A stretch of DNA of 64,000 nt from Bradyrhizobium sp. GTDB taxonomy: Bacteria; Pseudomonadota; Alphaproteobacteria; Rhizobiales; Xanthobacteraceae. The notes below the pieces were generated by a model. The model made no database searches and had not been told where the DNA came from. It saw only the letters and a list, made by a program, of their open reading frames with translations. Below, in pieces: positions 1 through 64,000 of the stretch. The position numbers and the translations under genes were made by a program. Where the stretch lies: positions 1-64,000 of the forward strand of contig NZ_DAHUXJ010000015.1 in the NCBI RefSeq assembly GCF_027307225.1, given 5' to 3'. Within the stretch, counting starts at the first letter, position 1. Each line of letters begins with the position of its first letter.

Positions 1-472
1 AGAGGGCTAACCCGGCAGCAATATCCATGGCATGACCAGGCTGGCGGAACCGTCCACGCTTTCCGGCTCCTCCGAAACTCAACAACGAAGGCGACAGATC
101 ACGAGCTACAAAAATACGACATCTTCACCCGCTACGGACAGGCAATGATCTGTCATTTGGCTTTCCCGGATATTGCTCCCTATACTGCTGGAGAAGACGA
201 CGCTTCCTCCTGGCGCCGGCAAATAGCGTTCTTGATAACGGCGTCCGCCTGGGGTTTTCGCAATCGTGGCTCGCTGCCCGCCTGTGGAATCGATCGGCTG
301 AAGGTTCTCCCGCGCGCGCTCAAAAGCCGCAAAACCAGGAATTAGGGGCCGGATGCCCGCTGTGCCTCGGCATGCTTTCGAAAGTGGATTTGCACGTCAC
401 CACTAGGCGACCTGGCTATAGCAGCTAAGCCGTCCCCAAAAGTGCGCAACGATGTCTCGACTTGGCGACATC
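1..472. other. No recognisable gene
   Basis: The stretch contains two short ORFs (66 and 63 aa) without a recognisable motif, clear ribosome binding site or similarity to anything else in the window. I see no FixK box, tRNA or clear terminator here. It lies downstream of phaC, which ends at its right edge. Confidence 0.4.
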
Positions 473-2302
473 TCACGGCTCAAGGACATAGGAACCAGGT
501 GCATCGCTCAGCGGCGTGCCTTTTTGCTCGCTGCCACCCGGCCCTGGCGGCGCGACCGGTTGACCAGAATGCGAAGCCAGGAACCGTGTCCACTCGTTCC
601 ACCACGAACCTTCGTGGGACGGCGCGCGCTTGATCCACTCATCCGGGCCGATATAGGGATCATTGGCATTCTTCGTGAGCAGCTGATAGCTATGCCTCTC
701 CTCCGCGGCCGGCGCGACAATGCCGGCATTGTGTCCGCCGCTGGTGAGAACGTAGGTGATATCCGCATTGGCGAGGAAATGGATCTTGTAGGTCGATCTC
801 CAGGGAGCGACATGGTCGCGCTGAGTCCCAACGACAAACATCGGCATATGCAGATCAGAAAGGGCGACCGGTTTACCGTCGACCTGATAGCGGCCTTCGG
901 CGAGATCGTTGTTGAGGAAAAGCCGGCGCAAATAGTCAGAATGCATTCGATAGGGCATGCGAGTGGCGTCCGCATTCCATGACATCAGGTCGTTGGGAGC
1001 GGCCCGTTCTCCGACGAGGTAATCCCTAATGACGCGCGACCAAAGCAGATCGTTGGCCCGCAGCATCTGGAAGGCGCCGGCCATCTGTGCGGTCCCCAGA
1101 AAGCCGCGCCGCCACATCAGATCCTCCAGGAATGCGACCTGGCTCTCGTTGATGAATAGCGTCAACTCGCCAGCTTCCGTGAAATCCGTCTGAGCGGCGA
1201 GCAACGTCACCGACCGCAAACAATCGGGGCGATCCCGGCCCAATCGAGCAGCGGCGATCGATAATAGAGTGCCGCCAAGGCAATAGCCCGTAGCATGAAT
1301 GGCCTGCCCTGGCATGATCTCGTTGATAGCGCCGATGGCCGCATCCACTCCAAGCTCGCGATAATCCTCAAGGCTGTAATTCCGGAAGTCGGACGTCGGA
1401 TTCCTCCAGGAGATCATGAATACGGTGAAGCCTTTTTCGACCAGGAAGCGCACCAGCGAGTTGCGTGGCGAAAGGTCGAGAATGTAATATTTCATGATCC
1501 AAGCCGGCACGATCAGCACCGGCTCCGGACGGACTGTCTGCGTCGTGGGGGAATACTGGATGAGCTCGATTAGTTCATTGCGATAGACAACCTTGCCGGG
1601 CGTGACGGCGACATCCTTGCCGACAACGAATTTCTGACCGCTTCTCAGCTTTCCGCCTGCGAGCAAAGCCTGCCAATCTTCAATCCAGTTATGCAGGCCC
1701 GAGACGAAATTGCCGCCGCCTGTCTCCATGATCTTGCGCAACACTTCCGGATTGCTGCCGGTGAAATTCGTCGGCGCCACGGTATCGAGACATTGGCGAA
1801 GCACGAAGTCGGCAATCGCCGCATTCGAGTGCGCCAGTCCGTGAATATCGGTCGTGGTGGAATGCCACCATTGTTCGGTCAGCAGGAAGGCCTGTGCCAA
1901 AAGGTTGAAGGACGGCAGCTCCCAATCCGAGCCCGTAAAGCGTCGGTCGTTCTCCGACAGCTTGATCAACGACCACGGCTGGAAGGCCGCGTGCCTCGGC
2001 ACTAAGGCGTCGACAAATTGCATTGCATTCTGCATCGCCTGACCGGCAAGAGCGGCGCGCTTTCCGGGAGATGCCAAAAGATGCAATTGCCAGTCGGCAA
2101 AAGCCAATGCCAGCGCGGCTGGCGAGAGCCCGCCCGTGAAGCGCGCCAACGCGGCGTGGAAGGACCTGTCGACGGCGTCGACTGCGGCGGCCGGGTCATG
2201 TGCGGCGATTGGCTCCGCCGCGTCCATGGCGGGCAGCTCAACGGGTTCCGTCGGGGAGTTAGCAATTCTTGGCTTAGCGCTGATCGATGCTGAAGGTGTC
2301 AT
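473..2302 (-). CDS. phaC: Class I poly(3-hydroxyalkanoate) synthase PhaC
   Basis: Polymerises 3-hydroxyacyl-CoA into polyhydroxyalkanoate at the granule surface. The 609-aa product has the usual class I length, an N-terminal PhaC domain, and an alpha/beta-hydrolase core with the lipase-like box GYCLGG, whose cysteine is the catalytic nucleophile in this family. The His of the triad fits SGGHNAG near the C-terminus. The ORF track begins at a TTG; I prefer the ATG two codons later, which has AGGAG seven bases upstream. A TTGC-type FixK box lies about 52 bp upstream of this ATG. phaB, which makes the substrate, is 3 kb away on the same strand, so carbon storage under low oxygen is the likely role. 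Confidence 0.95.
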   Translation of the reverse strand: MTPSASISAKPRIANSPTEPVELPAMDAAEPIAAHDPAAAVDAVDRSFHAALARFTGGLSPAALALAFADWQLHLLASPGKRAALAGQAMQNAMQFVDALVPRHAAFQPWSLIKLSENDRRFTGSDWELPSFNLLAQAFLLTEQWWHSTTTDIHGLAHSNAAIADFVLRQCLDTVAPTNFTGSNPEVLRKIMETGGGNFVSGLHNWIEDWQALLAGGKLRSGQKFVVGKDVAVTPGKVVYRNELIELIQYSPTTQTVRPEPVLIVPAWIMKYYILDLSPRNSLVRFLVEKGFTVFMISWRNPTSDFRNYSLEDYRELGVDAAIGAINEIMPGQAIHATGYCLGGTLLSIAAARLGRDRPDCLRSVTLLAAQTDFTEAGELTLFINESQVAFLEDLMWRRGFLGTAQMAGAFQMLRANDLLWSRVIRDYLVGERAAPNDLMSWNADATRMPYRMHSDYLRRLFLNNDLAEGRYQVDGKPVALSDLHMPMFVVGTQRDHVAPWRSTYKIHFLANADITYVLTSGGHNAGIVAPAAEERHSYQLLTKNANDPYIGPDEWIKRAPSHEGSWWNEWTRFLASHSGQPVAPPGPGGSEQKGTPLSDAPGSYVLEP

Positions 2303-2347
2303 GAGCAAGCTCCTACTTGCGGCTTACTGCGCGGCTCAGCCCGCGAA

Positions 2348-2361
2348 TTGCGCTGGATCAA
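2348..2361. promoter_or_regulatory. FixK/FNR-type box, TTGC variant
   Basis: The sequence is TTGC-GCTGGA-TCAA, which fits the relaxed TTG(A/C)-N6-(T/G)CAA form I recall for FixK2. Its centre is about 52 bp upstream of the phaC ATG. A perfect box lies 126 bp away facing the divergent ATPase gene. Confidence 0.55.
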
Positions 2362-2473
2362 TTGCCCGGCGGAGCATAGCCCTGAGCAGGTAGTGAACTG
2401 TCCCATCGGCAGCCTTCTTTTTTGGTCGTTTCTCGCCTCCCATCGAGGCGCAGATCATCGGACGAGGACCAGG

Positions 2474-2487
2474 TTGAGCTGCATCAA
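2474..2487. promoter_or_regulatory. FixK/FNR-type box
   Basis: Perfect palindromic TTGA-GCTGCA-TCAA. Its centre is about 77 bp upstream of the chosen ATG of the Mg2+-type P-ATPase, which suits activation from around -41. Confidence 0.75.
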
Positions 2488-2557
2488 CCTGCTATTCGAA
2501 GCCCGCCCTATGTTCACTCGGTTTCATTCGAGCAACGCAAAGAAGAGAGCGCCTGCG

Positions 2558-5110
2558 ATGATCCAAGATTCTCATACCATCGGGACGTTGCCCGCGGAGT
2601 TTTGGCAACTGCCTGAGGACATCCTTTTCTGCAAACTCGACTCTGATACAAACGGACTCTCTCAAAGCGAGGCCGAGAGGCGTCTTGCGATTTTTGGAGC
2701 GAACCGCGTTGAAGCCTCCAAGAGCCGGTCGATCCTTGAAAAGATCGGCCGTCGCGTCTTAAATCCACTTGTCGCCATGTTGTTGGTGGCCGCGGCCGTA
2801 TCCGGACTGAGCGGTGACCTTGGAAGCTTTGTAATCATCGTTGCCGTCCTGTCGTTGTCTCTGACGCTCGACATCGTTCAGGAACATCGCGCCGAGCTCA
2901 CTGCCGAGGCTTTGCGGGATTCGGTCGCTATTCAGGCCGACGTCGTACGCGACGGCGTCGAGATATCACTACCCGTCAAAGCGCTGGTCCCCGGCGACAT
3001 TGTCAGGCTCCGCACGGGCGACCTCATACCGGCCGACGGCATCGTCCTTGAATCCCGAGAATTGCAGGTCAACGAGGCCTTGATGACGGGTGAGCCTTTC
3101 CCCGCACTCAAGACCAGCGCGCCCTGCTCCTCGAAATCGCCGGCTGAAGCCACGAACGCCCTGTTCGCTGGAACAAGCACGGTCGGTGGGAGCGGCAAGA
3201 TGTTGATCGCGGAAACCGGAAGCCGCACCCGATTCGGCGCGATCACCGCGGCGCTGGCGGCGAACGCGCCGCCGACTGCTCTTGAACTGGGTGTGCGGCG
3301 GCTTGGCCTATTGATTCTTCGGCTTACGCTGCTTCTTACCTTGTTCGTGCTGATGGCTCATCTTGTCGCGCAACGCCCCGCGATGGAATCGTTCCTGTTC
3401 GCGGTCGCGCTGGCCGTCGGCCTGACACCGGAGCTGCTGCCGATGGTGATGACGGTGACGCTGGCGCGCGGAGCACTGCGCATGGCGGCCCGAAAGGTGA
3501 TCGTCAAGCGGCTGTCCGCGATTCACGACCTCGGCGCCATGGACACGCTTTGCGTCGACAAGACCGGTACGCTCACAGAAGCCAGGATCACGCTGGCAGC
3601 GCATGTCGATTCCGAGGGGCGTGATAGCGATCCTGTTCTCAGTCTTGCGTACATGAACAGCACGTTCCAGGCCGGCTTCAGAAGTCCCCTGGATGAAGCG
3701 ATACTCGCGGCGAGCCATGATGGCGTCGATAATTGGGTACGGCTCTCGGAAGTGCCCTTTGACTTCGAACGACGTTGCCTGTCAGTGCTCGCCGCACGCA
3801 ACTGCGAACACGTCCTGATCTCAAAAGGGGCCCCTGAATCCATTCTCGCGCGGTGTGCCGCTGTTGAAATCGACGGGCTCGCCCATCCGTTCGATGAAGC
3901 CTGGCAACAAAAGCTGACAGCCATACAGGATCGCTACGCGCGCGACGGCTTCCGCCTGCTCGCGGTTGCGACGAGATTGATGCCCCCGGCGCAAGAGACG
4001 GTTGCCGTCGGCGATGAGGTTGATCTTACACTGATTGGCTTCTGTGTCTTCGCCGATCCGCCGAAGCAGGATGCGGCTGACGCCATCGCGAGCCTCGCCT
4101 CGCTAGGTGTGAGGATAAAGATCCTCTCGGGGGACCACGCTGCGGTGGTTGCCCATGTTGCGGGATCAGTCGGGCTTCCATCAGATCGTATCATGACCGG
4201 CAGCGACATTTCCGAACTCACAGATGCTGCACTCGCTGCACAGGTCGATGATATCGATCTTTTTGCGCGTATCGATCCCGATCAAAAGCGACGGATCATC
4301 ACGGCACTCCGCCATCGCAACCACGTGGTGGGCTTCATGGGAGACGGCGTCAACGATGCGCCGGCCATCCATACAGCCCATGTCGGCATCTCCGTCACCG
4401 GTGCAACCGAAGTCGCGCGCGCTGCCGCCGATATGATCCTGCTGGCCCCCGATCTTTCGGTGTTGGCAGCCGGAGTACGCGAGGGCCGGCGAACATTTGC
4501 GAATATCCTGAAATATGTCCGCATGGGAACGAGCTCGAATTTTGGCAACATGCTCTCGATGGCCCTGGCATCGATCGTACTGCCGTTCCTACCGCTCCTG
4601 CCCTTGCAGATTCTTCTGAACAATCTGCTTTACGATCTTTCGGAAGTGGGCATCCCCTTCGATGAAGTCGACCAGGAGGACGTCGAGCGGCCTCAGGCTT
4701 GGGATATGCGAGGCATTCTTCGCTTTACCATCCTCATGGGCGCGGTCTCATCGCTGTTCGACGCCATCACGTTCGTGGTCCTTCTTAAGGTCTTCCACGC
4801 AGAGGCGACACTGTTTCAAACAGGCTGGTTTGTTGAATCGATCGCCACCCAAATCCTGGTCATTTTCCTGATCCGCTCGCGCCGGATGCCGTGGCGCGCG
4901 AACCGGCCGCACGCCACACTGATCGCCACCTCGCTGGGCGCCCTGGCCGCCGGAGTGGCACTTGCGCTCGGTCCGTGGGGACGATTGTTCGGCTTTACAA
5001 CGCCTCCCATGACACTGATGGCCACAATTGTGGCTATAACCGCGACTTATCTCGCGGCGGCAGAAGTCGCCAAGCGCGTGGCGGTTCCATATCCGCCGAA
5101 CCGGACATGA
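2558..5110 (+). CDS. mgtA: MgtA/MgtB-type P-type Mg2+ ATPase
   Basis: A P3B-type cation ATPase of 850 aa that should import Mg2+ across the inner membrane. It shows the N-terminal cation-ATPase domain, the actuator TGEP-like motif (LMTGEPFP), the phosphorylation motif DKTGTLT, the hinge GDGVNDAPA, and a C-terminal membrane block closely resembling MgtA (LFQTGWFVESI and RTRR-like RSRRMPW). The track ORF starts 70 codons earlier, but the ATG at 2558 has GAGAG eight bases upstream, and the region before it carries a FixK box, so I chose it. It is divergent from phaC. Mg2+ specificity is by family resemblance only; metal-ligating residues were not assessed individually. Confidence 0.85.
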   Translation: MIQDSHTIGTLPAEFWQLPEDILFCKLDSDTNGLSQSEAERRLAIFGANRVEASKSRSILEKIGRRVLNPLVAMLLVAAAVSGLSGDLGSFVIIVAVLSLSLTLDIVQEHRAELTAEALRDSVAIQADVVRDGVEISLPVKALVPGDIVRLRTGDLIPADGIVLESRELQVNEALMTGEPFPALKTSAPCSSKSPAEATNALFAGTSTVGGSGKMLIAETGSRTRFGAITAALAANAPPTALELGVRRLGLLILRLTLLLTLFVLMAHLVAQRPAMESFLFAVALAVGLTPELLPMVMTVTLARGALRMAARKVIVKRLSAIHDLGAMDTLCVDKTGTLTEARITLAAHVDSEGRDSDPVLSLAYMNSTFQAGFRSPLDEAILAASHDGVDNWVRLSEVPFDFERRCLSVLAARNCEHVLISKGAPESILARCAAVEIDGLAHPFDEAWQQKLTAIQDRYARDGFRLLAVATRLMPPAQETVAVGDEVDLTLIGFCVFADPPKQDAADAIASLASLGVRIKILSGDHAAVVAHVAGSVGLPSDRIMTGSDISELTDAALAAQVDDIDLFARIDPDQKRRIITALRHRNHVVGFMGDGVNDAPAIHTAHVGISVTGATEVARAAADMILLAPDLSVLAAGVREGRRTFANILKYVRMGTSSNFGNMLSMALASIVLPFLPLLPLQILLNNLLYDLSEVGIPFDEVDQEDVERPQAWDMRGILRFTILMGAVSSLFDAITFVVLLKVFHAEATLFQTGWFVESIATQILVIFLIRSRRMPWRANRPHATLIATSLGALAAGVALALGPWGRLFGFTTPPMTLMATIVAITATYLAAAEVAKRVAVPYPPNRT

Positions 5111-5211
5111 AAGTCAGGGCATACATGCTGGCGTGCGGGCGCGGCCACCGGGCGGCAAAAGGCACGGCTTCAAGCCGCCCACAAGCGATAAAACGTCGCG
5201 CTGCCTCGGAC

Positions 5212-5625
5212 TTAGGCTCGATCGACGCTGACTTGATCGATATGAAAATGCTTGCGACCGAGAGCAATGATCTCTGCATCGGTGGGATGATCGCAGGCGT
5301 CCAACCGAAGGACCATCTGCGAATAGACAGACTGCAAATGATGCAGCAGAGCCGTTTTTTCCGTGCCCGGTCCCACGATCAGGACCTCCCGACAGAGAGC
5401 GACGGCCTTCGCGACCTGCTCAAGGAATGATGGATCTTCCTCTACTCGGCCTGAGCCGACGGTGTTGGCCTTATGGTGAAGGTGCTGCGAAGCAAGGTGA
5501 GCATGCACGACGCTTGGGGTGACACCCGTCATTCCCATCGAGAACACCTTTGCAATCAGATGATCAATCCAGATCACCGCCCGGCTATGCGTCTGGCCGA
5601 CTTGTGTTTCTGCCGAATTCTTCAT
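5212..5625 (-). CDS. eRF1-domain-3-like 'translational machinery' protein
   Basis: A 137-aa soluble protein starting 31 bp after phaB, probably in its transcript. The opening part (AVIWIDHLIAKVF) and the later segment (EVLIVGPGTEKTALLHHL) look like the small stand-alone proteins related to the third domain of release factor eRF1 that occur in rhizobia beside stress genes. No enzymatic motif is visible and the real function is unknown. The ATG is preceded by a plausible GGAG-like sequence (CCCGGAGTACAAC). Confidence 0.6.
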   Translation of the reverse strand: MKNSAETQVGQTHSRAVIWIDHLIAKVFSMGMTGVTPSVVHAHLASQHLHHKANTVGSGRVEEDPSFLEQVAKAVALCREVLIVGPGTEKTALLHHLQSVYSQMVLRLDACDHPTDAEIIALGRKHFHIDQVSVDRA

Positions 5626-5656
5626 GTTGTACTCCGGGGTGGCGGCTGGCGCCGAC

Positions 5657-6382
5657 TTAACTCATATACTGGCCGCCGTTGATCGACAGTGTCGATCCCG
5701 TGATGAACCCGGCCTCCTCAGCAGCGAGAAACAAGACGACGCGCGCGATCTCTTCGGGCTTGCCGAGCCGGCCGACCGGAATTTGCGGCAGGATGTTCTT
5801 CTCCATGACGTCCGGCGGCACGGCATCCAGCATCTCGGTGTGAATGTAGCCCGGGCAGATTGCGTTGACGGTGATTCCCAGACGCGCGGTTTCGAGCGCC
5901 AGCGCCTTGGTGAACCCGAGTTCGCCCGCTTTCGCCGCGGAATAATTTGTCTGGCCGAGCTGCCCCCTCTGGCCGTTGATCGATGAGATCGTGATGATGC
6001 GGCCGAATTTTCGCGCGCGCATACCTTCGATCACCTGACGACACATGTTGAATAGGCCACTGAGGTTGGTGCGGATGACGGCGTCCCATTGCGTCCTGCT
6101 CATCTTGTGGAGCGCAGCATCGCGGACGATGCCGGCGTTGTTCACCAAGATGTCAATCGGCCCGAGCGATGCTTCGACTGCTTGCACACCGCGAGCACAG
6201 GCGTCGAAGTCCCCAATGTCCCATTGATGGACATGGATACCAGTTTTGCTCGCGAAGGCCTCCGCCGCCTTGGTGTTGCCGGCGTAGGTCGCGGCGACGG
6301 TGTAGCCCGCCATCTGAAGCGCCCGCGAAACCGCGGCGCCGATACCTCTCGTGCCGCCCGTCACCAATGCCACGCGCGCCAT
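5657..6382 (-). CDS. phaB: Acetoacetyl-CoA reductase PhaB
   Basis: A short-chain dehydrogenase that reduces acetoacetyl-CoA to (R)-3-hydroxybutyryl-CoA, the monomer for PhaC. The 241-aa product opens with the nucleotide-binding TGGTRGIG, has NNAG, and the catalytic Ser-Tyr-Lys set (ISSING... and YSAAK). The upstream ATGs are rejected because GAGGGG sits six bases before the ATG at 6382. A perfect FixK box is about 69 bp upstream and shared with the divergent universal stress gene. The downstream 137-aa gene is probably cotranscribed. Confidence 0.92.
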   Translation of the reverse strand: MARVALVTGGTRGIGAAVSRALQMAGYTVAATYAGNTKAAEAFASKTGIHVHQWDIGDFDACARGVQAVEASLGPIDILVNNAGIVRDAALHKMSRTQWDAVIRTNLSGLFNMCRQVIEGMRARKFGRIITISSINGQRGQLGQTNYSAAKAGELGFTKALALETARLGITVNAICPGYIHTEMLDAVPPDVMEKNILPQIPVGRLGKPEEIARVVLFLAAEEAGFITGSTLSINGGQYMS

Positions 6383-6444
6383 ATGCATCCCCTCTTTCAC
6401 CGCAATCAGCGCTGGATCGATATCCGACATCAACTTGGCGAACC

Positions 6445-6458
6445 TTGACGTGCATCAA
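6445..6458. promoter_or_regulatory. FixK/FNR-type box, divergent phaB / usp
   Basis: Perfect TTGA-CGTGCA-TCAA, centred about 69 bp from the phaB ATG and 73 bp from the usp ATG. One palindrome could serve both directions. Confidence 0.78.
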
Positions 6459-6524
6459 ACTGGGGAACGACGGCGCGTGCTTTCATCAATCATCTGCTTT
6501 CTGCGAAGAAATGGGAGAGCCACG

Positions 6525-7361
6525 ATGTACAAGAATCTGCTGGTCCATATCCCGACCGAGCGCTCCGCGCGCCCTGCGGTCGATGGTTCGATTTCACTCG
6601 CCATGTCCTCTGGCGCCCATCTCGACGCCATCGCCATCGGATTTGAACGCGTCAACAACGTCCCCTTTGTCGCGGAGGGCGGTGCGGCCGTCGCTTCGAT
6701 CATTGAGCTTGAGTATGAACGCGCGATGGAGCGGGCCCAGGGCGCTCTTGAGGTCTTTGAAGTCGAGGCCAAAGGGGCGGAAATTAGCTACAATGCCCGC
6801 GCCCTGGTAGGCACTTTGGGCGATGTCGTAGCGACGGTTTCAGCCTCGGCTCGCCTCTATGACTTGATGGTGGTCTCGCAGGGAGAGCCAGATCGGGGCG
6901 GCTTCGATAACCAACTACCGCAGGAACTGCTGCTGCAGACTGGCGGACCGCTGCTGGTGTTCCCCTACACCTTTCGTGGCGCGTTCAAGGCGGCGCGCAT
7001 CGGCATCTGCTGGGATGGCAGCCGCCTTGCCGCTCGCGCGCTACATGACGCGATGCCGCTTCTTGCCCAGGCCGATACTTTGACGGCCATCACATTGAAT
7101 ATTTCGGAAGTGCCAGCGGAGGCTTCGCCGATCCAGCTGGCGAAAAATATGGCGCGCAGCGGATTGCCCGTGAGGACCATCTCCCTGAACGCCGATCGAG
7201 GCCAGGTTCAAGCGAGCATCCTGTCGGTCGCGGCTGACGAAAGCCTCGATCTCCTGGTCATGGGCGGATACGGCCATGCCCGCATGCAGGAAACCGTGTT
7301 CGGCGGTGTAACGCGCGAAATGTTTCGGAGCATGACGATCCCAGTTCTGATGTCACACTAA
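6525..7361 (+). CDS. Universal stress protein (two-domain UspA family)
   Basis: A 278-aa cytoplasmic protein with tandem Usp-like folds. The first half opens YKNLLVHIPTERSARPA; the second ends with the nucleotide-binding pattern LLVMGGYGHARMQE followed by VTREMF...IPVLMSH. The ATG at 6525 is preceded by GGGAGAG and lies 73 bp from a FixK box, so the longer track ORF is trimmed. The next gene, a small cytochrome c, begins 18 bp after its stop and is probably in the same transcript. Usp proteins of this kind are commonly induced by hypoxia; the ligand is unknown. Confidence 0.88.
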   Translation: MYKNLLVHIPTERSARPAVDGSISLAMSSGAHLDAIAIGFERVNNVPFVAEGGAAVASIIELEYERAMERAQGALEVFEVEAKGAEISYNARALVGTLGDVVATVSASARLYDLMVVSQGEPDRGGFDNQLPQELLLQTGGPLLVFPYTFRGAFKAARIGICWDGSRLAARALHDAMPLLAQADTLTAITLNISEVPAEASPIQLAKNMARSGLPVRTISLNADRGQVQASILSVAADESLDLLVMGGYGHARMQETVFGGVTREMFRSMTIPVLMSH

Positions 7362-7379
7362 GCACGAAGCGACGCCGCT

Positions 7380-7709
7380 ATGTCTCTGATCCGTCAAACT
7401 GCTGCTTGCGGGACTGCCATTGCCTTTGCGCTGCTGTCCGGCATGTCGCCGACCACAGCGGCAAATCCCCAGCAGGGCAAGCGCCTCGCGCTGATGTACT
7501 GCGCGAGGTGTCATTCCATCGACAAGGCAGGCCCCAGCCCCCTCAAAATCGCCCCGCCCTTCCGGACCCTGCACGAACGCTATCCCGTTGAGACGCTGCA
7601 GGAAGCGCTGGCGGAAGGAATCGTCACCGGGCATCCGACCATGCCGCAATTCAGTTTTGATGCCGACCAGGTCGGTGACTTCATCGCCTTCCTGAAATCT
7701 TTGGAGTGA
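7380..7709 (+). CDS. Small monoheme c-type cytochrome
   Basis: A 109-aa exported protein. An N-terminal signal sequence of about 28 residues is followed by one heme site (CARCH) and a distal methionine candidate in HPTMPQF. Overall it resembles class I cytochromes c, with electron transfer in the periplasm as the likely role. It follows usp by 18 bp, and is followed by a FixK box 16 bp downstream that belongs to the next gene. Its redox partner cannot be told from sequence. Confidence 0.85.
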   Translation: MSLIRQTAACGTAIAFALLSGMSPTTAANPQQGKRLALMYCARCHSIDKAGPSPLKIAPPFRTLHERYPVETLQEALAEGIVTGHPTMPQFSFDADQVGDFIAFLKSLE

Positions 7710-7724
7710 GGATCTCCGCGATAA

Positions 7725-7738
7725 TTGAGGCACGTCAA
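7725..7738. promoter_or_regulatory. FixK/FNR-type box
   Basis: Perfect TTGA-GGCACG-TCAA, centred 64 bp upstream of the CBS-BON ATG. It gives the CBS-BON gene a promoter of its own within the usp cluster. Confidence 0.75.
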
Positions 7739-7795
7739 AGCGGAGGTCGCGGGGGTTCCCTATTCTTGTATCAACAAAATCAATGGAGGCATGTC

Positions 7796-8548
7796 ATGCG
7801 CGCTCATCAAATCATGACCAAGGACGTCATCACCGTCACGCCGCACACCACGATCGAGGAAGCGGCGAAGATCATGCTACGGACCCACATCAGCGGCCTG
7901 CCCGTTTTAACCGATGCCGGTCGGCTTGTCGGGGTCGTCTCGGAAAGCGATTTCCTGCGACGGAGTGAAATCGGCACCGGTCGTAAGCGCCCCTCCTGGC
8001 TCCAATTCATCCTGGGCGCGGGAAAGGTGGCGTCGGAATTCGTTCGCGAGCGTGGTCGCAAGGTTGCCGACGTAATGACGCCGGATCCGGTCACAGTCGA
8101 CGAGGAGACGCCGCTCGAGGACTTGGTTCGCTTGATGGAGAAGAACGACATCAAACGGCTTCCGGTGATGAGCGGCGGAACTCTGAAGGGAATTGTCACG
8201 CGTTCGAACCTCCTCCAAGCAGTTGCCAGCATGGCACACGAGATTCCGGATCCTACTGCTAACGACGATCACATTCGTGATCGCATTATCCGTACCGTAA
8301 ACGGGACCGATTGGCGGCCGATTGGTTTTGAGGTCACGGTCCGCAACGGGATCGTGCATCTGCATGGCATCATCACCACTGATGAGGCCCGTCAGGCCAC
8401 CATCGTCGCGGCCGAAAACACCGCCGGCGTCAAGGAGGTGCACGACCATCTCTGCTTTGTCGATACCTGGTCCGGCTTTTATGTCGAATCGCCAGAAGAC
8501 GATGCCAGCGATCGATTGAAGAAGGCCAATCAGGCGTGGGGGCGGTGA
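7796..8548 (+). CDS. CBS-CBS-BON domain protein
   Basis: A 250-aa protein with two CBS repeats (MRAHQIMTKDVITV and VADVMTPDPVTVDEE starts) forming a Bateman module at about residues 1-140, then a BON domain (VRNGIVHLHGIITTDEARQA). CBS pairs usually bind adenine nucleotides; BON domains bind lipid or membrane surfaces. The start is the ATG with GGAGG eight bases upstream, giving the canonical MRAHQIMT opening. Its stop codon overlaps the ATG of the next small membrane gene. The FixK box 64 bp upstream makes low-oxygen induction likely. Confidence 0.88.
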   Translation: MRAHQIMTKDVITVTPHTTIEEAAKIMLRTHISGLPVLTDAGRLVGVVSESDFLRRSEIGTGRKRPSWLQFILGAGKVASEFVRERGRKVADVMTPDPVTVDEETPLEDLVRLMEKNDIKRLPVMSGGTLKGIVTRSNLLQAVASMAHEIPDPTANDDHIRDRIIRTVNGTDWRPIGFEVTVRNGIVHLHGIITTDEARQATIVAAENTAGVKEVHDHLCFVDTWSGFYVESPEDDASDRLKKANQAWGR

Positions 8549-8727
8549 TGTTAGGATGGATCGTCCGCATCCTTTTCATACTGGCGGCGCCAATAGCGGC
8601 GCTGCTGGTATCGCGCGATGAACTGAATTTCGGCTTGGTTCAGACCTTTGTGGCCATGTTTCTGTTGGTTGGCTTCGTCGGCTTGGCTGCGGCATGGTCC
8701 GCGCGGGGGCCTCATGCTCGCCCGTGA
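8548..8727 (+). CDS. Small two-TM membrane protein
   Basis: A 59-aa hydrophobic protein with two predicted membrane segments (about residues 3-20 and 29-52). The ATG overlaps the stop of the CBS-BON gene, indicating translational coupling; the track start four codons earlier is a GTG. I do not recognise a family. The two proteins may act together at the membrane, an inference from coupling alone. Confidence 0.6.
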   Translation: MLGWIVRILFILAAPIAALLVSRDELNFGLVQTFVAMFLLVGFVGLAAAWSARGPHARP

Positions 8728-8903
8728 AGAAAAAGGGCGCATCAAAAATTGACCTGCACAAACATACAAATCGACGTGAGTTCAGTGGTGGGCTCATGAG
8801 GCCGATCGACTGACGCCGGCGGCAGTCAGCCGATGATAGCCAAATTGACGATAGGCAAAGTCGAGGCTGGAGGGGCGACGGCCGAACGATCGTCTCAACG
8901 CCT

Positions 8904-9101
8904 TCATCTTGTACCGTCGAATGTCGCTCCGAGCACCCTGCCATCCGTCGGATCGACGAGATGAACGCCGGAGCAGGCCAAGCACGATACGGTTTCATAC
9001 GTGCCTAGGCCAATTGCCTCCTCGGCAAGCAGCGCCTGAACCTTGCTGCCCGTCCGCGGGCAACTGAACAGGACGGGACGCCAGCGCTGACGGTCAGCCA
9101 T
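8904..9101 (-). CDS. Small CPRTG-type cysteine protein
   Basis: A 65-aa protein with an N-terminal VLFSCPRTGSKVQ segment and a later CLAC pair, which could form a small zinc ribbon (three cysteines in all). The N-terminus matches the gene at 16747-16989 (VFKCPRTGMSVQ), so the two are paralogues or share a domain. TGGAG lies upstream of the ATG. It starts 32 bp before the end of fixK on the same strand and may be cotranscribed with it. Function unknown. Confidence 0.6.
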   Translation of the reverse strand: MADRQRWRPVLFSCPRTGSKVQALLAEEAIGLGTYETVSCLACSGVHLVDPTDGRVLGATFDGTR

Positions 9102-9133
9102 TATTCACTCCAGGTACGACGGTCGGCGGGTTA

Positions 9134-9811
9134 TTATCCATTGAGCCGATTCAGAGCCGCGTGATTACGGAACACGACGCGTCGCGAACTCTCCAAGGCG
9201 ATCGTTCCGGACTGCGCCAGTTGAGTGAAAGTCCGCGACACCGTCTCGATCGTGAGGCCGAGATAGTCAGCGATGTCCTGACGCGACATTGGCAGTTCGA
9301 TGGCCCCTGCGCTGAATTTGCGACCTGCCATCTCGAGCAGGAAACCGGCGACGCGCTCCTCGGCGCTCTTGATCAGCACCAGCGAATGCTCCTGGACGCG
9401 CTGCAACTCGCGCACCGTCAGCGTCCATAGCTGCTTCGCCAAATCCTTCTCGTGTTCGGCGCGGGCCATCACCGCGCTCCGCTTGATGACTAGAACCTGT
9501 GCATCGCAGATCGCCTCCGCCGACGACAGATGAACGTCGCCGGCTTCGACGCCGAAGACATCGCCGGGTAGATAAAAGGCCCCAATCTGACGGCGACCGT
9601 CGTCCAGTGTGCGGTAAGTCCGCACCGCACCGGAGATGACCTGGTAGAGATAGTCCGCCGGCTCATCCTCGCCGTAGATTTCGATGTTCCGCGCAAAGCG
9701 CATCGGAGCACCCATCAGGCCCAACGGACCTTCGGGAATCGGCCCCGACCGAACCGGAACGGATAGGCGAGCATGGATCGAGGACTTGGCGGTTGCGGCG
9801 GCGGTGAGCAT
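9134..9811 (-). CDS. fixK: FixK-type Crp/Fnr transcription activator
   Basis: A 225-aa regulator with an N-terminal cyclic-nucleotide-binding fold (ADYLYQVISGAVRTYRTLDDGRRQ) and a C-terminal winged helix. The recognition helix LGLTIETVSRTF has the E..SR residues that contact TTGA half sites. There is no N-terminal cysteine cluster, so it should not sense oxygen itself, as for FixK rather than Fnr. It is the obvious candidate to read the boxes across this window and would be driven by the FixLJ pair 40 kb away. Whether it is the fixK1 or fixK2 orthologue cannot be decided; FixK2's regulatory cysteine near the DNA-binding domain is not seen. GGAG precedes the ATG. Confidence 0.88.
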   Translation of the reverse strand: MLTAAATAKSSIHARLSVPVRSGPIPEGPLGLMGAPMRFARNIEIYGEDEPADYLYQVISGAVRTYRTLDDGRRQIGAFYLPGDVFGVEAGDVHLSSAEAICDAQVLVIKRSAVMARAEHEKDLAKQLWTLTVRELQRVQEHSLVLIKSAEERVAGFLLEMAGRKFSAGAIELPMSRQDIADYLGLTIETVSRTFTQLAQSGTIALESSRRVVFRNHAALNRLNG

Positions 9812-9947
9812 GGCAGAACTCCGGTTTCGATCGTTGATGGGGGTAGTCTGCCCGTTTCCTCAAATTTCGAAATTCGTGTCGTTCCCCTAAGTATAAATCC
9901 GGAGGCCCTGCGGAATTTAGGGGTCTTCAGGGCCGATTCATGCGTCC

Positions 9948-9961
9948 TTGATACAGCTCAA
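9948..9961. promoter_or_regulatory. FixK/FNR-type box
   Basis: Perfect TTGA-TACAGC-TCAA. It is 66 bp upstream of the 80-aa gene at 10021 and about 143 bp from the fixK ATG in the other direction, so autoregulation is also possible. Confidence 0.72.
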
Positions 9962-10020
9962 GGCAGCTTGACCAGTTTCGCCCGAATGTCCGCTGGTATT
10001 CACGATGACGGATTGCAGCC

Positions 10021-10263
10021 ATGGACCGGGTAATGGCCTTCCTATCGCGCCTCTTGCGCAATGAATGGCGCGATATCGCCAGCGCTCCCTTCGATCGCGA
10101 GATCGAGGTTGCCTTCATCGATGAGAATATCAGCGTCTGTGGTGGCTCATGCCTGCGTCATGGTGACGGTTGGCTTGACGCCGAAACGCTGAGGCCGGTC
10201 GAAATCGCCGCCACGCATTGGCGCTACCGGCAGCCGGCGATGCTGGCGATGAGTTGCTGTTGA
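10021..10263 (+). CDS. PTHWR-family small protein, copy 1
   Basis: An 80-aa protein (76 aa if the in-frame ATG four codons later is used). Its core runs EWRDIASAPFDREIEVAFID and ends ATHWRYRQP. The same W-x2-I/V-x2-AP-F/Y-D-x2-(I/L/F)E-x-A pattern with a terminal THWR motif recurs at 10851-11051 and in a broken copy at 51790-52053. It has no signal or membrane segment and no known catalytic motif. A perfect FixK box lies 66 bp upstream. Function unknown. Confidence 0.7.
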   Translation: MDRVMAFLSRLLRNEWRDIASAPFDREIEVAFIDENISVCGGSCLRHGDGWLDAETLRPVEIAATHWRYRQPAMLAMSCC

Positions 10264-10278
10264 GAGAGGACGCCATTT

Positions 10279-10416
10279 ATGAAGCGGATGGCAATCGTCT
10301 GGTTTGTCGAATCTCTGTTCGGCTCGCCCCGCAAGCGTCCTGACTGGACTCTGCTGATGGTTTTCGCGGGGATCGCGATGGCGCTGCTGATGATCGTGCT
10401 TCGCTGGGCGCACTAG
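10279..10416 (+). CDS. Small single-TM protein (45 aa)
   Basis: Too short for the ORF track. The ATG at 10279 has AGAGAGGA upstream and encodes 45 residues with a basic middle (SPRKRPDW) and one hydrophobic helix (LLMVFAGIAMALLMIVL). It starts 15 bp after the PTHWR gene and is probably in the same FixK-driven transcript. No family recognised. Confidence 0.55.
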   Translation: MKRMAIVWFVESLFGSPRKRPDWTLLMVFAGIAMALLMIVLRWAH

Positions 10417-10417
10417 G

Positions 10418-10863
10418 CTAGGCAGAGGATTCGTCGACCGGCTCGTCGTCGGCAATAGCCCGCCGCCTTGCCCCGGCTTCTCCTCGATATCCGCACCGGC
10501 GCTTTTGCACCGGCCGCGCGGGCGACCGCGGCGCGACAGGATGGCGGCTCGAAAGCGCGACGCGACCCGCCAGATCGAAAACCTCGGCAGGAATCGCCTC
10601 CGCTTTGGCGACATCGAAATCCGGCAGGGTCAGCGTGCGAGACTTGTCGAAAATCACTCGGTCGAATGCACCGGAGGCCACTGTCTGCACCGCAAGAATG
10701 GCAAGGCCAAGCGCGCAAGGACACGTGATGATCAGCACCGCGATCGCAGGGCGTGGAGCCTCGAGGCACGCTCGGCCAAACGGAGATAGCGCGAACGCCA
10801 CTGCGCGGCGCTCTCGAGCAGCCGCGATATTTCAGACAGTAAGCCCCTTGTCAGACCTTGGCG
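10418..10863 (-). pseudogene. fixI: fixI-fixS remnant
   Basis: A degenerate copy of the copper P-type ATPase fixI found intact at 36.1-38.2 kb. In order, the minus strand shows SEISRLLES...RYLRLAERASRL, then IITCPCALGLAI and AVQTVASGA, then a deletion of about 20 codons, then DRVIFDKSRTLTLP, where the invariant phosphorylation motif DKTGTLT has become DKSRTLT. A second deletion removes the membrane segment between the first two blocks, and frames differ. The 3' end is the tail of fixS (RAIADDEPVDESSA) joined to fixI sequence. It cannot encode a working pump. It points to a former second fixGHIS set or a rearranged duplication. Confidence 0.88.
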
Positions 10864-11051
10864 GACCAGAGACGCCAATGCGTTGGACTGACCAAGACCC
10901 GTTCACGTGTGGAAGCCTTAGCCCACCCACTGGTGGTCCGACGGCAGGCGAAGATCAACGGATGAACACGGTTCCCGTCAATCACCGCAACTTCAAGATC
11001 ACAGTCATACGGCGCTGTCGAGATATCTTCCCATACTGACGATTCGTCCAT
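10851..11051 (-). CDS. PTHWR-family small protein, copy 2
   Basis: A 66-aa intact copy: VWEDISTAPYDCDLEVAVID, a FACRR segment and the terminal SPTHWRLWSAKV. It resembles copy 1 (10021) and is nearly the same design as the broken copy at 52 kb. A FixK box lies about 116 bp upstream. The stop codon abuts the fixI remnant, which may mark a recombination joint. Function unknown. Confidence 0.68.
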   Translation of the reverse strand: MDESSVWEDISTAPYDCDLEVAVIDGNRVHPLIFACRRTTSGWAKASTRERVLVSPTHWRLWSAKV

Positions 11052-11160
11052 CGCTTTAACCTAACAGGCGTCCTTGCCGTGAATCGATCGGTCGGCGCCT
11101 CGAACGCGCTACAGTGATGCGCTGAAGTCATAAACGATAGCTGCTAACCACAGTGTTCGA

Positions 11161-11174
11161 TTGACGCAGGTCAA
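11161..11174. promoter_or_regulatory. FixK/FNR-type box
   Basis: Perfect TTGA-CGCAGG-TCAA, about 116 bp upstream of the 66-aa PTHWR gene on the minus strand. The gene on the other side is a pseudogene that faces this site from its 3' end. Confidence 0.7.
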
Positions 11175-11227
11175 CTCTCGACATCAGAATTCATGGAAAA
11201 TTTTGGTTGGCATATTATCTGGGTTGA

Positions 11228-11687
11228 TCATCGCTGGATCGGCCCACGACAAAGCTCTTCGAGGACCGCGGCGCTGATCGCTCGGCCGCTTCGGATGAAA
11301 CGCTTTCCTGAAGCGTCCTGATTCCGCGGGCTCTCCTGGTGTGGCTGGCCTAGGGCAGCGGCCACCAGCGTCAGAGCGGTGTTACCAAAGCCGCTCATCG
11401 CGGTGGTGAGGCCCTGAACCGTACCGATCGGCATATTGGGATTTGCGATGTTCGGCGATATGCCGAGAAGAAAAGCCATCAACGCAGCAATCACGATGGC
11501 GCTAACGGCATAGTCGAGTGCGTCAGTGACCCAGACGACCACCGCGAAGCCGAAGACTGCCAGCATGCGCTGGCCTGCGAAGAAGCACGACGGCCGCTAA
11601 CATTAATCCCCAATTCGCTCCGATACAGTTCTGCTGCTTGCTCGACGGCACCGAAAGACTGGTTGAGGCGTGGTCTGCGATCGTCAT
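11228..11687 (-). pseudogene. Truncated DASS/SLC13-type anion transporter
   Basis: The minus-strand ATG at 11687 has GGAGG seven bases upstream and opens MTIADHAS...GANWGLMLAAVVLL. The continuation (MLAVFGFAVVVWVTDALDYAVSAIVI) is in another frame, so there is a frameshift near 11570. After GFGNTALTLVAAAL the reading departs from the family, which normally runs to over 450 residues with about 11 membrane segments. Only the first two or three helices remain. DASS family is my assignment from the VTDALDY...IVIAALMAFLLG segment. Confidence 0.7.
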
Positions 11688-11788
11688 GGTCGTTCCTCCT
11701 CTGCAGACAAATCATGCAGAGTTCGCCGACCCGCAATTGCGGTGGATCAATCGAAAAGCACGCCGCAGTGAATTTCGGGGACGCGCTT

Positions 11789-11802
11789 TTGACCTGGCTC
11801 AA
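11789..11802. promoter_or_regulatory. FixK/FNR-type box
   Basis: Perfect TTGA-CCTGGC-TCAA, about 95 bp upstream of the phosphoketolase ATG. Confidence 0.72.
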
Positions 11803-11890
11803 GCTATCGTCAAATTCGCATTCTATTTTGGCGTGACGGAACGGATCGTGGGCTTAGGGGTCGTTATCCGTAGCTTCCCAGGAGGTCGGC

Positions 11891-14311
11891 ATGCAGTTGA
11901 TGACAACCCCAAGCGAGCCCGCACGCGCTGATGACATGGAACTTCTCGACCGTTACTGGCTTGCCGCCAACTATCTCTCCGTCGGACAGATCTATCTACT
12001 CGACAATCCGCTGCTGAAAGAGCCGCTTAAGTCCGAACATATCAAGCCCCGCCTGCTTGGGCATTGGGGAACCACGCCGGGGCTCAACTTCATCTATGCC
12101 CACCTCAATCGCGCGATCCGGGCTTCTGATCTCAACGTCATATATGTCTGCGGCCCCGGCCATGGCGGCCCCGGCATGGTCGCCAACACCTATCTCGAAG
12201 GCACCTACACGGAAGTCTATCCCGACGTAACACGGGATGCGGATGGCTTGCGAAAGCTGTTTCGCCAGTTCTCCTTTCCCGGCGGCATTCCAAGCCATGC
12301 GGCGCCGGAAACGCCGGGTTCGATCCACGAGGGCGGCGAGCTCGGCTACGCGCTTGTGCATGCCTACGGCGCCGCGTTTGATAACCCTGATTTGATCGTG
12401 GCTTGCGTGGTTGGCGACGGCGAGGCCGAGACGGGCCCACTTGCAGCATCCTGGCATTCCAACAAATTCCTCAATCCCGTCCATGACGGCGCAACGCTGC
12501 CGATCCTGCACCTCAACGGATACAAGATCGCCAATCCCACCGTGCTGGGGCGCATGGCCGATGAGGAAATTCGCAGCCTTTTCATCGGCTATGGTTATGA
12601 GCCGCTGTTCGTCGAAGGCGATGATCCGCAGGTTATGCATCGGCTAATGGCCGATGCGCTGGACGTGGCGCTTGCCAGCATCCGCTCGATCCAACAAAGC
12701 GCGCGTAACCAGTCTGCCGGCTTCCACCGGCCGAAATGGCCCATGATCGTGCTACGGAGCCCAAAAGGCTGGACGGGACCGAAGGAGGTCGACGGGCTGA
12801 AAGTCGAAGGATTCTGGCGCGCGCACCAGGTGCCGATTGCCAATCCGCGCGGCAATCCCGATCATTTAAAGCTGCTTGAGCAGTGGATGAGGAGCTACAA
12901 GCCCGAAGAGCTATTTGACGCGAGCGGCAGGCTTCTCCCGGAACTGCAGGCGCTTGCGCCAATAGGCAACCACCGGATGGGAGCGAACCCGCACGCCAAT
13001 GGCGGACTGCTCAAACGCGAGCTCAAACTGCCCGATTTCCGTTCCTATGCTGTCGACGTCCCCTGCCCCGGCGGCGTTGTCGCCGAGGCCACGCGCGAGC
13101 TGGGCAAGCTCCTGCGCGAGGTCGTGACGCTCAACGCGGACGCGCGTAACTTCCGCATCATGGGGCCGGACGAAACCTCATCCAACCGGCTGGACGCGGT
13201 GTTCGAGGCAACGGACCGCATCTGGATGGAGGGGATCGAGCCATATGACGTCCATCTCGCCCGTGACGGGCGGGTGATGGAGGTGTTGAGCGAGCATCTT
13301 TGCCAAGGTTGGCTCGAAGGCTACTTGCTTACGGGCCGGCACGGCTTTTTCTCCTGCTACGAGGCTTTCGTCCATATCGTGGATTCGATGTTCAACCAGC
13401 ATGCCAAGTGGTTGAAGGTCTCGCGCGCACTATCGTGGCGGCGACCGATCGCCTCGTTCAATTATCTCCTCACCTCGCATGTCTGGCGCCAGGATCACAA
13501 CGGCTTCAGCCATCAAGATCCCGGCTTTATCGATCTCGTCACCAACAAAAAAGCCGATATCGTCCGCGTCTATCTGCCGCCAGACGCCAACACCCTGCTT
13601 TGGGTCGCCGATCATTGCCTGCGCACCTATGACCGCATCAACGTGATCGTCGCAGGCAAGCAGCCCTCGCCGCAATGGCTCTCGATGCGTGAGGCCATCA
13701 CCCATTGCGAGGCCGGCATCGGCATCTGGAAGTGGGCGGGCACCGAGGTCCCCAATGCCGAGCCCGACGTAGTCTTGGCCTGCGCCGGCGATATTCCGAC
13801 GCTGGAGACCCTAGCGGCGGTTGATCTGCTGCGAAAGGCGCTGCCGGATTTGAAGATCCGTGTGGTCAACGTCGTCGATCTGATGACGTTGCAGCCGAGG
13901 GAGCAGCATCCGCATGGTCTGTCCGATCGCGATTTCGACAGCCTCTTTACCCGCGACAAGCCGGTGATCTTCGCTTATCACGGCTACCCTTATCTGATCC
14001 ATCGCCTGACCTATAGCCGCACCAACCACGCCGGTATGCATGTGCGCGGCTTTGCGGAGGAAGGTACGACCACTACGCCGTTCGATATGGTCGTATTGAA
14101 CCAGCTCGACCGTTTCCATCTCGCCATCGAGGCGATCGAGCGCGTTCCCGGGCTCGATATCCCGGCCGCTCACGTCAAGCAGGGCTTTCGCGATGCATTG
14201 ATCGAGCATTCGCGCTATGTCCGCGAGCACGGCGAGGACATGCCGCAAATCCGCGACTGGGTCTGGTCGAACAGCACAGGCGGAAGAACACCTCGCGAGG
14301 CCGGCGACTAA
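11891..14311 (+). CDS. xfp: Xylulose-5-P/fructose-6-P phosphoketolase
   Basis: A thiamine-diphosphate enzyme of 806 aa that splits xylulose-5-phosphate (or fructose-6-phosphate) to acetyl phosphate plus glyceraldehyde-3-phosphate (or erythrose-4-phosphate). Typical motifs include [28 protein letters not shown] and the ThDP site [17 protein letters not shown] sits five bases before the ATG at 11891; an ATG three codons on is an alternative. Acetate kinase starts 35 bp downstream, so the pair should form acetate and ATP from sugar phosphate without oxygen. The FixK box upstream fits induction under micro-oxic conditions. Confidence 0.95.
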
Positions 14312-14346
14312 ACTGCAATCCTAGCGGCGAACGAGAGAGGCCGCCC

Positions 14347-15567
14347 ATGTCCGAAGCAGTCCTGGTGCTCAACGCCGGTTCCTCCAGCATCAAGCTCGGC
14401 CTGTTCGACATTAGCCCGGCCGAACCGACGTTGAGATGCAAGGGCCTGCTGGACGAGCAGGAGAAGACACCGCGTATCGTCGTAACCGATACTTCGGGCA
14501 AGCAACTGTTCGAGAAGAGCCGTCCGGCCGATGAGGTAGCAGGCACCGGCCTGCTCGCGGATATATTCGCCTGGATTGAGGATTATCTCGAGGGAGGTAG
14601 ACTTGCCGCGGTGGGCCATCGCATCGTCCATGGCGGACGCGATTTTACCGGTCCCGTGATGATCGCCGACCAGACACTTGCAGCGCTAGAAGCATTGACG
14701 CCGCTTGCTCCCTTGCACCAGCCCCGCTGTCTGGCACCGGTCCGGGCCGTGAAATCCCTGCAGCCAAGCCTGCCGCAAATCGCCAGCTTCGATACGGCCT
14801 TCCATCACAGCTTGAGGCCGCCTGCAGGGCGCTTTGCCATCCCCCGGCATTTTGAAGAGCGCGGCATCCGCCGCTACGGTTTTCACGGGCTCTCTTTCGA
14901 ATACATCGCGAGCCGCCTCGCCGTGCTCGGGTCTGAGTGGATACAAAAACGAACAGTGGTGGCACATCTTGGCAATGGCGCGAGCCTCTGCGCTATGCAT
15001 GAGGGAAAGAGCCTCGACACTAGCATGGGGCTGACCCCGCTCGACGGCCTCGTGATGGGAACGCGTTGCGGGACGATCGATCCCGGCGTGCTACTATATC
15101 TGATGCAGGAAGAGGGGATGTCGGCCAACGAGGTACAGCATCTGCTGTACGAAAAGTCCGGCCTGCTTGGCGTCTCTGGCGTGTCGGCCGACATGCGCGC
15201 ATTGCTGGCAAGCCGGGAGGCGGCTGCCCGTGAGGCTATCGATCTCTTCACCTTCCGCGCCGCCGCGGACGTCGCTGTGATGGCCAACACGCTCGGCGGA
15301 TTGGACGGCTTGGTATTCACCGGCGGCATTGGCGAGCATGCCGCCGAGATCAGGCAGCAGATCTGCGATCGCCTTGCTTGGCTCGGTGTCGGCCTTAACG
15401 CAGCGGCCAATGCAAGGGGACAGTGGAGTATCGCAGCGCCGGACAGCAAGGTAGTCGTTCTGGTCATAGCCACCAGCGAGGAGACGACGATTGCACGGCA
15501 CTGCCGCGCGCTACTTAATTCAAGAACTTCGTCCGGTTCAGAGCCGCTGCCTGCGGTTGACCGTTAG
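14347..15567 (+). CDS. ackA: Acetate kinase
   Basis: A 406-aa cytoplasmic enzyme that transfers phosphate from acetyl phosphate to ADP. It begins LVLNAGSSSIKLGLF, the phosphate-binding N-terminus, and carries AHLGNGAS and the C-terminal FTGGIGEHAAEIR, all typical of the ASKHA-fold acetate kinases. It is 35 bp downstream of xfp in the same direction and completes substrate-level ATP formation from the phosphoketolase product. The small gene that follows has its own FixK-like box. Confidence 0.95.
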   Translation: MSEAVLVLNAGSSSIKLGLFDISPAEPTLRCKGLLDEQEKTPRIVVTDTSGKQLFEKSRPADEVAGTGLLADIFAWIEDYLEGGRLAAVGHRIVHGGRDFTGPVMIADQTLAALEALTPLAPLHQPRCLAPVRAVKSLQPSLPQIASFDTAFHHSLRPPAGRFAIPRHFEERGIRRYGFHGLSFEYIASRLAVLGSEWIQKRTVVAHLGNGASLCAMHEGKSLDTSMGLTPLDGLVMGTRCGTIDPGVLLYLMQEEGMSANEVQHLLYEKSGLLGVSGVSADMRALLASREAAAREAIDLFTFRAAADVAVMANTLGGLDGLVFTGGIGEHAAEIRQQICDRLAWLGVGLNAAANARGQWSIAAPDSKVVVLVIATSEETTIARHCRALLNSRTSSGSEPLPAVDR

Positions 15568-15601
15568 CGACCGGCGGGCGCAAGACGGCGATTTCCGCAA
15601 A

Positions 15602-15615
15602 TTGCTCTGGATCAA
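15602..15615. promoter_or_regulatory. FixK/FNR-type box, TTGC variant
   Basis: TTGC-TCTGGA-TCAA, about 99 bp upstream of the 70-aa gene at 15708. Confidence 0.5.
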
Positions 15616-15707
15616 GAGCTTTCGACAAAGCTTCTCGTATGGATGAGATTGAACACACGCGGGGCTTCTGGCCCGACGAATCGCTTGGACACTTTTGGAG
15701 GCCGACG

Positions 15708-15920
15708 ATGCGGACCTATTACTTTGACACAAAGGACGGCTTTCCTGTGCGCGACAACAAGGGGATGGACTTTACGAGAGCCTCTGAGGCCATTAAGCAC
15801 AGCAAAAGGCTGGCCGCGGGCAAGCGGAAAAGCGCGACCGCAACCTCACTATCGTCGTTACCGATGGATCAGGAACGGAAATTCATCGAGAGCCCGGTAT
15901 ACGTCGCCGGCGCCGGTTAG
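15708..15920 (+). CDS. DUF6894-like small protein
   Basis: A 70-aa protein opening MRTYYFDTKDGFPVRDNKG, the aromatic-Asp pattern I associate with DUF6894 proteins of Bradyrhizobium. The ATG at 15708 has TTGGAGG upstream, so the longer track ORF is trimmed. It follows ackA by 140 bp with a TTGC-type FixK box in the gap. No catalytic residues or signal peptide are seen. Function unknown. Confidence 0.65.
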   Translation: MRTYYFDTKDGFPVRDNKGMDFTRASEAIKHSKRLAAGKRKSATATSLSSLPMDQERKFIESPVYVAGAG

Positions 15921-16069
15921 ATTGATTCCCATCTCCGTATCTCCCCTTAGGGAACCGACCCGAATTTCTCTTCTGCCCCGCAATTGCTATCAAAGCTATC
16001 TTTTCAGCGCACCAAACGTGGTGACGACGGTCGGTCTCGGTTTATTCGTCGATCCGATTGCACCGGTTG

Positions 16070-16083
16070 TTGACGCACATCAA
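16070..16083. promoter_or_regulatory. FixK/FNR-type box
   Basis: Perfect TTGA-CGCACA-TCAA, centred 62 bp upstream of the cytochrome b561 ATG. Confidence 0.78.
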
Positions 16084-16138
16084 CGACCTGGGCGGGTTGT
16101 TTCTTTATTTGATCTCACGCATGCCGCGGAGAAGAAAC

Positions 16139-16678
16139 ATGGAAATGCAATGCAGCGATGCACGTGACGAAAGCTACGACCGGACGACGATTTGGCTACA
16201 CTGGGCAACGGTCGGCTTGATCGCTGTTCTGTGGGTGATTGGCCAGACCGCCGACTGGGTGCCGCGCGGCCCGTTTCGCACCGGCGCATGGTCGGTGCAT
16301 GTGGTGCTCGGCTTTATCACAGGCTTCGTGCTTCTGACGCGGGTCGCTTGGCGCGCGCATTTTGGGCGCGACCTGCCGCCCATTGATACAGGCGCCTTGC
16401 ACGCGGTTGCAAAGGCGACGCATTATCTGCTCTATGGTCTGCTTGCCACCGTCGTCCTGCTGGGCCTCATTGACGCGTCGTATCGCGGCTTCAATCTGTT
16501 CGGGGTGTGGTCCGTGCCGCAGTTCGGGATGAGTGATGCTGCGACTCGGCGCAGTATCAATGAATGGCACGAGCTCGCGGCTAATTTGACTGCCTTAGTC
16601 GCTCTCGCGCATGCGGCGGCAGCCCTCGTACATCAATACGTGTGGAGGGACCACCTGCTTGAGCGTATGATGCCGTGA
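16139..16678 (+). CDS. Cytochrome b561 family membrane protein
   Basis: A 179-aa four-helix membrane protein of the prokaryotic cytochrome b561 (CybB) type. It begins with RTTIWLHW, giving a heme-ligand histidine in helix 1, with further candidates HVVLGF, AVAKATHYLLYG and NEWHELAANL, which supply the four histidines for two b hemes. The family moves electrons from quinol or a periplasmic donor. The ATG at 16139 has GGAGAA upstream and a FixK box 62 bp away, so the longer track start is rejected. Confidence 0.85.
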   Translation: MEMQCSDARDESYDRTTIWLHWATVGLIAVLWVIGQTADWVPRGPFRTGAWSVHVVLGFITGFVLLTRVAWRAHFGRDLPPIDTGALHAVAKATHYLLYGLLATVVLLGLIDASYRGFNLFGVWSVPQFGMSDAATRRSINEWHELAANLTALVALAHAAAALVHQYVWRDHLLERMMP

Positions 16679-16746
16679 TGTTGCGGACTGACGGCCTCTC
16701 TCGCGCGTGGCGTCACTTGCCCAGCCCCTTCACGCGAGCGAGCGCG

Positions 16747-16989
16747 TCAGCATATGAAGCTACCAGACAAGACACGCCCGATCGAGGAACCGCAAAAGCC
16801 GAAGCCGTCGCACCTTCGCAGAAGGTCTGTGGGAAATCCGTCAAGAAGCTCCGCCAGCACCTCCATTAAGGGCGGCACGAGCGCAACGTGGACGTCCTCG
16901 GCTTCCGAAAGCTCCGGCGAGGAGTCATCGAGCCGATGCTGCACGCTCATCCCCGTGCGTGGGCACTTGAAAACGATCTGGCGCTGCAT
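16747..16989 (-). CDS. Small CPRTG-type protein, copy 2
   Basis: An 80-aa protein whose opening VFKCPRTGMSVQHRL matches the protein at 8904-9101. The C-terminal half differs, with two further cysteines (RRCDGFGFCG). A perfect FixK box lies 77 bp upstream. Metal binding is possible but the cysteine spacing is not a standard zinc ribbon. Function unknown. Confidence 0.6.
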   Translation of the reverse strand: MQRQIVFKCPRTGMSVQHRLDDSSPELSEAEDVHVALVPPLMEVLAELLDGFPTDLLRRCDGFGFCGSSIGRVLSGSFIC

Positions 16990-17059
16990 GCTTCTCTATA
17001 TGCTCCGGAATGCGCCTCGGCGAAATTCCGGATAGCTACTTAAGGGCCTCGCCCGACCT

Positions 17060-17073
17060 TTGAGATGGGTCAA
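17060..17073. promoter_or_regulatory. FixK/FNR-type box
   Basis: Perfect TTGA-GATGGG-TCAA, 77 bp upstream of the 80-aa CPRTG gene on the minus strand. Confidence 0.68.
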
Positions 17074-17424
17074 GGCGGAGCGCACGAAGCGGCCTTATGA
17101 TTTCGCTCGCATCGGGTGGCTTGGCCCCGATGCCGCGACGAGGCGGAGCCCGGACTCCTAGGCACTTCAGGCGCCGCTTCGTGCTAGGGCTCAAGCGACC
17201 GCGACCAAGGGGCCGGCTCCGGAGAGCAGCCCCGCCGACGAGTTCGATGGAATGAAAGTCGGAACCGCGGGTTGCTCGTTGTAGCCTTTGGATAACGGAC
17301 TCAAGCGAACGATCGGCCTCGGCGATCCTTTGGAAGCCGGGGCTGATTTGCAGTCGGCTCCACCAGATCGACAAGGAGGGCCAGAATTCCGTCAAGGTTC
17401 ACGCCGAAGATCTGACCGCGGTCA
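17074..17424. other. No convincing gene
   Basis: A 119-aa minus-strand ORF spans this stretch but has an arginine-rich, motif-free sequence typical of a shadow frame. Near its right end AAGGAGGG is followed by an open frame reading VHAEDL, which appears to be the displaced start of the gene at 17425. Confidence 0.4.
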
Positions 17425-17661
17425 GTGCGCTACGCGCTGGACACCACCCGCGCCACGATCGTTTGCCCTTTCCAAGACGAGGTGATCATCCGCGTGTGCG
17501 ATGACGCCGGCGAGAGCCATGTTCGAACGCGCCAAGAGAGTCGCAGGAGCGATGGAAGGCCGTGGGAAGGAAAAGCTCTCACGGAAGAGTTCGGCCGACA
17601 ACTCGGCGCCGCCGCCGACACCTACTGCCCACGCTGCAGTCGGATCGATCCGGATACCTGA
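17425..17661 (+). CDS. CPF...CPxC small protein, copy 1 (5' end doubtful)
   Basis: A 78-aa reading frame beginning at GTG: VRYALDTTRATIVCPF, then RVCDDAGESH, RRSDGRPWEGKAL and the C-terminal CPRC. It aligns along its length with the intact 91-aa protein at 61773-62048. There the N-terminus runs SEDLNSAVRYALDTT; here the matching AEDLTAV lies in another frame just upstream, with a TGA four codons before the GTG. A few inserted bases (a GTCA-like duplication) would explain this. It may be a pseudogene or may start at the GTG, which has no clear ribosome binding site. Confidence 0.5.
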   Translation: MRYALDTTRATIVCPFQDEVIIRVCDDAGESHVRTRQESRRSDGRPWEGKALTEEFGRQLGAAADTYCPRCSRIDPDT

Positions 17662-17679
17662 GGATGCGGCCGCCGGATT

Positions 17680-18558
17680 TCACCCGGCGGCGAGCGAGCG
17701 CAGCCAGGCAAGCCTGGCGATGGCTTTCGCGGCCAGCTCCTGAAGCGCATCCACGCGGGTCTCGTCGTTGGAAGCCTCCGCACCTTCGAGATAGGCGTCC
17801 GCCAGCGCCTCTGCGATCGCCTGCGCGTCCCGTTGCTCAAGCGCGCGCGGGAAGCTTCCGAAATCGCCGGCTTGTTCCGCCATCCCCATCGTCTGATCGA
17901 GCAATTCCTTCGCGCGGACGGCAGCAGGTCCCGCCAGGCGACGCTCGATATCCGCGAGCTGCGCAGCAAGTTGAAGCTCGAGCCTCCGCGCATCCACCCG
18001 GGACTGCGGCGCCCCACTGGGGCCCTCTCCGCTTCTCTGATCGTGCTCGCGATGGTAGGCGCGACGCCTTTCCTTCCGCAGCGTGGCGACGTGGCCGAGT
18101 TCCTCCTTTGCCATCGTCTCGGAGGCCTTCTTGATTTCTGGATCCTTGGAGTAGGCCGCCAAGTAGGACCAGAATGCGAAGGCCCGCTCCTCGTTGCGGA
18201 CGGCCATGGCGAGCGCGCGGTACGGCGTCATCAGTCCTGAGGTCTTCACCTCGGTCGCAGTGTTCTCGTCGAAGGTTTCGGGTCCTTCCCACCGCACTAA
18301 TGCTGAATCCGGCGCCTTGCCACGCCGCGATTGCGACCATCTTGCCACGCTTTCGACATGTTCGCGCTCGGCCGCCGCGAGTTGGGTGAATACGCTCGCC
18401 AGATCGTCCTTGTTCTGTCGTCGCATCTCTTCGGCGAGTTCGCCATATCTGTTCGCCGCCTCATTCTCCATGGCGTGCGCAAGCGCGAACAATTCGTCCA
18501 GCGAGCGGAGTGTACCCGCCGGCTCTGATTTCAGGAGCGACGCTCGCAGCAACGGCAT
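17680..18558 (-). CDS. Ferritin-like (rubrerythrin-type) diiron protein
   Basis: A 292-aa soluble protein. The first half is a ferritin-like four-helix bundle with two helix pairs carrying carboxylate/His ligands: LAHAMENEAANRYGELAEEM with AEREHVES, then VRNEERAFAFWSYLAA with AKEELGHVATL. This is the rubrerythrin arrangement without the rubredoxin domain. The second half (from about residue 170) is a helical region with no recognised motif. Family members reduce peroxide or handle iron. It is divergent from nosR; the TTGC-type FixK box is about 93 bp from its start. Confidence 0.82.
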   Translation of the reverse strand: MPLLRASLLKSEPAGTLRSLDELFALAHAMENEAANRYGELAEEMRRQNKDDLASVFTQLAAAEREHVESVARWSQSRRGKAPDSALVRWEGPETFDENTATEVKTSGLMTPYRALAMAVRNEERAFAFWSYLAAYSKDPEIKKASETMAKEELGHVATLRKERRRAYHREHDQRSGEGPSGAPQSRVDARRLELQLAAQLADIERRLAGPAAVRAKELLDQTMGMAEQAGDFGSFPRALEQRDAQAIAEALADAYLEGAEASNDETRVDALQELAAKAIARLAWLRSLAAG

Positions 18559-18644
18559 GACACGAAACCGAGCAATGATGAACGCGATGAGTTTCCTTAT
18601 ACGACGTTTATTTGAGGTTGACAGCCGGGAAACTCGGGTTGAAT

Positions 18645-18658
18645 TTGCGCTAGGTCAA
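18645..18658. promoter_or_regulatory. FixK/FNR-type box, TTGC variant, nosR promoter
   Basis: TTGC-GCTAGG-TCAA, about 82 bp from the preferred nosR start and 93 bp from the divergent ferritin-like gene. Control of nosR by FixK/FNR-type factors is established in related denitrifiers. Confidence 0.62.
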
Positions 18659-18733
18659 CGACGACTGCAGCCAATAAGCCGATCCACGCAACGCGCGACC
18701 CGGTTGGTCGCGCCAATGGCATTTGGGGCTCTC

Positions 18734-21040
18734 ATGAGTTGGTCGTCGCCTTATACACCCGACCTGCGAAGGCGACTGGCAAAGGCGTTGGTTGCCTTGG
18801 CGCTTTTTTGCGTCATGGCGTGGGCAGACGCAGCGCAAGCTGCCAGCGATCTGAAAACGTACCTTCCGAAGATCGCGCCTGCCGACTTCTTTCCCGGAGC
18901 GGATCGCTTCGGACCGCCGCAGGGCGATCCGCCCATCGCACCGGTCTATCGCGGCGACCAGTTGCAGGGCTTCGTCTACCTCAACTCCGATCTTGCGAAC
19001 GCCATCGGGTACTCGGGCAAGCCGATACACATCCTTGTGGGGATCGATCCGAAGGGCATCGTCAAGAGCTTCAAGCTCGTGGATCATCACGAGCCGATCG
19101 TGCTGATCGGAATCCCGGAGCCACGCATCGTCGGCGCCGTCAATTCGCTGATCGGCAAGGACATGAAGCCGGTCGCTCAGGGCACCCAGAATCCACCCCA
19201 GGTCAACATCGTCAGCGGCGCGACCGTGACCGTGCTTGTGATGAGCGACAGCATCGTGCGCTCGGCCGTCCGCCTGATCCGCACGGGGCGGATCGGCGGA
19301 GGACAGGCCGCCATGGCCACGGCTGCGATGCCGCCCGTCACCAAGACCATCGATCTCGAGCACAGCGAAATCAAGGACTGGACGAGCCTCGTCGGCGACG
19401 GCTCGGTGCGCCGCCTTCACCTGACCATCGGGGACGTCAACGACGCCTTCGCCAAGGCCGGCAACACGGCCGCGGCCCAAAATCCGGAGCCAGGCGATGC
19501 CGGCGACACGTTCGTCGACCTCTACGTCGCGCTCGTCACTGCGCCGACCATCGGCCGCAGTTTGCTGGGCGACGACGGTTATCAGCGTCTCAAGGACAGC
19601 CTGAAGCCGGGACAGCAGGCCATCGTCGTTGCCGGCAATGGCGCTTATTCCTTCAAGGGCTCGGCCTACGTGCGCGGCGGCATCTTCGATCGTATCGAGA
19701 TCCTGCAGGAGGGAAACAGCACCCGCTTTCGCGACCGGAATCACACCCGCCTCGGCGACCTTCACGCCGCTGGCGCTCCCGAATTCAAGGAAATCGGCCT
19801 GTTCGTCACCCCACCCGAGTTCACGCTCGATCCGACGCAGCCATGGCAATTGCAGCTCTTGGTGCAACGCGCCACCGGCGCACGCGACAAGGCCTTCCTG
19901 ACCTTTGACGTCGATTACACTTTGCCGGACCAGTATCTGAAGCGCGAGCAGCAGGCGGTGACGGTGGCGGCCAACGCGCCGGCCCCAGCAGCGCAAGCCC
20001 CCGCTGCGGCTCCGCAGGAGCCGACCGCCGAGGGCGAAGAGGCGCTCTGGATGCGGATGTGGCGCGCGCAGACGGTCAAGATCGGCATCGTCGCGCTGGC
20101 GCTGGCGGCGCTGACGGCGATCTTCTTCTTCCAGAACCTCCTGGTGCGCAGACCCGTGTTGTACACATGGGTGCGGCGGGCCTACCTGCTGTTCGTATTG
20201 GTCTGGCTCGGCTGGTACGCCAACGCGCAGCTCTCGGTCGTGAACGTGGTGACTTTCACCAACGCCTTGATCACCGGCTTCCACTGGGAGTTCTTCCTCG
20301 CAGCCCCCCTGATCTTCGTGTTGTGGGGAGCGATCGCAGCGGGGCTACTGTTCTGGGGGCGGGGACCGTTCTGCGGCTGGCTGTGTCCGTTCGGCGCGCT
20401 GCAGGAGCTGACGAACACGGTCGCGAAATGGCTCAAGGTGCCGCAGATCACGGTGCCGTGGGGTCTGCATGAGCGGCTGTGGCCGGTCAAGTACATCATC
20501 TTCCTCGGGCTGTTCGGGCTCTCGCTCTACTCGGTCGACATGGCCGAGAGGTTCGCGGAGGTCGAACCGTTCAAGACCGCCATCATCCTCAAGTTCTCGC
20601 GCACCTGGCCGTTCGTGCTCTATGCCGTCGCGCTGCTGGTGATCGGGCTGTTCGTCGAGCGCTTCTTCTGCCGTTACATGTGTCCGCTCGGCGCGGCGCT
20701 CGCGATCCCCGGCCGGATGAGGACCTTCGAATGGCTACGCCGCTGGCAGGAATGCGGCTCTCCCTGTCAGCGCTGCGCCAAGGAATGCCCGGTGCAGTCG
20801 ATCCATCCCGAGGGTCACATCAACGTCAACGAGTGCATCTACTGCATGCATTGCCAAGAGCTCTACTACGACGACCACCGCTGTCCGCACATGATCCAGG
20901 TGCGACTCAAGCGCGAGAAGTTCGCAGCCATGTCGTCGCCTTCGATGCGATCCGGCGGGACCGGCCCGAAGACAGTCATCACCCACGCCGGAAAGCCAAT
21001 CCCGGCAGGAGTTCCAACCAATCCACCGAGTTCTTCATAA
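18734..21040 (+). CDS. nosR: NosR, N2O-reduction regulator/electron donor
   Basis: A polytopic iron-sulphur flavoprotein (768 aa) needed for nosZ expression and electron supply to N2O reductase. After a signal-like segment comes a periplasmic FMN-binding domain ([13 protein letters not shown] holds the flavinylation-type SGAT), then several membrane helices with [13 protein letters not shown] and CRYMCPLGA, and C-terminal 4Fe-4S sites ([11 protein letters not shown] and CIYCMHC). The track ORF starts far upstream; ATG at 18734 or 18716 is compatible with the family. It is first in the cluster, 16 bp before nosZ. Confidence 0.92.
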
Positions 21041-21056
21041 CGCCGAGGAGGCAAAA

Positions 21057-22982
21057 ATGGCCCATGAGGACGACAAGAACACGATCAGCCGCCGACAGGT
21101 CGTAGGAACAGCAGCGATCGGCGCCGCCGGCATCGCCGGCGGGCTCGGTCTCGGGAAGGCGGTGGCGCCCACCCCCGCCGCGGCCCAGGCGGCGCCTTCC
21201 GGCGCCCGGAAGACCGAGGTTGCCCCCGGCGAGCTCGACGAATACTACGTCTTCTTCTCCTCGGGGCAGACCGGCGAGATCCGGATCATCGGCATGCCGT
21301 CGATGCGCGAGCTGATGCGAATCCCGGTGTTCAACCGCGACAGCGCGACCGGGTGGGGCCAGACCAACGAGTCGCTGAAGATCCTGGCCGAAGGATTGAC
21401 GCAGGAGACGCGCGACCGGCTCAAGGGGCGCTTGAACGGTGTCTGGCAGAACGGCGACTGCCACCATCCGCACATGTCGTTCACAGACGGCACCTACGAC
21501 GGGCGGTATATCTTCATCAACGACAAGGCGAACACGCGCCTCGGCCGTATCCGCACCGACATCATGAAATGCGACAAGATCATCGAGCTGCCGAACCAGT
21601 ACACGATCCACGGCATGCGGCCGCAGAAATATCCGCGCACCGGATACGTCTTCTGCAACGGCGAGTATGAGGTCCCCCTGCCCAACGACGGCAAGATCCT
21701 CGACGACAAGACCAAATACTGGTCGATGTTCTCCGCCGTCGACGGCGACACCATGAAGATCGCCTGGCAGGTGATCGTCGACGGCAACCTCGACAACACC
21801 GACGCCGACTATCAGGGCAAGTACGCCTTCTCGACCTGCTACAATTCGGAAAAGGGCGTGACCCTCACCGAGATGACCGCGAGCGAAACGGACTGGATCA
21901 CCATCTTCAACCTCAAGCGCATCGAGGACGCCGTCAAGAAGGGCGACTTCAAGGAGATGAACGGGGTGCCGGTGATCGACGGCCGGCATGGCTCGCCCTA
22001 CACCCGCTACGTTCCGATTCCCAACAGCCCGCACGGCATCAACACCGCGCCTGACGGCATCCACGTGGTCGCGAACGGCAAGCTGTCGCCGACGGTCTCG
22101 GTCTTCGACGTCCGCAAGTTCGACGATCTGTTCGACGACAAGATCAAGCCGCGCGACACGGTGGTCGCGGAGCCCGAACTGGGCTTGGGGCCGCTGCACA
22201 CGGCGTTCGACGGCAAGGGCAACGCCTACACGACGCTGTTCCTCGACAGCCAGGTCTGCAAGTGGAACATCGACACGGCCAAGCGCGCCTTCAAGGGCGA
22301 GAAGGTCAATCCGATCATCCAGAAGCTCGACGTCCACTACCAACCCGGTCACAACCACTCCTCGATGGGCGAGACCAAGGAGGCGGACGGCAAATGGCTC
22401 ATTTCGCTCAACAAGTTCTCCAAGGACCGCTTCCTCAACGTCGGTCCGCTCAAGCCGGAAAACGACCAGTTGATCGATATCTCCGGAGACAAAATGGAGC
22501 TCGTGCACGACGGTCCGAGCTTCGCCGAGCCGCACGATGCGGTGATCGTTCACCGCTCGAAGCTGGAGGGGAAAATCACAAGCATCTACAAGCGCGACGA
22601 TCCGATGTTCGCGGACGCGGTCAAGCAGGCCAAGGCCGACGGCGTTACGCTCGAGAGTGATGCCAAGGTGATCCGCGACGGCAAGAAGGTTCGGGTCTAT
22701 TCGTTCTCCAGCGCGCCCGCCTACGGCCTGGAAAGCTTCACGGTCAAGCAGGGCGACGAGGTGACGGTCTACATCACCAACATCGACGACGTGGAGGACC
22801 TCACCCATGGCTTCTGCATCGTGAACTACGGGGTCAACATGGAGATCGGTCCGCAGCAGACCTCCTCGGTAACGTTCATCGCCGACAAGCCGGGCGTCTA
22901 CTGGTATTTCTGCACCTGGTTCTGCCACGCCATGCACATGGAGATGCGAGGGCGCATGATGGTCGAACCGCAGAACGTCTGA
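21057..22982 (+). CDS. nosZ: Nitrous oxide reductase NosZ, TAT-exported (clade I)
   Basis: Periplasmic multicopper enzyme that reduces N2O to N2. The 641-aa precursor begins with a twin-arginine signal ([15 protein letters not shown]), the mark of clade I enzymes. The seven-bladed propeller carries CuZ ligand regions such as [10 protein letters not shown] and the later GHNHSSMGE. The C-terminal cupredoxin domain holds the CuA site [12 protein letters not shown]. Start is the ATG after AGGAGG. nosD follows after 2 bp. No truncation or missing ligand is visible. Confidence 0.97.
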
Positions 22983-22984
22983 CG

Positions 22985-24370
22985 ATGGGTCCGTTACGCC
23001 ATATCGCGCAGCTTGGGTTGGCAGCGGTCGCCGCAGCCAGCCTTGGCGCGCGCGTGGGGGCGGCGCAGCTTGAAGTCACACCCGAGCAGGGCGACCTACA
23101 GGCGGTGCTAGATCGCGCCGCCGACGGCGACGACATTTCGCTCACGCCCGGTACCTATAATGGTCCGCTGCGGATCGACCATCGCGTCACGCTCTCGGGC
23201 GCGAAAGGCGCCGTCGTCGTGGGATTCGGCAAAGGTAGCGTGATCACAGTATCGGCTCCAGGCGCCGTTGTTCGCGGGCTCGAGGTGCGCGGGTCCGGCA
23301 GGTTGGGCGAGACGATGGATTCCGGAATATTCATCGAGCAGTCAGCCCGCGGCGCCGTGGTGGAGGACAACCACCTCGAGGACAACCTCTTCGGCATGTA
23401 TCTGCACGGAGCACCCGACGCGCTCGTCCGCCACAATAGCGTTGTCGGGCTGCGCCAGGCCCGCAACAGCGAGACCGGCAACGGGATCACCGTCTGGAAC
23501 GCCCCTGGCGCCAAGGTGCTGGACAACGACTTCAGATACGGACGGGACGGTATCTTTGCGATCACCAGCCGCAACAATGTGGTGAGCGGGAATCACTTCA
23601 GCGATCTTCGCTTTGCCGTCCACTACATGTACACCAACGACGGTGAGATCAGCGGTAACGTCTCCAAGAACAATCTCATCGGCTACGCGCTGATGTTCTC
23701 CAAGCACCTTGTCATACGCGACAATGTCTCCGACCACGACCGTGATCGCGGCATTCTCTTCAATGGGACCAATTACGGCGATATTTCAGGCAACACAGTG
23801 ATCGGTGGCCCGCAGTCGGCCGAACGTTGGGCGACATCGTACAACCGTGTCGCCGAGGAAGGCGTGCCGCAAACGGAGGCCGGTTCGCCGGCATCGGCTC
23901 GCGGTCAACGAATTGGCCCGGAGAAGTGCGTGTTCATCTACAACACCAACAAGAACCGGATCGATAACAACTGGTTTGAAGGCTGCGAGATCGGCGTACA
24001 TTTCACCGCCGGCTCCGAGGGCAACGACATCATGGGCAACGCCTTCGTCAACAACGCCAACCAGGTCAAATATGTCGGCACTCGGCACCTCGATTGGTCG
24101 AAGGGCGGCCGCGGCAACTTTTGGAGCGATAATCCGGCATTCGATCTCAACGGCGACGGCATCGCTGACACGGCGTACCGCCCAAACGACCTCATCGATC
24201 GCGTGCTTTGGACAGCTCCTGCCGCGAAGGTCCTGATCAACAGCCCCGCCGTGCAGGTGATCCGCTGGGCGCAGGCGCAGTTTCCGGCGCTGCTGCCGGG
24301 AGGCGTCGTCGACAGCCATCCGCTGATGTCGCCGCCGGCGCGGCGCAATCCGGCCGGGGGCGGGCCATGA
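22985..24370 (+). CDS. nosD: NosD, periplasmic maturation factor
   Basis: A 461-aa exported protein with tandem right-handed beta-helix (CASH) repeats, seen as repeated short motifs such as VVEDNHLEDN, VSGNHFSDL and VIRDNVSDHD. NosD supports copper-site assembly of NosZ together with the NosFY ABC transporter. The N-terminal signal follows the ATG two bases after the nosZ stop. Its stop overlaps the nosF ATG (ATGA), so the genes are translationally coupled. Confidence 0.95.
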   Translation: MGPLRHIAQLGLAAVAAASLGARVGAAQLEVTPEQGDLQAVLDRAADGDDISLTPGTYNGPLRIDHRVTLSGAKGAVVVGFGKGSVITVSAPGAVVRGLEVRGSGRLGETMDSGIFIEQSARGAVVEDNHLEDNLFGMYLHGAPDALVRHNSVVGLRQARNSETGNGITVWNAPGAKVLDNDFRYGRDGIFAITSRNNVVSGNHFSDLRFAVHYMYTNDGEISGNVSKNNLIGYALMFSKHLVIRDNVSDHDRDRGILFNGTNYGDISGNTVIGGPQSAERWATSYNRVAEEGVPQTEAGSPASARGQRIGPEKCVFIYNTNKNRIDNNWFEGCEIGVHFTAGSEGNDIMGNAFVNNANQVKYVGTRHLDWSKGGRGNFWSDNPAFDLNGDGIADTAYRPNDLIDRVLWTAPAAKVLINSPAVQVIRWAQAQFPALLPGGVVDSHPLMSPPARRNPAGGGP

Positions 24371-25287
24371 GCGCCACGGTTCGCATCGGCAACGTCACCA
24401 AGCGCTATGGTCGCATCGAGGCCGTAACGGATGTCTCATTCGATCTCTCCGAGGGCGAGACGGTGGCGCTGATCGGTCACAACGGCGCCGGCAAGACCAC
24501 GTTGATGAAACTGATGCTGGGCCTGATCCGTCCAACAGGCGGTTCGATCGAGGTGCTCGGCGACAATCCCGCCGCCGGCGAGTTCGCGGGGAGACGTCAA
24601 CTTGGCTACCTGCCGGAAAACGTCTCCTTCGATGCCGCTCTCACCGGTCGGGAGACGCAGACCTTCTACGCCAGATTGAAGCGGGAGCCGGTCGCGAAGG
24701 CGCGCGAGCTCCTCGATGTCGTCGGCCTCGGTGCCGCTGCGGGCCGGCGGGTGGGCACCTATTCCAAGGGCATGCGGCAACGCTTAGGGCTCGCACAGGC
24801 ACTCATCGGGCGGCCGCGGGTGCTGCTGCTGGACGAGCCAACCACGGGTCTCGATCCGGAGCTGCGCCAGACCTTCTACGAGGTGATCCAGCGACTCGCC
24901 GCCGGAGGCACGACCGTCCTCCTATCGTCGCACGCGCTGACGGAGCTCGAAGAGCGAGCGGGACGGGTCATTATCATGAACCGTGGCATCAAGGTCGCGG
25001 ATGGTTCGATCGAGCGACTGCGCAACATCGCACGGTTGCCAACCAAGATCAGGCTCAAGGTCGCGGGCCTCGCGCCCGGCGAGGTGCCGTCCTGGCTGCC
25101 CGCGAGCGCGCCTTGCCGGAGGCTGAACGGCCATATCGTCGAGATCGACGCTGCGCCGGAGCGGAAGATCGAGCTGCTGCGCTGCGCCACAGCGGCGGGG
25201 ACGGCGCTCGAGGACCTCGACGTCGTGGCGCCCAATCTCGACGAACTCTATGCGCATTTTCTGAGGCAAGCGGAGGGGACGCCATGA
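24367..25287 (+). CDS. nosF: NosF, ABC transporter ATPase
   Basis: A 306-aa ATP-binding subunit with Walker A GHNGAGKT, signature SKGMRQRLGLAQ, and Walker B LLLDEPTTGLDP. With NosY it forms the transporter that supplies the NosZ active-site maturation pathway. The start overlaps nosD by four bases, and its stop overlaps the nosY ATG, so the longer ORF in the track is not used. Confidence 0.95.
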   Translation: MSATVRIGNVTKRYGRIEAVTDVSFDLSEGETVALIGHNGAGKTTLMKLMLGLIRPTGGSIEVLGDNPAAGEFAGRRQLGYLPENVSFDAALTGRETQTFYARLKREPVAKARELLDVVGLGAAAGRRVGTYSKGMRQRLGLAQALIGRPRVLLLDEPTTGLDPELRQTFYEVIQRLAAGGTTVLLSSHALTELEERAGRVIIMNRGIKVADGSIERLRNIARLPTKIRLKVAGLAPGEVPSWLPASAPCRRLNGHIVEIDAAPERKIELLRCATAAGTALEDLDVVAPNLDELYAHFLRQAEGTP

Positions 25288-26114
25288 ACGGGGTTCTCAC
25301 CGTAGCGCGGAAGGAGATCCGCCAGGCCGTCCGGAACCGCTGGGTGCTTGCGTCGACGCTCCTTCTCGCCGCTCTCGCGCTTTCGTTGACCTTCCTCGGC
25401 AGCGCGCCTACCGGAACTGTCGGCGTTCGCGCACTTGACGTCGTCATCGTCAGTCTCTCGAGCCTGACGATTTTCCTCATTCCGCTGATCGCGCTCCTAA
25501 TCTCGCACGACGCCATCGTCGGCGACATGGAGCGCGGAACCATGCTCCTGCTGCTCAGCTATCCCGTCGCCCGCTGGCAGGTGCTGCTCGGCAAGTTTCT
25601 CGGGCATCTCGCCGTGCTCGCCTTCGCGACCTGACTCGGTTACGGCTTGGCCGCCGCGGCGCTGATCGCGACCGGCAGCCGCGTCGATCATGACAGCCTC
25701 GCAGCTTTCGTTGCGATGATCGGCTCGTCGGTGCTGCTCGGCGCCGTCTTCGTCGCGATCGGTTATCTCGTTAGCGCGCTGGTGCGTGATCGTGGCACGG
25801 CCGCCGGTATCTCCATCGGGCTCTGGCTGCTTCTCGTCCTGATCTATGACATGGCGCTGCTCGGCCTGCTTGCGCTCGACCAAGGCCGCAACATCTCCGC
25901 GACCGCGCTCAACACGATGCTTCTGTTCAACCCGACCGACGTCTACCGGCTGTTCAATCTGACCGGCTTTGCCAACGTCAGCGCTTTCGCAGGGATGGCC
26001 GGCCTTGCCCAGAGCACGTCGCTGTCCGTCCAAGCGCTGCTGCTGGCGTTGACGTTGTGGACTCTGGTGCCGCTGAGCTTCGCCGCACTCGCTTTCTCGA
26101 GGAGGGAGCTATGA
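25284..26114 (+). pseudogene. nosY: nosY permease gene interrupted by in-frame TGA
   Basis: The membrane partner of NosF. Starting at ATG 25284 (overlapping nosF) the frame is open for 116 codons, meets TGA at 25632-25634, and then continues open in the same frame for another 160 codons to 26114. The joined product would be about 276 aa, the normal NosY size, with six membrane segments; residues on both sides of the stop (HLAVLAFAT and LGYGLAAAAL) fit one helix. A single TGG-to-TGA change would explain it. Real nonsense, sequence error, or read-through cannot be told apart here. Loss of NosY would be expected to block NosZ maturation. Confidence 0.9.
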
Positions 26115-26662
26115 GACGCTCTGCCCTCACATTTGCGCTTCTGGTTGCGCTCACGGCATGCCAGAAAGAGGCGGCCCACATTCCTGCCCCGCACAAGATG
26201 ACCGCCGAGGCGATCGGCCACTACTGCGGCATGAACCTGTTCGAGCATCCGGGGCCGAAGGGGCAGATCTTCGCCGCGAGCCTGATCGAGCCGGTCTGGT
26301 TCTCGTCGGTGCGCGACACCATCGCCTTCACGATGCTGCCGGACGAGCCGAAGGACGTCCAGGCGATCTACGTCTCCGACATGGGCAAGGCTGCGGGTTG
26401 GGACAAACCGGGGGCCGAAAACTGGGTCGAGGCCCGCAAGGCGCTGTTCGTGATCGGCAGCCGGCTCAAGGGTGGCATGGGCGGCGACGAGGCCGTCCCG
26501 TTCTCGGACCGAACGGCCGCCGAGAAGTTCGTCGGTGAAAACGGGGGCAGGATCGTCGCATTCGACCAGGTGCCGCGAGACTACGTCCTAGCGTCGGATG
26601 GTGCCAAGGAAGCTGTTCCTGCCGACGACGATGGCGAACCGCGGCACCGACCAAGCGATTGA
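26111..26662 (+). CDS. nosL: NosL, outer copper lipoprotein chaperone
   Basis: A 183-aa lipoprotein with the lipobox VALTAC, placing it on the membrane facing the periplasm. HYCGMNLFEHPG carries the Cys-x-Met copper site used by NosL in Cu(I) delivery to NosZ. The ATG overlaps the nosY stop, so the ATG is at 26111 rather than the upstream track start. nosX follows ten bases after its stop. Confidence 0.93.
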   Translation: MRRSALTFALLVALTACQKEAAHIPAPHKMTAEAIGHYCGMNLFEHPGPKGQIFAASLIEPVWFSSVRDTIAFTMLPDEPKDVQAIYVSDMGKAAGWDKPGAENWVEARKALFVIGSRLKGGMGGDEAVPFSDRTAAEKFVGENGGRIVAFDQVPRDYVLASDGAKEAVPADDDGEPRHRPSD

Positions 26663-26672
26663 GGAGGACACG

Positions 26673-27668
26673 ATGACGCGTACGATCTCGCGCCGGCGCT
26701 TCGTCCGGATCAGTGCCGCGGCGGCAGGTTTCGGCCTTGTGCCCGCCGGGACACACGCCCGTGCTGGCGCGGCTCCTCTCATCTGGCGCGGCACCATGCT
26801 GGGGGCGGTAGCGACGATGGAGATATACCACGAGGACCGGGCTCAGGCGGAACGGCTGATCTCGGCGGCTTGCGCAGAAGCGCGACGGCTGGAGCGCCTG
26901 TTCAGCCTCTACCTGGAGGATTCCGCACTCGTCGAACTGAACCGGACCGGCATCCTGGTCGACCCTGCCGTCGAAATGGTCGAACTGCTGTCGATCTCGC
27001 AGCATTACGCCAAGCTGACGGACGGCCTGTTCGATTTGACCGTGCAGCCGCTGTGGGACCTCTACGCCGGCCACTTCTCTCAAGAGGATCCGGATCCGGC
27101 CGGACCGACGCCGGCGACGATCCAGGCAGCGCTCGCGAGCGTCGGCTGCGGTCGGCTGTCGATCGGTCGCGACCGGATCGCGATGCCGCGCGGCATGGCC
27201 GTGACCCTGAACGGGATCGCGCAAGGCTACGTCACCGACAAGGTTGTCGATCTGCTGCGGGCCCAGGGTGTCGGCCACAGCCTGGTCGACATGGGAGAAA
27301 CGCGGGCCATCGGATCGCGTCCGGACGGACGTCCTTGGGAAGTCGGCGTCGCCGATCCGGACGTCGTGAGGCGAACCCAAACCGTGCTTCCGATCATCGA
27401 CCGCGCGGTGTCGACGTCGGGCGCGTACGGCTTTGAGTTCGACCCGGCGGGTCGTTTCAATCATCTGTTCGATCCCCGGACGGGCGGCTGCGCCGACCGC
27501 TACCGTAGCGTCACGACAGTGTCTCGCAACGCGACCGCCGCGGATGCGTTGTCCACCGCGTTCAGCCTGATGCCGGAAGATCAGATCCGAGCGCTGTTGC
27601 CGCACGTCGACATCGATCGCGTTCATCTTATCGACGCCACGGGAAGCTCCGTCGACCTCGTCGCCTGA
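26673..27668 (+). CDS. nosX: NosX, ApbE-type flavin transferase
   Basis: A periplasmic FMN transferase (331 aa) that attaches FMN to NosR. It has a twin-arginine signal (SRRRFVRISAAAAGFG), the ApbE opening TMLGAVATMEIYHED, and the FMN-binding core LDMGE-like region (LVDMGETRAIGSRPDG) with HLFDPRTGG near the end. GAGGAGG precedes the ATG. Last gene of the nos cluster before a cytochrome c. Confidence 0.92.
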   Translation: MTRTISRRRFVRISAAAAGFGLVPAGTHARAGAAPLIWRGTMLGAVATMEIYHEDRAQAERLISAACAEARRLERLFSLYLEDSALVELNRTGILVDPAVEMVELLSISQHYAKLTDGLFDLTVQPLWDLYAGHFSQEDPDPAGPTPATIQAALASVGCGRLSIGRDRIAMPRGMAVTLNGIAQGYVTDKVVDLLRAQGVGHSLVDMGETRAIGSRPDGRPWEVGVADPDVVRRTQTVLPIIDRAVSTSGAYGFEFDPAGRFNHLFDPRTGGCADRYRSVTTVSRNATAADALSTAFSLMPEDQIRALLPHVDIDRVHLIDATGSSVDLVA

Positions 27669-27704
27669 AGCTGTCACTTTTGAAACTGAAGTAAGGAGAA
27701 CTGG

Positions 27705-28094
27705 ATGAAACGAATCGTACTTGCAGCCCTGCTCGTGGCGGCCGGGCTCGGCCAGGCCAGCGCCCAGGATGCCGCCGCGGGCGAAAAGGTCTTCGCCGTC
27801 TGCAAGGCCTGCCACCAGGTTGGCGACAACGCCAAGAACGCCGTCGGCCCAGTGCTCAACGGGCTGATCGGACGAAAGGCCGGATCGGTCGAGGGCTACA
27901 ACTACTCCGACGCCAACAAGAAGTCGGGCATCACCTGGACCGACGAGGAATTCACCAAGTACATACAGGATCCGAAGGGCGTCGTGCCCGGCACCAAGAT
28001 GGCGTTCGCTGGGATCAAGGACCCGCAGAAGATCAAGGATCTGATCGCCTACCTGCACACCTTCGACAAGGCGCCCGTCAAGCTCGCGGAATGA
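27705..28094 (+). CDS. Class I cytochrome c
   Basis: A 129-aa exported protein with a cleavable signal ending in ASA, one heme site CKACH and a C-terminal distal ligand in GTKMAFAGIK, the layout of mitochondrial-type cytochrome c/c2. AAGGAG precedes the ATG. It lies 36 bp after nosX and is followed by a strong stem-loop, suggesting it closes the nos transcript; it may carry electrons to NosZ. This is inference from position. Confidence 0.9.
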   Translation: MKRIVLAALLVAAGLGQASAQDAAAGEKVFAVCKACHQVGDNAKNAVGPVLNGLIGRKAGSVEGYNYSDANKKSGITWTDEEFTKYIQDPKGVVPGTKMAFAGIKDPQKIKDLIAYLHTFDKAPVKLAE

Positions 28095-28105
28095 TCAGCT
28101 GACGA

Positions 28106-28139
28106 CTGCGCAGCCGGTCCGAAGGAGCCGGCTGCGCAG
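28106..28139 (+). terminator. Stem-loop after the nos/cytochrome c transcript
   Basis: A perfect 12-bp stem (CTGCGCAGCCGG with its complement) around a ten-base loop, 12 bp after the cytochrome c stop. No uridine run follows, so termination may need Rho. Confidence 0.6.
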
Positions 28140-28153
28140 CCCAGCCGCCTAAT

Positions 28154-28561
28154 CTAGAGCCGGCGGTTCAGGTGGATCACATCGGCGATGGTACCGTCCT
28201 GCAGTAGTAGCAGGATCTTGTCGTCGAACATGGCGTATTCGTATCCCGCTGCCGGCGGTGCCACCCCCTCGACCATCGCAGGCACCTGCGAGAGGTTCAC
28301 TTGGCTGGGGACTTTCGTTCCCGGCTGCGGCCGGAAATCCGGCGGGACCGGCTGCATTTCGGCGATACCGGCAATGCTCCAGGCGATCATCTGCCGTTGG
28401 GTGGCGGTGAGCCCGATGCGATCCTTGCCGTTCAGCATGGTTCCATCCGCGTCATCCCGAGAAGGCTGCGCGGCGCCGGTCGTCGGGGGAGCGCCATATT
28501 GGGCGCTCGCGGAAGACGAAACGGCCGCCGCCGCCAGCACGATGATAGCAAGTCTGTTCAT
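28154..28561 (-). CDS. Exported DUF1236-like protein
   Basis: A 135-aa secreted protein with a signal peptide (RLAIIVLAAAAVSSSASAQ) and a C-terminal segment AGYEYAMFDDKILLLL...IADVIHL that resembles the end of DUF1236 proteins. The start at 28561 has GGAGG six bases upstream; the longer track frame reads into a repeat. Convergent with the nos transcript. Function unknown. Confidence 0.7.
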   Translation of the reverse strand: MNRLAIIVLAAAAVSSSASAQYGAPPTTGAAQPSRDDADGTMLNGKDRIGLTATQRQMIAWSIAGIAEMQPVPPDFRPQPGTKVPSQVNLSQVPAMVEGVAPPAAGYEYAMFDDKILLLLQDGTIADVIHLNRRL

Positions 28562-28654
28562 GGCATACCTCCTGAAAGACGCTCCGCGCGTTGCACGAAG
28601 CGACGTCGCCTGGGAAAACGCCATCATCGAGGAGAGGTTTCTACCCGCTGCCTG

Positions 28655-28757
28655 GAGTATGATCCGGAAAAGTGTGAAGCGGTTTTCCGAAAAGATCATG
28701 CTCAAACAAGAATCTAGAGCGCGACGGCGATTCAACCCAATTCCATCGCGCTCTAGG
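28655..28757. repeat. Bradyrhizobium-type dispersed intergenic repeat
   Basis: Contains GATCCGGAAAAGTGTGAAG facing CGGTTTTCCGAAAAGATC and a following inverted pair CTAGAGCGCGA...TCGCGCTCTAG. I recall this combination as an abundant palindromic intergenic repeat of Bradyrhizobium and relatives; copy number cannot be judged from one window. Confidence 0.6.
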
Positions 28758-29121
28758 CAGACTTGCCCTTAGAGCCAAAACGAGTCGGTTTAAGCCAGGA
28801 GCGAGTCGGTGGCGCCGGCGATCGGCCGCCCCACTCGCCGCGAACGTCCGATGCCGCCCAGGAGCCGATATAGAAGGCGAGTCGCGGTCGCGTTTTGGAC
28901 CAACTCGGACATGCCCGCCGTCTGATACCTGTCGCTTTGTACTGGCGGCGCCGTCGGCATCATCGTAATCGCCGTAAAAAACTCCAAAGATTATTGGGCC
29001 GCGTGAGCCCCCGCGTCGTCCCAAGCTGCATCGCCGACTGCTCGCCGGACCCCAGCCAGCCTTAGTCGCGACGGCTCATCGAGTGACCGAATGATGTCAC
29101 CTCGTGGCGATCCGCAAATCA
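28758..29121. other. No convincing gene
   Basis: Two overlapping minus-strand ORFs (65 and 127 aa) span this gap, without motifs or clear start signals. I call neither. Confidence 0.4.
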
Positions 29122-29343
29122 TCATTCCATCACCAGACTCGTAAAGAATGGCTCGGTGATCTCAGTGACTGACGGGCCCTCCTCGTCAGACGTGATCGTG
29201 GTGATAAATTCGTTCTTGCAGTTCCAACAGTGCCAAAGATCCTGGACTTCCCGCGGACTGATATGTTCATCCCACTCGAGATTGACTAACCCGGAACCGC
29301 ACCGAGGACATTTTTCGTGATGTGGCGTCGAGATCGATTTCAT
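29122..29343 (-). CDS. Small zinc-ribbon protein
   Basis: A 73-aa protein with two CxxC pairs (KCPRCGSG and HCWNCKNEF) 28 residues apart, typical of a treble-clef or zinc ribbon. The chosen ATG has AGGGA eight bases upstream. A FixK-like box with one mismatch (ATGA-TCTACA-TCAA) is centred 62 bp upstream, the distance seen for many perfect boxes here. DNA, RNA or protein binding is possible; target unknown. Confidence 0.68.
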   Translation of the reverse strand: MKSISTPHHEKCPRCGSGLVNLEWDEHISPREVQDLWHCWNCKNEFITTITSDEEGPSVTEITEPFFTSLVME

Positions 29344-29398
29344 GTGGAACATCCCTGATTTTTCCGTGTGCAGCATGCGCCGCCTAGCAGGCTCGGAA

Positions 29399-29412
29399 AT
29401 GATCTACATCAA
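29399..29412. promoter_or_regulatory. Degenerate FixK/FNR-like box
   Basis: ATGA-TCTACA-TCAA, one mismatch from the perfect palindrome, 62 bp upstream of the zinc-ribbon gene. Spacing is supportive, sequence only moderately so. Confidence 0.38.
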
Positions 29413-29866
29413 TGATTTCAATCGCGGGCTTGCGGCGCGGCTCGGGAACTCGCCCCGCAAGCGCCCGTATGCGGGGTGAGCTTGCGCGCAGCCATGTCTT
29501 CGATCATACGCTGACGCAGCGGACTGACACTGTTAGTCTCACTCATGGGGAGTTCCATTCTGAGTTGAGGTTGACGCACCTCGATTCTCAGGACGGAGTT
29601 CTCCAGCGCTATCCTTACCCTCTCGACCGGCTACCGGCTTATCGGCTCCTGCTCCCGCGCAGCGGGCTGGAGCGCAGCGACTTTGTGCCTTGACCCATCT
29701 GCGACATCCGTGCGGACACTTTTGGTGCAACAAGGCGTCTCGGCCAATGTTTTCATTGTTACGCCTCAGTCAGACCGGGCTGTTAGCCAAGGTTGCTTCG
29801 GACCCTCGGGTATAACCGCGTGTCTAATTACAGGTGCACCTCCGCAAGGTCTCCGATTGATCTCCC
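29413..29866. other. No recognisable gene
   Basis: A 93-aa plus-strand ORF is present but has no motif and an unconvincing start. A half-matching TTGA-N6-TCGA lies near 29571. I see nothing else. Confidence 0.4.
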
Positions 29867-29880
29867 TCAACTTAGGATGC
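29867..29880. promoter_or_regulatory. FixK/FNR-type box
   Basis: Perfect TTGA-TCTCCC-TCAA centred 46 bp upstream of the metal ATPase start. Confidence 0.75.
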
Positions 29881-29919
29881 GCAATCTCGGTCAAACTTGA
29901 TTCGTCGCTACAAGGGTGA

Positions 29920-32226
29920 ATGAAGCCGATGTCGTTTGAACGTATCCTGCGATGGACACTCGTCTCGATCGCGGTTCTCGGACTGGCGGTGGGTGGCGTC
30001 GCTTATGCCGGGCACAGGAGCGATCTCGCCGATCTCTGCTTTACGTTGGCGACGCTTCCAATCACCGGGGGGCTGGCGGCATCGATACTGCGGGATCTCC
30101 TCGCCGGCCGGCTGGGGGTTGACGCGGTCGCGCTGGTGTCGATGAGTGCGGCGATCGCGCTGCATCAGCCGCTTGCCGGCGCTGTGGTGGCGCTGATGTA
30201 TTCCGGCGGCAATGTGCTTGAGGATATCGCGGTTGCGCGCGCCGAGCATGATTTACGCTCGCTGGTCGACCGCGCCCCGCGCGAGGCCCATCGAAGGATT
30301 GACGATCGCATCGAGGATGTGCCAATCGCGGCAGTTCAAGTGGGTGACCAGCTCATGGTACGAGCGGGCGAGATTGTTCCTGTCGACGGCGCGGTCGCCT
30401 CGGCCGCCGCAACAATTGATGATTCGGCATTGACGGGGGAGCCCATCTCGGTCGTGAAAACGCGCGGTGGCGCCGTGCTGTCGGGTGCCTTGAATATGGG
30501 TGAGACGTTTGAAATGACGGCGAGCGCCCCGGCCGGCGAAAGCACTTATGCCGGCATCGTGCGGCTGGTGACCGCGGCACAGGCCGCCAAGGCGCCGTTC
30601 GTCCGGCTCGCTGACCGCTACGCGCTGATCTTCCTGCCCGTCACGTTGGCCATTGCGCTACTCGCCTGGCTGATCTCGGGTGACCTCATCCGCAGCCTGG
30701 CGGTCCTGGTCGCCGCGACGCCATGTCCGTTGATCCTGGCGGCGCCGGTGGCTTTCATTGCGGGCGTCGCACAAGCGGCGCGGCGGGGCATTCTGGTCAA
30801 GGGTAGCGCCGCGCTGGAAACGCTGGCGCGGGCGCATACCGTACTGTTCGACAAGACCGGCACGCTGACGGTTGGTGGGGCGCGCCTGCTATCGGTCGAG
30901 GTGGCGCCGGGCGAGACCGTCGAGCGCGTGCTGACCCTTGGCGCTTCGCTCGAGCAGGCATCCCATCACGTGCTTGCCAAGGCCATCGTTCAGGCCGGCG
31001 TCGAGCGCGCGCTGAAGTTCAAAGTACCGGAGCAGGTCCAGGAGACCATGGGTGCGGGCCTCTCCGGCATTATCGACGGCAAGTACGTCAGCGCCGGTTC
31101 GCGCGATCTGGTCATGGCGGCGGGCCAAGTGGCGCCATGGGCGGCGCGTGCCATCCGCCGGGCCTCCTGGCGGTCGGCGCTGATCGTCTTTGTCGCGGTC
31201 GAGGGCCGCGCGATCGGCGCGTTGCTGCTCGCCGACGAACTGCGTTCCGATACGCCGCGCGCGATCCGCCTGCTGCGTGATTCCGGCATCACGCGCATCG
31301 TCATGGTAACCGGCGATCGCGCCGCCGCCGCGCAGGCGATCGGAGCGGCGCTCGATCTCGATGCGGTACTTGCCGACCGCGTTCCCGCCGACAAGGTCGA
31401 GGCGGTGCGCAGCGAGCAGCGGCGCACTCCAACGATCATGGTCGGAGACGGCATCAACGATGCACCGGCGCTTGCGACGGCTGATATCGGGATTGCACTC
31501 GGCGCACGCGGCGCCAGCGCTTCCTCCGAGGCTGCGGACGTCGTGATCGTCCCCGACCGGCTGGAGCGGGTCGGTGAAGCGATCATGATTGCGAAGCGTG
31601 CGCGTAGGATTGCCATACAAAGCATTGTCGCAGGCATGGGATTGTCGCTGCTCGCCATGGCGGCGGCGACCGCCGGCTGGCTCGCGCCGGTGCCGGCGGC
31701 GATCGTGCAAGAGGTGATCGACGTCGGCGTGATCCTCAATGCGCTGAGGGCACTTTCGCCTGGGCTTGGCCGCACCGGAAGGCGCATCGGCGTCGAGGAT
31801 GGGCGAGAATTGCATCGCGACCATCTCGCGCTGCTGAGAGAGCTCGATCGGCTGCGATCGATCGTCGACGCGCTCGACGAAGTAGAGCCCGGCGATGGTG
31901 CGAGCTTGATTGCAGAAGCCAATCGCCTGGTCCAGCAACAGGTGGTCACGCACGAGCGCGACGATGAGGGCCAGATCTATCCGCGCCTTGCCAAGATCCT
32001 GCAGGAGAGCCATAGCCTCTCCGCGATGAGCCGGGCGCATCGCGAGATATTGCATCTGGCAAGATTGCTCGCGCGCGTGGCGGAAGATTTGCCGTCCGAG
32101 GAAGTCGACCGATATCTTATCCGCGACGCACAGCGGGTGATCGAGGCGATCGAGACGCTGGTGCGGATGCACACGGCGCAGGAGGAGGACATTTACGAGG
32201 CGGTCGCCGCACGCACGGCGGCGTGA
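29920..32226 (+). CDS. P1B-5-type metal ATPase with C-terminal hemerythrin domain (Nia-like)
   Basis: A 768-aa heavy-metal pump. Residues up to about 620 hold membrane helices, the actuator TGEP, a TPCPL transmembrane metal site (in place of CPC), DKTGTLT, HHVLA (family HP-type) and GDGINDAPA. Residues about 625-765 form a hemerythrin-like bundle with ELHRDHLALL, THERDDEGQIYP, AHREILHLA and HTAQEEDIYE, which could bind a diiron centre. TPCP plus hemerythrin is the architecture of the P1B-5 ATPase Nia of Sinorhizobium meliloti, linked to Ni/Fe export. No N-terminal CxxC domain is present. The FixK box suggests low-oxygen expression; the hemerythrin domain may sense oxygen or iron. Confidence 0.88.
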   Translation: MKPMSFERILRWTLVSIAVLGLAVGGVAYAGHRSDLADLCFTLATLPITGGLAASILRDLLAGRLGVDAVALVSMSAAIALHQPLAGAVVALMYSGGNVLEDIAVARAEHDLRSLVDRAPREAHRRIDDRIEDVPIAAVQVGDQLMVRAGEIVPVDGAVASAAATIDDSALTGEPISVVKTRGGAVLSGALNMGETFEMTASAPAGESTYAGIVRLVTAAQAAKAPFVRLADRYALIFLPVTLAIALLAWLISGDLIRSLAVLVAATPCPLILAAPVAFIAGVAQAARRGILVKGSAALETLARAHTVLFDKTGTLTVGGARLLSVEVAPGETVERVLTLGASLEQASHHVLAKAIVQAGVERALKFKVPEQVQETMGAGLSGIIDGKYVSAGSRDLVMAAGQVAPWAARAIRRASWRSALIVFVAVEGRAIGALLLADELRSDTPRAIRLLRDSGITRIVMVTGDRAAAAQAIGAALDLDAVLADRVPADKVEAVRSEQRRTPTIMVGDGINDAPALATADIGIALGARGASASSEAADVVIVPDRLERVGEAIMIAKRARRIAIQSIVAGMGLSLLAMAAATAGWLAPVPAAIVQEVIDVGVILNALRALSPGLGRTGRRIGVEDGRELHRDHLALLRELDRLRSIVDALDEVEPGDGASLIAEANRLVQQQVVTHERDDEGQIYPRLAKILQESHSLSAMSRAHREILHLARLLARVAEDLPSEEVDRYLIRDAQRVIEAIETLVRMHTAQEEDIYEAVAARTAA

Positions 32227-32305
32227 GACGGATCGCATAAGGCCAAGCCGCGGTGAACCCATGCTTATATCGCGCGGCACCGTTGATCCGCCTTCAACCG
32301 ACCGG

Positions 32306-32319
32306 TTGACCTGCATCAA
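32306..32319. promoter_or_regulatory. FixK/FNR-type box
   Basis: Perfect TTGA-CCTGCA-TCAA, about 97 bp upstream of the decayed Crp/Fnr-cytochrome c locus. Confidence 0.7.
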
Positions 32320-32409
32320 CACGAATCTCGACAAGGCCGTGTAAGCAAGAGACGCTGGCTCGGGAGTCGAGCGGCGGTTTGATAATAATTCCGATCACGA
32401 GGCGGAGCC

Positions 32410-32796
32410 ATGCCTCGGACATCGACATTCTTTCCAATTCTATTTTGCGGCGAGTCCTGTGACAGGCGCGAGCTCGCGGAGATGAAGCGGCTTGCAACCC
32501 ACGTTCGTTTCGACGGAGGACATAGGATTTTATCGGAAGGTGACCGCAATGCATTCGGGCTCTCGTATGGCGAGGTGCGGCTTTACAAACTGCTGCCCGA
32601 TAGGCGTCGACAAGTAGTAGCGTTCGCACTACCCGGCGATTTTCTTGCGATGCCGCTTGCCGATCATTTCAGCATCTCGGCCGATGCTATTGGCGAGGTC
32701 AGTGTGTGCCGGTTTCCGCGCGAAGAGCTCAAACGCTTCGTTCAATCCAGTCCCAATATCTGGCGGCTCTTGACCGGGCTGGAACAAACGACGCTC
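32410..32796 (+). pseudogene. Crp/Fnr-family regulator fragment without HTH
   Basis: The first 129 codons of the 201-codon ORF match the effector domain of a FixK/Fnr-like protein (LSEGDRNAFGLSYGEVRLYK, then LPDRRRQVVAFALPGDFL). The central helix begins (FVQSSPNIWRLLTGLEQTTL) but the dimerisation helix is cut and no winged helix follows; instead the frame runs directly into a cytochrome c signal peptide. An internal deletion that fused two genes is the simplest account. It cannot act as a DNA-binding regulator. Confidence 0.78.
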
Positions 32797-33459
32797 GTGA
32801 CCAGAAGAACAGGGCGCGTGCTAGGCGTCTGTGCAGCTTTGCTGCCGGTGGTTTTGCCTGCGGTCTTCTCGGTCGGAAGTCGCGCGGACGAAAGCATCGT
32901 TCCAGTCGCGGCCAGAGGCGGCATCGAGGCCAAGCTGGAATATTGCAAGACGTGCCACGGCCTGGCGGGCCAGGGTTATCGCGGCTGGCTTCCGATGCCG
33001 CGACTGGCCGGGTAGCAGCCGCAATACATCGAAAATCAGTTGCGGGCCTTCGTCGAGCGCCGGCGTACCAATCCGGTGATGCAGAATGTCGCGCACGTGT
33101 TGAGTCACTCGATGATTTCGGCGCTGGCTGACCATTTCAGGCATCTCGATCCACGACCGATCGGAGGGGCGCCGAGAGTATCCCTGGGATTGGGCAGGAA
33201 AATCTTCGACGAGGGATTGCCTGAATCCAACGTGCCAGCCTGCTCCGCCTGTCATGGCAGCGAGGCCAAGGGCCAGAATGAGATTCCGCGGCTGGCCGGC
33301 CAACTCTATGAATACACCGTTAGTCAGCTCGCCGGCTGGAGCAAGCTGCGAGGCCAGGGGACAGCGGTCGACACATCGGCGATCATGGCGCCGACCGCGC
33401 ACAATCTGACGAGATCAGAGATTGAAGCCGTCGCCGCCTATGTGAGCACCCTCCCATGA
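32797..33459 (+). pseudogene. Diheme cytochrome c (c4-like) gene with amber codon
   Basis: From a possible GTG at 32797 the frame gives a signal peptide, heme site CKTCH, then RLAG followed by TAG at 33013-33015, and continues in the same frame with QPQYIENQLRAF, a second heme site CSACH and a normal C-terminus. Proteins of this type usually read LAGQQPQYIENQL, so CAG-to-TAG explains the stop. Intact length would be about 220 aa. The joined upstream regulator fragment removes any separate promoter. Together with the next gene this would be a pair of periplasmic electron carriers. Confidence 0.85.
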
Positions 33460-33514
33460 GCATCACGGTCTTCAATCGGCCTCGGTCGAATGTACTGTGC
33501 GAGAGCATGAGGTC

Positions 33515-34113
33515 ATGAAGCGCATCGCCTGGAAAATCGCGCTCTCGACGCTCGTTGTCTCGATCACGCCTCTTGTTGCCGGAGAACAGGCCGCGGTCGT
33601 CCGCAATTGCACTTGGTGCCACGGAACGGGAGCACAGGGATACATGGGCGCCCCACGGCTGGCGGGCCAGCGGCCGCTCTATCTGCTCAACCAGATCAGA
33701 GATTTTCGCGAGCACACCCGGGACAATCCGTATTCAAGGCAATATATGTGGAGTGCGGTGGCGGCACTCGGACCGCAGGCTGCGCGCGAGCTTGCCGACT
33801 ATTTTGCAACCATCCCGCCCAAGGCCGCCAATGACGGTGACAGGGATATCGCTGCCAAGGGCAAAGCCATCTACATGGACGGAATTCCCGAGGCCAGTAT
33901 CGCGTCCTGCTATGCCTGTCACGGTCCCAATGGCGAGGGCCTGCGGGATATCCCGCGTCTCGGAGGTCTGGCCTATACCTATCTGAAAGCGCGGCTCGAG
34001 CAGTGGGGCCAAGGAATCATTCGGGCGTGGGCACTCCGATGCCTATCGTCGCTCGTTCGTTGGGGCCAGCTGAAATCGAGGCGCTCACTTCCTACCTCAA
34101 CTTCGTCAAGTAA
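33515..34113 (+). pseudogene. Second diheme cytochrome c with 3' frameshift
   Basis: ATG at 33515 opens a signal peptide, then heme sites CTWCH and CYACH with MGAPRLAGQRPLYL between them, matching the neighbouring c4-like protein. After LEQWGQG near 34013 the frame is lost; a one-base shift restores SGVGTPMPIVARSLGPAEIEALTSYL and a TAA at 34111-34113, giving the usual length of about 199 aa including a plausible distal Met. The ORF track's longer tail (to 34126) is out-of-frame. Real decay or base-calling error are both possible. Confidence 0.82.
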
Positions 34114-34214
34114 GCCGTCGTCGTAATAGCTCGCTCCAAAGCTCTGGTGGCGTCGCCCGCCTCCGTGCGCCCCTCAGATCGCGCGGCGGCCGGGTCTTGA
34201 TCAGTTCATGATCT

Positions 34215-34631
34215 TCAACTCTTGAACCTCAACGTGTCAATTGTATCCGCATTTTCGCAATACTCTACATAGTTCGTCGCAGCAGTACCGGCCGCGAGCT
34301 CCTCATGGCACCGGCGCTTGTGTGTACAGAACGAGCAAACGCGCTCCATATCGCGCAATAAGGCCGGCTGCGCACGCCACAAGGCCGTTTCATCGATACC
34401 CAGTGCCGTGAGCGTGTACGGCAACTCGTTCGCGGCCTGCGAACCCTGCCGCACCAGCATCTCGAGATCGGCGGGCATCACGTTGAGCTCACGCGCAACC
34501 CGCTCCAGCTCGCCCGGATCGGCTGCGAACTCCATCAGCTCGTTCAACTCTCGACGCTGCTTGAGCCAATCGCCAAACAGATCGATGACCTTCGTGACAA
34601 AAGGATAAGATTCATGCTGGGTTGTCGTCAT
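34215..34631 (-). CDS. Four-cysteine DUF6455-like protein, copy A
   Basis: A 138-aa protein. The N-terminal half is helical; the C-terminal half carries LLRDMERVCSFCTHKRRC and later EYCENADT, giving C-x2-C-x5-C-x16-C. Three more members of this set occur in the window (43.8, 53.0 and 62.1 kb). Such spacing could bind an iron-sulphur cluster or zinc. GGAGG precedes the ATG at 34631. No FixK box is seen upstream, unlike copies B and C. Function unknown. Confidence 0.75.
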   Translation of the reverse strand: MTTTQHESYPFVTKVIDLFGDWLKQRRELNELMEFAADPGELERVARELNVMPADLEMLVRQGSQAANELPYTLTALGIDETALWRAQPALLRDMERVCSFCTHKRRCHEELAAGTAATNYVEYCENADTIDTLRFKS

Positions 34632-34774
34632 CGCAGCCTCCATTCTCTAACGTTAAATTCTGGCCAGTTGCGCCGGCAGGTCGGTTGCTATGATACATGA
34701 GCGCGAGGGGATTCTTGCACGCCAGCAACAACAACGAGCTGTCGCGAAGCATTGGCCTCTCGTAAAACATGGCA

Positions 34775-35347
34775 TCAGAAATGCGTCGATCGTTCCGCCT
34801 CTGCCTCCTGCTCCAGCTGCAAGATATGCCGTCGCACGACCTCGAATTTCTCTTCGACAACTTCACTGAAAAGCGGATCACTCTGATCCGTCAATCTCGA
34901 AGCGATCTCCGCCCAGTCCGCAGGTTGCAGAGCGTTGATCGCGGCCGGAAAGAAAACTCGCTCTTCCATGGCCATATGACGCCGCTCCTGCTCGATAAAG
35001 TCGCGAATAATGTCGTTGATGGTTTGGCGAAGGAGTTCCCGATCAGCGAGTACATTCTCGACTGCTTGGGCGACCTTACGCAAACGTTCGGCGCACCGCC
35101 GGTGATCGGCCGCGAGATCGCCGATCTTCGCGGCCACGGCGGAATCGCGCACCTTCAGTTTCTCGAATACCCTGTCCTCCAGCGGATGGTGATAGACATC
35201 GGGATAGACTTGGAAATATCCGATAACTGCATGGACGACCTCATAGTCGGGATGGCCTCCCCGCGCGAAAACGTCCAGCTCCCGCTCAAGAACGATAAGC
35301 AAATTTTCGATGTTGCGATGCTCTTGGCGCAAGATTTCAATGACCAT
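34775..35347 (-). CDS. Stand-alone hemerythrin-like protein
   Basis: A 190-aa HHE-domain protein with LRQEHRNIENLL, YHHPLEDRVFEKL, DHRRCAERL and EQERRHMAMEERVFFP, supplying the His and carboxylate ligands for a diiron-oxo site. Hemerythrin-like proteins bind oxygen or respond to NO and iron. The track start at 35407 is rejected: the ATG at 35347 has GGGAGGG six bases upstream, and the FixK-like box lies 66 bp from it. Confidence 0.85.
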   Translation of the reverse strand: MVIEILRQEHRNIENLLIVLERELDVFARGGHPDYEVVHAVIGYFQVYPDVYHHPLEDRVFEKLKVRDSAVAAKIGDLAADHRRCAERLRKVAQAVENVLADRELLRQTINDIIRDFIEQERRHMAMEERVFFPAAINALQPADWAEIASRLTDQSDPLFSEVVEEKFEVVRRHILQLEQEAEAERSTHF

Positions 35348-35406
35348 TTGCGCCCTCCCTAAAGATAGATTTGTCGCAATAGTCGCAGATGTCGCGTCGT
35401 GAGACA

Positions 35407-35420
35407 TTGCGATAGATCAA
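35407..35420. promoter_or_regulatory. FixK/FNR-type box, TTGC variant
   Basis: TTGC-GATAGA-TCAA, 66 bp upstream of the hemerythrin ATG. Confidence 0.6.
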
Positions 35421-35891
35421 TAAGATGACAGCGGCGCAGTTTGGCGGGGGATCTGGGAGCATGACATCTGAGGCGCGGGTCCGATTGAGCAGAACTAGCT
35501 AGTGGATGATCGGCTCAAGCTATCAAGCCGCTGAGGAAGCGCTACCCGAAATCATCATTGTGATTACTGACCGGCAGCGCGAAGATCGAAGCAAGTGTGG
35601 TGTCGAGTAGCTCAGTTTCCAGGAGCTCATCTCGAACCGATCTAGCATACCGTCCAACCCCTCGTCTCGAATTTGAAGCTTGCGCGAAGCCGCTACGTCC
35701 GGAACAGCCGATAAGACCGGATCACCTGGCAGATTTCGCATCCACCTGAGGCTCACTTTGCTGCGGTGCATGAGTCCGAGTTGGCCCTTATTGATCTTGT
35801 GGATCCGGCTTAACGTCCTGCTCGCACAACAACGGCCCGCGCTGACGGTCGGACTAGACTCGGAAGTCGACACTTTCGTAGTTCATCTTAG
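35421..35891. other. No convincing gene between fixS and hemerythrin gene
   Basis: ORFs of 116 aa (minus) and 71 aa (plus) cross this stretch, without motifs or good start signals. I see no RNA gene or strong hairpin. Confidence 0.4.
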
Positions 35892-36059
35892 TTAGAGCAC
35901 AGAGGAAGACTTGTCGGACGGCTCATCGTCGGCGATCGCCCGCCATGCCGCGCCGTCGAGATCGTCGTACTGGCCATTCTTCAGCGACCAAAGGAAAGCC
36001 GCAAGGCCGAGCGCGCCGAGCGTGATCGCAAGCGGAACCAGATAGACCAGGACTTCCAT
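35892..36059 (-). CDS. fixS: FixS/CcoS, cbb3 oxidase maturation protein
   Basis: Too short for the track: 55 aa with one N-terminal helix (VLVYLVPLAITLGALGLAAFLW) and the typical CcoS continuation SLKNGQYDDLDGAAWRAI. Needed for cofactor insertion into cbb3 oxidase. Its ATG overlaps the fixI stop. It ends the fixGHIS operon. Confidence 0.93.
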   Translation of the reverse strand: MEVLVYLVPLAITLGALGLAAFLWSLKNGQYDDLDGAAWRAIADDEPSDKSSSVL

Positions 36060-38248
36060 CAGATCGTTTCCCTGTGCTGGCGCGCGCGCAGGGCGTTGAG
36101 CATCACGAGCAGCGATGAACCGGACATCGCAGCCGCCGCGATCAGCGGCGTCACGAATCCGGCAATGGCGATCGGCACGGCGAGCACATTATAGATGACT
36201 GCAAGCCACAAATTCTGCCGCATCAGCCGCAGCGCCTTGCGCGAAACAGTAATCGCGGCCTCGACAGGCGCAAGCCGCTCGCCGAGAAACACGGCATCGG
36301 CGACAGCCTGACTCATATGCGTCGCGGTGACCGGCGACATCGAGGCATGGGCGGCTGCCAGCGCGGGTGCATCGTTCAGGCCGTCGCCGACCATGAGCAC
36401 CTTGCGCCCATCGCGCTTGATCTGCTCGATGCGCTCGATCTTGTCGACTGGGGTCACTTCCGCACGCCATCGGTGAATGCCGAGTGCCAGCGCCGCTTCC
36501 CTCACAGCCGGCTCGCGGTCACCGGAAAGCATCTCGACGGTCAGGCCCGTCCGATGCAGTGCCGAGATGACCTTTGCGGCATCAGCGCGGATCCGCTGGC
36601 GGACGGCGAAGACATAATGCCTCTCACCATGCCGGAACGCGACGACGGATGCCTCCGGGTCGCCTTGCAGAATTTCGTTGGCGGATTTATCGGCACCACA
36701 CCAGGAGGGACGGCCGAGCCTGACTTCAAGACCATCCATTACGCCGTAGACGCCCTGCCCCGGCTCCTCCTCGATGCCGGGCAGCGGCGCTTTGGCACCA
36801 GCCGCGCGCGCCACTGCAGCGGCCACTGGATGGCGGCTCGACAGCGCTAGGCGGCCTGCGAGTTCGAAGACGCATGCGGGAATGGCAGCCGCATTCGCGA
36901 CATCGAGCTCCGGCAAGGTCAGCGTGCCCGTCTTGTCGAAAATCACCCGGTCGATCTCCGCGATACGCTCAATCGCATCGCCCGAATTGAGCAATACGCC
37001 CGAGCCGAACAGTGCACCGGAAGCGACCGTCTGCACTGCGGGGATGGCAAGGCCAAGCGCACAAGGGCAAGTGATGATGAGCACCGCGATCGCGATCACG
37101 ATCGAATCATGCAGCCCGGCACCAGCAATCAGCCATCCGATCATGGTCAACAGGGCGGTAGCATGGACGGCTGGGGCGTAGAGCCTCGAAGCGCGTTCGG
37201 CCAGGCGCAGATAGCGCGAACGCGACTGCACGGCACTTTCGAGCAACCGCGAGATTTCGGACAACAGCGTGCCTTCGGAGGCCGCCGATACCCTGACGCG
37301 CAACGCACCGGATCGCACCAGTGTCCCTGCATAAATCGCGCTTCCCGCCACGGCCGTGGTTGGCAGCGTCTCGCCGGTGATCAGGCTCTGGTCGATCTCG
37401 GACCGTCCGCTGATGACGCTGCCGTCGACCGCCGAACGTTCGCCGGGGCGGAGCAGAACGATGTCGCCGGGACGGATCGCCGCGACGGGAACGGTGCGAA
37501 TCTCGTCGTCATTGATGAACTTGGTCGCCGTCTCGGCCTTCAGCGCCGCCAGGTTACCGGCAAAGGCGCGGGTGCGCCGCCGCATGTTCTGGTCGAGATA
37601 ACGGCCGGCCAGCAGGAAGGCGATCAGCATGATAGCCGCATCGAAATAAGCGTGGTCGGCGTGGGTAGCGGTTTCGAACAGCGACATCGCCAATGCCAGA
37701 ATGATGCCGATCGAGATCGGCACATCCATATTAACGCCGCGGGCACGGAGCGCTGCATAGGCGGAGGAGAAGAAGGGTTGGGCCGAATAAGCAGCGGCCG
37801 GCAGCACGATCAGCGCCGAGAGCCAATGGAAGAAGTCACGCTGCTCGGGCAGCATGTCGCTGTCATTGCCGGACCAGACCGGCACCGACAGCATCATCAC
37901 ATTCATCGCCGCAAAGGCCGCAACTCCGAGGCGCCGCAGCAGCGCGCTTGCGCGCTCGGCTTCGCGCGTCTCGGCGCCGGCAGGCTCGAACGGATAGGCC
38001 CTGTAACCAAGTTCGGCGAGACGATCGACGAACAGCGCCGGATCGACCGCGCCCTCCTTCCACTCCAGCGCCAGGCGACGATCGGTCAGATTGACTCGCG
38101 CCGAGGTGACATCCGGGATCTTCGACAGATTGCGCTCGATCTTGGCCATGCAGCCCGCGCAATTGATGCCTTCGACCGCCAAATCGAGATGCAGCAGGTC
38201 CGAACCGGCCTTCTTCAGGTAATGCGAGAAATCGATGGTCGATTGCAT
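36059..38248 (-). CDS. fixI: FixI/CcoI copper-translocating P1B ATPase
   Basis: A 729-aa pump that exports copper to the periplasm for the CuB site of cbb3 oxidase. It has an N-terminal metal-binding domain (GINCAGCMAKIE), the CPCALG membrane site, DKTGTLT, SSRHPVA and GDGLNDAPA. The ATG at 38248 has AGAGG eight bases upstream, so 100 codons of the track ORF are dropped. A decayed second copy lies at 10.4-10.9 kb. Between fixH (12 bp) and fixS (overlap). Confidence 0.95.
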   Translation of the reverse strand: MQSTIDFSHYLKKAGSDLLHLDLAVEGINCAGCMAKIERNLSKIPDVTSARVNLTDRRLALEWKEGAVDPALFVDRLAELGYRAYPFEPAGAETREAERASALLRRLGVAAFAAMNVMMLSVPVWSGNDSDMLPEQRDFFHWLSALIVLPAAAYSAQPFFSSAYAALRARGVNMDVPISIGIILALAMSLFETATHADHAYFDAAIMLIAFLLAGRYLDQNMRRRTRAFAGNLAALKAETATKFINDDEIRTVPVAAIRPGDIVLLRPGERSAVDGSVISGRSEIDQSLITGETLPTTAVAGSAIYAGTLVRSGALRVRVSAASEGTLLSEISRLLESAVQSRSRYLRLAERASRLYAPAVHATALLTMIGWLIAGAGLHDSIVIAIAVLIITCPCALGLAIPAVQTVASGALFGSGVLLNSGDAIERIAEIDRVIFDKTGTLTLPELDVANAAAIPACVFELAGRLALSSRHPVAAAVARAAGAKAPLPGIEEEPGQGVYGVMDGLEVRLGRPSWCGADKSANEILQGDPEASVVAFRHGERHYVFAVRQRIRADAAKVISALHRTGLTVEMLSGDREPAVREAALALGIHRWRAEVTPVDKIERIEQIKRDGRKVLMVGDGLNDAPALAAAHASMSPVTATHMSQAVADAVFLGERLAPVEAAITVSRKALRLMRQNLWLAVIYNVLAVPIAIAGFVTPLIAAAAMSGSSLLVMLNALRARQHRETI

Positions 38249-38259
38249 CGCCGCGCCTC

Positions 38260-38757
38260 TCAATTCAGGACTACGCGGTTGCGCGACAAGAAAAGGCGCT
38301 TCCCGGCGCGATCGGCTTCGATCACCAGATCCCACTGCCCGGCAGTAACGCCGTGCGCCATGCCGCGATAACCACCACCGCCACTCTCCGACACTTCGAA
38401 CACATGATCGGCCCTGCGGTCGGTCGGGCGTTCGAGCCGCCCAAAGACCGACAATCCCGCAAGCGACGATCCGTCCTGGGCTTTTGCATCCACGTTCAAC
38501 CGGGTCGTCCCGTCGGCGCTGCGCTCGACGTGAGCATCGACCTTCCAATTGCGTTCGCTCTGCTGATGCGCAGCCCGAATCTCCCGCTGATAGGCAAGGC
38601 TCGCGCTATAGGCGCTGTCGACTTCGGTTCCGGGCAGCGTCGCGATGGCAAGCCGCATCATCACCGCGTTGACGCTGATGACGACGGCAAAGAACGAAAC
38701 CACCGCGATCAGCACAAATCGGCCGGTAATCTGTCGTGGAGCGGATGAGCGAGCCAT
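38260..38757 (-). CDS. fixH: FixH/CcoH, cbb3 oxidase assembly protein
   Basis: A 165-aa membrane-anchored protein: one N-terminal helix (FVLIAVVSFFAVVISVNAVMM, with the family's VN..M pattern) and a periplasmic domain ending GQWDLVIEADRAGKRLFLSRN. CcoH supports cbb3 oxidase assembly. Located between fixG and fixI in the standard order. Confidence 0.93.
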   Translation of the reverse strand: MARSSAPRQITGRFVLIAVVSFFAVVISVNAVMMRLAIATLPGTEVDSAYSASLAYQREIRAAHQQSERNWKVDAHVERSADGTTRLNVDAKAQDGSSLAGLSVFGRLERPTDRRADHVFEVSESGGGGYRGMAHGVTAGQWDLVIEADRAGKRLFLSRNRVVLN

Positions 38758-38776
38758 TATGACTGTTCCTCTGGGA

Positions 38777-40249
38777 TCAGGGCATCACGAAATGGTCGAC
38801 GGCGGAGGCAACCTCGCCGAGCCCGATGTCGGTGACGCGGAATTTGACGGGCGTCGTCTTCTCCGCCTTCTCGTCGAAGGGTGCGGTCACCAGCACGCGC
38901 AGTTCGGTGGTCGTGTCGCGGGCGAGGATGATCATGGGCCTATCGGGTGTGACGGAATCGACGCCGATGACGTGGATTTGCGCGTTAGCTGGGCCATCGA
39001 TATCGATTGCGATAACACGGTCGAAGCCGCGCTTGTTGAGGAAGCGCAAGGTATAGCCGTTGCGGATCGAGCCGTCGCTGAGCCTGACTGCCACGGGATT
39101 GCGGTCGTGGAGCACGTTGAGGTCCAGCAGCGACCGCGTCAGCAGCGCATACAGCATCACCGAACAAACCACGGCGATCAGCGCCGCATAGACGATCGTC
39201 CTGGCGCGGACCGGCTTGAAGATTTCCTCTTTGCCTGCAATCCGGCGCTGGACGTTGATGTCGTTGTCGTAACCGATCAGCCTTGTGGGGCGGCCGATCT
39301 TCTTCATCACGGTATCGCAGGCGTCGATGCAGAGACCACACTGGATACAACCGAGCTGCGCGCCGTCGCGGATGTCGATGCCGGTCGGACAGACCGCCAC
39401 ACACTGGTTGCAGTCGACGCAGTCGCCGACCTTCTCGCCAAGCGAGCGCAGGTCGATCGCCTTTTTCATCGAGCAGCGCGGCTCGCCGCGATCGTATTTG
39501 TAGGTGACGTTGAGCGCCCACTCGTCGGTCAGCGCGGCCTGGATGCGCGGCCACGGACACATGTAGAGGCAGACCTGCTCCCGCGCATGGCCGGCCAAGA
39601 GATAGGTGGAGGCCGTGAGAATGCCGATCCAGATATAGGCGAGCGCCGGCGCCTGGAAGGTGGCGAGATCCTTCACCAGGGTCGGCGCGTCGGAGAAATA
39701 GAGGACCCAGGCGCCGCCCGTCCACCAGGCGATCATGAGCCAGATGACGTGTTTCAACGAGCGCAGCGCCAGGCGATTGGCGGTCATCGGACCGGCATCG
39801 GCCTTGATCCGCTCGCGGCGGTCGCCCTCGGTCCAGCGCTCGACCGCGTAGAACAGGTCGGTCCAGACCGTCTGTGGACAAAAGTAGCCGCACCAGATGC
39901 GGCCACCGAGCGCATTCATCAGGAACAGCGTAAAGGCGGCGAGGATCAACAGCCCGGTGAAGTAATAGACCTCTTGCGGCCAAAGCTCGATGAAGAAGAA
40001 ATAGAAGCGTTCGTTGGGAAAGTCGATCAGCACGGCCTGATCGGGCGCGCCAAGACCGCGATTCCAGCGCACGAACGGCAGGAGGTAATAGACGCCGAGG
40101 CAGAACGCCATCAGCCCCCATTTGATGCGGCGGAAAGTGCCGGAAACGCGCTGCGGATAGACCTTCTTGTGCGGCTCGTAGAGCGGCATGTCATCGTCGG
40201 CGCTCAAGAGCTCGTTCGGTGTGACGTTCTTGTTCATCGGAAGGCTCAT
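38777..40249 (-). CDS. fixG: FixG/CcoG, ferredoxin-like cbb3 assembly protein
   Basis: A 490-aa membrane protein with about five helices, two 4Fe-4S sites (CVDCNQCVAVCP and CIQCGLCIDACD), and a C-terminal Ig-like periplasmic domain. CcoG reduces Cu(II) to Cu(I) for cbb3 assembly. First gene of fixGHIS; a perfect FixK box is 50 bp upstream. The C-terminal domain is homologous to the partial gene at 63.6-64 kb. Confidence 0.95.
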   Translation of the reverse strand: MSLPMNKNVTPNELLSADDDMPLYEPHKKVYPQRVSGTFRRIKWGLMAFCLGVYYLLPFVRWNRGLGAPDQAVLIDFPNERFYFFFIELWPQEVYYFTGLLILAAFTLFLMNALGGRIWCGYFCPQTVWTDLFYAVERWTEGDRRERIKADAGPMTANRLALRSLKHVIWLMIAWWTGGAWVLYFSDAPTLVKDLATFQAPALAYIWIGILTASTYLLAGHAREQVCLYMCPWPRIQAALTDEWALNVTYKYDRGEPRCSMKKAIDLRSLGEKVGDCVDCNQCVAVCPTGIDIRDGAQLGCIQCGLCIDACDTVMKKIGRPTRLIGYDNDINVQRRIAGKEEIFKPVRARTIVYAALIAVVCSVMLYALLTRSLLDLNVLHDRNPVAVRLSDGSIRNGYTLRFLNKRGFDRVIAIDIDGPANAQIHVIGVDSVTPDRPMIILARDTTTELRVLVTAPFDEKAEKTTPVKFRVTDIGLGEVASAVDHFVMP

Positions 40250-40292
40250 CGAAATCCTCCGATAGCGCTACACCTCGCCACGATGGCTGGAC

Positions 40293-40306
40293 TTGACCTG
40301 CGTCAA
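40293..40306. promoter_or_regulatory. FixK/FNR-type box, fixG promoter
   Basis: Perfect TTGA-CCTGCG-TCAA, 50 bp upstream of fixG and 22 bp beyond fixP, giving fixGHIS its own promoter. Confidence 0.85.
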
Positions 40307-40327
40307 CCGGTCTAGCCCCTGCCGCAC

Positions 40328-41200
40328 TTATTTGCCGCCGCCCAGCGAGTGCACATAGACCGTCAGCGCCTTGATCGTCACCGGATCAAGGCGTCCGCTC
40401 CAGGCCGGCATCACGCCGGCGCGGCCGTTTGTGATGGTCTCGACGAGGGTGGCTTCGTCCGATCCATAGAGCCAAATCTTGTCGGTCAGGTTCGGCGCCC
40501 CCATTTCCTGGTTGCCTTTGCCCGCCTCGCCATGGCAGCTCGCGCAGTTTTCCGCAAAGATCTTCTTGCCGGCCGCAGCGTCATAGCCCGGCGCCGTCGA
40601 GAGGTCGGACAGCGAGCGCACATAGTTGGTGACGGTGACGATTTCGTCCCTCTTCAGGATCTCATCGCGTCCGAAGGCGAGCATCTGGCCCTCGTGCGCC
40701 TTGGTGTGTCCGGAACGCGCACCGAACTCGATGGTCTGCATGATCTGGTCGAGCGACCCGCCCCACAGCCAATCGTCATCATTCAGGTTCGGATAGCCCT
40801 TCGCACCCGCCGCGCCGCTGCCGTGGCAGGGTGCGCAATTATCGCCGAACACGGTCTTGCCGCGCGCCCGCGCGAGCGCCAGCAGCGTCGGGTCCTTCTC
40901 GATGTCGGCAAGAGACGCGGTGCCGAGCGCTTTCATCTTCTCGCCGCGCAAGGCTTCGAGATTGGCGAGCTCGTCAGCAACGCTTGCGCGCGTCGAATAA
41001 TGAAACAGCCCGCTCGTATAGCCCGTCACCAGCGGCCACGCCGGGTAGACCACCCAATAGCCGATCGCCCAGATGATGGTGGCGTAGAAGGTGAGAATCC
41101 ACCACCGCGGCAAGGGCGTATTCAACTCCTTGATGCCGTCCCATTCGTGGCCCGTGGTCGCGTGGCCCGAAACGTGATCGATATCGCCATGCTCACTCAT
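40328..41200 (-). CDS. fixP: FixP/CcoP, diheme subunit of cbb3 oxidase
   Basis: A 290-aa membrane-anchored cytochrome with one N-terminal helix (WWILTFYATIIWAIGYWVVYPAWP) and heme sites CAPCH and CASCH in the periplasmic part. It passes electrons to FixO and FixN. Starts 3 bp after the fixQ stop. Last gene of fixNOQP. Confidence 0.97.
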   Translation of the reverse strand: MSEHGDIDHVSGHATTGHEWDGIKELNTPLPRWWILTFYATIIWAIGYWVVYPAWPLVTGYTSGLFHYSTRASVADELANLEALRGEKMKALGTASLADIEKDPTLLALARARGKTVFGDNCAPCHGSGAAGAKGYPNLNDDDWLWGGSLDQIMQTIEFGARSGHTKAHEGQMLAFGRDEILKRDEIVTVTNYVRSLSDLSTAPGYDAAAGKKIFAENCASCHGEAGKGNQEMGAPNLTDKIWLYGSDEATLVETITNGRAGVMPAWSGRLDPVTIKALTVYVHSLGGGK

Positions 41201-41203
41201 CTA

Positions 41204-41368
41204 TCAATCCTCCCGCAGCGGCATCTTGGCCGCGGCATCGAACAGCGCTTTGTTGCGGGGGCGCAGCGCGTAAATGACGATGGCAGCAAAAATGGCAACG
41301 AAGACCGGCGTCCAAAATGAGAGGACGAGATGCGAAGCCAGGTTCTCGATGGAAACGATTGCTTTCAT
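41204..41368 (-). CDS. fixQ: FixQ/CcoQ, small cbb3 oxidase subunit
   Basis: Missing from the track as too short. A 54-aa single-helix protein: LVLSFWTPVFVAIFAAIVIYAL then the basic RPRNKALFDAAAKMPL, typical of CcoQ. It lies 11 bp after fixO and 3 bp before fixP. It stabilises the assembled oxidase. Confidence 0.93.
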   Translation of the reverse strand: MKAIVSIENLASHLVLSFWTPVFVAIFAAIVIYALRPRNKALFDAAAKMPLRED

Positions 41369-41379
41369 GTCCGACCTCT

Positions 41380-42114
41380 TCAGCGCAAATTCGCTTTTTC
41401 GTCGTAGAGTTTGAAGTCGACAAGCGTGCCCAGCATCTGCAGATAGGCGACCAGCGCATCGAGCTCGGTGGGATTGCCGCCCTTGCCGTCGAAGTTGCGC
41501 ACGGCGGCCTTCGGATAACGCTTCTGAAATGCGTCTATACCGGCATTGTCGGGATCGGCCTGCGCCAGCAGATCGGCCTTGGCGTTGGCGATCTGATCGT
41601 CGGTATAGGGAACGCCGACGGCGCGGCTGGTGCGAAGATGCGCGGCAATATCATCAATATTGACCTCGGTCGCAGCGAGTGCCGGATAGCCGGGCATCAC
41701 CGACTGCGGCACAATCGCTCTGGGATCGGTCAGGTGTCGAACGTGCCAGTCATCGGAATATTTCGCGCCGACCCGGGCGAGGTCTGGACCCGTCCGCTTC
41801 GATCCCCACTGGAAGGGATGGTCGTACATGCTCTCGGCGGCGAGTGAATAATGACCGTAGCGCTCGACTTCGTCACGCAGCGGGCGGATCATCTGCGAAT
41901 GGCAGAGGTAACATCCCTCGCGGACATAGATGTTGCGGCCGGTTAGCTCCAGCGGCGTATACGGACGCACGCCGTCGACCACCTCGATAGTGCTTTTCAG
42001 GTAGAAGAGCGGGGTGATCTCCACCAAGCCGCCGACCGCGATGACCGCGAGAATGCCCGCGATCAGGATGATCGAATTCTTCTCGAATATCTTGTGTCGA
42101 TTCCAGAGAGACAT
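41380..42114 (-). CDS. fixO: FixO/CcoO, monoheme subunit of cbb3 oxidase
   Basis: A 244-aa membrane-anchored cytochrome c with an N-terminal helix and one heme site ([10 protein letters not shown]), followed by the family's [19 protein letters not shown] segment. Eight bp after fixN. Confidence 0.97.
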
Positions 42115-42122
42115 GGGAAGAC

Positions 42123-43778
42123 CTATTCGGCAGGCTGGAGCAGGCCGGCGGCTTGCGTTTCTTCAGCTTCACCCGCGTTAACCGTCATCCAGAGATTGAA
42201 GGCCATGATCAGCGCGCCGATCAGGAACAAGGCGCCACCGGCTGCGCGGATGATGTAGAAGGGATGCATGGCCTCGACCGACTCGATGAAGGAATATTCC
42301 AGGAAGCCAAGCGAGGTGTAGGCGCGCCACATTAGCCCCTGCAGGATGCCCGATACCCACATCGCGGAGATGTAGAGGACGATGCCGATGGTCGATATCC
42401 AGAAGTGCCAGTTCACCAGCTTCAGGCTGTAGAGCCCCTTGCGATTCCAGAGCCAGGGCACCAGGCAATAGAGTGCGCCGAAGGAAACGAAGCCGACCCA
42501 GCCAAGTGCGCCGGAATGAACGTGACCAATCGTCCAGTCGGTATAGTGACTCAGCGAATTGACCACCTTGACCGACATCATCGGCCCCTCGAAGGTCGCC
42601 ATCCCGTAGAAAGCCACGGAAACCACGAGCATGCGCAGCACGGGATCGGTGCGCAGCTTGTCCCAGGCACCCGACAGCGTCATCAGGCCGTTGATCATGC
42701 CGCCCCAGGACGGCATCCAGAGCATGATGGAGAAGGTCATGCCAAGCGTCTGCGCCCAGTCAGGCAGCGCCGTATAATGAAGGTGGTGCGGGCCGGCCCA
42801 GATATAGAGGAAGATCAGGGCCCAGAAGTGGATGATGGAGAGCCGGTAAGAATAGATCGGACGCTCTGCTCGCTTCGGGATGAAGTAGTACATGATGGCA
42901 AGGAAGCCGGCAGTGAGGAAGAAGCCGACCGCATTGTGGCCGTACCACCATTGGAACATGGCATCCTGCACGCCGCCCCACGCGATGTAGGACTTTGAGC
43001 CGAACACCGATACCGGCAGCGCGGGATTGTTCCCGAGATGGAGCACGGCGATGGTGACAATGAACGCCAGATAGAACCAGTTGGCGACAAAGATGTGCGG
43101 TTCCTTGCGCTTGACCAGCGTCATCAGGAACACCAAGAGATAGGTGACCCAGACGATGGTCAGCCATAGATCCGCGTACCACTCCGGCTCCGCATATTCC
43201 TTTGACTGCGTGACGCCGAGCAGATAGCCGGTGCCGGCGATGACGATGAAGAAATTGTAACCGAGCACGACGAACCAGGGTGCGAGATCTCCGGAGAGTC
43301 GCGTGCGGCAGGTCTTTTGCACAACGTAAAACGAAGTGGCGATCAAGACATTGCCTCCGAAGGCGAAGATGACCGCTGATGTGTGAAGGGGCCTCAGGCG
43401 ACCGAAGGTTGTCCAGGGCAAATCGAAATTCAGCGACGGCCATGCGAGCTGGGAAGCGATGATAAGCCCCACGGTAAAGCCCGCGATGCCCCAGAAGATC
43501 GCCGCGACCGACGCAAACTTGATCGGCCCCAGACTGTAGTTGGGGCGCCCATTGATCTCCTGCGGCGGCAACTCTGCTGGACGATCGTAATAGCGGTTGA
43601 GAATTACGAAGGACGCGGCGATGCTGGCGACGCATGCGAGCGAAGCATGAAAGGCGAACGGTGTATCATGAGCAAATCCTGCACCGATCAGACACAGAAA
43701 TGCGAGCACCGCGAACAGCGGCCATAATACCGCTTCTCCAAACGTCATTGATTTTACGCTGGCGGAGGCGTTCGTCAT
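42123..43778 (-). CDS. fixN: FixN/CcoN, catalytic subunit of cbb3 oxidase
   Basis: A 551-aa heme-copper oxidase subunit I with about 12 helices that reduces oxygen with high affinity and pumps protons. Ligand histidines fit [23 protein letters not shown] and [12 protein letters not shown]. The upstream ORF extension is rejected: the ATG at 43778 has GAAGGA upstream and a perfect FixK box 67 bp away. Leads fixNOQP. Confidence 0.97.
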
Positions 43779-43838
43779 GATGCGGCTTCCTTCGGGACTG
43801 GAATGCAGGCAGGGAAACACACGCGCGGCGCGCGCGGT

Positions 43839-43852
43839 TTGATCGACATCAA
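43839..43852. promoter_or_regulatory. FixK/FNR-type box, fixN promoter
   Basis: Perfect TTGA-TCGACA-TCAA, 67 bp upstream of fixN. It overlaps the 3' end of the neighbouring four-cysteine gene. This is the best-supported box in the window because fixNOQP is a classic FixK target. Confidence 0.9.
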
Positions 43853-44298
43853 TTGCGAGCGGCAGGAAGTGGCAGGATCCGAGCGGCGGCCTGATGCATC
43901 TCGTCCGCCAACGCCCGCAGGGTCTGCTCATTTGGGCAGTATTTTGCCGGGGTCGCCCGCCGCTCGTGCTTCAGGTCTCTGGCGCAGCGTGCTTTCGACT
44001 GGCACTGGCCGCATACCCGCCGCATGTCGCGGAGCACGTCGCCGTGAGCGGCTGCCAGCTCGTCCTCGAACAGGCCGGCATGGCAGAGACGCCTGCTCAG
44101 TGACTGAAGCGAGCCCGAGGGCCTAAAAGTCAATGCACAAAGCTCCGCCTTCGACAGATTGAGCTCGCGGGCAATAGCTTCCATCTCCTGCGAGTCCAGC
44201 CGCTGCAGCTCGTTCCATCGGGCTACGACGCCTCCGAAGCGGTTTAGAAGGCCTCTGAAAACTGAACTGCGCTTCGCGACGCCTGCTTCAATCGACAT
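43849..44298 (-). CDS. Four-cysteine DUF6455-like protein, copy B
   Basis: A 149-aa protein with a helical N-terminal half and [18 protein letters not shown] then KYCPNEQT, giving C-x2-C-x5-C-x15-C. GAGGGG is eight bases before the ATG, and a perfect FixK box is centred 60 bp upstream. It sits between hemN and fixNOQP in the same direction. Family function unknown; a metal or cluster site is suggested by the cysteines. Confidence 0.78.
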
Positions 44299-44351
44299 TG
44301 TTATGCCCCTCTTTCGCGTATTTGCCCTAAATGCCGGGAGGAGCTTCGTCG

Positions 44352-44365
44352 TTGACGCAGATCAA
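44352..44365. promoter_or_regulatory. FixK/FNR-type box
   Basis: Perfect TTGA-CGCAGA-TCAA, 60 bp upstream of the four-cysteine gene and overlapping the hemN stop codon. Confidence 0.78.
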
Positions 44366-45696
44366 ATTGCCCTGCTGAACTGTGCTGGCTCTCCCCGCCT
44401 GTACGTGTCGAAGGCTGCGGCGATGACGCGAACCACGGCTCGGCCGGCTTGCGTCACCGTCAATTTCGCGCCGTCGATCTCGACCAATCGGTCCCATTGC
44501 ATCGGCGCCAGAATCGCCATTTCATCGCGAAAGCCAGCATTTGGTGCGACGGCATCGAGATCGACGGCGAAGTCGCACATCAGGCGCTCGATGATCAGCG
44601 CGCGCTGCCGGTCTCTCTCATCGAGCCAGCATCCCCTCGCTGAAGCGAGTGAGCCCGCCTCGATGCTGCGGATATATCTGGGAACGTCCGCGATGTTCTG
44701 GACGAAACCATCCGCGAAGGTTGAGATCGACGAGGCACCAAGTCCGAGCAGGACACGGCTGGCATCGTCCGTATAGCCCTGGAAGTTGCGATGAAGCTTT
44801 CCGCTGGCCGCAGCCTGTGGAAGCGCATCGCCGGGCCTGGCAAAATGATCGAGGCCGACTTTCGTGTAGCCGGCGCGGGTCAGCTCCTCAGACATCGCCT
44901 CGGCCTGATCGATACGCTGATCCTGCGACGGCAGCTTGGCTTCATCAATCCGCCGCTGGTTGGCCTTGAGGTGTGGCAGATGGGCATAGCCGAAGCAGGC
45001 GATACGGTCCGGCGCCATCGCAGCGACCAGATTACAGGTCTTGCGGACCGATTCGACGGTCTGCAGCGGCAGGCCATAGATGAGGTCGAAGTTCAGATTG
45101 GTGATGCCCACCGACCGCAGGTGCTCGATCGCCGTCTCGATCACGGCCAATGGCTGAAGCCGGCCGATCGCAGCCTGAACCAATGGATTGACGTCCTGCA
45201 CGCCGAGGCTCGCTCGGGTCACGCCAAGTTCGCTTAGCGCCTTTGCCAATGCGGGCGTGACGCGCCGCGGGTCGAGCTCGATAGCGTGCTCAAAACCGAT
45301 ATCAAACGAGAATTGACGACGAAGCGCCGTCGCGACCGACCGCAAGCCGCGAGGTCCAAGAATGCTGGGCGTACCGCCGCCCCAATGCAATCGGGCAATC
45401 CTCGGTCTCTGCCTCATGAGACCGGCGACGAGATTGATCTCGACCTCCAGCGCGCGGCGATAGGCGTCGATCACGTCATCTCGCACCGCCATCTTGGTGT
45501 TGCAGCCGCAATAAAAGCATATCTCGCGGCAATAAGGCACGTGCAGATAGAGCGAGACGCTCTCGCGCCCGTCCAGGCTGCCGAGCCAGGCCGCGTGTTC
45601 ATCCGCCGTAACCGCTGGCGTGAAATCGGCGGCAGTCGGATATGACGTATAGCGCGGCACATTGTAGCCGGCGTAACGGCGAACGACGTTGTCCAA
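44362..45696 (-). CDS. hemN: Oxygen-independent coproporphyrinogen III oxidase HemN
   Basis: A radical SAM enzyme (about 444 aa) that makes protoporphyrinogen IX without oxygen, supplying heme for the cytochromes here. The cluster motif is YCREICFYCGC (C-x3-C-x2-C); GGGTPS and the C-terminal HemN domain are present. The track frame extends into the upstream gene; I chose the TTG at 45696, preceded by GAGG eight bases upstream, so the sequence begins with the family's VVRRYAGYNVPRYTSYPTA. The TTG choice is moderately sure. Probably in a transcript with the two small genes upstream. Confidence 0.93.
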   Translation of the reverse strand: MDNVVRRYAGYNVPRYTSYPTAADFTPAVTADEHAAWLGSLDGRESVSLYLHVPYCREICFYCGCNTKMAVRDDVIDAYRRALEVEINLVAGLMRQRPRIARLHWGGGTPSILGPRGLRSVATALRRQFSFDIGFEHAIELDPRRVTPALAKALSELGVTRASLGVQDVNPLVQAAIGRLQPLAVIETAIEHLRSVGITNLNFDLIYGLPLQTVESVRKTCNLVAAMAPDRIACFGYAHLPHLKANQRRIDEAKLPSQDQRIDQAEAMSEELTRAGYTKVGLDHFARPGDALPQAAASGKLHRNFQGYTDDASRVLLGLGASSISTFADGFVQNIADVPRYIRSIEAGSLASARGCWLDERDRQRALIIERLMCDFAVDLDAVAPNAGFRDEMAILAPMQWDRLVEIDGAKLTVTQAGRAVVRVIAAAFDTYRRGEPAQFSRAI

Positions 45697-45709
45697 GACA
45701 TCAGCCTCG

Positions 45710-45937
45710 CTAGGACGCCCAGGCCCGTTCCAGCGCGGTCGGTGCCCGGAATTCAACGGCATCCGCGAAGATCGTCCAATCGTGAACATGCTTCTGCCTG
45801 CAGAAGTCCGCCTCGGCACGCCGAACCGCTTCCGTCAGCGACGGGGCCTCGACGGTGAAAGCGGCCTGGCAGGCGCGGTGCTCGTGCCCGGTGTCGTCGC
45901 AGACGGTCTTGATAAAACGTACATCGAATGACGCCAT
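45710..45937 (-). CDS. Small conserved-looking protein upstream of hemN
   Basis: A 75-aa protein opening MASFDVRFIKTVCDDTGHEHRAC, with a fold-like middle (SLTEAVRRAEADFCRQ) and HDWTIFADAVEF. AGGA lies about nine bases before the ATG. It is 13 bp upstream of the hemN start and likely cotranscribed. No known motif is recognised. Confidence 0.6.
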   Translation of the reverse strand: MASFDVRFIKTVCDDTGHEHRACQAAFTVEAPSLTEAVRRAEADFCRQKHVHDWTIFADAVEFRAPTALERAWAS

Positions 45938-45959
45938 GGTATCTATCCTGGTGGTTCAA

Positions 45960-46118
45960 TTAGGGGGCACGCCGAATCGTCCAGCCGGTCGCAACGACGG
46001 CAAAGCCCGTGATCGCGATCACGCCGACGACAGTTAGGACGGGGCCCAGCGTGTCATGGGCCCAGCCCGTCGCAATCAAGGCCGGCAACGTGAGAAGGAG
46101 TCTCAATATCCACATCAT
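45960..46118 (-). CDS. Small two-TM protein
   Basis: A 52-aa hydrophobic protein (MMWILRLLLTLPALIATGWAHDTLG then a second helix to TGWTIRRAP). The long track ORF begins inside the FixK promoter region, so I start at the ATG at 46118. It heads a run with the 75-aa gene and hemN; the FixK box is about 109 bp upstream. No family recognised. Confidence 0.55.
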   Translation of the reverse strand: MMWILRLLLTLPALIATGWAHDTLGPVLTVVGVIAITGFAVVATGWTIRRAP

Positions 46119-46220
46119 GGACTTGCTTCGACAGTCGGCGCTGGTGTGCACATGTTGGTCTCTTGCAGCCTTCCACATTGGAGGCAGATTCAACCATATA
46201 ATTTTCGCGAGCCGCGCAAT

Positions 46221-46234
46221 TTGATGCAGGTCAA
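46221..46234. promoter_or_regulatory. FixK/FNR-type box, divergent, split by IS
   Basis: Perfect TTGA-TGCAGG-TCAA. On the minus side it serves the small membrane gene and hemN. On the plus side an IS starts 41 bp away; without the IS the box centre would be about 64 bp from the ATG now at 47139. Confidence 0.75.
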
Positions 46235-46352
46235 GGCGTCGCCGGAAAAATGGTCGCAAAGATTGTCTCGACTAGGGCCTGTCCTCAATTAGAGGATTCC
46301 CAAGGATATTATCGCGTGATTCATAGGAGGTCAGCTGATTCGGAGCTGACAG

Positions 46353-47110
46353 ATGCGCCGCTACGCCCTTCGGGACGATCAATGGGACAGGATCAAGGAT
46401 ATTTTGCCCGGACGCGAAGGGCATGTGGGGGTAACGGCCAAGGACAACCGGCTGTTTGTAGAAGCGGTGATCTATCGTTATCGGGCCGGCATCCCTTGGC
46501 GGGACTTGCCTGAACGCTTTGGCGATCCGATCAAGATCCATACGCGCTTCTCGCGCTGGGCCAAAAGCGGGGTGTGGAAGAAGCTGTTCGAGATGCTGGC
46601 GAGCGAAGCGGACAATGAGTACGCCATGATCGACAGCACGATCGTACGGGCGCATCAGCACAGTGCCGGCGCCCAAAAAAAGACGGCGAAGACCAGGCGA
46701 TCGGACGCAGCAAAGGCGGGCTGAGCACCAAGATTCATGCCCTTGTCGATGCACTGGGCAATCCGCTGCGGTTTCTGCTGACGCCGGGCCAAGCCCATGA
46801 TCTGGAAGGCGCCGACGCGCTGCTGCCGGATATGGCGGCCGACCTCTTGCTGGCAGACAAGGCCTTCGATGCCGACGAACGGGTGATCGAGCCGTTGCTT
46901 GCACGAGGGAAGTCGTTCGTGATCCCGCCCAAGAGAAACCGCAAGGTCCAACGCGATTTCGACAGAGACGCCTACAAGGCACGTCATCTCATCGAGAACT
47001 TCTTCTGCAAGCTCAAGGAATACCGCGCCATCGCCACCCGCTACGACAAAACCGCCAGAAATTTCCTCGCCGCAATTCACCTCGCGGCTGCTATCATCTG
47101 GCTCAATTGA
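46353..47110 (+). CDS. IS5/IS427-type DDE transposase, two frames joined by -1 shift
   Basis: ORF A (from 46353) encodes the N-terminal DUF4096-type DNA-binding part (RRYALRDDQWDRIKDILPG) and the first acidic residue (MIDSTIVRAHQHS). ORF B, in the -1 frame, supplies the second acidic residue in LLADKAFD and the glutamate in ENFFCKLKEYR. Codons before 46724 read A AAA AAG, a strong -1 slippery heptamer, so a fused product of about 252 aa is likely. Stop at 47110. Confidence 0.9.
46676..46682 (+). promoter_or_regulatory. Programmed -1 frameshift site A AAA AAG
   Basis: Phased exactly on the ORF A codons (CAA AAA AAG). This heptamer is the same as the E. coli dnaX slippery site. The frame it leads to is open to the transposase stop. 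Confidence 0.75.
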
Positions 47111-47138
47111 GGACAGGCCCTAGAACAGGAGACGATAT

Positions 47139-47276
47139 ATGCCCGTTTCAAACGTCATCGTGCTTTTCGGCGCGGTCGCTGCCTTCGCCAGCACGCTCGC
47201 ATGGATCCAACTGCAAACACGGCACCCCGCGATTGCAAGCAAAGCAACAAGGCCTCACAAGAAGCGGCCTTTCTAG
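47139..47276 (+). CDS. Small membrane peptide (45 aa) cut off from its promoter by the IS
   Basis: Below the track's length limit. AGGAG lies seven bases before the ATG at 47139. The product has one hydrophobic helix (VIVLFGAVAAFASTLAWIQL) and a basic tail (RPHKKRPF). The IS ends 18 bp upstream, so its own promoter is gone; reconstructing the site puts the FixK box at the usual distance. Followed by an 82-aa gene 44 bp on. Confidence 0.6.
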   Translation: MPVSNVIVLFGAVAAFASTLAWIQLQTRHPAIASKATRPHKKRPF

Positions 47277-47320
47277 TTCAATCTGCGTCGCCTCGGATTT
47301 CGGATCTCGAAAGGCAGATA

Positions 47321-47569
47321 ATGAGCGATATAGTTCAATTTCTTGCAATGCCGTTTGACCTCACCGATCGCGGCCTCGTCGCAGGCGAACCGTTCAAATG
47401 CGCCAGTCCAGGAGCCGCGATCGAGCGCGCCAAAGGCTATTGGAACACGTTGGGCCACGCCGGCGCGGTAGCCTTCGTGCGCTTTGACTATCCGGTGACG
47501 AGGACCACCCTTCTCCGGCGATTTGGCAATGTGCCGGGTGTACCAGTAGAGTCCGCGCCCGAAGACTGA
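47321..47569 (+). CDS. Small soluble protein of unknown family
   Basis: An 82-aa protein opening MSDIVQFLAMPFDLTDRGLVAGEP with a later AAIERAKGYWNTLGHAGAVAF. AAGG precedes the ATG. It probably shares the transcript with the 45-aa gene and would be affected by the IS. No catalytic motif seen. Confidence 0.55.
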   Translation: MSDIVQFLAMPFDLTDRGLVAGEPFKCASPGAAIERAKGYWNTLGHAGAVAFVRFDYPVTRTTLLRRFGNVPGVPVESAPED

Positions 47570-47588
47570 AGGGGTGGCTGGAAATCGA

Positions 47589-48797
47589 CTATGCTGAGAG
47601 TTCGCTCGTGACTAGATCGCCCGCCGCAGTCTCCAGCTCGCGACCCAACCTCTCGCGCGCCGCATCCCAAATGCGGGCCGCAATCTGCGGCTCACGGTCC
47701 ATCAGACTATGCAGATCAGCCGCGTCCAGCGCGAGCAATCGTGTATGACACAGCGCGACAACCGTCGCCGAGCGTCGCGATTGCCGCAGAGCCGCGACCT
47801 CACCGAAGAAATCTCCGCCACCAAGGCGAACATGCTGGTGACGCAGTTTAATTTCGACCTCGCCATCCACGATTAAATACATCGAATGAGCGGGCTCGCC
47901 ACGCCTGGCAATAATTGTTCCCTTGTCGACTTTTTGTGCGCGCAACAGTTTCATCACATCGGCGATCTGCACAGCGGTCAGTTCGCCGAATAGCGGGATC
48001 CGCGCGACCAGCCCCCAGGTGACGACGAAATCCCGGCGGTGAACCTCATTGGCAAAGGCGGTCGCGACAATGCCGACCGGCAATGCGACCATCAGAAGAC
48101 CCACGAAGATCGCCAACGAGGCGATGAGACGGCCCGTCACCGTGATCGGCACCGCGTCACCGTAACCGATCGTGCCAAGCGTCACGATCGCCCACCACAT
48201 CGCGTCGGGAATGGTGCCGAATTTGTCAGGCTGCGCGGCGCCTTCGGCCAGATGCATGAGCGCGGCAGCGATCAGAGTGGCTCCGCAAAGGATCACGAAG
48301 CAGCCGAGCAGAGCGCGGCGCTCGGCATAAAGTGCCTCAAGCAACGAGCGCATCGCAGGCGAATAGCGCGTCAGCTTGAAGAAGCGAATTAGCCGCAGCA
48401 CCAGGAGCGCCTTAAAATCGGCGGCTACGGCGAATGAGAGCCAAAAGGGCAAGACGGCTGCAAGATCGACGATCCCGGCCGGACTCGCCGCGAAACGCAG
48501 ACGGGATTGGATGGCGCCCTGACGCCGCCATGGCGGGTGTTCAATCGCGGTCCATAGCCGCACCAGGTATTCGAAAGAGAAGGTCGCCAGCGCGACGAAC
48601 TCGATGATTTCGAACAACGAGCCATACACGTTGGTCAGCCTCGGCACTGATTCCAGAACGGTCGCTGCAAGCGTGACAACGATCAGACCGATCAGGATCC
48701 AGTTAACCGTCGCGCTGAGCCGGCCGGCCGCCGGCCCTGACTCAAACACATTGTAGAGCCTTGGGCGCAGTTGGCCGAGGCGGTGAAGTCGCGACAC
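47589..48797 (-). CDS. Cyclic-nucleotide-gated K+ channel (MlotiK1-type)
   Basis: A voltage-gated-like channel with about six helices, the selectivity filter TLGTIGYGD, an S4-like run (LVLRLIRFFKLTRYSP), and a C-terminal cyclic-nucleotide domain (GELTAVQIADVMKLL, GEPAHSMYLIVDGEVEIK, GGGDFFGEVAALRQSRRSATV). It resembles the MlotiK1 cAMP-gated K+ channel. The track frame overlaps the DUF2892 gene; I prefer a GTG at 48797, giving 402 aa, but the start is unsure. Confidence 0.85.
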   Translation of the reverse strand: MSRLHRLGQLRPRLYNVFESGPAAGRLSATVNWILIGLIVVTLAATVLESVPRLTNVYGSLFEIIEFVALATFSFEYLVRLWTAIEHPPWRRQGAIQSRLRFAASPAGIVDLAAVLPFWLSFAVAADFKALLVLRLIRFFKLTRYSPAMRSLLEALYAERRALLGCFVILCGATLIAAALMHLAEGAAQPDKFGTIPDAMWWAIVTLGTIGYGDAVPITVTGRLIASLAIFVGLLMVALPVGIVATAFANEVHRRDFVVTWGLVARIPLFGELTAVQIADVMKLLRAQKVDKGTIIARRGEPAHSMYLIVDGEVEIKLRHQHVRLGGGDFFGEVAALRQSRRSATVVALCHTRLLALDAADLHSLMDREPQIAARIWDAARERLGRELETAAGDLVTSELSA

Positions 48798-48823
48798 GTT
48801 CTGTTTCCACTTGCTCGAGCCAG

Positions 48824-49039
48824 TCAGGCGGAGCGATCGAGCCGCCCGTAGGTGGAAAGACCAAGGACGCCATAGAGCGGGCAATAGAGGAAAAGAGCAG
48901 TGGCCAGCAAGTAAGCGCCGAACAATCCCGCTAGGAAGAGGCCGTCGGCGGAAATTCCATCCTTGAGAAAATAAGCAACGACTGCAAGTCCCAGCATCGC
49001 GCGAACTACTTGATCGACAATTCCGATGTTGCGGGGCAT
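48824..49039 (-). CDS. DUF2892 (YgaP-like) small membrane protein
   Basis: A 71-aa two-helix membrane protein opening MPRNIGIVDQVVRAMLGLAVV, the DUF2892 signature. AGGAGA is seven bases before the ATG at 49039, and a perfect FixK box is 67 bp upstream. The K+ channel gene follows on the same strand. Confidence 0.8.
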   Translation of the reverse strand: MPRNIGIVDQVVRAMLGLAVVAYFLKDGISADGLFLAGLFGAYLLATALFLYCPLYGVLGLSTYGRLDRSA

Positions 49040-49099
49040 TTCCAGTCTCCTGGTTAAGATCACGAAAACATTTCTAACCCCGATATGCCTTGGCGTGCG

Positions 49100-49113
49100 T
49101 TGATCTCGATCAA
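49100..49113. promoter_or_regulatory. FixK/FNR-type box, leftward of a tandem pair
   Basis: Perfect TTGA-TCTCGA-TCAA, 67 bp upstream of the DUF2892 gene. A second box lies 26 bp away, centre to centre. Confidence 0.8.
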
Positions 49114-49125
49114 CCGGCGACAGAC

Positions 49126-49139
49126 TTGATCCAGCTCAA
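49126..49139. promoter_or_regulatory. FixK/FNR-type box, rightward of a tandem pair
   Basis: Perfect TTGA-TCCAGC-TCAA, 68 bp upstream of the CBS gene at 49201. Confidence 0.8.
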
Positions 49140-49200
49140 TGACGGTATCGCAGTTTGCCACATGATTTGCGCCACTAGACCTGTGATCGGAGAGGCCGCC

Positions 49201-49686
49201 ATGTATGAATTTCTCGAGGAGACGGTTCAACACGACATGATGCAACCGGCCAGGGCGGTCGCGGCGGAGATTACGCTAGGTGATCTCTTGCGTCTGTTCA
49301 CCGCCGACAACGTGGATGCCTATCCGGTCGAGAGCAATGGCCGACTGTGCGGGATCGTCTCGAAGGGCGATGCAGTGAGGGCTTTCGCTCCTGGACGGGC
49401 CGGCATCCCGCCGCACTACGATGATGCGATGGGCACGACCGTCGAACAGATCATGTCGCGCCATGTGATGACAGTCGATGCCGAGACCAAGTTACAGTGC
49501 GTGCTGCACCTGATGGAAAAGCACCGCATCAAGAGCCTGCCTGTTGTCGACGCCGGCAACCGGCTCCTGGGTCTGATCGCACGTGAGAACGTTATCCGGG
49601 CCCTCGCACGCTGCAACCGGCGCCAGCCTTCGGCACAGGCCCCTACCACTTGTCGCCCCGCCTGTCGGTCACAAGCGATCGCCTAG
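49201..49686 (+). CDS. CBS-domain pair protein
   Basis: A 161-aa protein with two CBS repeats. The second is clear (TTVEQIMSRHVMTVDAETKLQCV...KSLPVVDAGNRLLGLIARE); the first is atypical (MMQPARAVAAEITLGDLLRLF). GGAGAGG precedes the ATG and a FixK box is 68 bp upstream. Likely an adenine-nucleotide sensor. It ends 8 bp from the convergent fixJ stop. Confidence 0.85.
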   Translation: MYEFLEETVQHDMMQPARAVAAEITLGDLLRLFTADNVDAYPVESNGRLCGIVSKGDAVRAFAPGRAGIPPHYDDAMGTTVEQIMSRHVMTVDAETKLQCVLHLMEKHRIKSLPVVDAGNRLLGLIARENVIRALARCNRRQPSAQAPTTCRPACRSQAIA

Positions 49687-49693
49687 CCTCGCC

Positions 49694-50305
49694 TCACAGG
49701 CCTGCAGCCAGCGCAATTCGCATCAATTCTGACATGCTGCGTGCAGCGGTCTTCGCCATGAGATTGGCACGATAAACCTCGACCGTACGTGGACTGATAC
49801 TGAGATCGTGCGCGATAACCTTATTGATCTTCCCCGCCACCAGCCCTTGCAGCACATCGCGCTCGCGCGGTGACAGCTCCGCCAACCGCGCCTCGGCCTC
49901 CTTCCTCGACGAACTTTCGTCTGCCGCCGCCGGCCTCGTCTCAAGGGCTGCACGGATCGACTCGAGCAGCGCAGTATCGTCGAACGGCTTTTCGATGAAA
50001 TCCACGGCGCCCGCCTTCATCGCCTCAACGGCGAGCGCTACGTCGCCGTGGCCGGTGATCAGAATCACGGGGCAGGATGATCCGTCACCTTTCAGCTTTC
50101 TGACCAGCTCGATCCCGTTCATTCCAGGCATCCGGATGTCCGATATCACGCAGGTCGGTCGCGCGGCGTTCACGCCAGCGAGGAAGGCGTCAGCCGTCTC
50201 ATAGGCCTGCGGCCTGTATCCATTGACGTCGAGCAGAAATGCAAGGGAATCCCGCATCGCCGAGTCATCGTCGATGACGTAAATGATCGTCTTATCGTCC
50301 ATCAT
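49694..50305 (-). CDS. fixJ: FixJ response regulator
   Basis: A 203-aa two-domain regulator. The receiver has the acidic pocket VIDDD, phospho-acceptor [14 protein letters not shown] and the conserved Lys in EKPFDD; the C-terminal LuxR-type helix-turn-helix is [12 protein letters not shown]...[16 protein letters not shown]. Phosphorylated by FixL under low oxygen, it activates fixK. The start overlaps fixL by 14 bp. It ends 8 bp from the CBS gene's end. Confidence 0.96.
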
Positions 50306-51734
50306 GCGCCTCCATTTCGGCGAAAGGGAGCGTGAATTCGAACACGGTGCCGCCGCCGCTATTGGCATGCGCCGCGATGCGGCCGCCATGCGCCTCGATG
50401 ATGGTTCGGCAGATTGAAAGGCCCACTCCCATGCCATTTACCTTGCTGGTTACGAATGGTTGGAACAGCTTTTCCGCGATCTCCGGCGCGATTCCGGTGC
50501 CGGTATCGGCGATCGAGAAGAATGCGAAGCCGTCGTTGCCGGTGACGCCGATGGTCATCTCGCGCCGGCCCGTCGTCTCCATCGCCTCGATGCCGTTTCT
50601 GATCAGATTGAGCGCGACCTGCTGGATCTGGACCTTGTCGGCCACGATGTCGGGAAGATCGTGGTCGCAGCGAAGCGATACGCGCACGCCCTGTTCCCTG
50701 GCGCCGACCAGCGCCAGCGCTGCGGCTTCCTCAAGCAGCGTCGCGGGGCTCTCGATCGTATGCTCGGTCTCTCCCTTGGCCACGAACTCGCGTAGCCGCT
50801 TGATGATATCGCCAGCCCGCAACGCCTGGTCGGCGCTGCGATCCATCGCCTCGCGCACGCGATCCTTGTCGACTTCTTTCGCTTTCAGCAGCGTCGAGGC
50901 ACCGCGCAGATAGTTCGTGATCGCCGATAGCGGCTGATTGAGCTCGTGCGCGAGCGAGGAAGCCATCTCGCCCATGGCGGTCAGTCGCGAGACGTGAACG
51001 AGCTCCGACTGCAGTTCCTGCATGCGGCGTTCCTGGGTCCGGCGTTCGGTCAGGTCTCGGACAAAGCCGGTGAAGTACCGCTCGGAGCCGGCCTTGGCCT
51101 CACCGACTGCAAGCTCCATCGGAAATGTCGAGCCGTCCTTGCGCTCGCCGACCACGATCCGTCCGATACCGATGATGCGGCGTTCGCCGGTCATGCGATA
51201 GCGGTCGAGATAGCCGTCATGCTCCTGCCGATAGGGTGACGGCATCAAAATCGAGACGTTCTTTCCGAGCACCTCGGCGGCCGACCAGCCAAACAGACGT
51301 TCCGCGGTGACGCTGAAGGAACGCATGATGCCGCGATCGTCGATCAAGACCATCGCTTCCGGCACCGTGTCCAGGATCGATTGCAGCTGCGCCTGACGGT
51401 AACGGGCATCTTCCGTTTCGCGCAGAAGGCGGTTGCCGATCACGCCAAGGATCGGTCCCATTACTGCAAAGAAGGAGACATCGATCAGGTTCGCCGGGTT
51501 GTTATAAAGGCTTGCTCCCAGGAAATAGGCGCTGCTCGCAAGACAGAGCACGGTGGCGAAGATCGCGGGCCCCTGCCCGCCGACGAAGGCCGCGAAGACC
51601 ACGACCGGCACATAAATGACGGTGAAAGTACGGTCCTCGAAGTAGCGATGCGGCATCAGGCGGACGACGAATATGAAAGCCGCCGCCGCCGCAGTCGACC
51701 CATAGCGAAACCACAGTCGGCGTTGTGTCGCCAT
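50292..51734 (-). CDS. fixL: FixL oxygen-sensing histidine kinase
   Basis: A 480-aa membrane kinase with about four N-terminal helices, a PAS region, and a heme-PAS domain with the proximal histidine in [14 protein letters not shown] followed by [20 protein letters not shown]. The H-box is [16 protein letters not shown]1 and G2 boxes are [18 protein letters not shown] and GMGVGLS. Oxygen bound to the heme inhibits it. It controls fixK via FixJ, and so most of this window. Confidence 0.96.
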
Positions 51735-51789
51735 TTAATGACCCGATCCGATGCGAATGCGCTTTGCCAATAGTTGTGCTACCGGTTCC

Positions 51790-52053
51790 TCATAGCATAC
51801 TGGGCGGTCCGGCCGGCAAGGGGCTTACGCAGAAAGCCACTCTTGACGACGGCTGGTTCTTGGCGGACCAGAGGCGCCAATGCGTCGGGTTGATCACGAC
51901 ACGTTCATGGCTCGCCGCTCTGACCCATCTACTGGCAGTACGGCGGCCGGCGAAAACCAGCGGATGCAGATCATTTCCCTCAACGACAGCAAGTTCAAAG
52001 TCGCGGTCATAAGGGGCGGTTGAAACGCCTTGTCACACCGATTGCTGGTCCAT
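51790..52053 (-). pseudogene. PTHWR-family copy 3 with nonsense codon
   Basis: From ATG 52053 the frame reads MDQQSV, then TGA where copy 2 has tryptophan (MDESSVW), and continues open with VSTAPYDRDFELAVVEG, FAGRRT and NPTHWRLWSAK to a stop at 51790. A TGG-to-TGA change is sufficient. Sequence is otherwise well kept, so the lesion looks recent or is an error. No FixK box is seen upstream. Confidence 0.75.
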
Positions 52054-52197
52054 CGTCTCGATCTCGCCGGCGCCGCAAGGCGGGGGCTTCGATCAGCATT
52101 GCGATCGTTCGACGACCGCCCCTGTAAGGAAACAACACTAGAGACAAGCGGCTTGCAGGCACTGCGGTATGTCAAGCCTCGCGGCCCCGGCACAAAA

Positions 52198-52807
52198 TTA
52201 ATCTGGGGCGGCCATGACGATGCGGATCAGTTCCGCGGTATTCTTGCCCCGAGCTTTCGCAAGATGTTGTAGCGATGATCTTCGACCGTGCGAGGGCTGA
52301 TGCTGAGCTACTTGCTTATTTCCTTGCTCGATGCACCGAATATGCTTCGTTGCAGTGTTTCGCGCTCTCGAGACGTCAGATGTTCACGGTCGGGAAAGTC
52401 GACCGGCTCTCCTCGCCGCATGGGCGGGCGCGAACTAATCGCATCCTTCAACCTGGAGACGACATCGCTGCCACAGAACGGCTTTTCAACAATATCGAAA
52501 GCACCATGTTTCATTGCTTTGACCGCCGTCGCGATATCTCCTGTGCCCGAAATCATTAAAATCGGCGCAGAGTAATCCTCTGTGCGAAGCTCATTGAGGA
52601 TATCGAGGCCAGCGCCGTCCGAAATCTGCAGATCGAGGAAGATGCAAGCAGGCCTCTGTTACGAGCCGAGGCCATCAAAGAGACGCTGTCCGCGAAGCAG
52701 ACGACTTTGTAACCCTCTTTGGAGAGAACAAGGGACAGCACGTCGCGCACGGCAGCGTCATCGTCAACGACGTAGATTTCGGCGTGCCCCGCTGGCTCGT
52801 TTCGCAT
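52198..52807 (-). pseudogene. FixJ/LuxR-type response regulator, three lesions
   Basis: The reading starts with IYVVDDDAAVRDVLS and continues in another frame as CIFLDLQISDGAGLDILNEL...ILMISGTGDIATAVKAMKHGAFDIVEKPF. The HTH begins LTSRERETLQ and is cut by TAG just before [16 protein letters not shown]; a last frameshift precedes NTAELIRIVMAAPD. So a receiver-HTH protein like FixJ has two frameshifts and one nonsense codon. Lies 0.5 kb beyond fixL in the same direction. Not functional. Confidence 0.85.
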
Positions 52808-52989
52808 GATTGTTCTTCAAATTGGACGGAACGTTAGCCGTTGCGCCAGGTGCTGACAAAATTAGAGGCGATCCCTCGTGGCCCCGGAGATCCCATGTCG
52901 ACGACGAGGCGGAAGCCCGGATTGGCAAGCTGGGCATAGTCGGCCGGGACGTCGCCAGAGCGGCTGCCGCGAAATCGAATTTATATTTG

Positions 52990-53424
52990 TCAGCAACAGG
53001 GTCCGCGATCGGGAGCAACATTGAGCTTTGACGGCGCCCCAAGCGCATCGATTGTATAGCTATTAGCGCAGTATTCCCGATGATTAAGCACCGCCGTCCC
53101 CGCGTCGAGCTCCCGGTGACAGCGTCGCTTTGCGACGCACAGCGCGCATACCACCGCCATGTCACGCATGACACCCGGCTCCTCGCGCGCAATGCTCGTC
53201 CCGTCGAGGCCGAGCGCCGCCAGTAGTTTTGGAAGTTCGCCAGCGCCTTGCCGACCACGAGCTGCGAGGGTCTCGAGCTCTGTCCGCGAGATGCGGAGCT
53301 CCTGGGCGATAGCCTCAACGTCGCATGCGCTGAGACTGCGGATGTCAGCCACGTCACGGAGCCGACCTAACCAATCTGAAAGCCTCGCAATGAACTGGTC
53401 TCTGATTGACGCTGCCGATGCCAT
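52990..53424 (-). CDS. Four-cysteine DUF6455-like protein, copy C
   Basis: A 144-aa protein with an N-terminal helical part (DQFIARLSDWLGRLRDVAD) and VMRDMAVVCALCVAKRRC then EYCANSYT: C-x2-C-x5-C-x16-C. The ATG at 53424 has GGGAGG upstream. A TTGC-type FixK box is 63 bp upstream. Closest in pattern to copy A. Function unknown. Confidence 0.76.
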   Translation of the reverse strand: MASAASIRDQFIARLSDWLGRLRDVADIRSLSACDVEAIAQELRISRTELETLAARGRQGAGELPKLLAALGLDGTSIAREEPGVMRDMAVVCALCVAKRRCHRELDAGTAVLNHREYCANSYTIDALGAPSKLNVAPDRGPCC

Positions 53425-53480
53425 CGCATCCTCCCGCAGGTTGTTTGAGGTCCAGTATCGACCCACAGACGCCACCTTCA

Positions 53481-53494
53481 TTGCGTCAGATCAA
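53481..53494. promoter_or_regulatory. FixK/FNR-type box, TTGC variant
   Basis: TTGC-GTCAGA-TCAA, 63 bp upstream of four-cysteine copy C, matching the common spacing here. Confidence 0.6.
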
Positions 53495-53661
53495 ACACAA
53501 AGCCGAACTGATGCGGCTGCTCCGGGAGGGAGGCGCCTCGCATCGCGATCCATGACGATCTGCAGCGTGTTATCTGGGGCACGGTGCTCGAACAGGCCAA
53601 AGCTCACCGCTCGCATTTCATTCTTTTCGCTTGAGCCGCCTGAAATGATCGAATTTCGCGA

Positions 53662-53829
53662 TTAGTATATACTCAATTTACTCTTGACCATTCCCTGCCG
53701 GCGTTCGGTCGAGAGACGTAGAGCATTCGCCGCGACCTTCTCCCGGAATCCATCGATCACGTGGTTGCTGGTCGCGCTGCACACGAGCCTCACGCCGATG
53801 TCAAATACCGCGACAATCTTTTCATTCAC
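53662..53829 (-). CDS. Possible 55-aa small protein
   Basis: Open from a GTG at 53829, reading VNEKIVAVFDIGVRLVC...NHVIDGFREKVAANALRL, with protein-like composition. The ribosome binding site is weak (AGGAAG 11 bases away). No family recognised; may be a shadow. Confidence 0.3.
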   Translation of the reverse strand: MNEKIVAVFDIGVRLVCSATSNHVIDGFREKVAANALRLSTERRQGMVKSKLSIY

Positions 53830-54050
53830 CAGGAGATGAGCTTCCTTCTATGCATCGGCACCTCCCCCGCGCAAGTTTTGCGACGCGGAGGCCGATCGAC
53901 CTCACTCGACTCCAGTGCCAGCATCGCGATGGTGATCCAGGTCCGAACACTGACAACTCCTCTTGCTGCAAATTTGGCGTGAGGATCCTGCACCATGATT
54001 TCCGGCACCCCATAAGAGATGCGGGACTAGGTTATCACTCCTATACAATG

Positions 54051-54638
54051 TCAGGCGAACGCCGAGAGGACCGCCGCGAGACCATCGGTTACCACGTCGA
54101 TCGGCTGCAGCCCGTCCACAATATGGAGTAAACCTTGCGACCGATAGTATTCGGTGACTGGAGCGGTCTGCGCGCGGTATGCTTTTAGGCGGGTCTTGAA
54201 GACTTCGGGGTTATCGTCGCGGCGCACCGGCTGGCCGTTGTTTTCCGCTTCCTCGGCACGGCCTTTGATGCGGACCAGAAGCACGTCTTCATCGACCTCT
54301 AGTTCAAGAACTGCGTCGAGTCCGATTGCCCTGGCTTCCAGTTCCCGATCGAGGGCTTCAGCTTGCGCCACCGTCCGGGGAAACCCATCGAGGATAAAGC
54401 CGCTGGCGGCTTCCGAATGGTCCATTCGAGCGGCAACGACCGCAATGACGACATCGTCAGGCACGAGATCCCCGCGCGCCATGATATCTTTGACACGCGC
54501 TCCGAGCGCCGAGCCTGCGGCTACCGCTTCGCGCAACATGTCCCCGGTCGAGAGTTGTGGAATGGCAAAGCGTTTGGCCATTCTGGTGGCCTGCGTCCCT
54601 TTTCCCGCGCCCGGCGGCCCCAACAGAACCAGTCTCAT
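54051..54638 (-). CDS. adk: Adenylate kinase
   Basis: A 195-aa enzyme (AMP + ATP to 2 ADP). It has the P-loop GPPGAGKGTQ, AMP-binding region TGDMLREAV and LDGFPRTVAQA, and the short-lid form typical of rhizobial enzymes. GGGGAGA precedes the ATG. It sits 25 bp after acs, so it may recycle AMP made by acetyl-CoA synthetase. Probably a second copy, since adk is usually with ribosomal protein genes. Confidence 0.94.
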   Translation of the reverse strand: MRLVLLGPPGAGKGTQATRMAKRFAIPQLSTGDMLREAVAAGSALGARVKDIMARGDLVPDDVVIAVVAARMDHSEAASGFILDGFPRTVAQAEALDRELEARAIGLDAVLELEVDEDVLLVRIKGRAEEAENNGQPVRRDDNPEVFKTRLKAYRAQTAPVTEYYRSQGLLHIVDGLQPIDVVTDGLAAVLSAFA

Positions 54639-54662
54639 CACTATCTCCCCTATGCAATCAGC

Positions 54663-56611
<1,949 letters not shown>

Positions 56612-56758
56612 CGGATATCCATCCTTCCATCCCTTGACCCACACTCTCTCTGTGGCCTGCAAGGCGCCTCATTTTCTATTTCATCCAGCCGCCGTCATTC
56701 CTTCGCGAACCGATGCCTACATCAAAGTGGTCGGGACCACGGCCGAAAGTCATGCTGA

Positions 56759-57109
56759 TCACGGGATCGCAGCCCGAGCCGGCAAACATACCTGCGAGCG
56801 CGTCAAGAACCGCACTTCTCGGCCGTTATCGAGGGAGAACATCCCACCCCGACCGGGAACGACATCGATGATGAGGTCGGTGTGCTTCCACGCTTCGAAC
56901 TGCGAGGCGCTGATGTAGACCGGAGCACCGCCGATATGACCCAGCAGAACGTCGGTGTCCCCGATAATGAATCCGTCCTTCGGATAACACATCGGCGACG
57001 ACCCATCGCAGCAGCCTCCCGACTGATGAAACAAGACTGGACCGTGCTCCCGGACAATTTCTTCGATGAGCCGGAGAGCTGCCGGCGTCGCTGATACCTT
57101 CTCTTCCAA
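56759..57109 (-). CDS. DUF779 protein, aldehyde dehydrogenase partner
   Basis: A 116-aa protein of the DUF779 family that regularly accompanies acetaldehyde dehydrogenases. Typical motifs are FHQSGGCCDGSSPMCYP and QFEAWKHTDLIIDVVPGRG. I chose a TTG at 57109 with GGAGG five bases upstream; a longer frame reaches 57169. It follows aldehyde dehydrogenase in the same direction. Function unproven; metal binding through the cysteines is possible. Confidence 0.82.
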   Translation of the reverse strand: MEEKVSATPAALRLIEEIVREHGPVLFHQSGGCCDGSSPMCYPKDGFIIGDTDVLLGHIGGAPVYISASQFEAWKHTDLIIDVVPGRGGMFSLDNGREVRFLTRSQVCLPARAAIP

Positions 57110-57182
57110 ACGTGCCTCCGTATGCGCGGAAAAGTTACCGACGCGGATGAACAATGTCCGCGCCGGCAAGTCTGGGGAGAAC

Positions 57183-58700
57183 TCAGAAGAAGCCGAGCCT
57201 CTTGGGACTGTAGCTGACCAGCATATTCTTGGTCTGCTGGTAGTGATCGAGCATCATTTTGTGGGTCTCGCGGCCGATCCCCGATTGCTTGTACCCCCCA
57301 AACGCCGCATGCGCGGGATAGGCGTGGTAGCAATTGGTCCAGACGCGGCCTGCCTGGATCGCGCGGCCGAAGCGGTAAAGCCGGTTGGCGTCACGGCTCC
57401 AGATGCCCGCACCGAGGCCATAGAGCGTGTCGTTGGCGATCGACAATGCCTCCTCGTCATCCTTGAAGGTCGTTACCGAAACCACCGGTCCGAAGATCTC
57501 CTCCTGGAAGATGCGCATCTTGTTGTGACCCTTGAATACGGTCGGCTTGACATAGTAGCCGCCGGCAAGATGGCCCGGCAGCAGGTTACGGGCTCCACCG
57601 GTCAAGACCTGCGCGCCCTCCTGCCGGCCTATATCAATGTAGGACAGAATCTTTTCGAGCTGTTCGCTTGAGGCCTGCGCGCCAATCATGGTGGCGGGGT
57701 CTAATGGATCGCCCTGAACGATCGCCTCGACCCGCTTTAGCGCTCGCTCCATGAACCTGTCGTAGATCGTTTCGTGGATCAGCGCTCGGCTCGGGCAGGT
57801 GCAGACCTCGCCCTGATTGAGCGCGAACATCACAAAGCCCTCGATCGCCTTATCAAAGAAATCGTCGTCCTCGGCAACGACATCCTTGAAGAAGATGTTG
57901 GGAGATTTGCCGCCGAGTTCCAGCGTCACCGGGATCAGATTCTGGCTGGCGTATTGCATGATCAACCGGCCTGTCGTCGTCTCGCCTGTGAAAGCAATCT
58001 TGGCGATGCGCGGCGAGGACGCCAGTGGCTTGCCAGCCTCGAGACCGAAGCCATTGACAATGTTGAGCACCCCAGGTGGCAGGAGATCGCCGATCAGATC
58101 GATCCATACCATGATTGAAGCCGGGGTTTGCTCGGCCGGTTTCAGCACCACGCAGTTACCGGCCGCAATCGCAGGCGCCAGCTTCCAGCAGGCCATGAGC
58201 AACGGGAAGTTCCACGGAATGATCTGACCCACGACACCCAGCGGTTCGTGAAAATGATAGGCGACCGTGTCGTGGTCGATCTCGGAAAGACTACCTTCCT
58301 GTCCGCGAATGGCGCCTGCGAAGTAGCGGAAATGGTCGATCGCCAGCGGCAGATCGGCCGCGCGGGTTTCGCGGATCGGCTTGCCGTTGTCCCAGGTTTC
58401 GGCGATCGCAAGGCGCTCGAGATTTTCTTCCATCCTGTCCGCGATCCGGTTGAGAATGATCGCGCGTTCGGCGACGCTGGTGCGGCCCCAAGCGTCCTTG
58501 GCCGCATGTGCTGCGTCGAGCGCCGCTTCCACGTCCGGCGCTTCGGAGCGCGCGATCTTGCAGATCAGTTGACCAGTCACTGGCGAAGCATTTTCGAAAT
58601 ATCTGCCCGATCGGGGCTCGACCCACTTGCCGCCGATAAAATTGTCATAGCGCTCGGCAAAGGGATTTTTTGACGTCGTGAGGAATTCAGGCTTGTTCAT
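57183..58700 (-). CDS. NAD-dependent (acet)aldehyde dehydrogenase
   Basis: A 505-aa ALDH-superfamily enzyme like AcoD/ExaC. It contains the general base Glu in [11 protein letters not shown], the catalytic Cys in [13 protein letters not shown], and the cofactor fold [11 protein letters not shown]. Converts acetaldehyde to acetate. With acs and DUF779, it suggests alcohol/aldehyde use. The intergenic region carries palindromes likely bound by the AcoR-like regulator upstream. Confidence 0.92.
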
Positions 58701-58754
58701 GATTCACTCCCGCTGTTGGTGTTACTATTGCGCTGTTGGAGAACGTCGCAGTCC

Positions 58755-58774
58755 TTTGCGCGACGTCGCGCAAA
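58755..58774. promoter_or_regulatory. 20-bp perfect palindrome upstream of aldehyde dehydrogenase
   Basis: TTTGCGCGAC followed by GTCGCGCAAA. It lies 55-75 bp upstream of the aldehyde dehydrogenase ATG, between it and the AcoR-like gene. Candidate operator. Confidence 0.6.
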
Positions 58775-58798
58775 CCATGTCGCAAGTCATGAAAAATG

Positions 58799-59845
58799 TC
58801 AGCCGGACGGCTTGAAATCGCGACTGCAACCTGTCGCAAAACTGCGACATTCCCCGCTGGGCCCTGCGGCGGATGAATGCCGCTTGAGGTCGAAGCGCTT
58901 CAGCTTGCGGTGCAGAGTCGCACGGCTGATGCCAAGAGCCTTCGCCGCCGCCGAGACATTACCTTGCGCGCGGGTGAGTGCCCGCTGTACCGCGGCACGC
59001 TGCGCATCACCGAGATGTTCCTGGGCTCCGAGCCCACAGAGCAGGTCGGCAGCCGGAACGGGCCGCAACGCTCTGTCGGACGGGAGGCCCAACACCAGGC
59101 GGGCGGCGCGCGTGGCTCCTATGACGAGGTCGTCGCCATCGATCGCCAGCAGTCCGCCGCCGTGCGCTTCGGTCGATGGCGTCAGCATGATCCGCGCCTT
59201 TGCAAAAGCGCAACGAAATAGGTCGGCCTCGATCCGTCGCGCCGCTTCGCCGGCGGCCAGCAAGATGAGATTGGCGAATTCATCGGTGATGTCGGCGCGG
59301 CAAGAGGAGACGTCGAGCACGCCGGCAAGCCTTGCTTGCTCGTCGTAGATCGGAACTGCCGTGCAACTGAGCAGCGTGTTGCGGGTGAAGAAATGCTGAT
59401 CGCGGGCGATAGTCAACCCGCGCTGTTCGACCAGACAGGTGCCGATGCCATTGGTGCCCTCGTGCTCCTCGCTCCATAGAGTGCCGGTCCACAGCCCCCA
59501 TGTCTCGAACATGGCGTCGTCTGCCGGAGCTCCGCGACGATTGACCGGCACGCCGTCGCAACCAGCCAGCAGCACGCAGCAACCGACGGCGCTCAAGGCC
59601 TGATAAAGGCGGTCCATCGGGGACCGCGCGGCGCGGATTAACGGTTCAATCCTTTCGATCGTTAGCCGCAACTCGGTTTCCGTTAGCCGTAGCGGCGGCC
59701 GATTGCCCGAGGGGGCGAGCTGATGCAATCGGGAAGAGCGTCGCCAGGATGCAACAAGCGCGGATTTTGCCGCCTGCCCGGACGCGATCGCTGCCTCGAC
59801 GCGATCCGCGTGACGCGCGAGCAGTTGTTCTTTCGTGCCTCCCAT
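58799..59845 (-). CDS. AcoR-like GAF-Fis regulator without AAA+ domain
   Basis: A 348-aa protein. The N-terminal half is a GAF sensor like that of AcoR (EGTNGIGTCLVEQRGLTI, then SCTAVPIYDEQARLAGVLDVS). A PAS-like stretch follows, and a Fis-type HTH (NVSAAAKALGISRATLHRKLKRF) ends it. The sigma-54 AAA+ domain is absent, with no GAFTGA or Walker motifs, so activation must be direct. ATG at 59845 has GGAGG; a perfect FixK box is 52 bp upstream. Likely controls the aldehyde dehydrogenase operon downstream. Confidence 0.82.
   Translation of the reverse strand: MGGTKEQLLARHADRVEAAIASGQAAKSALVASWRRSSRLHQLAPSGNRPPLRLTETELRLTIERIEPLIRAARSPMDRLYQALSAVGCCVLLAGCDGVPVNRRGAPADDAMFETWGLWTGTLWSEEHEGTNGIGTCLVEQRGLTIARDQHFFTRNTLLSCTAVPIYDEQARLAGVLDVSSCRADITDEFANLILLAAGEAARRIEADLFRCAFAKARIMLTPSTEAHGGGLLAIDGDDLVIGATRAARLVLGLPSDRALRPVPAADLLCGLGAQEHLGDAQRAAVQRALTRAQGNVSAAAKALGISRATLHRKLKRFDLKRHSSAAGPSGECRSFATGCSRDFKPSG
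58832..58849. promoter_or_regulatory. Inverted repeat TGTCGCA-N4-TGCGACA
   Basis: A perfect 7-bp inverted repeat inside the 3' end of the AcoR-like gene, about 140 bp from the aldehyde dehydrogenase ATG. A further TGTCGCA half site is near 58780. Matches my recollection of AcoR-type enhancer sites. Confidence 0.5.
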
Positions 59846-59890
59846 GTCGTCCTCCGTCACGAAAGGTTATGATGATCCGGCGTAGAGATT

Positions 59891-59904
59891 TTGATCTGGA
59901 TCAA
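59891..59904. promoter_or_regulatory. FixK/FNR-type box
   Basis: Perfect TTGA-TCTGGA-TCAA, 52 bp upstream of the AcoR-like gene. Confidence 0.75.
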
Positions 59905-59914
59905 CCTATGGAAG

Positions 59915-60163
59915 TCAAATGCGTTGTGTGACTCCTGCATTCGACCCTTGGAGATCCACAGGCGATTTGATGACACCCACCGCCCTTCCTTGCCTCGGCC
60001 ACACTTCGAAGACGAACCGGCTGACGTTCGTACATTCCGCGCAACGGTAAACGTGCCGCTCATAGCCGTCTTCGACGTCAGCGCGGTGGGGCTCGACGCG
60101 CGTTAGACGCATGGTGCTGCCCTCGCAGTTCGGGCATTTCCGATGATCGAAATCCGAAGTCAT
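59915..60163 (-). CDS. Small zinc-ribbon protein
   Basis: An 82-aa protein with KCPNCEGS and YRCAECTN, two CxxC pairs spaced like a zinc ribbon. GGAGG precedes the ATG at 60163; the longer track frame is rejected. Between the AcoR-like gene and a broken ORF. Function unknown. Confidence 0.65.
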   Translation of the reverse strand: MTSDFDHRKCPNCEGSTMRLTRVEPHRADVEDGYERHVYRCAECTNVSRFVFEVWPRQGRAVGVIKSPVDLQGSNAGVTQRI

Positions 60164-60438
60164 GACGATGTTCCTCCCTCCATCAGGCGCTTCGGAGCAG
60201 CTATCCGAAAACGATGTTCGCGGAGCACCAACGCGGACTGAACCGGCGACGGACCACGACGGGCGTGTCCGCAGTCTCGATCGCAGCACCCGGAAAGCCG
60301 AACCCGGCGACAATCAATGCTTCGGCCGGAAGCAGCCAGCCGACCGCGATGCAGCAGACAGGTTGATGCCCATCGTGGCCGCTGCTTTTTGGTTAGGGTT
60401 CACAATAGATGAAAGGCATCCCGCCTTTTTGTCGCGGA

Positions 60439-60767
60439 TCAAACTTCGAAGATTTTCGTGGGATTGCGCCCGACGAAGCCGGTCGGAACAACTCCCTGTT
60501 TGGGGTCGTCCAAAACCGCCCCATCTGTTCCGTCGAGAGCTTGGAATTGCTCGGGCGTGTCCAGCAGATGCCGGTTGATGGGTAAAGTGGCACCTGGAGA
60601 TTGACGATATCGATAGCGCGGACAAGCGATACCACGTCGGAGTGAAGGGTCAGACCTCGATCCTCTTCGATCGCCGACTCCAGGCGGCGAGTATAGTGCA
60701 GATTCAAATCGGACGGCTTGAGGCAACGCACGGCAAGACCGATCGCTGCCCCCCGACTCCGCGTCAA
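60439..60767 (-). pseudogene. Possible frameshifted small gene
   Basis: Two frames each look protein-like on one side of about 60600. The 5' half reads RRLESAIEEDRGLTLHSDVV; the 3' half in another frame reads INRHLLDTPEQFQALDGTDGAVLDDP and ends GRNPTKIFEV. Joining them needs one frameshift. No family recognised; tentative. The 270 bp between this and 60163 hold no clear gene. Confidence 0.35.
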
Positions 60768-60779
60768 TCTCGTCTAAAC

Positions 60780-60893
60780 TCAGAGCCAACCAAACTGAAC
60801 AAGGTAGATCAGGCCGCCTAAACCGCAGATCAGTCCGATGGTCATGCAAATCACAACCATCGCAGCCTCTTCAAACGTAAGGTCGCGGGGCAT
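60780..60893 (-). CDS. Small single-TM protein (37 aa)
   Basis: The ATG at 60893 has GGAGGAAGAAGGATG upstream, so the 61-aa track ORF is trimmed. MPRDLTFEEAAMVVICMTIG is followed by a hydrophobic helix. Just upstream another frame encodes a similar helix (ITRDDVLTTVAVIVIAAGVIYLV, to a stop at 60962) without a start codon, perhaps a decayed paralogue. Confidence 0.55.
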   Translation of the reverse strand: MPRDLTFEEAAMVVICMTIGLICGLGGLIYLVQFGWL

Positions 60894-61190
60894 GACATCC
60901 TTCCTTCTTCCTCCGTCGGGAGGCTGGCGCGCGCCGTGGCAGGGGCGCCCGCCTTGCACATTCACGCTTCGAAGAAGCTCACAAGATAGATGACGCCAGC
61001 CGCAATGACGATTACGGCTACGGTCGTCAGCACGTCGTCTCTGGTTATCCGGATATCACAACTCCCATAGCTCAGTTTGACACGCCCAGAATCGTCAGCG
61101 AACGCTTTTGAAGGCCCGGCGTCTCGTCGACCCCGCTGTACGTCGGGCGCATATGGTTTCCGGTTCGCCCCTCAGGGAACACGCGCTCAT

Positions 61191-61225
61191 GAAAAAGGCC
61201 CGGGGTTACCTAGGAGCCCGGGCCT
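61191..61225 (-). terminator. Rho-independent terminator for minus strand
   Basis: A 9-bp perfect stem (AGGCCCGGG with its complement, 12-base loop) followed on the minus strand by five or more uridines. It closes transcription from the regulator remnant side. I see no gene in the flanking 61050-61335. Confidence 0.75.
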
Positions 61226-61335
61226 GCAACCGAACGATGTTGCGGCACACCGCTCGGCTACGTTGGCAATTTACGCTTGGAAAAGCGGTTCCTCCTTGAG
61301 GAGGCGCAACTTCACATGACAACGCTCGACGATGT

Positions 61336-61629
61336 CTATTCTGCCCGGCGGCGGATTGCCTGAGCGATTCGCAAGAGCAGCACAATAGATACATTGCCCC
61401 TGCCCGCTTCGATCTGCGCGAGATAGCGCTCGGAAATGCCCGATCAGCGCGCGAGCTCTCGGCGTGACATCTCGCGGAGCGCGCGTATGCCTCGCAGGCG
61501 GCCGCCAAGTTGGATGAGAAATTCGCTTTCCTCGAACGAGAGCGGCGTTCCGGCAGCCGAGGCGGCGCAGGTCAGACCGGCTGCGGGCTTTCCGACGCGG
61601 AACCGTGCTTCTTTTTGGATCACACTCAT
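61336..61629 (-). pseudogene. XRE-type regulator (BzdR/BoxR-like) HTH remnant
   Basis: The minus frame from ATG 61629 reads MSVIQKEARF...LGGRLRGIRALREMSRRELAR, then TGA, then SGISERYLAQIEAGRGNVSIVLLLRIAQAI and a stop. This is the helix-turn-helix part of XRE regulators that in the BzdR/BoxR group are fused to a shikimate-kinase-like domain, here missing. One CGA-to-TGA change explains the stop. The full-length regulator is about 300 aa, so two-thirds are lost. Confidence 0.7.
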
Positions 61630-61772
61630 TTCGGAATAATTGGTCAACGCAAGCGATCGCTCTTTGAGTGGATAGGCGTCTACCGATGGAGAACCCTGCC
61701 CGCTATCCGGTCCGAGCCGCACGCGGGATCTGCAACGGCCTTTTCCGCGGACGGATCGGCTCTCGGTCGCCA

Positions 61773-62048
61773 TCAGGGATATTTCGATCCAAAGCAAAGC
61801 GGGCAGTGATGGTCGGCGGCTTCGCCGAGTTGTCTTTTGAACTCCCTCCTCAGAGCCTGCCCGCTCCATGGCCTGCCGTTGCTTCTGCGCAGGTTCTTCG
61901 CGCGCAGAAAGGCATGGGTTTCAGCGGCATCGTCGCCTACACGCACGACAACGTTCAGGTGGAAGGGGCATACCGCTACCGCGTGGGTCGTATCAAGCGC
62001 GTAGCGGACAGCCGAATTCAGGTCTTCCGAGTGATTCTGCTCGGACAT
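61773..62048 (-). CDS. CPF...CPxC small protein, copy 2 (intact)
   Basis: A 91-aa protein: NSAVRYALDTTHAVAVCPF, RVGDDAAETHAF, RRSNGRPWSGQAL and CPLCFGSKYP. The three cysteines plus histidines could bind one metal. AGGAGG is six bases before the ATG. It starts 21 bp after the four-cysteine copy D in the same direction, so the two are likely in one transcript. The copy at 17.4 kb has a broken or alternative start. Confidence 0.68.
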   Translation of the reverse strand: MSEQNHSEDLNSAVRYALDTTHAVAVCPFHLNVVVRVGDDAAETHAFLRAKNLRRSNGRPWSGQALRREFKRQLGEAADHHCPLCFGSKYP

Positions 62049-62069
62049 GTCGGCCTCCTGACGGCAACC

Positions 62070-62459
62070 TCAAAGCGAATTGATCGTGGGACCGTTTGGG
62101 CAATATTCCTTGTACGTCCGCCGGGAAGTCGCTGCACGGAGGTCTCGGTCGCACCTTGCTTTCGCGGGGCACAAAGCGCACACGCGCTGCATGTCGCGCA
62201 TCACGGCCGGCTCGGCCCGGGAAATCACCCCGTCCTCGATCCCGAGAGCGTCGAGGAGTCTACCGAGGTTTGCGGTTCGGCGTTCCCCCGCTTTTGCCAA
62301 TAATTCGAGATCGACAGACGAGAGGCATAGATCCCGCGCAATCGCAGAGAATGCCCCGCTGTCGAGGCCAGCCAGATCCCGCAGATCTCGACGGTGTCTG
62401 CGCCATACCGTAAGTTTATCGACGGCCGTGCGGATGGCCAAGTTTGAACGGGATGTCAT
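62070..62459 (-). CDS. Four-cysteine DUF6455-like protein, copy D
   Basis: A 129-aa protein with VMRDMQRVCALCPAKARC then EYCPNGPT: C-x2-C-x5-C-x16-C. ATG at 62459 has GTGGAG upstream. A relaxed FixK-like match (TTGC-N6-GCAA) is centred about 60 bp upstream but is weak. In operon with the CPF...CPxC gene. Function unknown. Confidence 0.74.
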   Translation of the reverse strand: MTSRSNLAIRTAVDKLTVWRRHRRDLRDLAGLDSGAFSAIARDLCLSSVDLELLAKAGERRTANLGRLLDALGIEDGVISRAEPAVMRDMQRVCALCPAKARCDRDLRAATSRRTYKEYCPNGPTINSL

Positions 62460-62619
62460 CGCGCGCTCCACGTTTTTGGAAACTCCACGATAGCCCCGCT
62501 CAGAAGCCGCTCGTTGCGCCACCGCAAACGCATTTCAGTCTAGGTTGGAGGAACCAGGGGGCACCCTCGTCACGGGCTCCGTCCGCGGCCGGTCGGCGGC
62601 CTCTTATTGCCGTTTTCAC

Positions 62620-63465
62620 TCACTCGATAAGAATCGGAGCGGCGACATCGATCCTGTCGTCCGTCTTCATGTCGATGCCGAGCGACAGGGACCATTTTCC
62701 GCTCGAGCCGGCCGTCATCCGGACGCGCCAGGTATAGGCCCCGACCCGCTCGGCTTTCCCGGTTACGGGCGCAATGCCTTTGTCCGGATTGGCCAGCGTC
62801 ACCGACAGCGCATCGACCGTCAGAGGCTTCTCATCGCCGTCCTCTAGCTTCACCACGATCTCGACCGGGCCGCTGCGGCCGGGCGTAACGGTCACGTCGG
62901 CCATCACCCGCGTTCCGCAGATGTGCGTGAAGAACGGCTCGTCAGCCGAAGCGAGTTTCGCCGGTGATGCGGCTGAAGCCGAAGGCTCGGTCGACGCGAT
63001 CTGCAATCTCGGGCCTTTGGCGCCGACGGGACCGACTTCGAAGTCGGTGTCAATCCTGCCAGCGCGCTCGAAATTCAGCGAGACCGGGATGCGCTGACCT
63101 TCCTCGAAAGGCGCAGCAAGGCCGATGAACATGATGTGGTGGGCGCCCGGTGCGAGCGTCACCATAGCTTCAGGCGGGATCGTCAGACCAACGTCGAGAG
63201 GACGCATGGTCATGATGCCATCCTGTGTGGACACCTGGTGGATCTCGACCTTGGTCGCGGCCGTACTCGATGCCGAAAGGAGACGGTCAGGCTCGGTGCC
63301 GCGGTTTTCGATGGTGAGATAGCCACCAGCCACTTTCGCGCCTTTGGGAGTGGCGCGGCTCCAGGCTTGGGCTACCGAAAGGTCACGGGCTACGGCCGGC
63401 GTGACGCCGAGAAGGATTCCGAAAGCAGCGGCGATCATTGCAACTTTTCCCAAACGATTAAACAT
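62620..63465 (-). CDS. PCuAC copper chaperone with C-terminal CopC/YtkA-like extension
   Basis: A 281-aa exported protein with a signal peptide ending TPAVA. Residues about 30-150 form a PCu(A)C domain with the copper-site pattern HQVSTQDGIMTM...HHIMFIG. The second domain (from about 185) reads FTHICGTRVMADVTVTPG and ends in a beta-rich region like CopC/YtkA. Such proteins deliver Cu(I) to cytochrome oxidases. It lies 130 bp after a second fixG-like gene, so a copper role in cbb3 or N2O reductase assembly is likely. Confidence 0.85.
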   Translation of the reverse strand: MFNRLGKVAMIAAAFGILLGVTPAVARDLSVAQAWSRATPKGAKVAGGYLTIENRGTEPDRLLSASSTAATKVEIHQVSTQDGIMTMRPLDVGLTIPPEAMVTLAPGAHHIMFIGLAAPFEEGQRIPVSLNFERAGRIDTDFEVGPVGAKGPRLQIASTEPSASAASPAKLASADEPFFTHICGTRVMADVTVTPGRSGPVEIVVKLEDGDEKPLTVDALSVTLANPDKGIAPVTGKAERVGAYTWRVRMTAGSSGKWSLSLGIDMKTDDRIDVAAPILIE

Positions 63466-63595
63466 GGCCTAAGCTCTCCGATCATGCTGGCCGGAACGAG
63501 CGGGAGGTCTCACCGGCGCCTGCTTCGCAAATGTCCCATCTATGCGCCCTTCCGACGTTGCTGGGGCGCAAACTTCGAGCGCGAAAAAGTCCTAC

Positions 63596-64000
63596 CTATC
63601 GGTCGACGAATCTGTCCCTTGCAGCAAGGACGGTGGCGCCGGTTTCGTCCCGTGCCGTGAACACGACATCACCTTGCGCGAGCGCGGGCGCCGTGAGCGT
63701 GACCCGCAGCGACTCTGAGCTATCGGGAGCTACCTCAATCGGCGCCACGCCGTCGTTACCGATGACGGCCATCCTGGCGTCGACGTCGGTAATGGACAGC
63801 GTGTACGAATGAGGGCTCGACGACTTGTTGAGCAGCTTTACAGTGTAGGCATTGCGCAGCAAGCCGTCGGACAGCCGCACGGCGACGGGATCCCGATCGT
63901 GCTGGACCGAAAGCGTGGCTGTCGTTTTGGTCGCGAAGGCGACCGTGATCGTGCCGGCAAGAGCCAGGCATGCGGCCGTCAGGCCGATGGTCTTCGGCCG
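63596..64000 (-). CDS. Second FixG/CcoG, 3' part (runs off window)
   Basis: The visible 134 codons include a helix (TIGLTACLALAGTITVAFA) and a C-terminal Ig-like domain with RDPVAVRLSDGLLRNAYTVKLLNK, matching FixG's DGSIRNGYTLRFLNKRG. The frame stays open at the window edge, so the 5' part, including the iron-sulphur sites, lies beyond. A duplicate assembly gene followed by PCuAC. Confidence 0.8.
   Translation of the reverse strand, partial: RPKTIGLTAACLALAGTITVAFATKTTATLSVQHDRDPVAVRLSDGLLRNAYTVKLLNKSSSPHSYTLSITDVDARMAVIGNDGVAPIEVAPDSSESLRVTLTAPALAQGDVVFTARDETGATVLAARDRFVDR

Follow-up and report, generated by a model that had tools for sequence, protein, structure and literature searches.

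An IS427-group insertion sequence in the leader of a predicted FixK2-dependent operon of Bradyrhizobium sp.

An intact insertion sequence (IS) of the IS5 family, IS427 group, was found in a Bradyrhizobium sp. genome between a FixK/FNR-type box and two small genes, p45 and p82. In the window (the whole stretch of DNA that was analysed, 64 kb of contig C124), the box TTGATGCAGGTCAA occupies positions 46221–46234, the IS positions 46275–47120 (846 bp, + strand), and the two genes, both with intact frames, positions 47139–47276 (p45, coding for a 45-aa small membrane protein, +) and 47321–47569 (p82, 82 aa, +). One FixK2 box would have served two divergent units, with p52-p75-hemN on its left and p45-p82 on its right, until the element entered the rightward unit at a CTAG of the 5′ leader, just before the Shine-Dalgarno sequence. 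The insertion itself is a fresh, well-documented example of an already known kind of event. Regarding its consequence, the sequence signals around the IS suggest that p45 and p82 probably keep a reduced, still FixK-dependent expression by read-through. The locus is a natural case in which a predicted FixK target has received an IS in its leader, and relatives lacking the element are there for comparison. It lends itself to a clean test of what a sense-oriented IS in the 5′ leader does to a low-oxygen operon, be it to silence, to dampen or only to lengthen it.

The box at 46221 is a palindrome facing both directions, with a perfect match to TTGAY-N4-RTCAA and also to TTGA-N6-TCAA. Perfect boxes number 29 in the whole 5.6-Mb genome, and 10 of them are inside the 64-kb window, where 0.33 would be predicted with a uniform spread (Poisson P ~3e-12). 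A cbb3-type oxidase (fixNOQP-like) and fixGHI-like and fixLJ-like genes are also encoded there (the names fixOQP, fixG, fixH and fixI were assigned by eye from sequence), as is a FixK2 homolog (9134–9811, − strand; PDB 4i2o FixK2, E 8.6e-60), which is the likely regulator. Therefore, the box is not a chance match, and binding of FixK2 to it is predicted. Taken as a whole, the window has the appearance of a low-oxygen regulon island, in which about a third of the perfect boxes lie together with the FixK2 homolog.

The original prediction had placed the box about 64 bp from the p45 start once the IS was taken out, and its coordinates and arithmetic for box, IS and ATG proved correct in all that was measured. 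If the IS and one copy of TA are removed, the distance from the box centre to the ATG at 47139 is 63.5 bp, compared with 67.5 bp for the FixN-type gene, 69.5 bp for the reductase gene and 62.5 bp (50.5 with an earlier ATG) for the FixG-type gene of the same window. On the other side of the box, the first gene on the − strand is p52 (45960–46118), coding for a 52-aa membrane protein, with its ATG 109.5 bp from the box centre, followed by p75 (45710–45937, 75 aa) and a hemN-like radical SAM gene (44362–45696, with a predicted TTG start). The short distances between the three genes would allow a single operon. A separate box precedes p75 by about 55 bp in most relatives (L123–L133); it is absent from the window (45938–45960), where p75 and hemN appear to depend on the box at 46221.

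The IS is bordered by exact terminal inverted repeats of 16 bp (46275–46290 and 47105–47120), which reach 19 bp when the CTAG target is included (46272–46290 and 47105–47123). The TA duplication claimed beforehand was found on both sides of the element, at 46273–46274 (within the CTAG at 46272–46275) and at 47121–47122, and TA also borders most of the related IS copies, as expected of a 2-bp target duplication. The transposase (46353–47110, +) is read from orfA (46353–46724) through a −1 frameshift at an A7G run (46675–46682) as a 252-aa fusion whose match to the IS5-family model NF033580 is full-length (E 4e-89). Members of the IS427 group measure about 830–865 bp, have ends of 13–21 bp and mostly a 2-bp target duplication, and carry two overlapping frames joined by frameshifting into one DDE transposase (PMC3281130). 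The assignment of the element to this group was borne out by its exact ends, its frameshifted transposase with the NF033580 match, and a length that, with short inverted repeats, falls inside the range taken for the group (about 830–870 bp). It resembles IS1248, ISPaes1 and ISPpa6 of Paracoccus in length, ends, 2-bp duplication and frameshift, a likeness by description, whereas the closest matches found were other Bradyrhizobium copies; it differs from the Paracoccus elements in sitting in a FixK leader.

This is the only full copy detected in the genome, and related copies, of 82–94% identity, are present in a few other Bradyrhizobium species. The perfect ends and the TA duplication suggest that the insertion is recent. 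Two related right-end fragments were also detected in the same genome (L002, C132:4604–4742, 93%; L003, C134:48934–49046, 79%), and, as L002 runs off the end of its contig, a further copy may be unassembled.

In B. diazoefficiens, FixK2-dependent transcription starts 40.5 bp away from the axis of the box (PMC5582078). With this spacing, the rightward start site is predicted at about 46268–46271, 2–6 bp before the duplicated TA (which begins at 46273), and a putative −10 (AAGATT) at 46259–46264 on the + strand. The box lies 46.5 bp to the left of the left end of the IS, so that box, −10 region and start site would have stayed together and the IS would lie in the 5′ leader, immediately downstream of the start. 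Judged by consensus, the rightward −10 is weak, and weaker than its putative leftward counterpart (TATATG, approximately 46194–46199, − strand), which is good and untouched. As had been claimed, the left side is intact, with neither the leftward promoter nor p52-p75-hemN touched, and the leftward unit would be unaffected by the IS. In contrast, the claim of a split promoter holds in part: the promoter has been parted from p45-p82, whereas by its predicted start site it is itself whole. That these genes were uncoupled from FixK is not supported as stated, as the box, the −10 and the predicted start remain together and would fire into the IS along the sense of the transposase. The earlier interpretation was thus partly supported, being right on the history of the locus and unproven on the consequence. 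The same palindrome consensus, a predicted start at about 40.5 bp and the presence of a FixK2 homolog liken this promoter to the known FixK2-dependent class II promoters (nosR, napE and others), from which it differs in that the box serves two directions and the right leader is interrupted by an IS.

Whether FixK still controls p45 and p82 hinges on read-through across 0.85 kb. The intact rightward promoter would now transcribe the transposase in the sense direction, with p45-p82 about 0.85 kb downstream of it and provided with their own ribosome-binding site. The Shine-Dalgarno sequence AGGAGA of p45 (47127–47132, +) is kept beyond the IS and aligns with that of relatives. A scan of the + strand of the IS for intrinsic terminators found none, and neither did a scan of the transposase strand and right end for sigma-70-type promoters. 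Transposase and p45 are co-oriented, and the transposase stop is 28 bases before the p45 ATG, so close that translational coupling between them is allowed. Co-orientation, the lack of detectable terminators or promoters in the IS, and the intact Shine-Dalgarno sequence and start codon favour read-through, which would yield a reduced, FixK-dependent expression of p45-p82.

The reduction would come from polarity, the start of the transposase being masked by a hairpin. This hairpin (46330–46350, +; arms GTCAGCT and AGCTGAC around GATTCGG) overlaps part of the GGAG in the ribosome-binding site of the transposase. It is conserved among the IS copies of 82–95% identity, and the copies of G091 and G264 show one compensatory exchange of G-C for A-U (GTCAACT/AGTTGAC instead of GTCAGCT/AGCTGAC). 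In other IS families, such hairpins can block translation of transcripts coming from outside. Therefore, the IS leader may be untranslated, and an untranslated leader of 0.85 kb invites Rho-dependent polarity, so the hairpin could make the insert polar. When the leader of p45 after the insertion was folded, nothing beyond shuffled sequences was detected (z = 0).

Carried to its end, polarity of this kind would stop FixK transcription inside the IS and leave p45 and p82 effectively off. The masked ribosome-binding site, an excess of C over G across the final 150 bases of the IS, and the lack of an own FixK box of p82 (at 0–1 mismatch) are all consistent with such a complete loss. However, the + strand of the IS is without an intrinsic terminator, the promoter and the translation start of p45 are intact, and the transposase stop is near enough to p45 for coupling, and we place full uncoupling second, as possible but less likely. 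Reduced read-through is at least as likely, and expression of the two genes may have been lowered without being cut off from FixK.

An outward promoter supplied by the IS, from which p45-p82 would be expressed independently of oxygen, appears quite improbable. Some IS5-family members, of the IS903 group, carry such promoters, but in Paracoccus a promoterless gene was not activated by IS1248, an element of the IS427 group (PMC3281130), so an outward promoter is unlikely here, and no sigma-70-like site was found in the present IS or at its right end.

The IS-free loci used for comparison were all from other Bradyrhizobium species and were located by protein searches; a long DNA search with the right flank gave almost no matches in relatives. 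The p82 protein alone retrieved mostly paralogs from non-syntenic loci, many of which have a box of their own at about 60–95 bp, and p45 alone gave two weak matches in the genus, one of which, in G257, is the syntenic IS-free locus (L046). There, the order is hemN, p75, box, p52, a CBS-domain gene (named by eye from sequence), box, p45 and a channel gene. An intact relative with no box at the expected distance would have spoken against the predicted layout; instead, G257 has its box 61.5 bp from p45, and the IS-free relatives thus support the layout before the insertion. The same box also has the divergent CBS-domain gene at 62.5 bp, in agreement with the claim, also borne out by the palindrome, that the box at 46221 can be used in both directions. 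In G206 (L137), p75, two boxes and p45 follow one another, the nearer box being identical to the 14 bp of the window and 71.5 bp away from p45; in G115 (L130), the order is p75, p52, box and p45, with 79.5 bp to the conserved ATG and an in-frame ATG at 52.5. G241 (L040, Bradyrhizobium sp. MAG clean379) has hemN, p75, p57, a one-mismatch box and p82, and no p45. In an alignment of the leaders, AGGAGA is in register across the relatives, with the target CTAG directly upstream.

The p45 protein belongs to a family of 30–52-aa one-helix membrane proteins (MPxDxLLVxxxVVAxFVxFAxxLAWxDxQTR...KRRxF) that is widespread in Bradyrhizobium (L135–L154, L164–L203), of which p45 is the sole member found in this genome; compared with Pfam and NCBIfam, no family reached the cut-off. 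A profile built from three p45 sequences matched, at E <= 0.05, in 208 of the 272 Bradyrhizobium genomes, a count that includes weak matches. Among 40 other loci of the family, sampled from the better matches, a FixK box was present within 160 bp in 39 and at 58–66 bp from the ATG in 37, with modes at 60.5 and 61.5 bp. In a separate list of the best twenty matches, seven had no close box, and these seven were a mix of family variants. The outcome, a by-product of the analysis, is a family of small membrane proteins whose genes, across Bradyrhizobium, have a FixK box at an almost constant distance. That the box at 46221 serves the left genes only, its distance to p45 without the IS being a coincidence, might be argued from the weaker rightward −10 and from G241, where the one-mismatch box is at the same position without p45, but it is hardly credible given the spacing in those sampled loci and the retention of box and p45 in G257 and G206.

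Members of the family are found just before hemN in L138 and L143 and before a fixN-like gene of a cbb3 oxidase in L141, and an fnr-like gene immediately precedes them in L141, L142 and L143. The arrangement fnr, box, small ORF, hemN of other Bradyrhizobium likewise includes a p45 family member preceded by a FixK box at about 60 bp, whereas in the window p45 and hemN diverge, and p82 comes next after p45. In L126 (G209:C78), the channel gene adjoining p52 matches in several shifted pieces, which suggests that it is frameshifted or decaying.

The position of the IS also raises the idea that FixK2 now drives the transposase, so that transposition would be oxygen-responsive and IS427-type copies would recur behind FixK boxes, a proposal to which we attach little credence. 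In another species, an IS copy of 83% identity (L077, G264:C1:6427353) is preceded by a perfect box, TTGATGTGAATCAA, at 25.5 bp from its left end, and was the only one, besides that of the window, with a perfect FixK box close by among about a dozen related copies inspected. The association of IS and box stays a lead and not a finding, since it was noticed post hoc and the exact left-end pattern was found in no more than 6 of 169 genomes, a number too small for testing. Given the 29 boxes in this genome, a box beside L077 is not expected often. The L077 copy lies between its FixK box and an apparent arylsulfatase gene.
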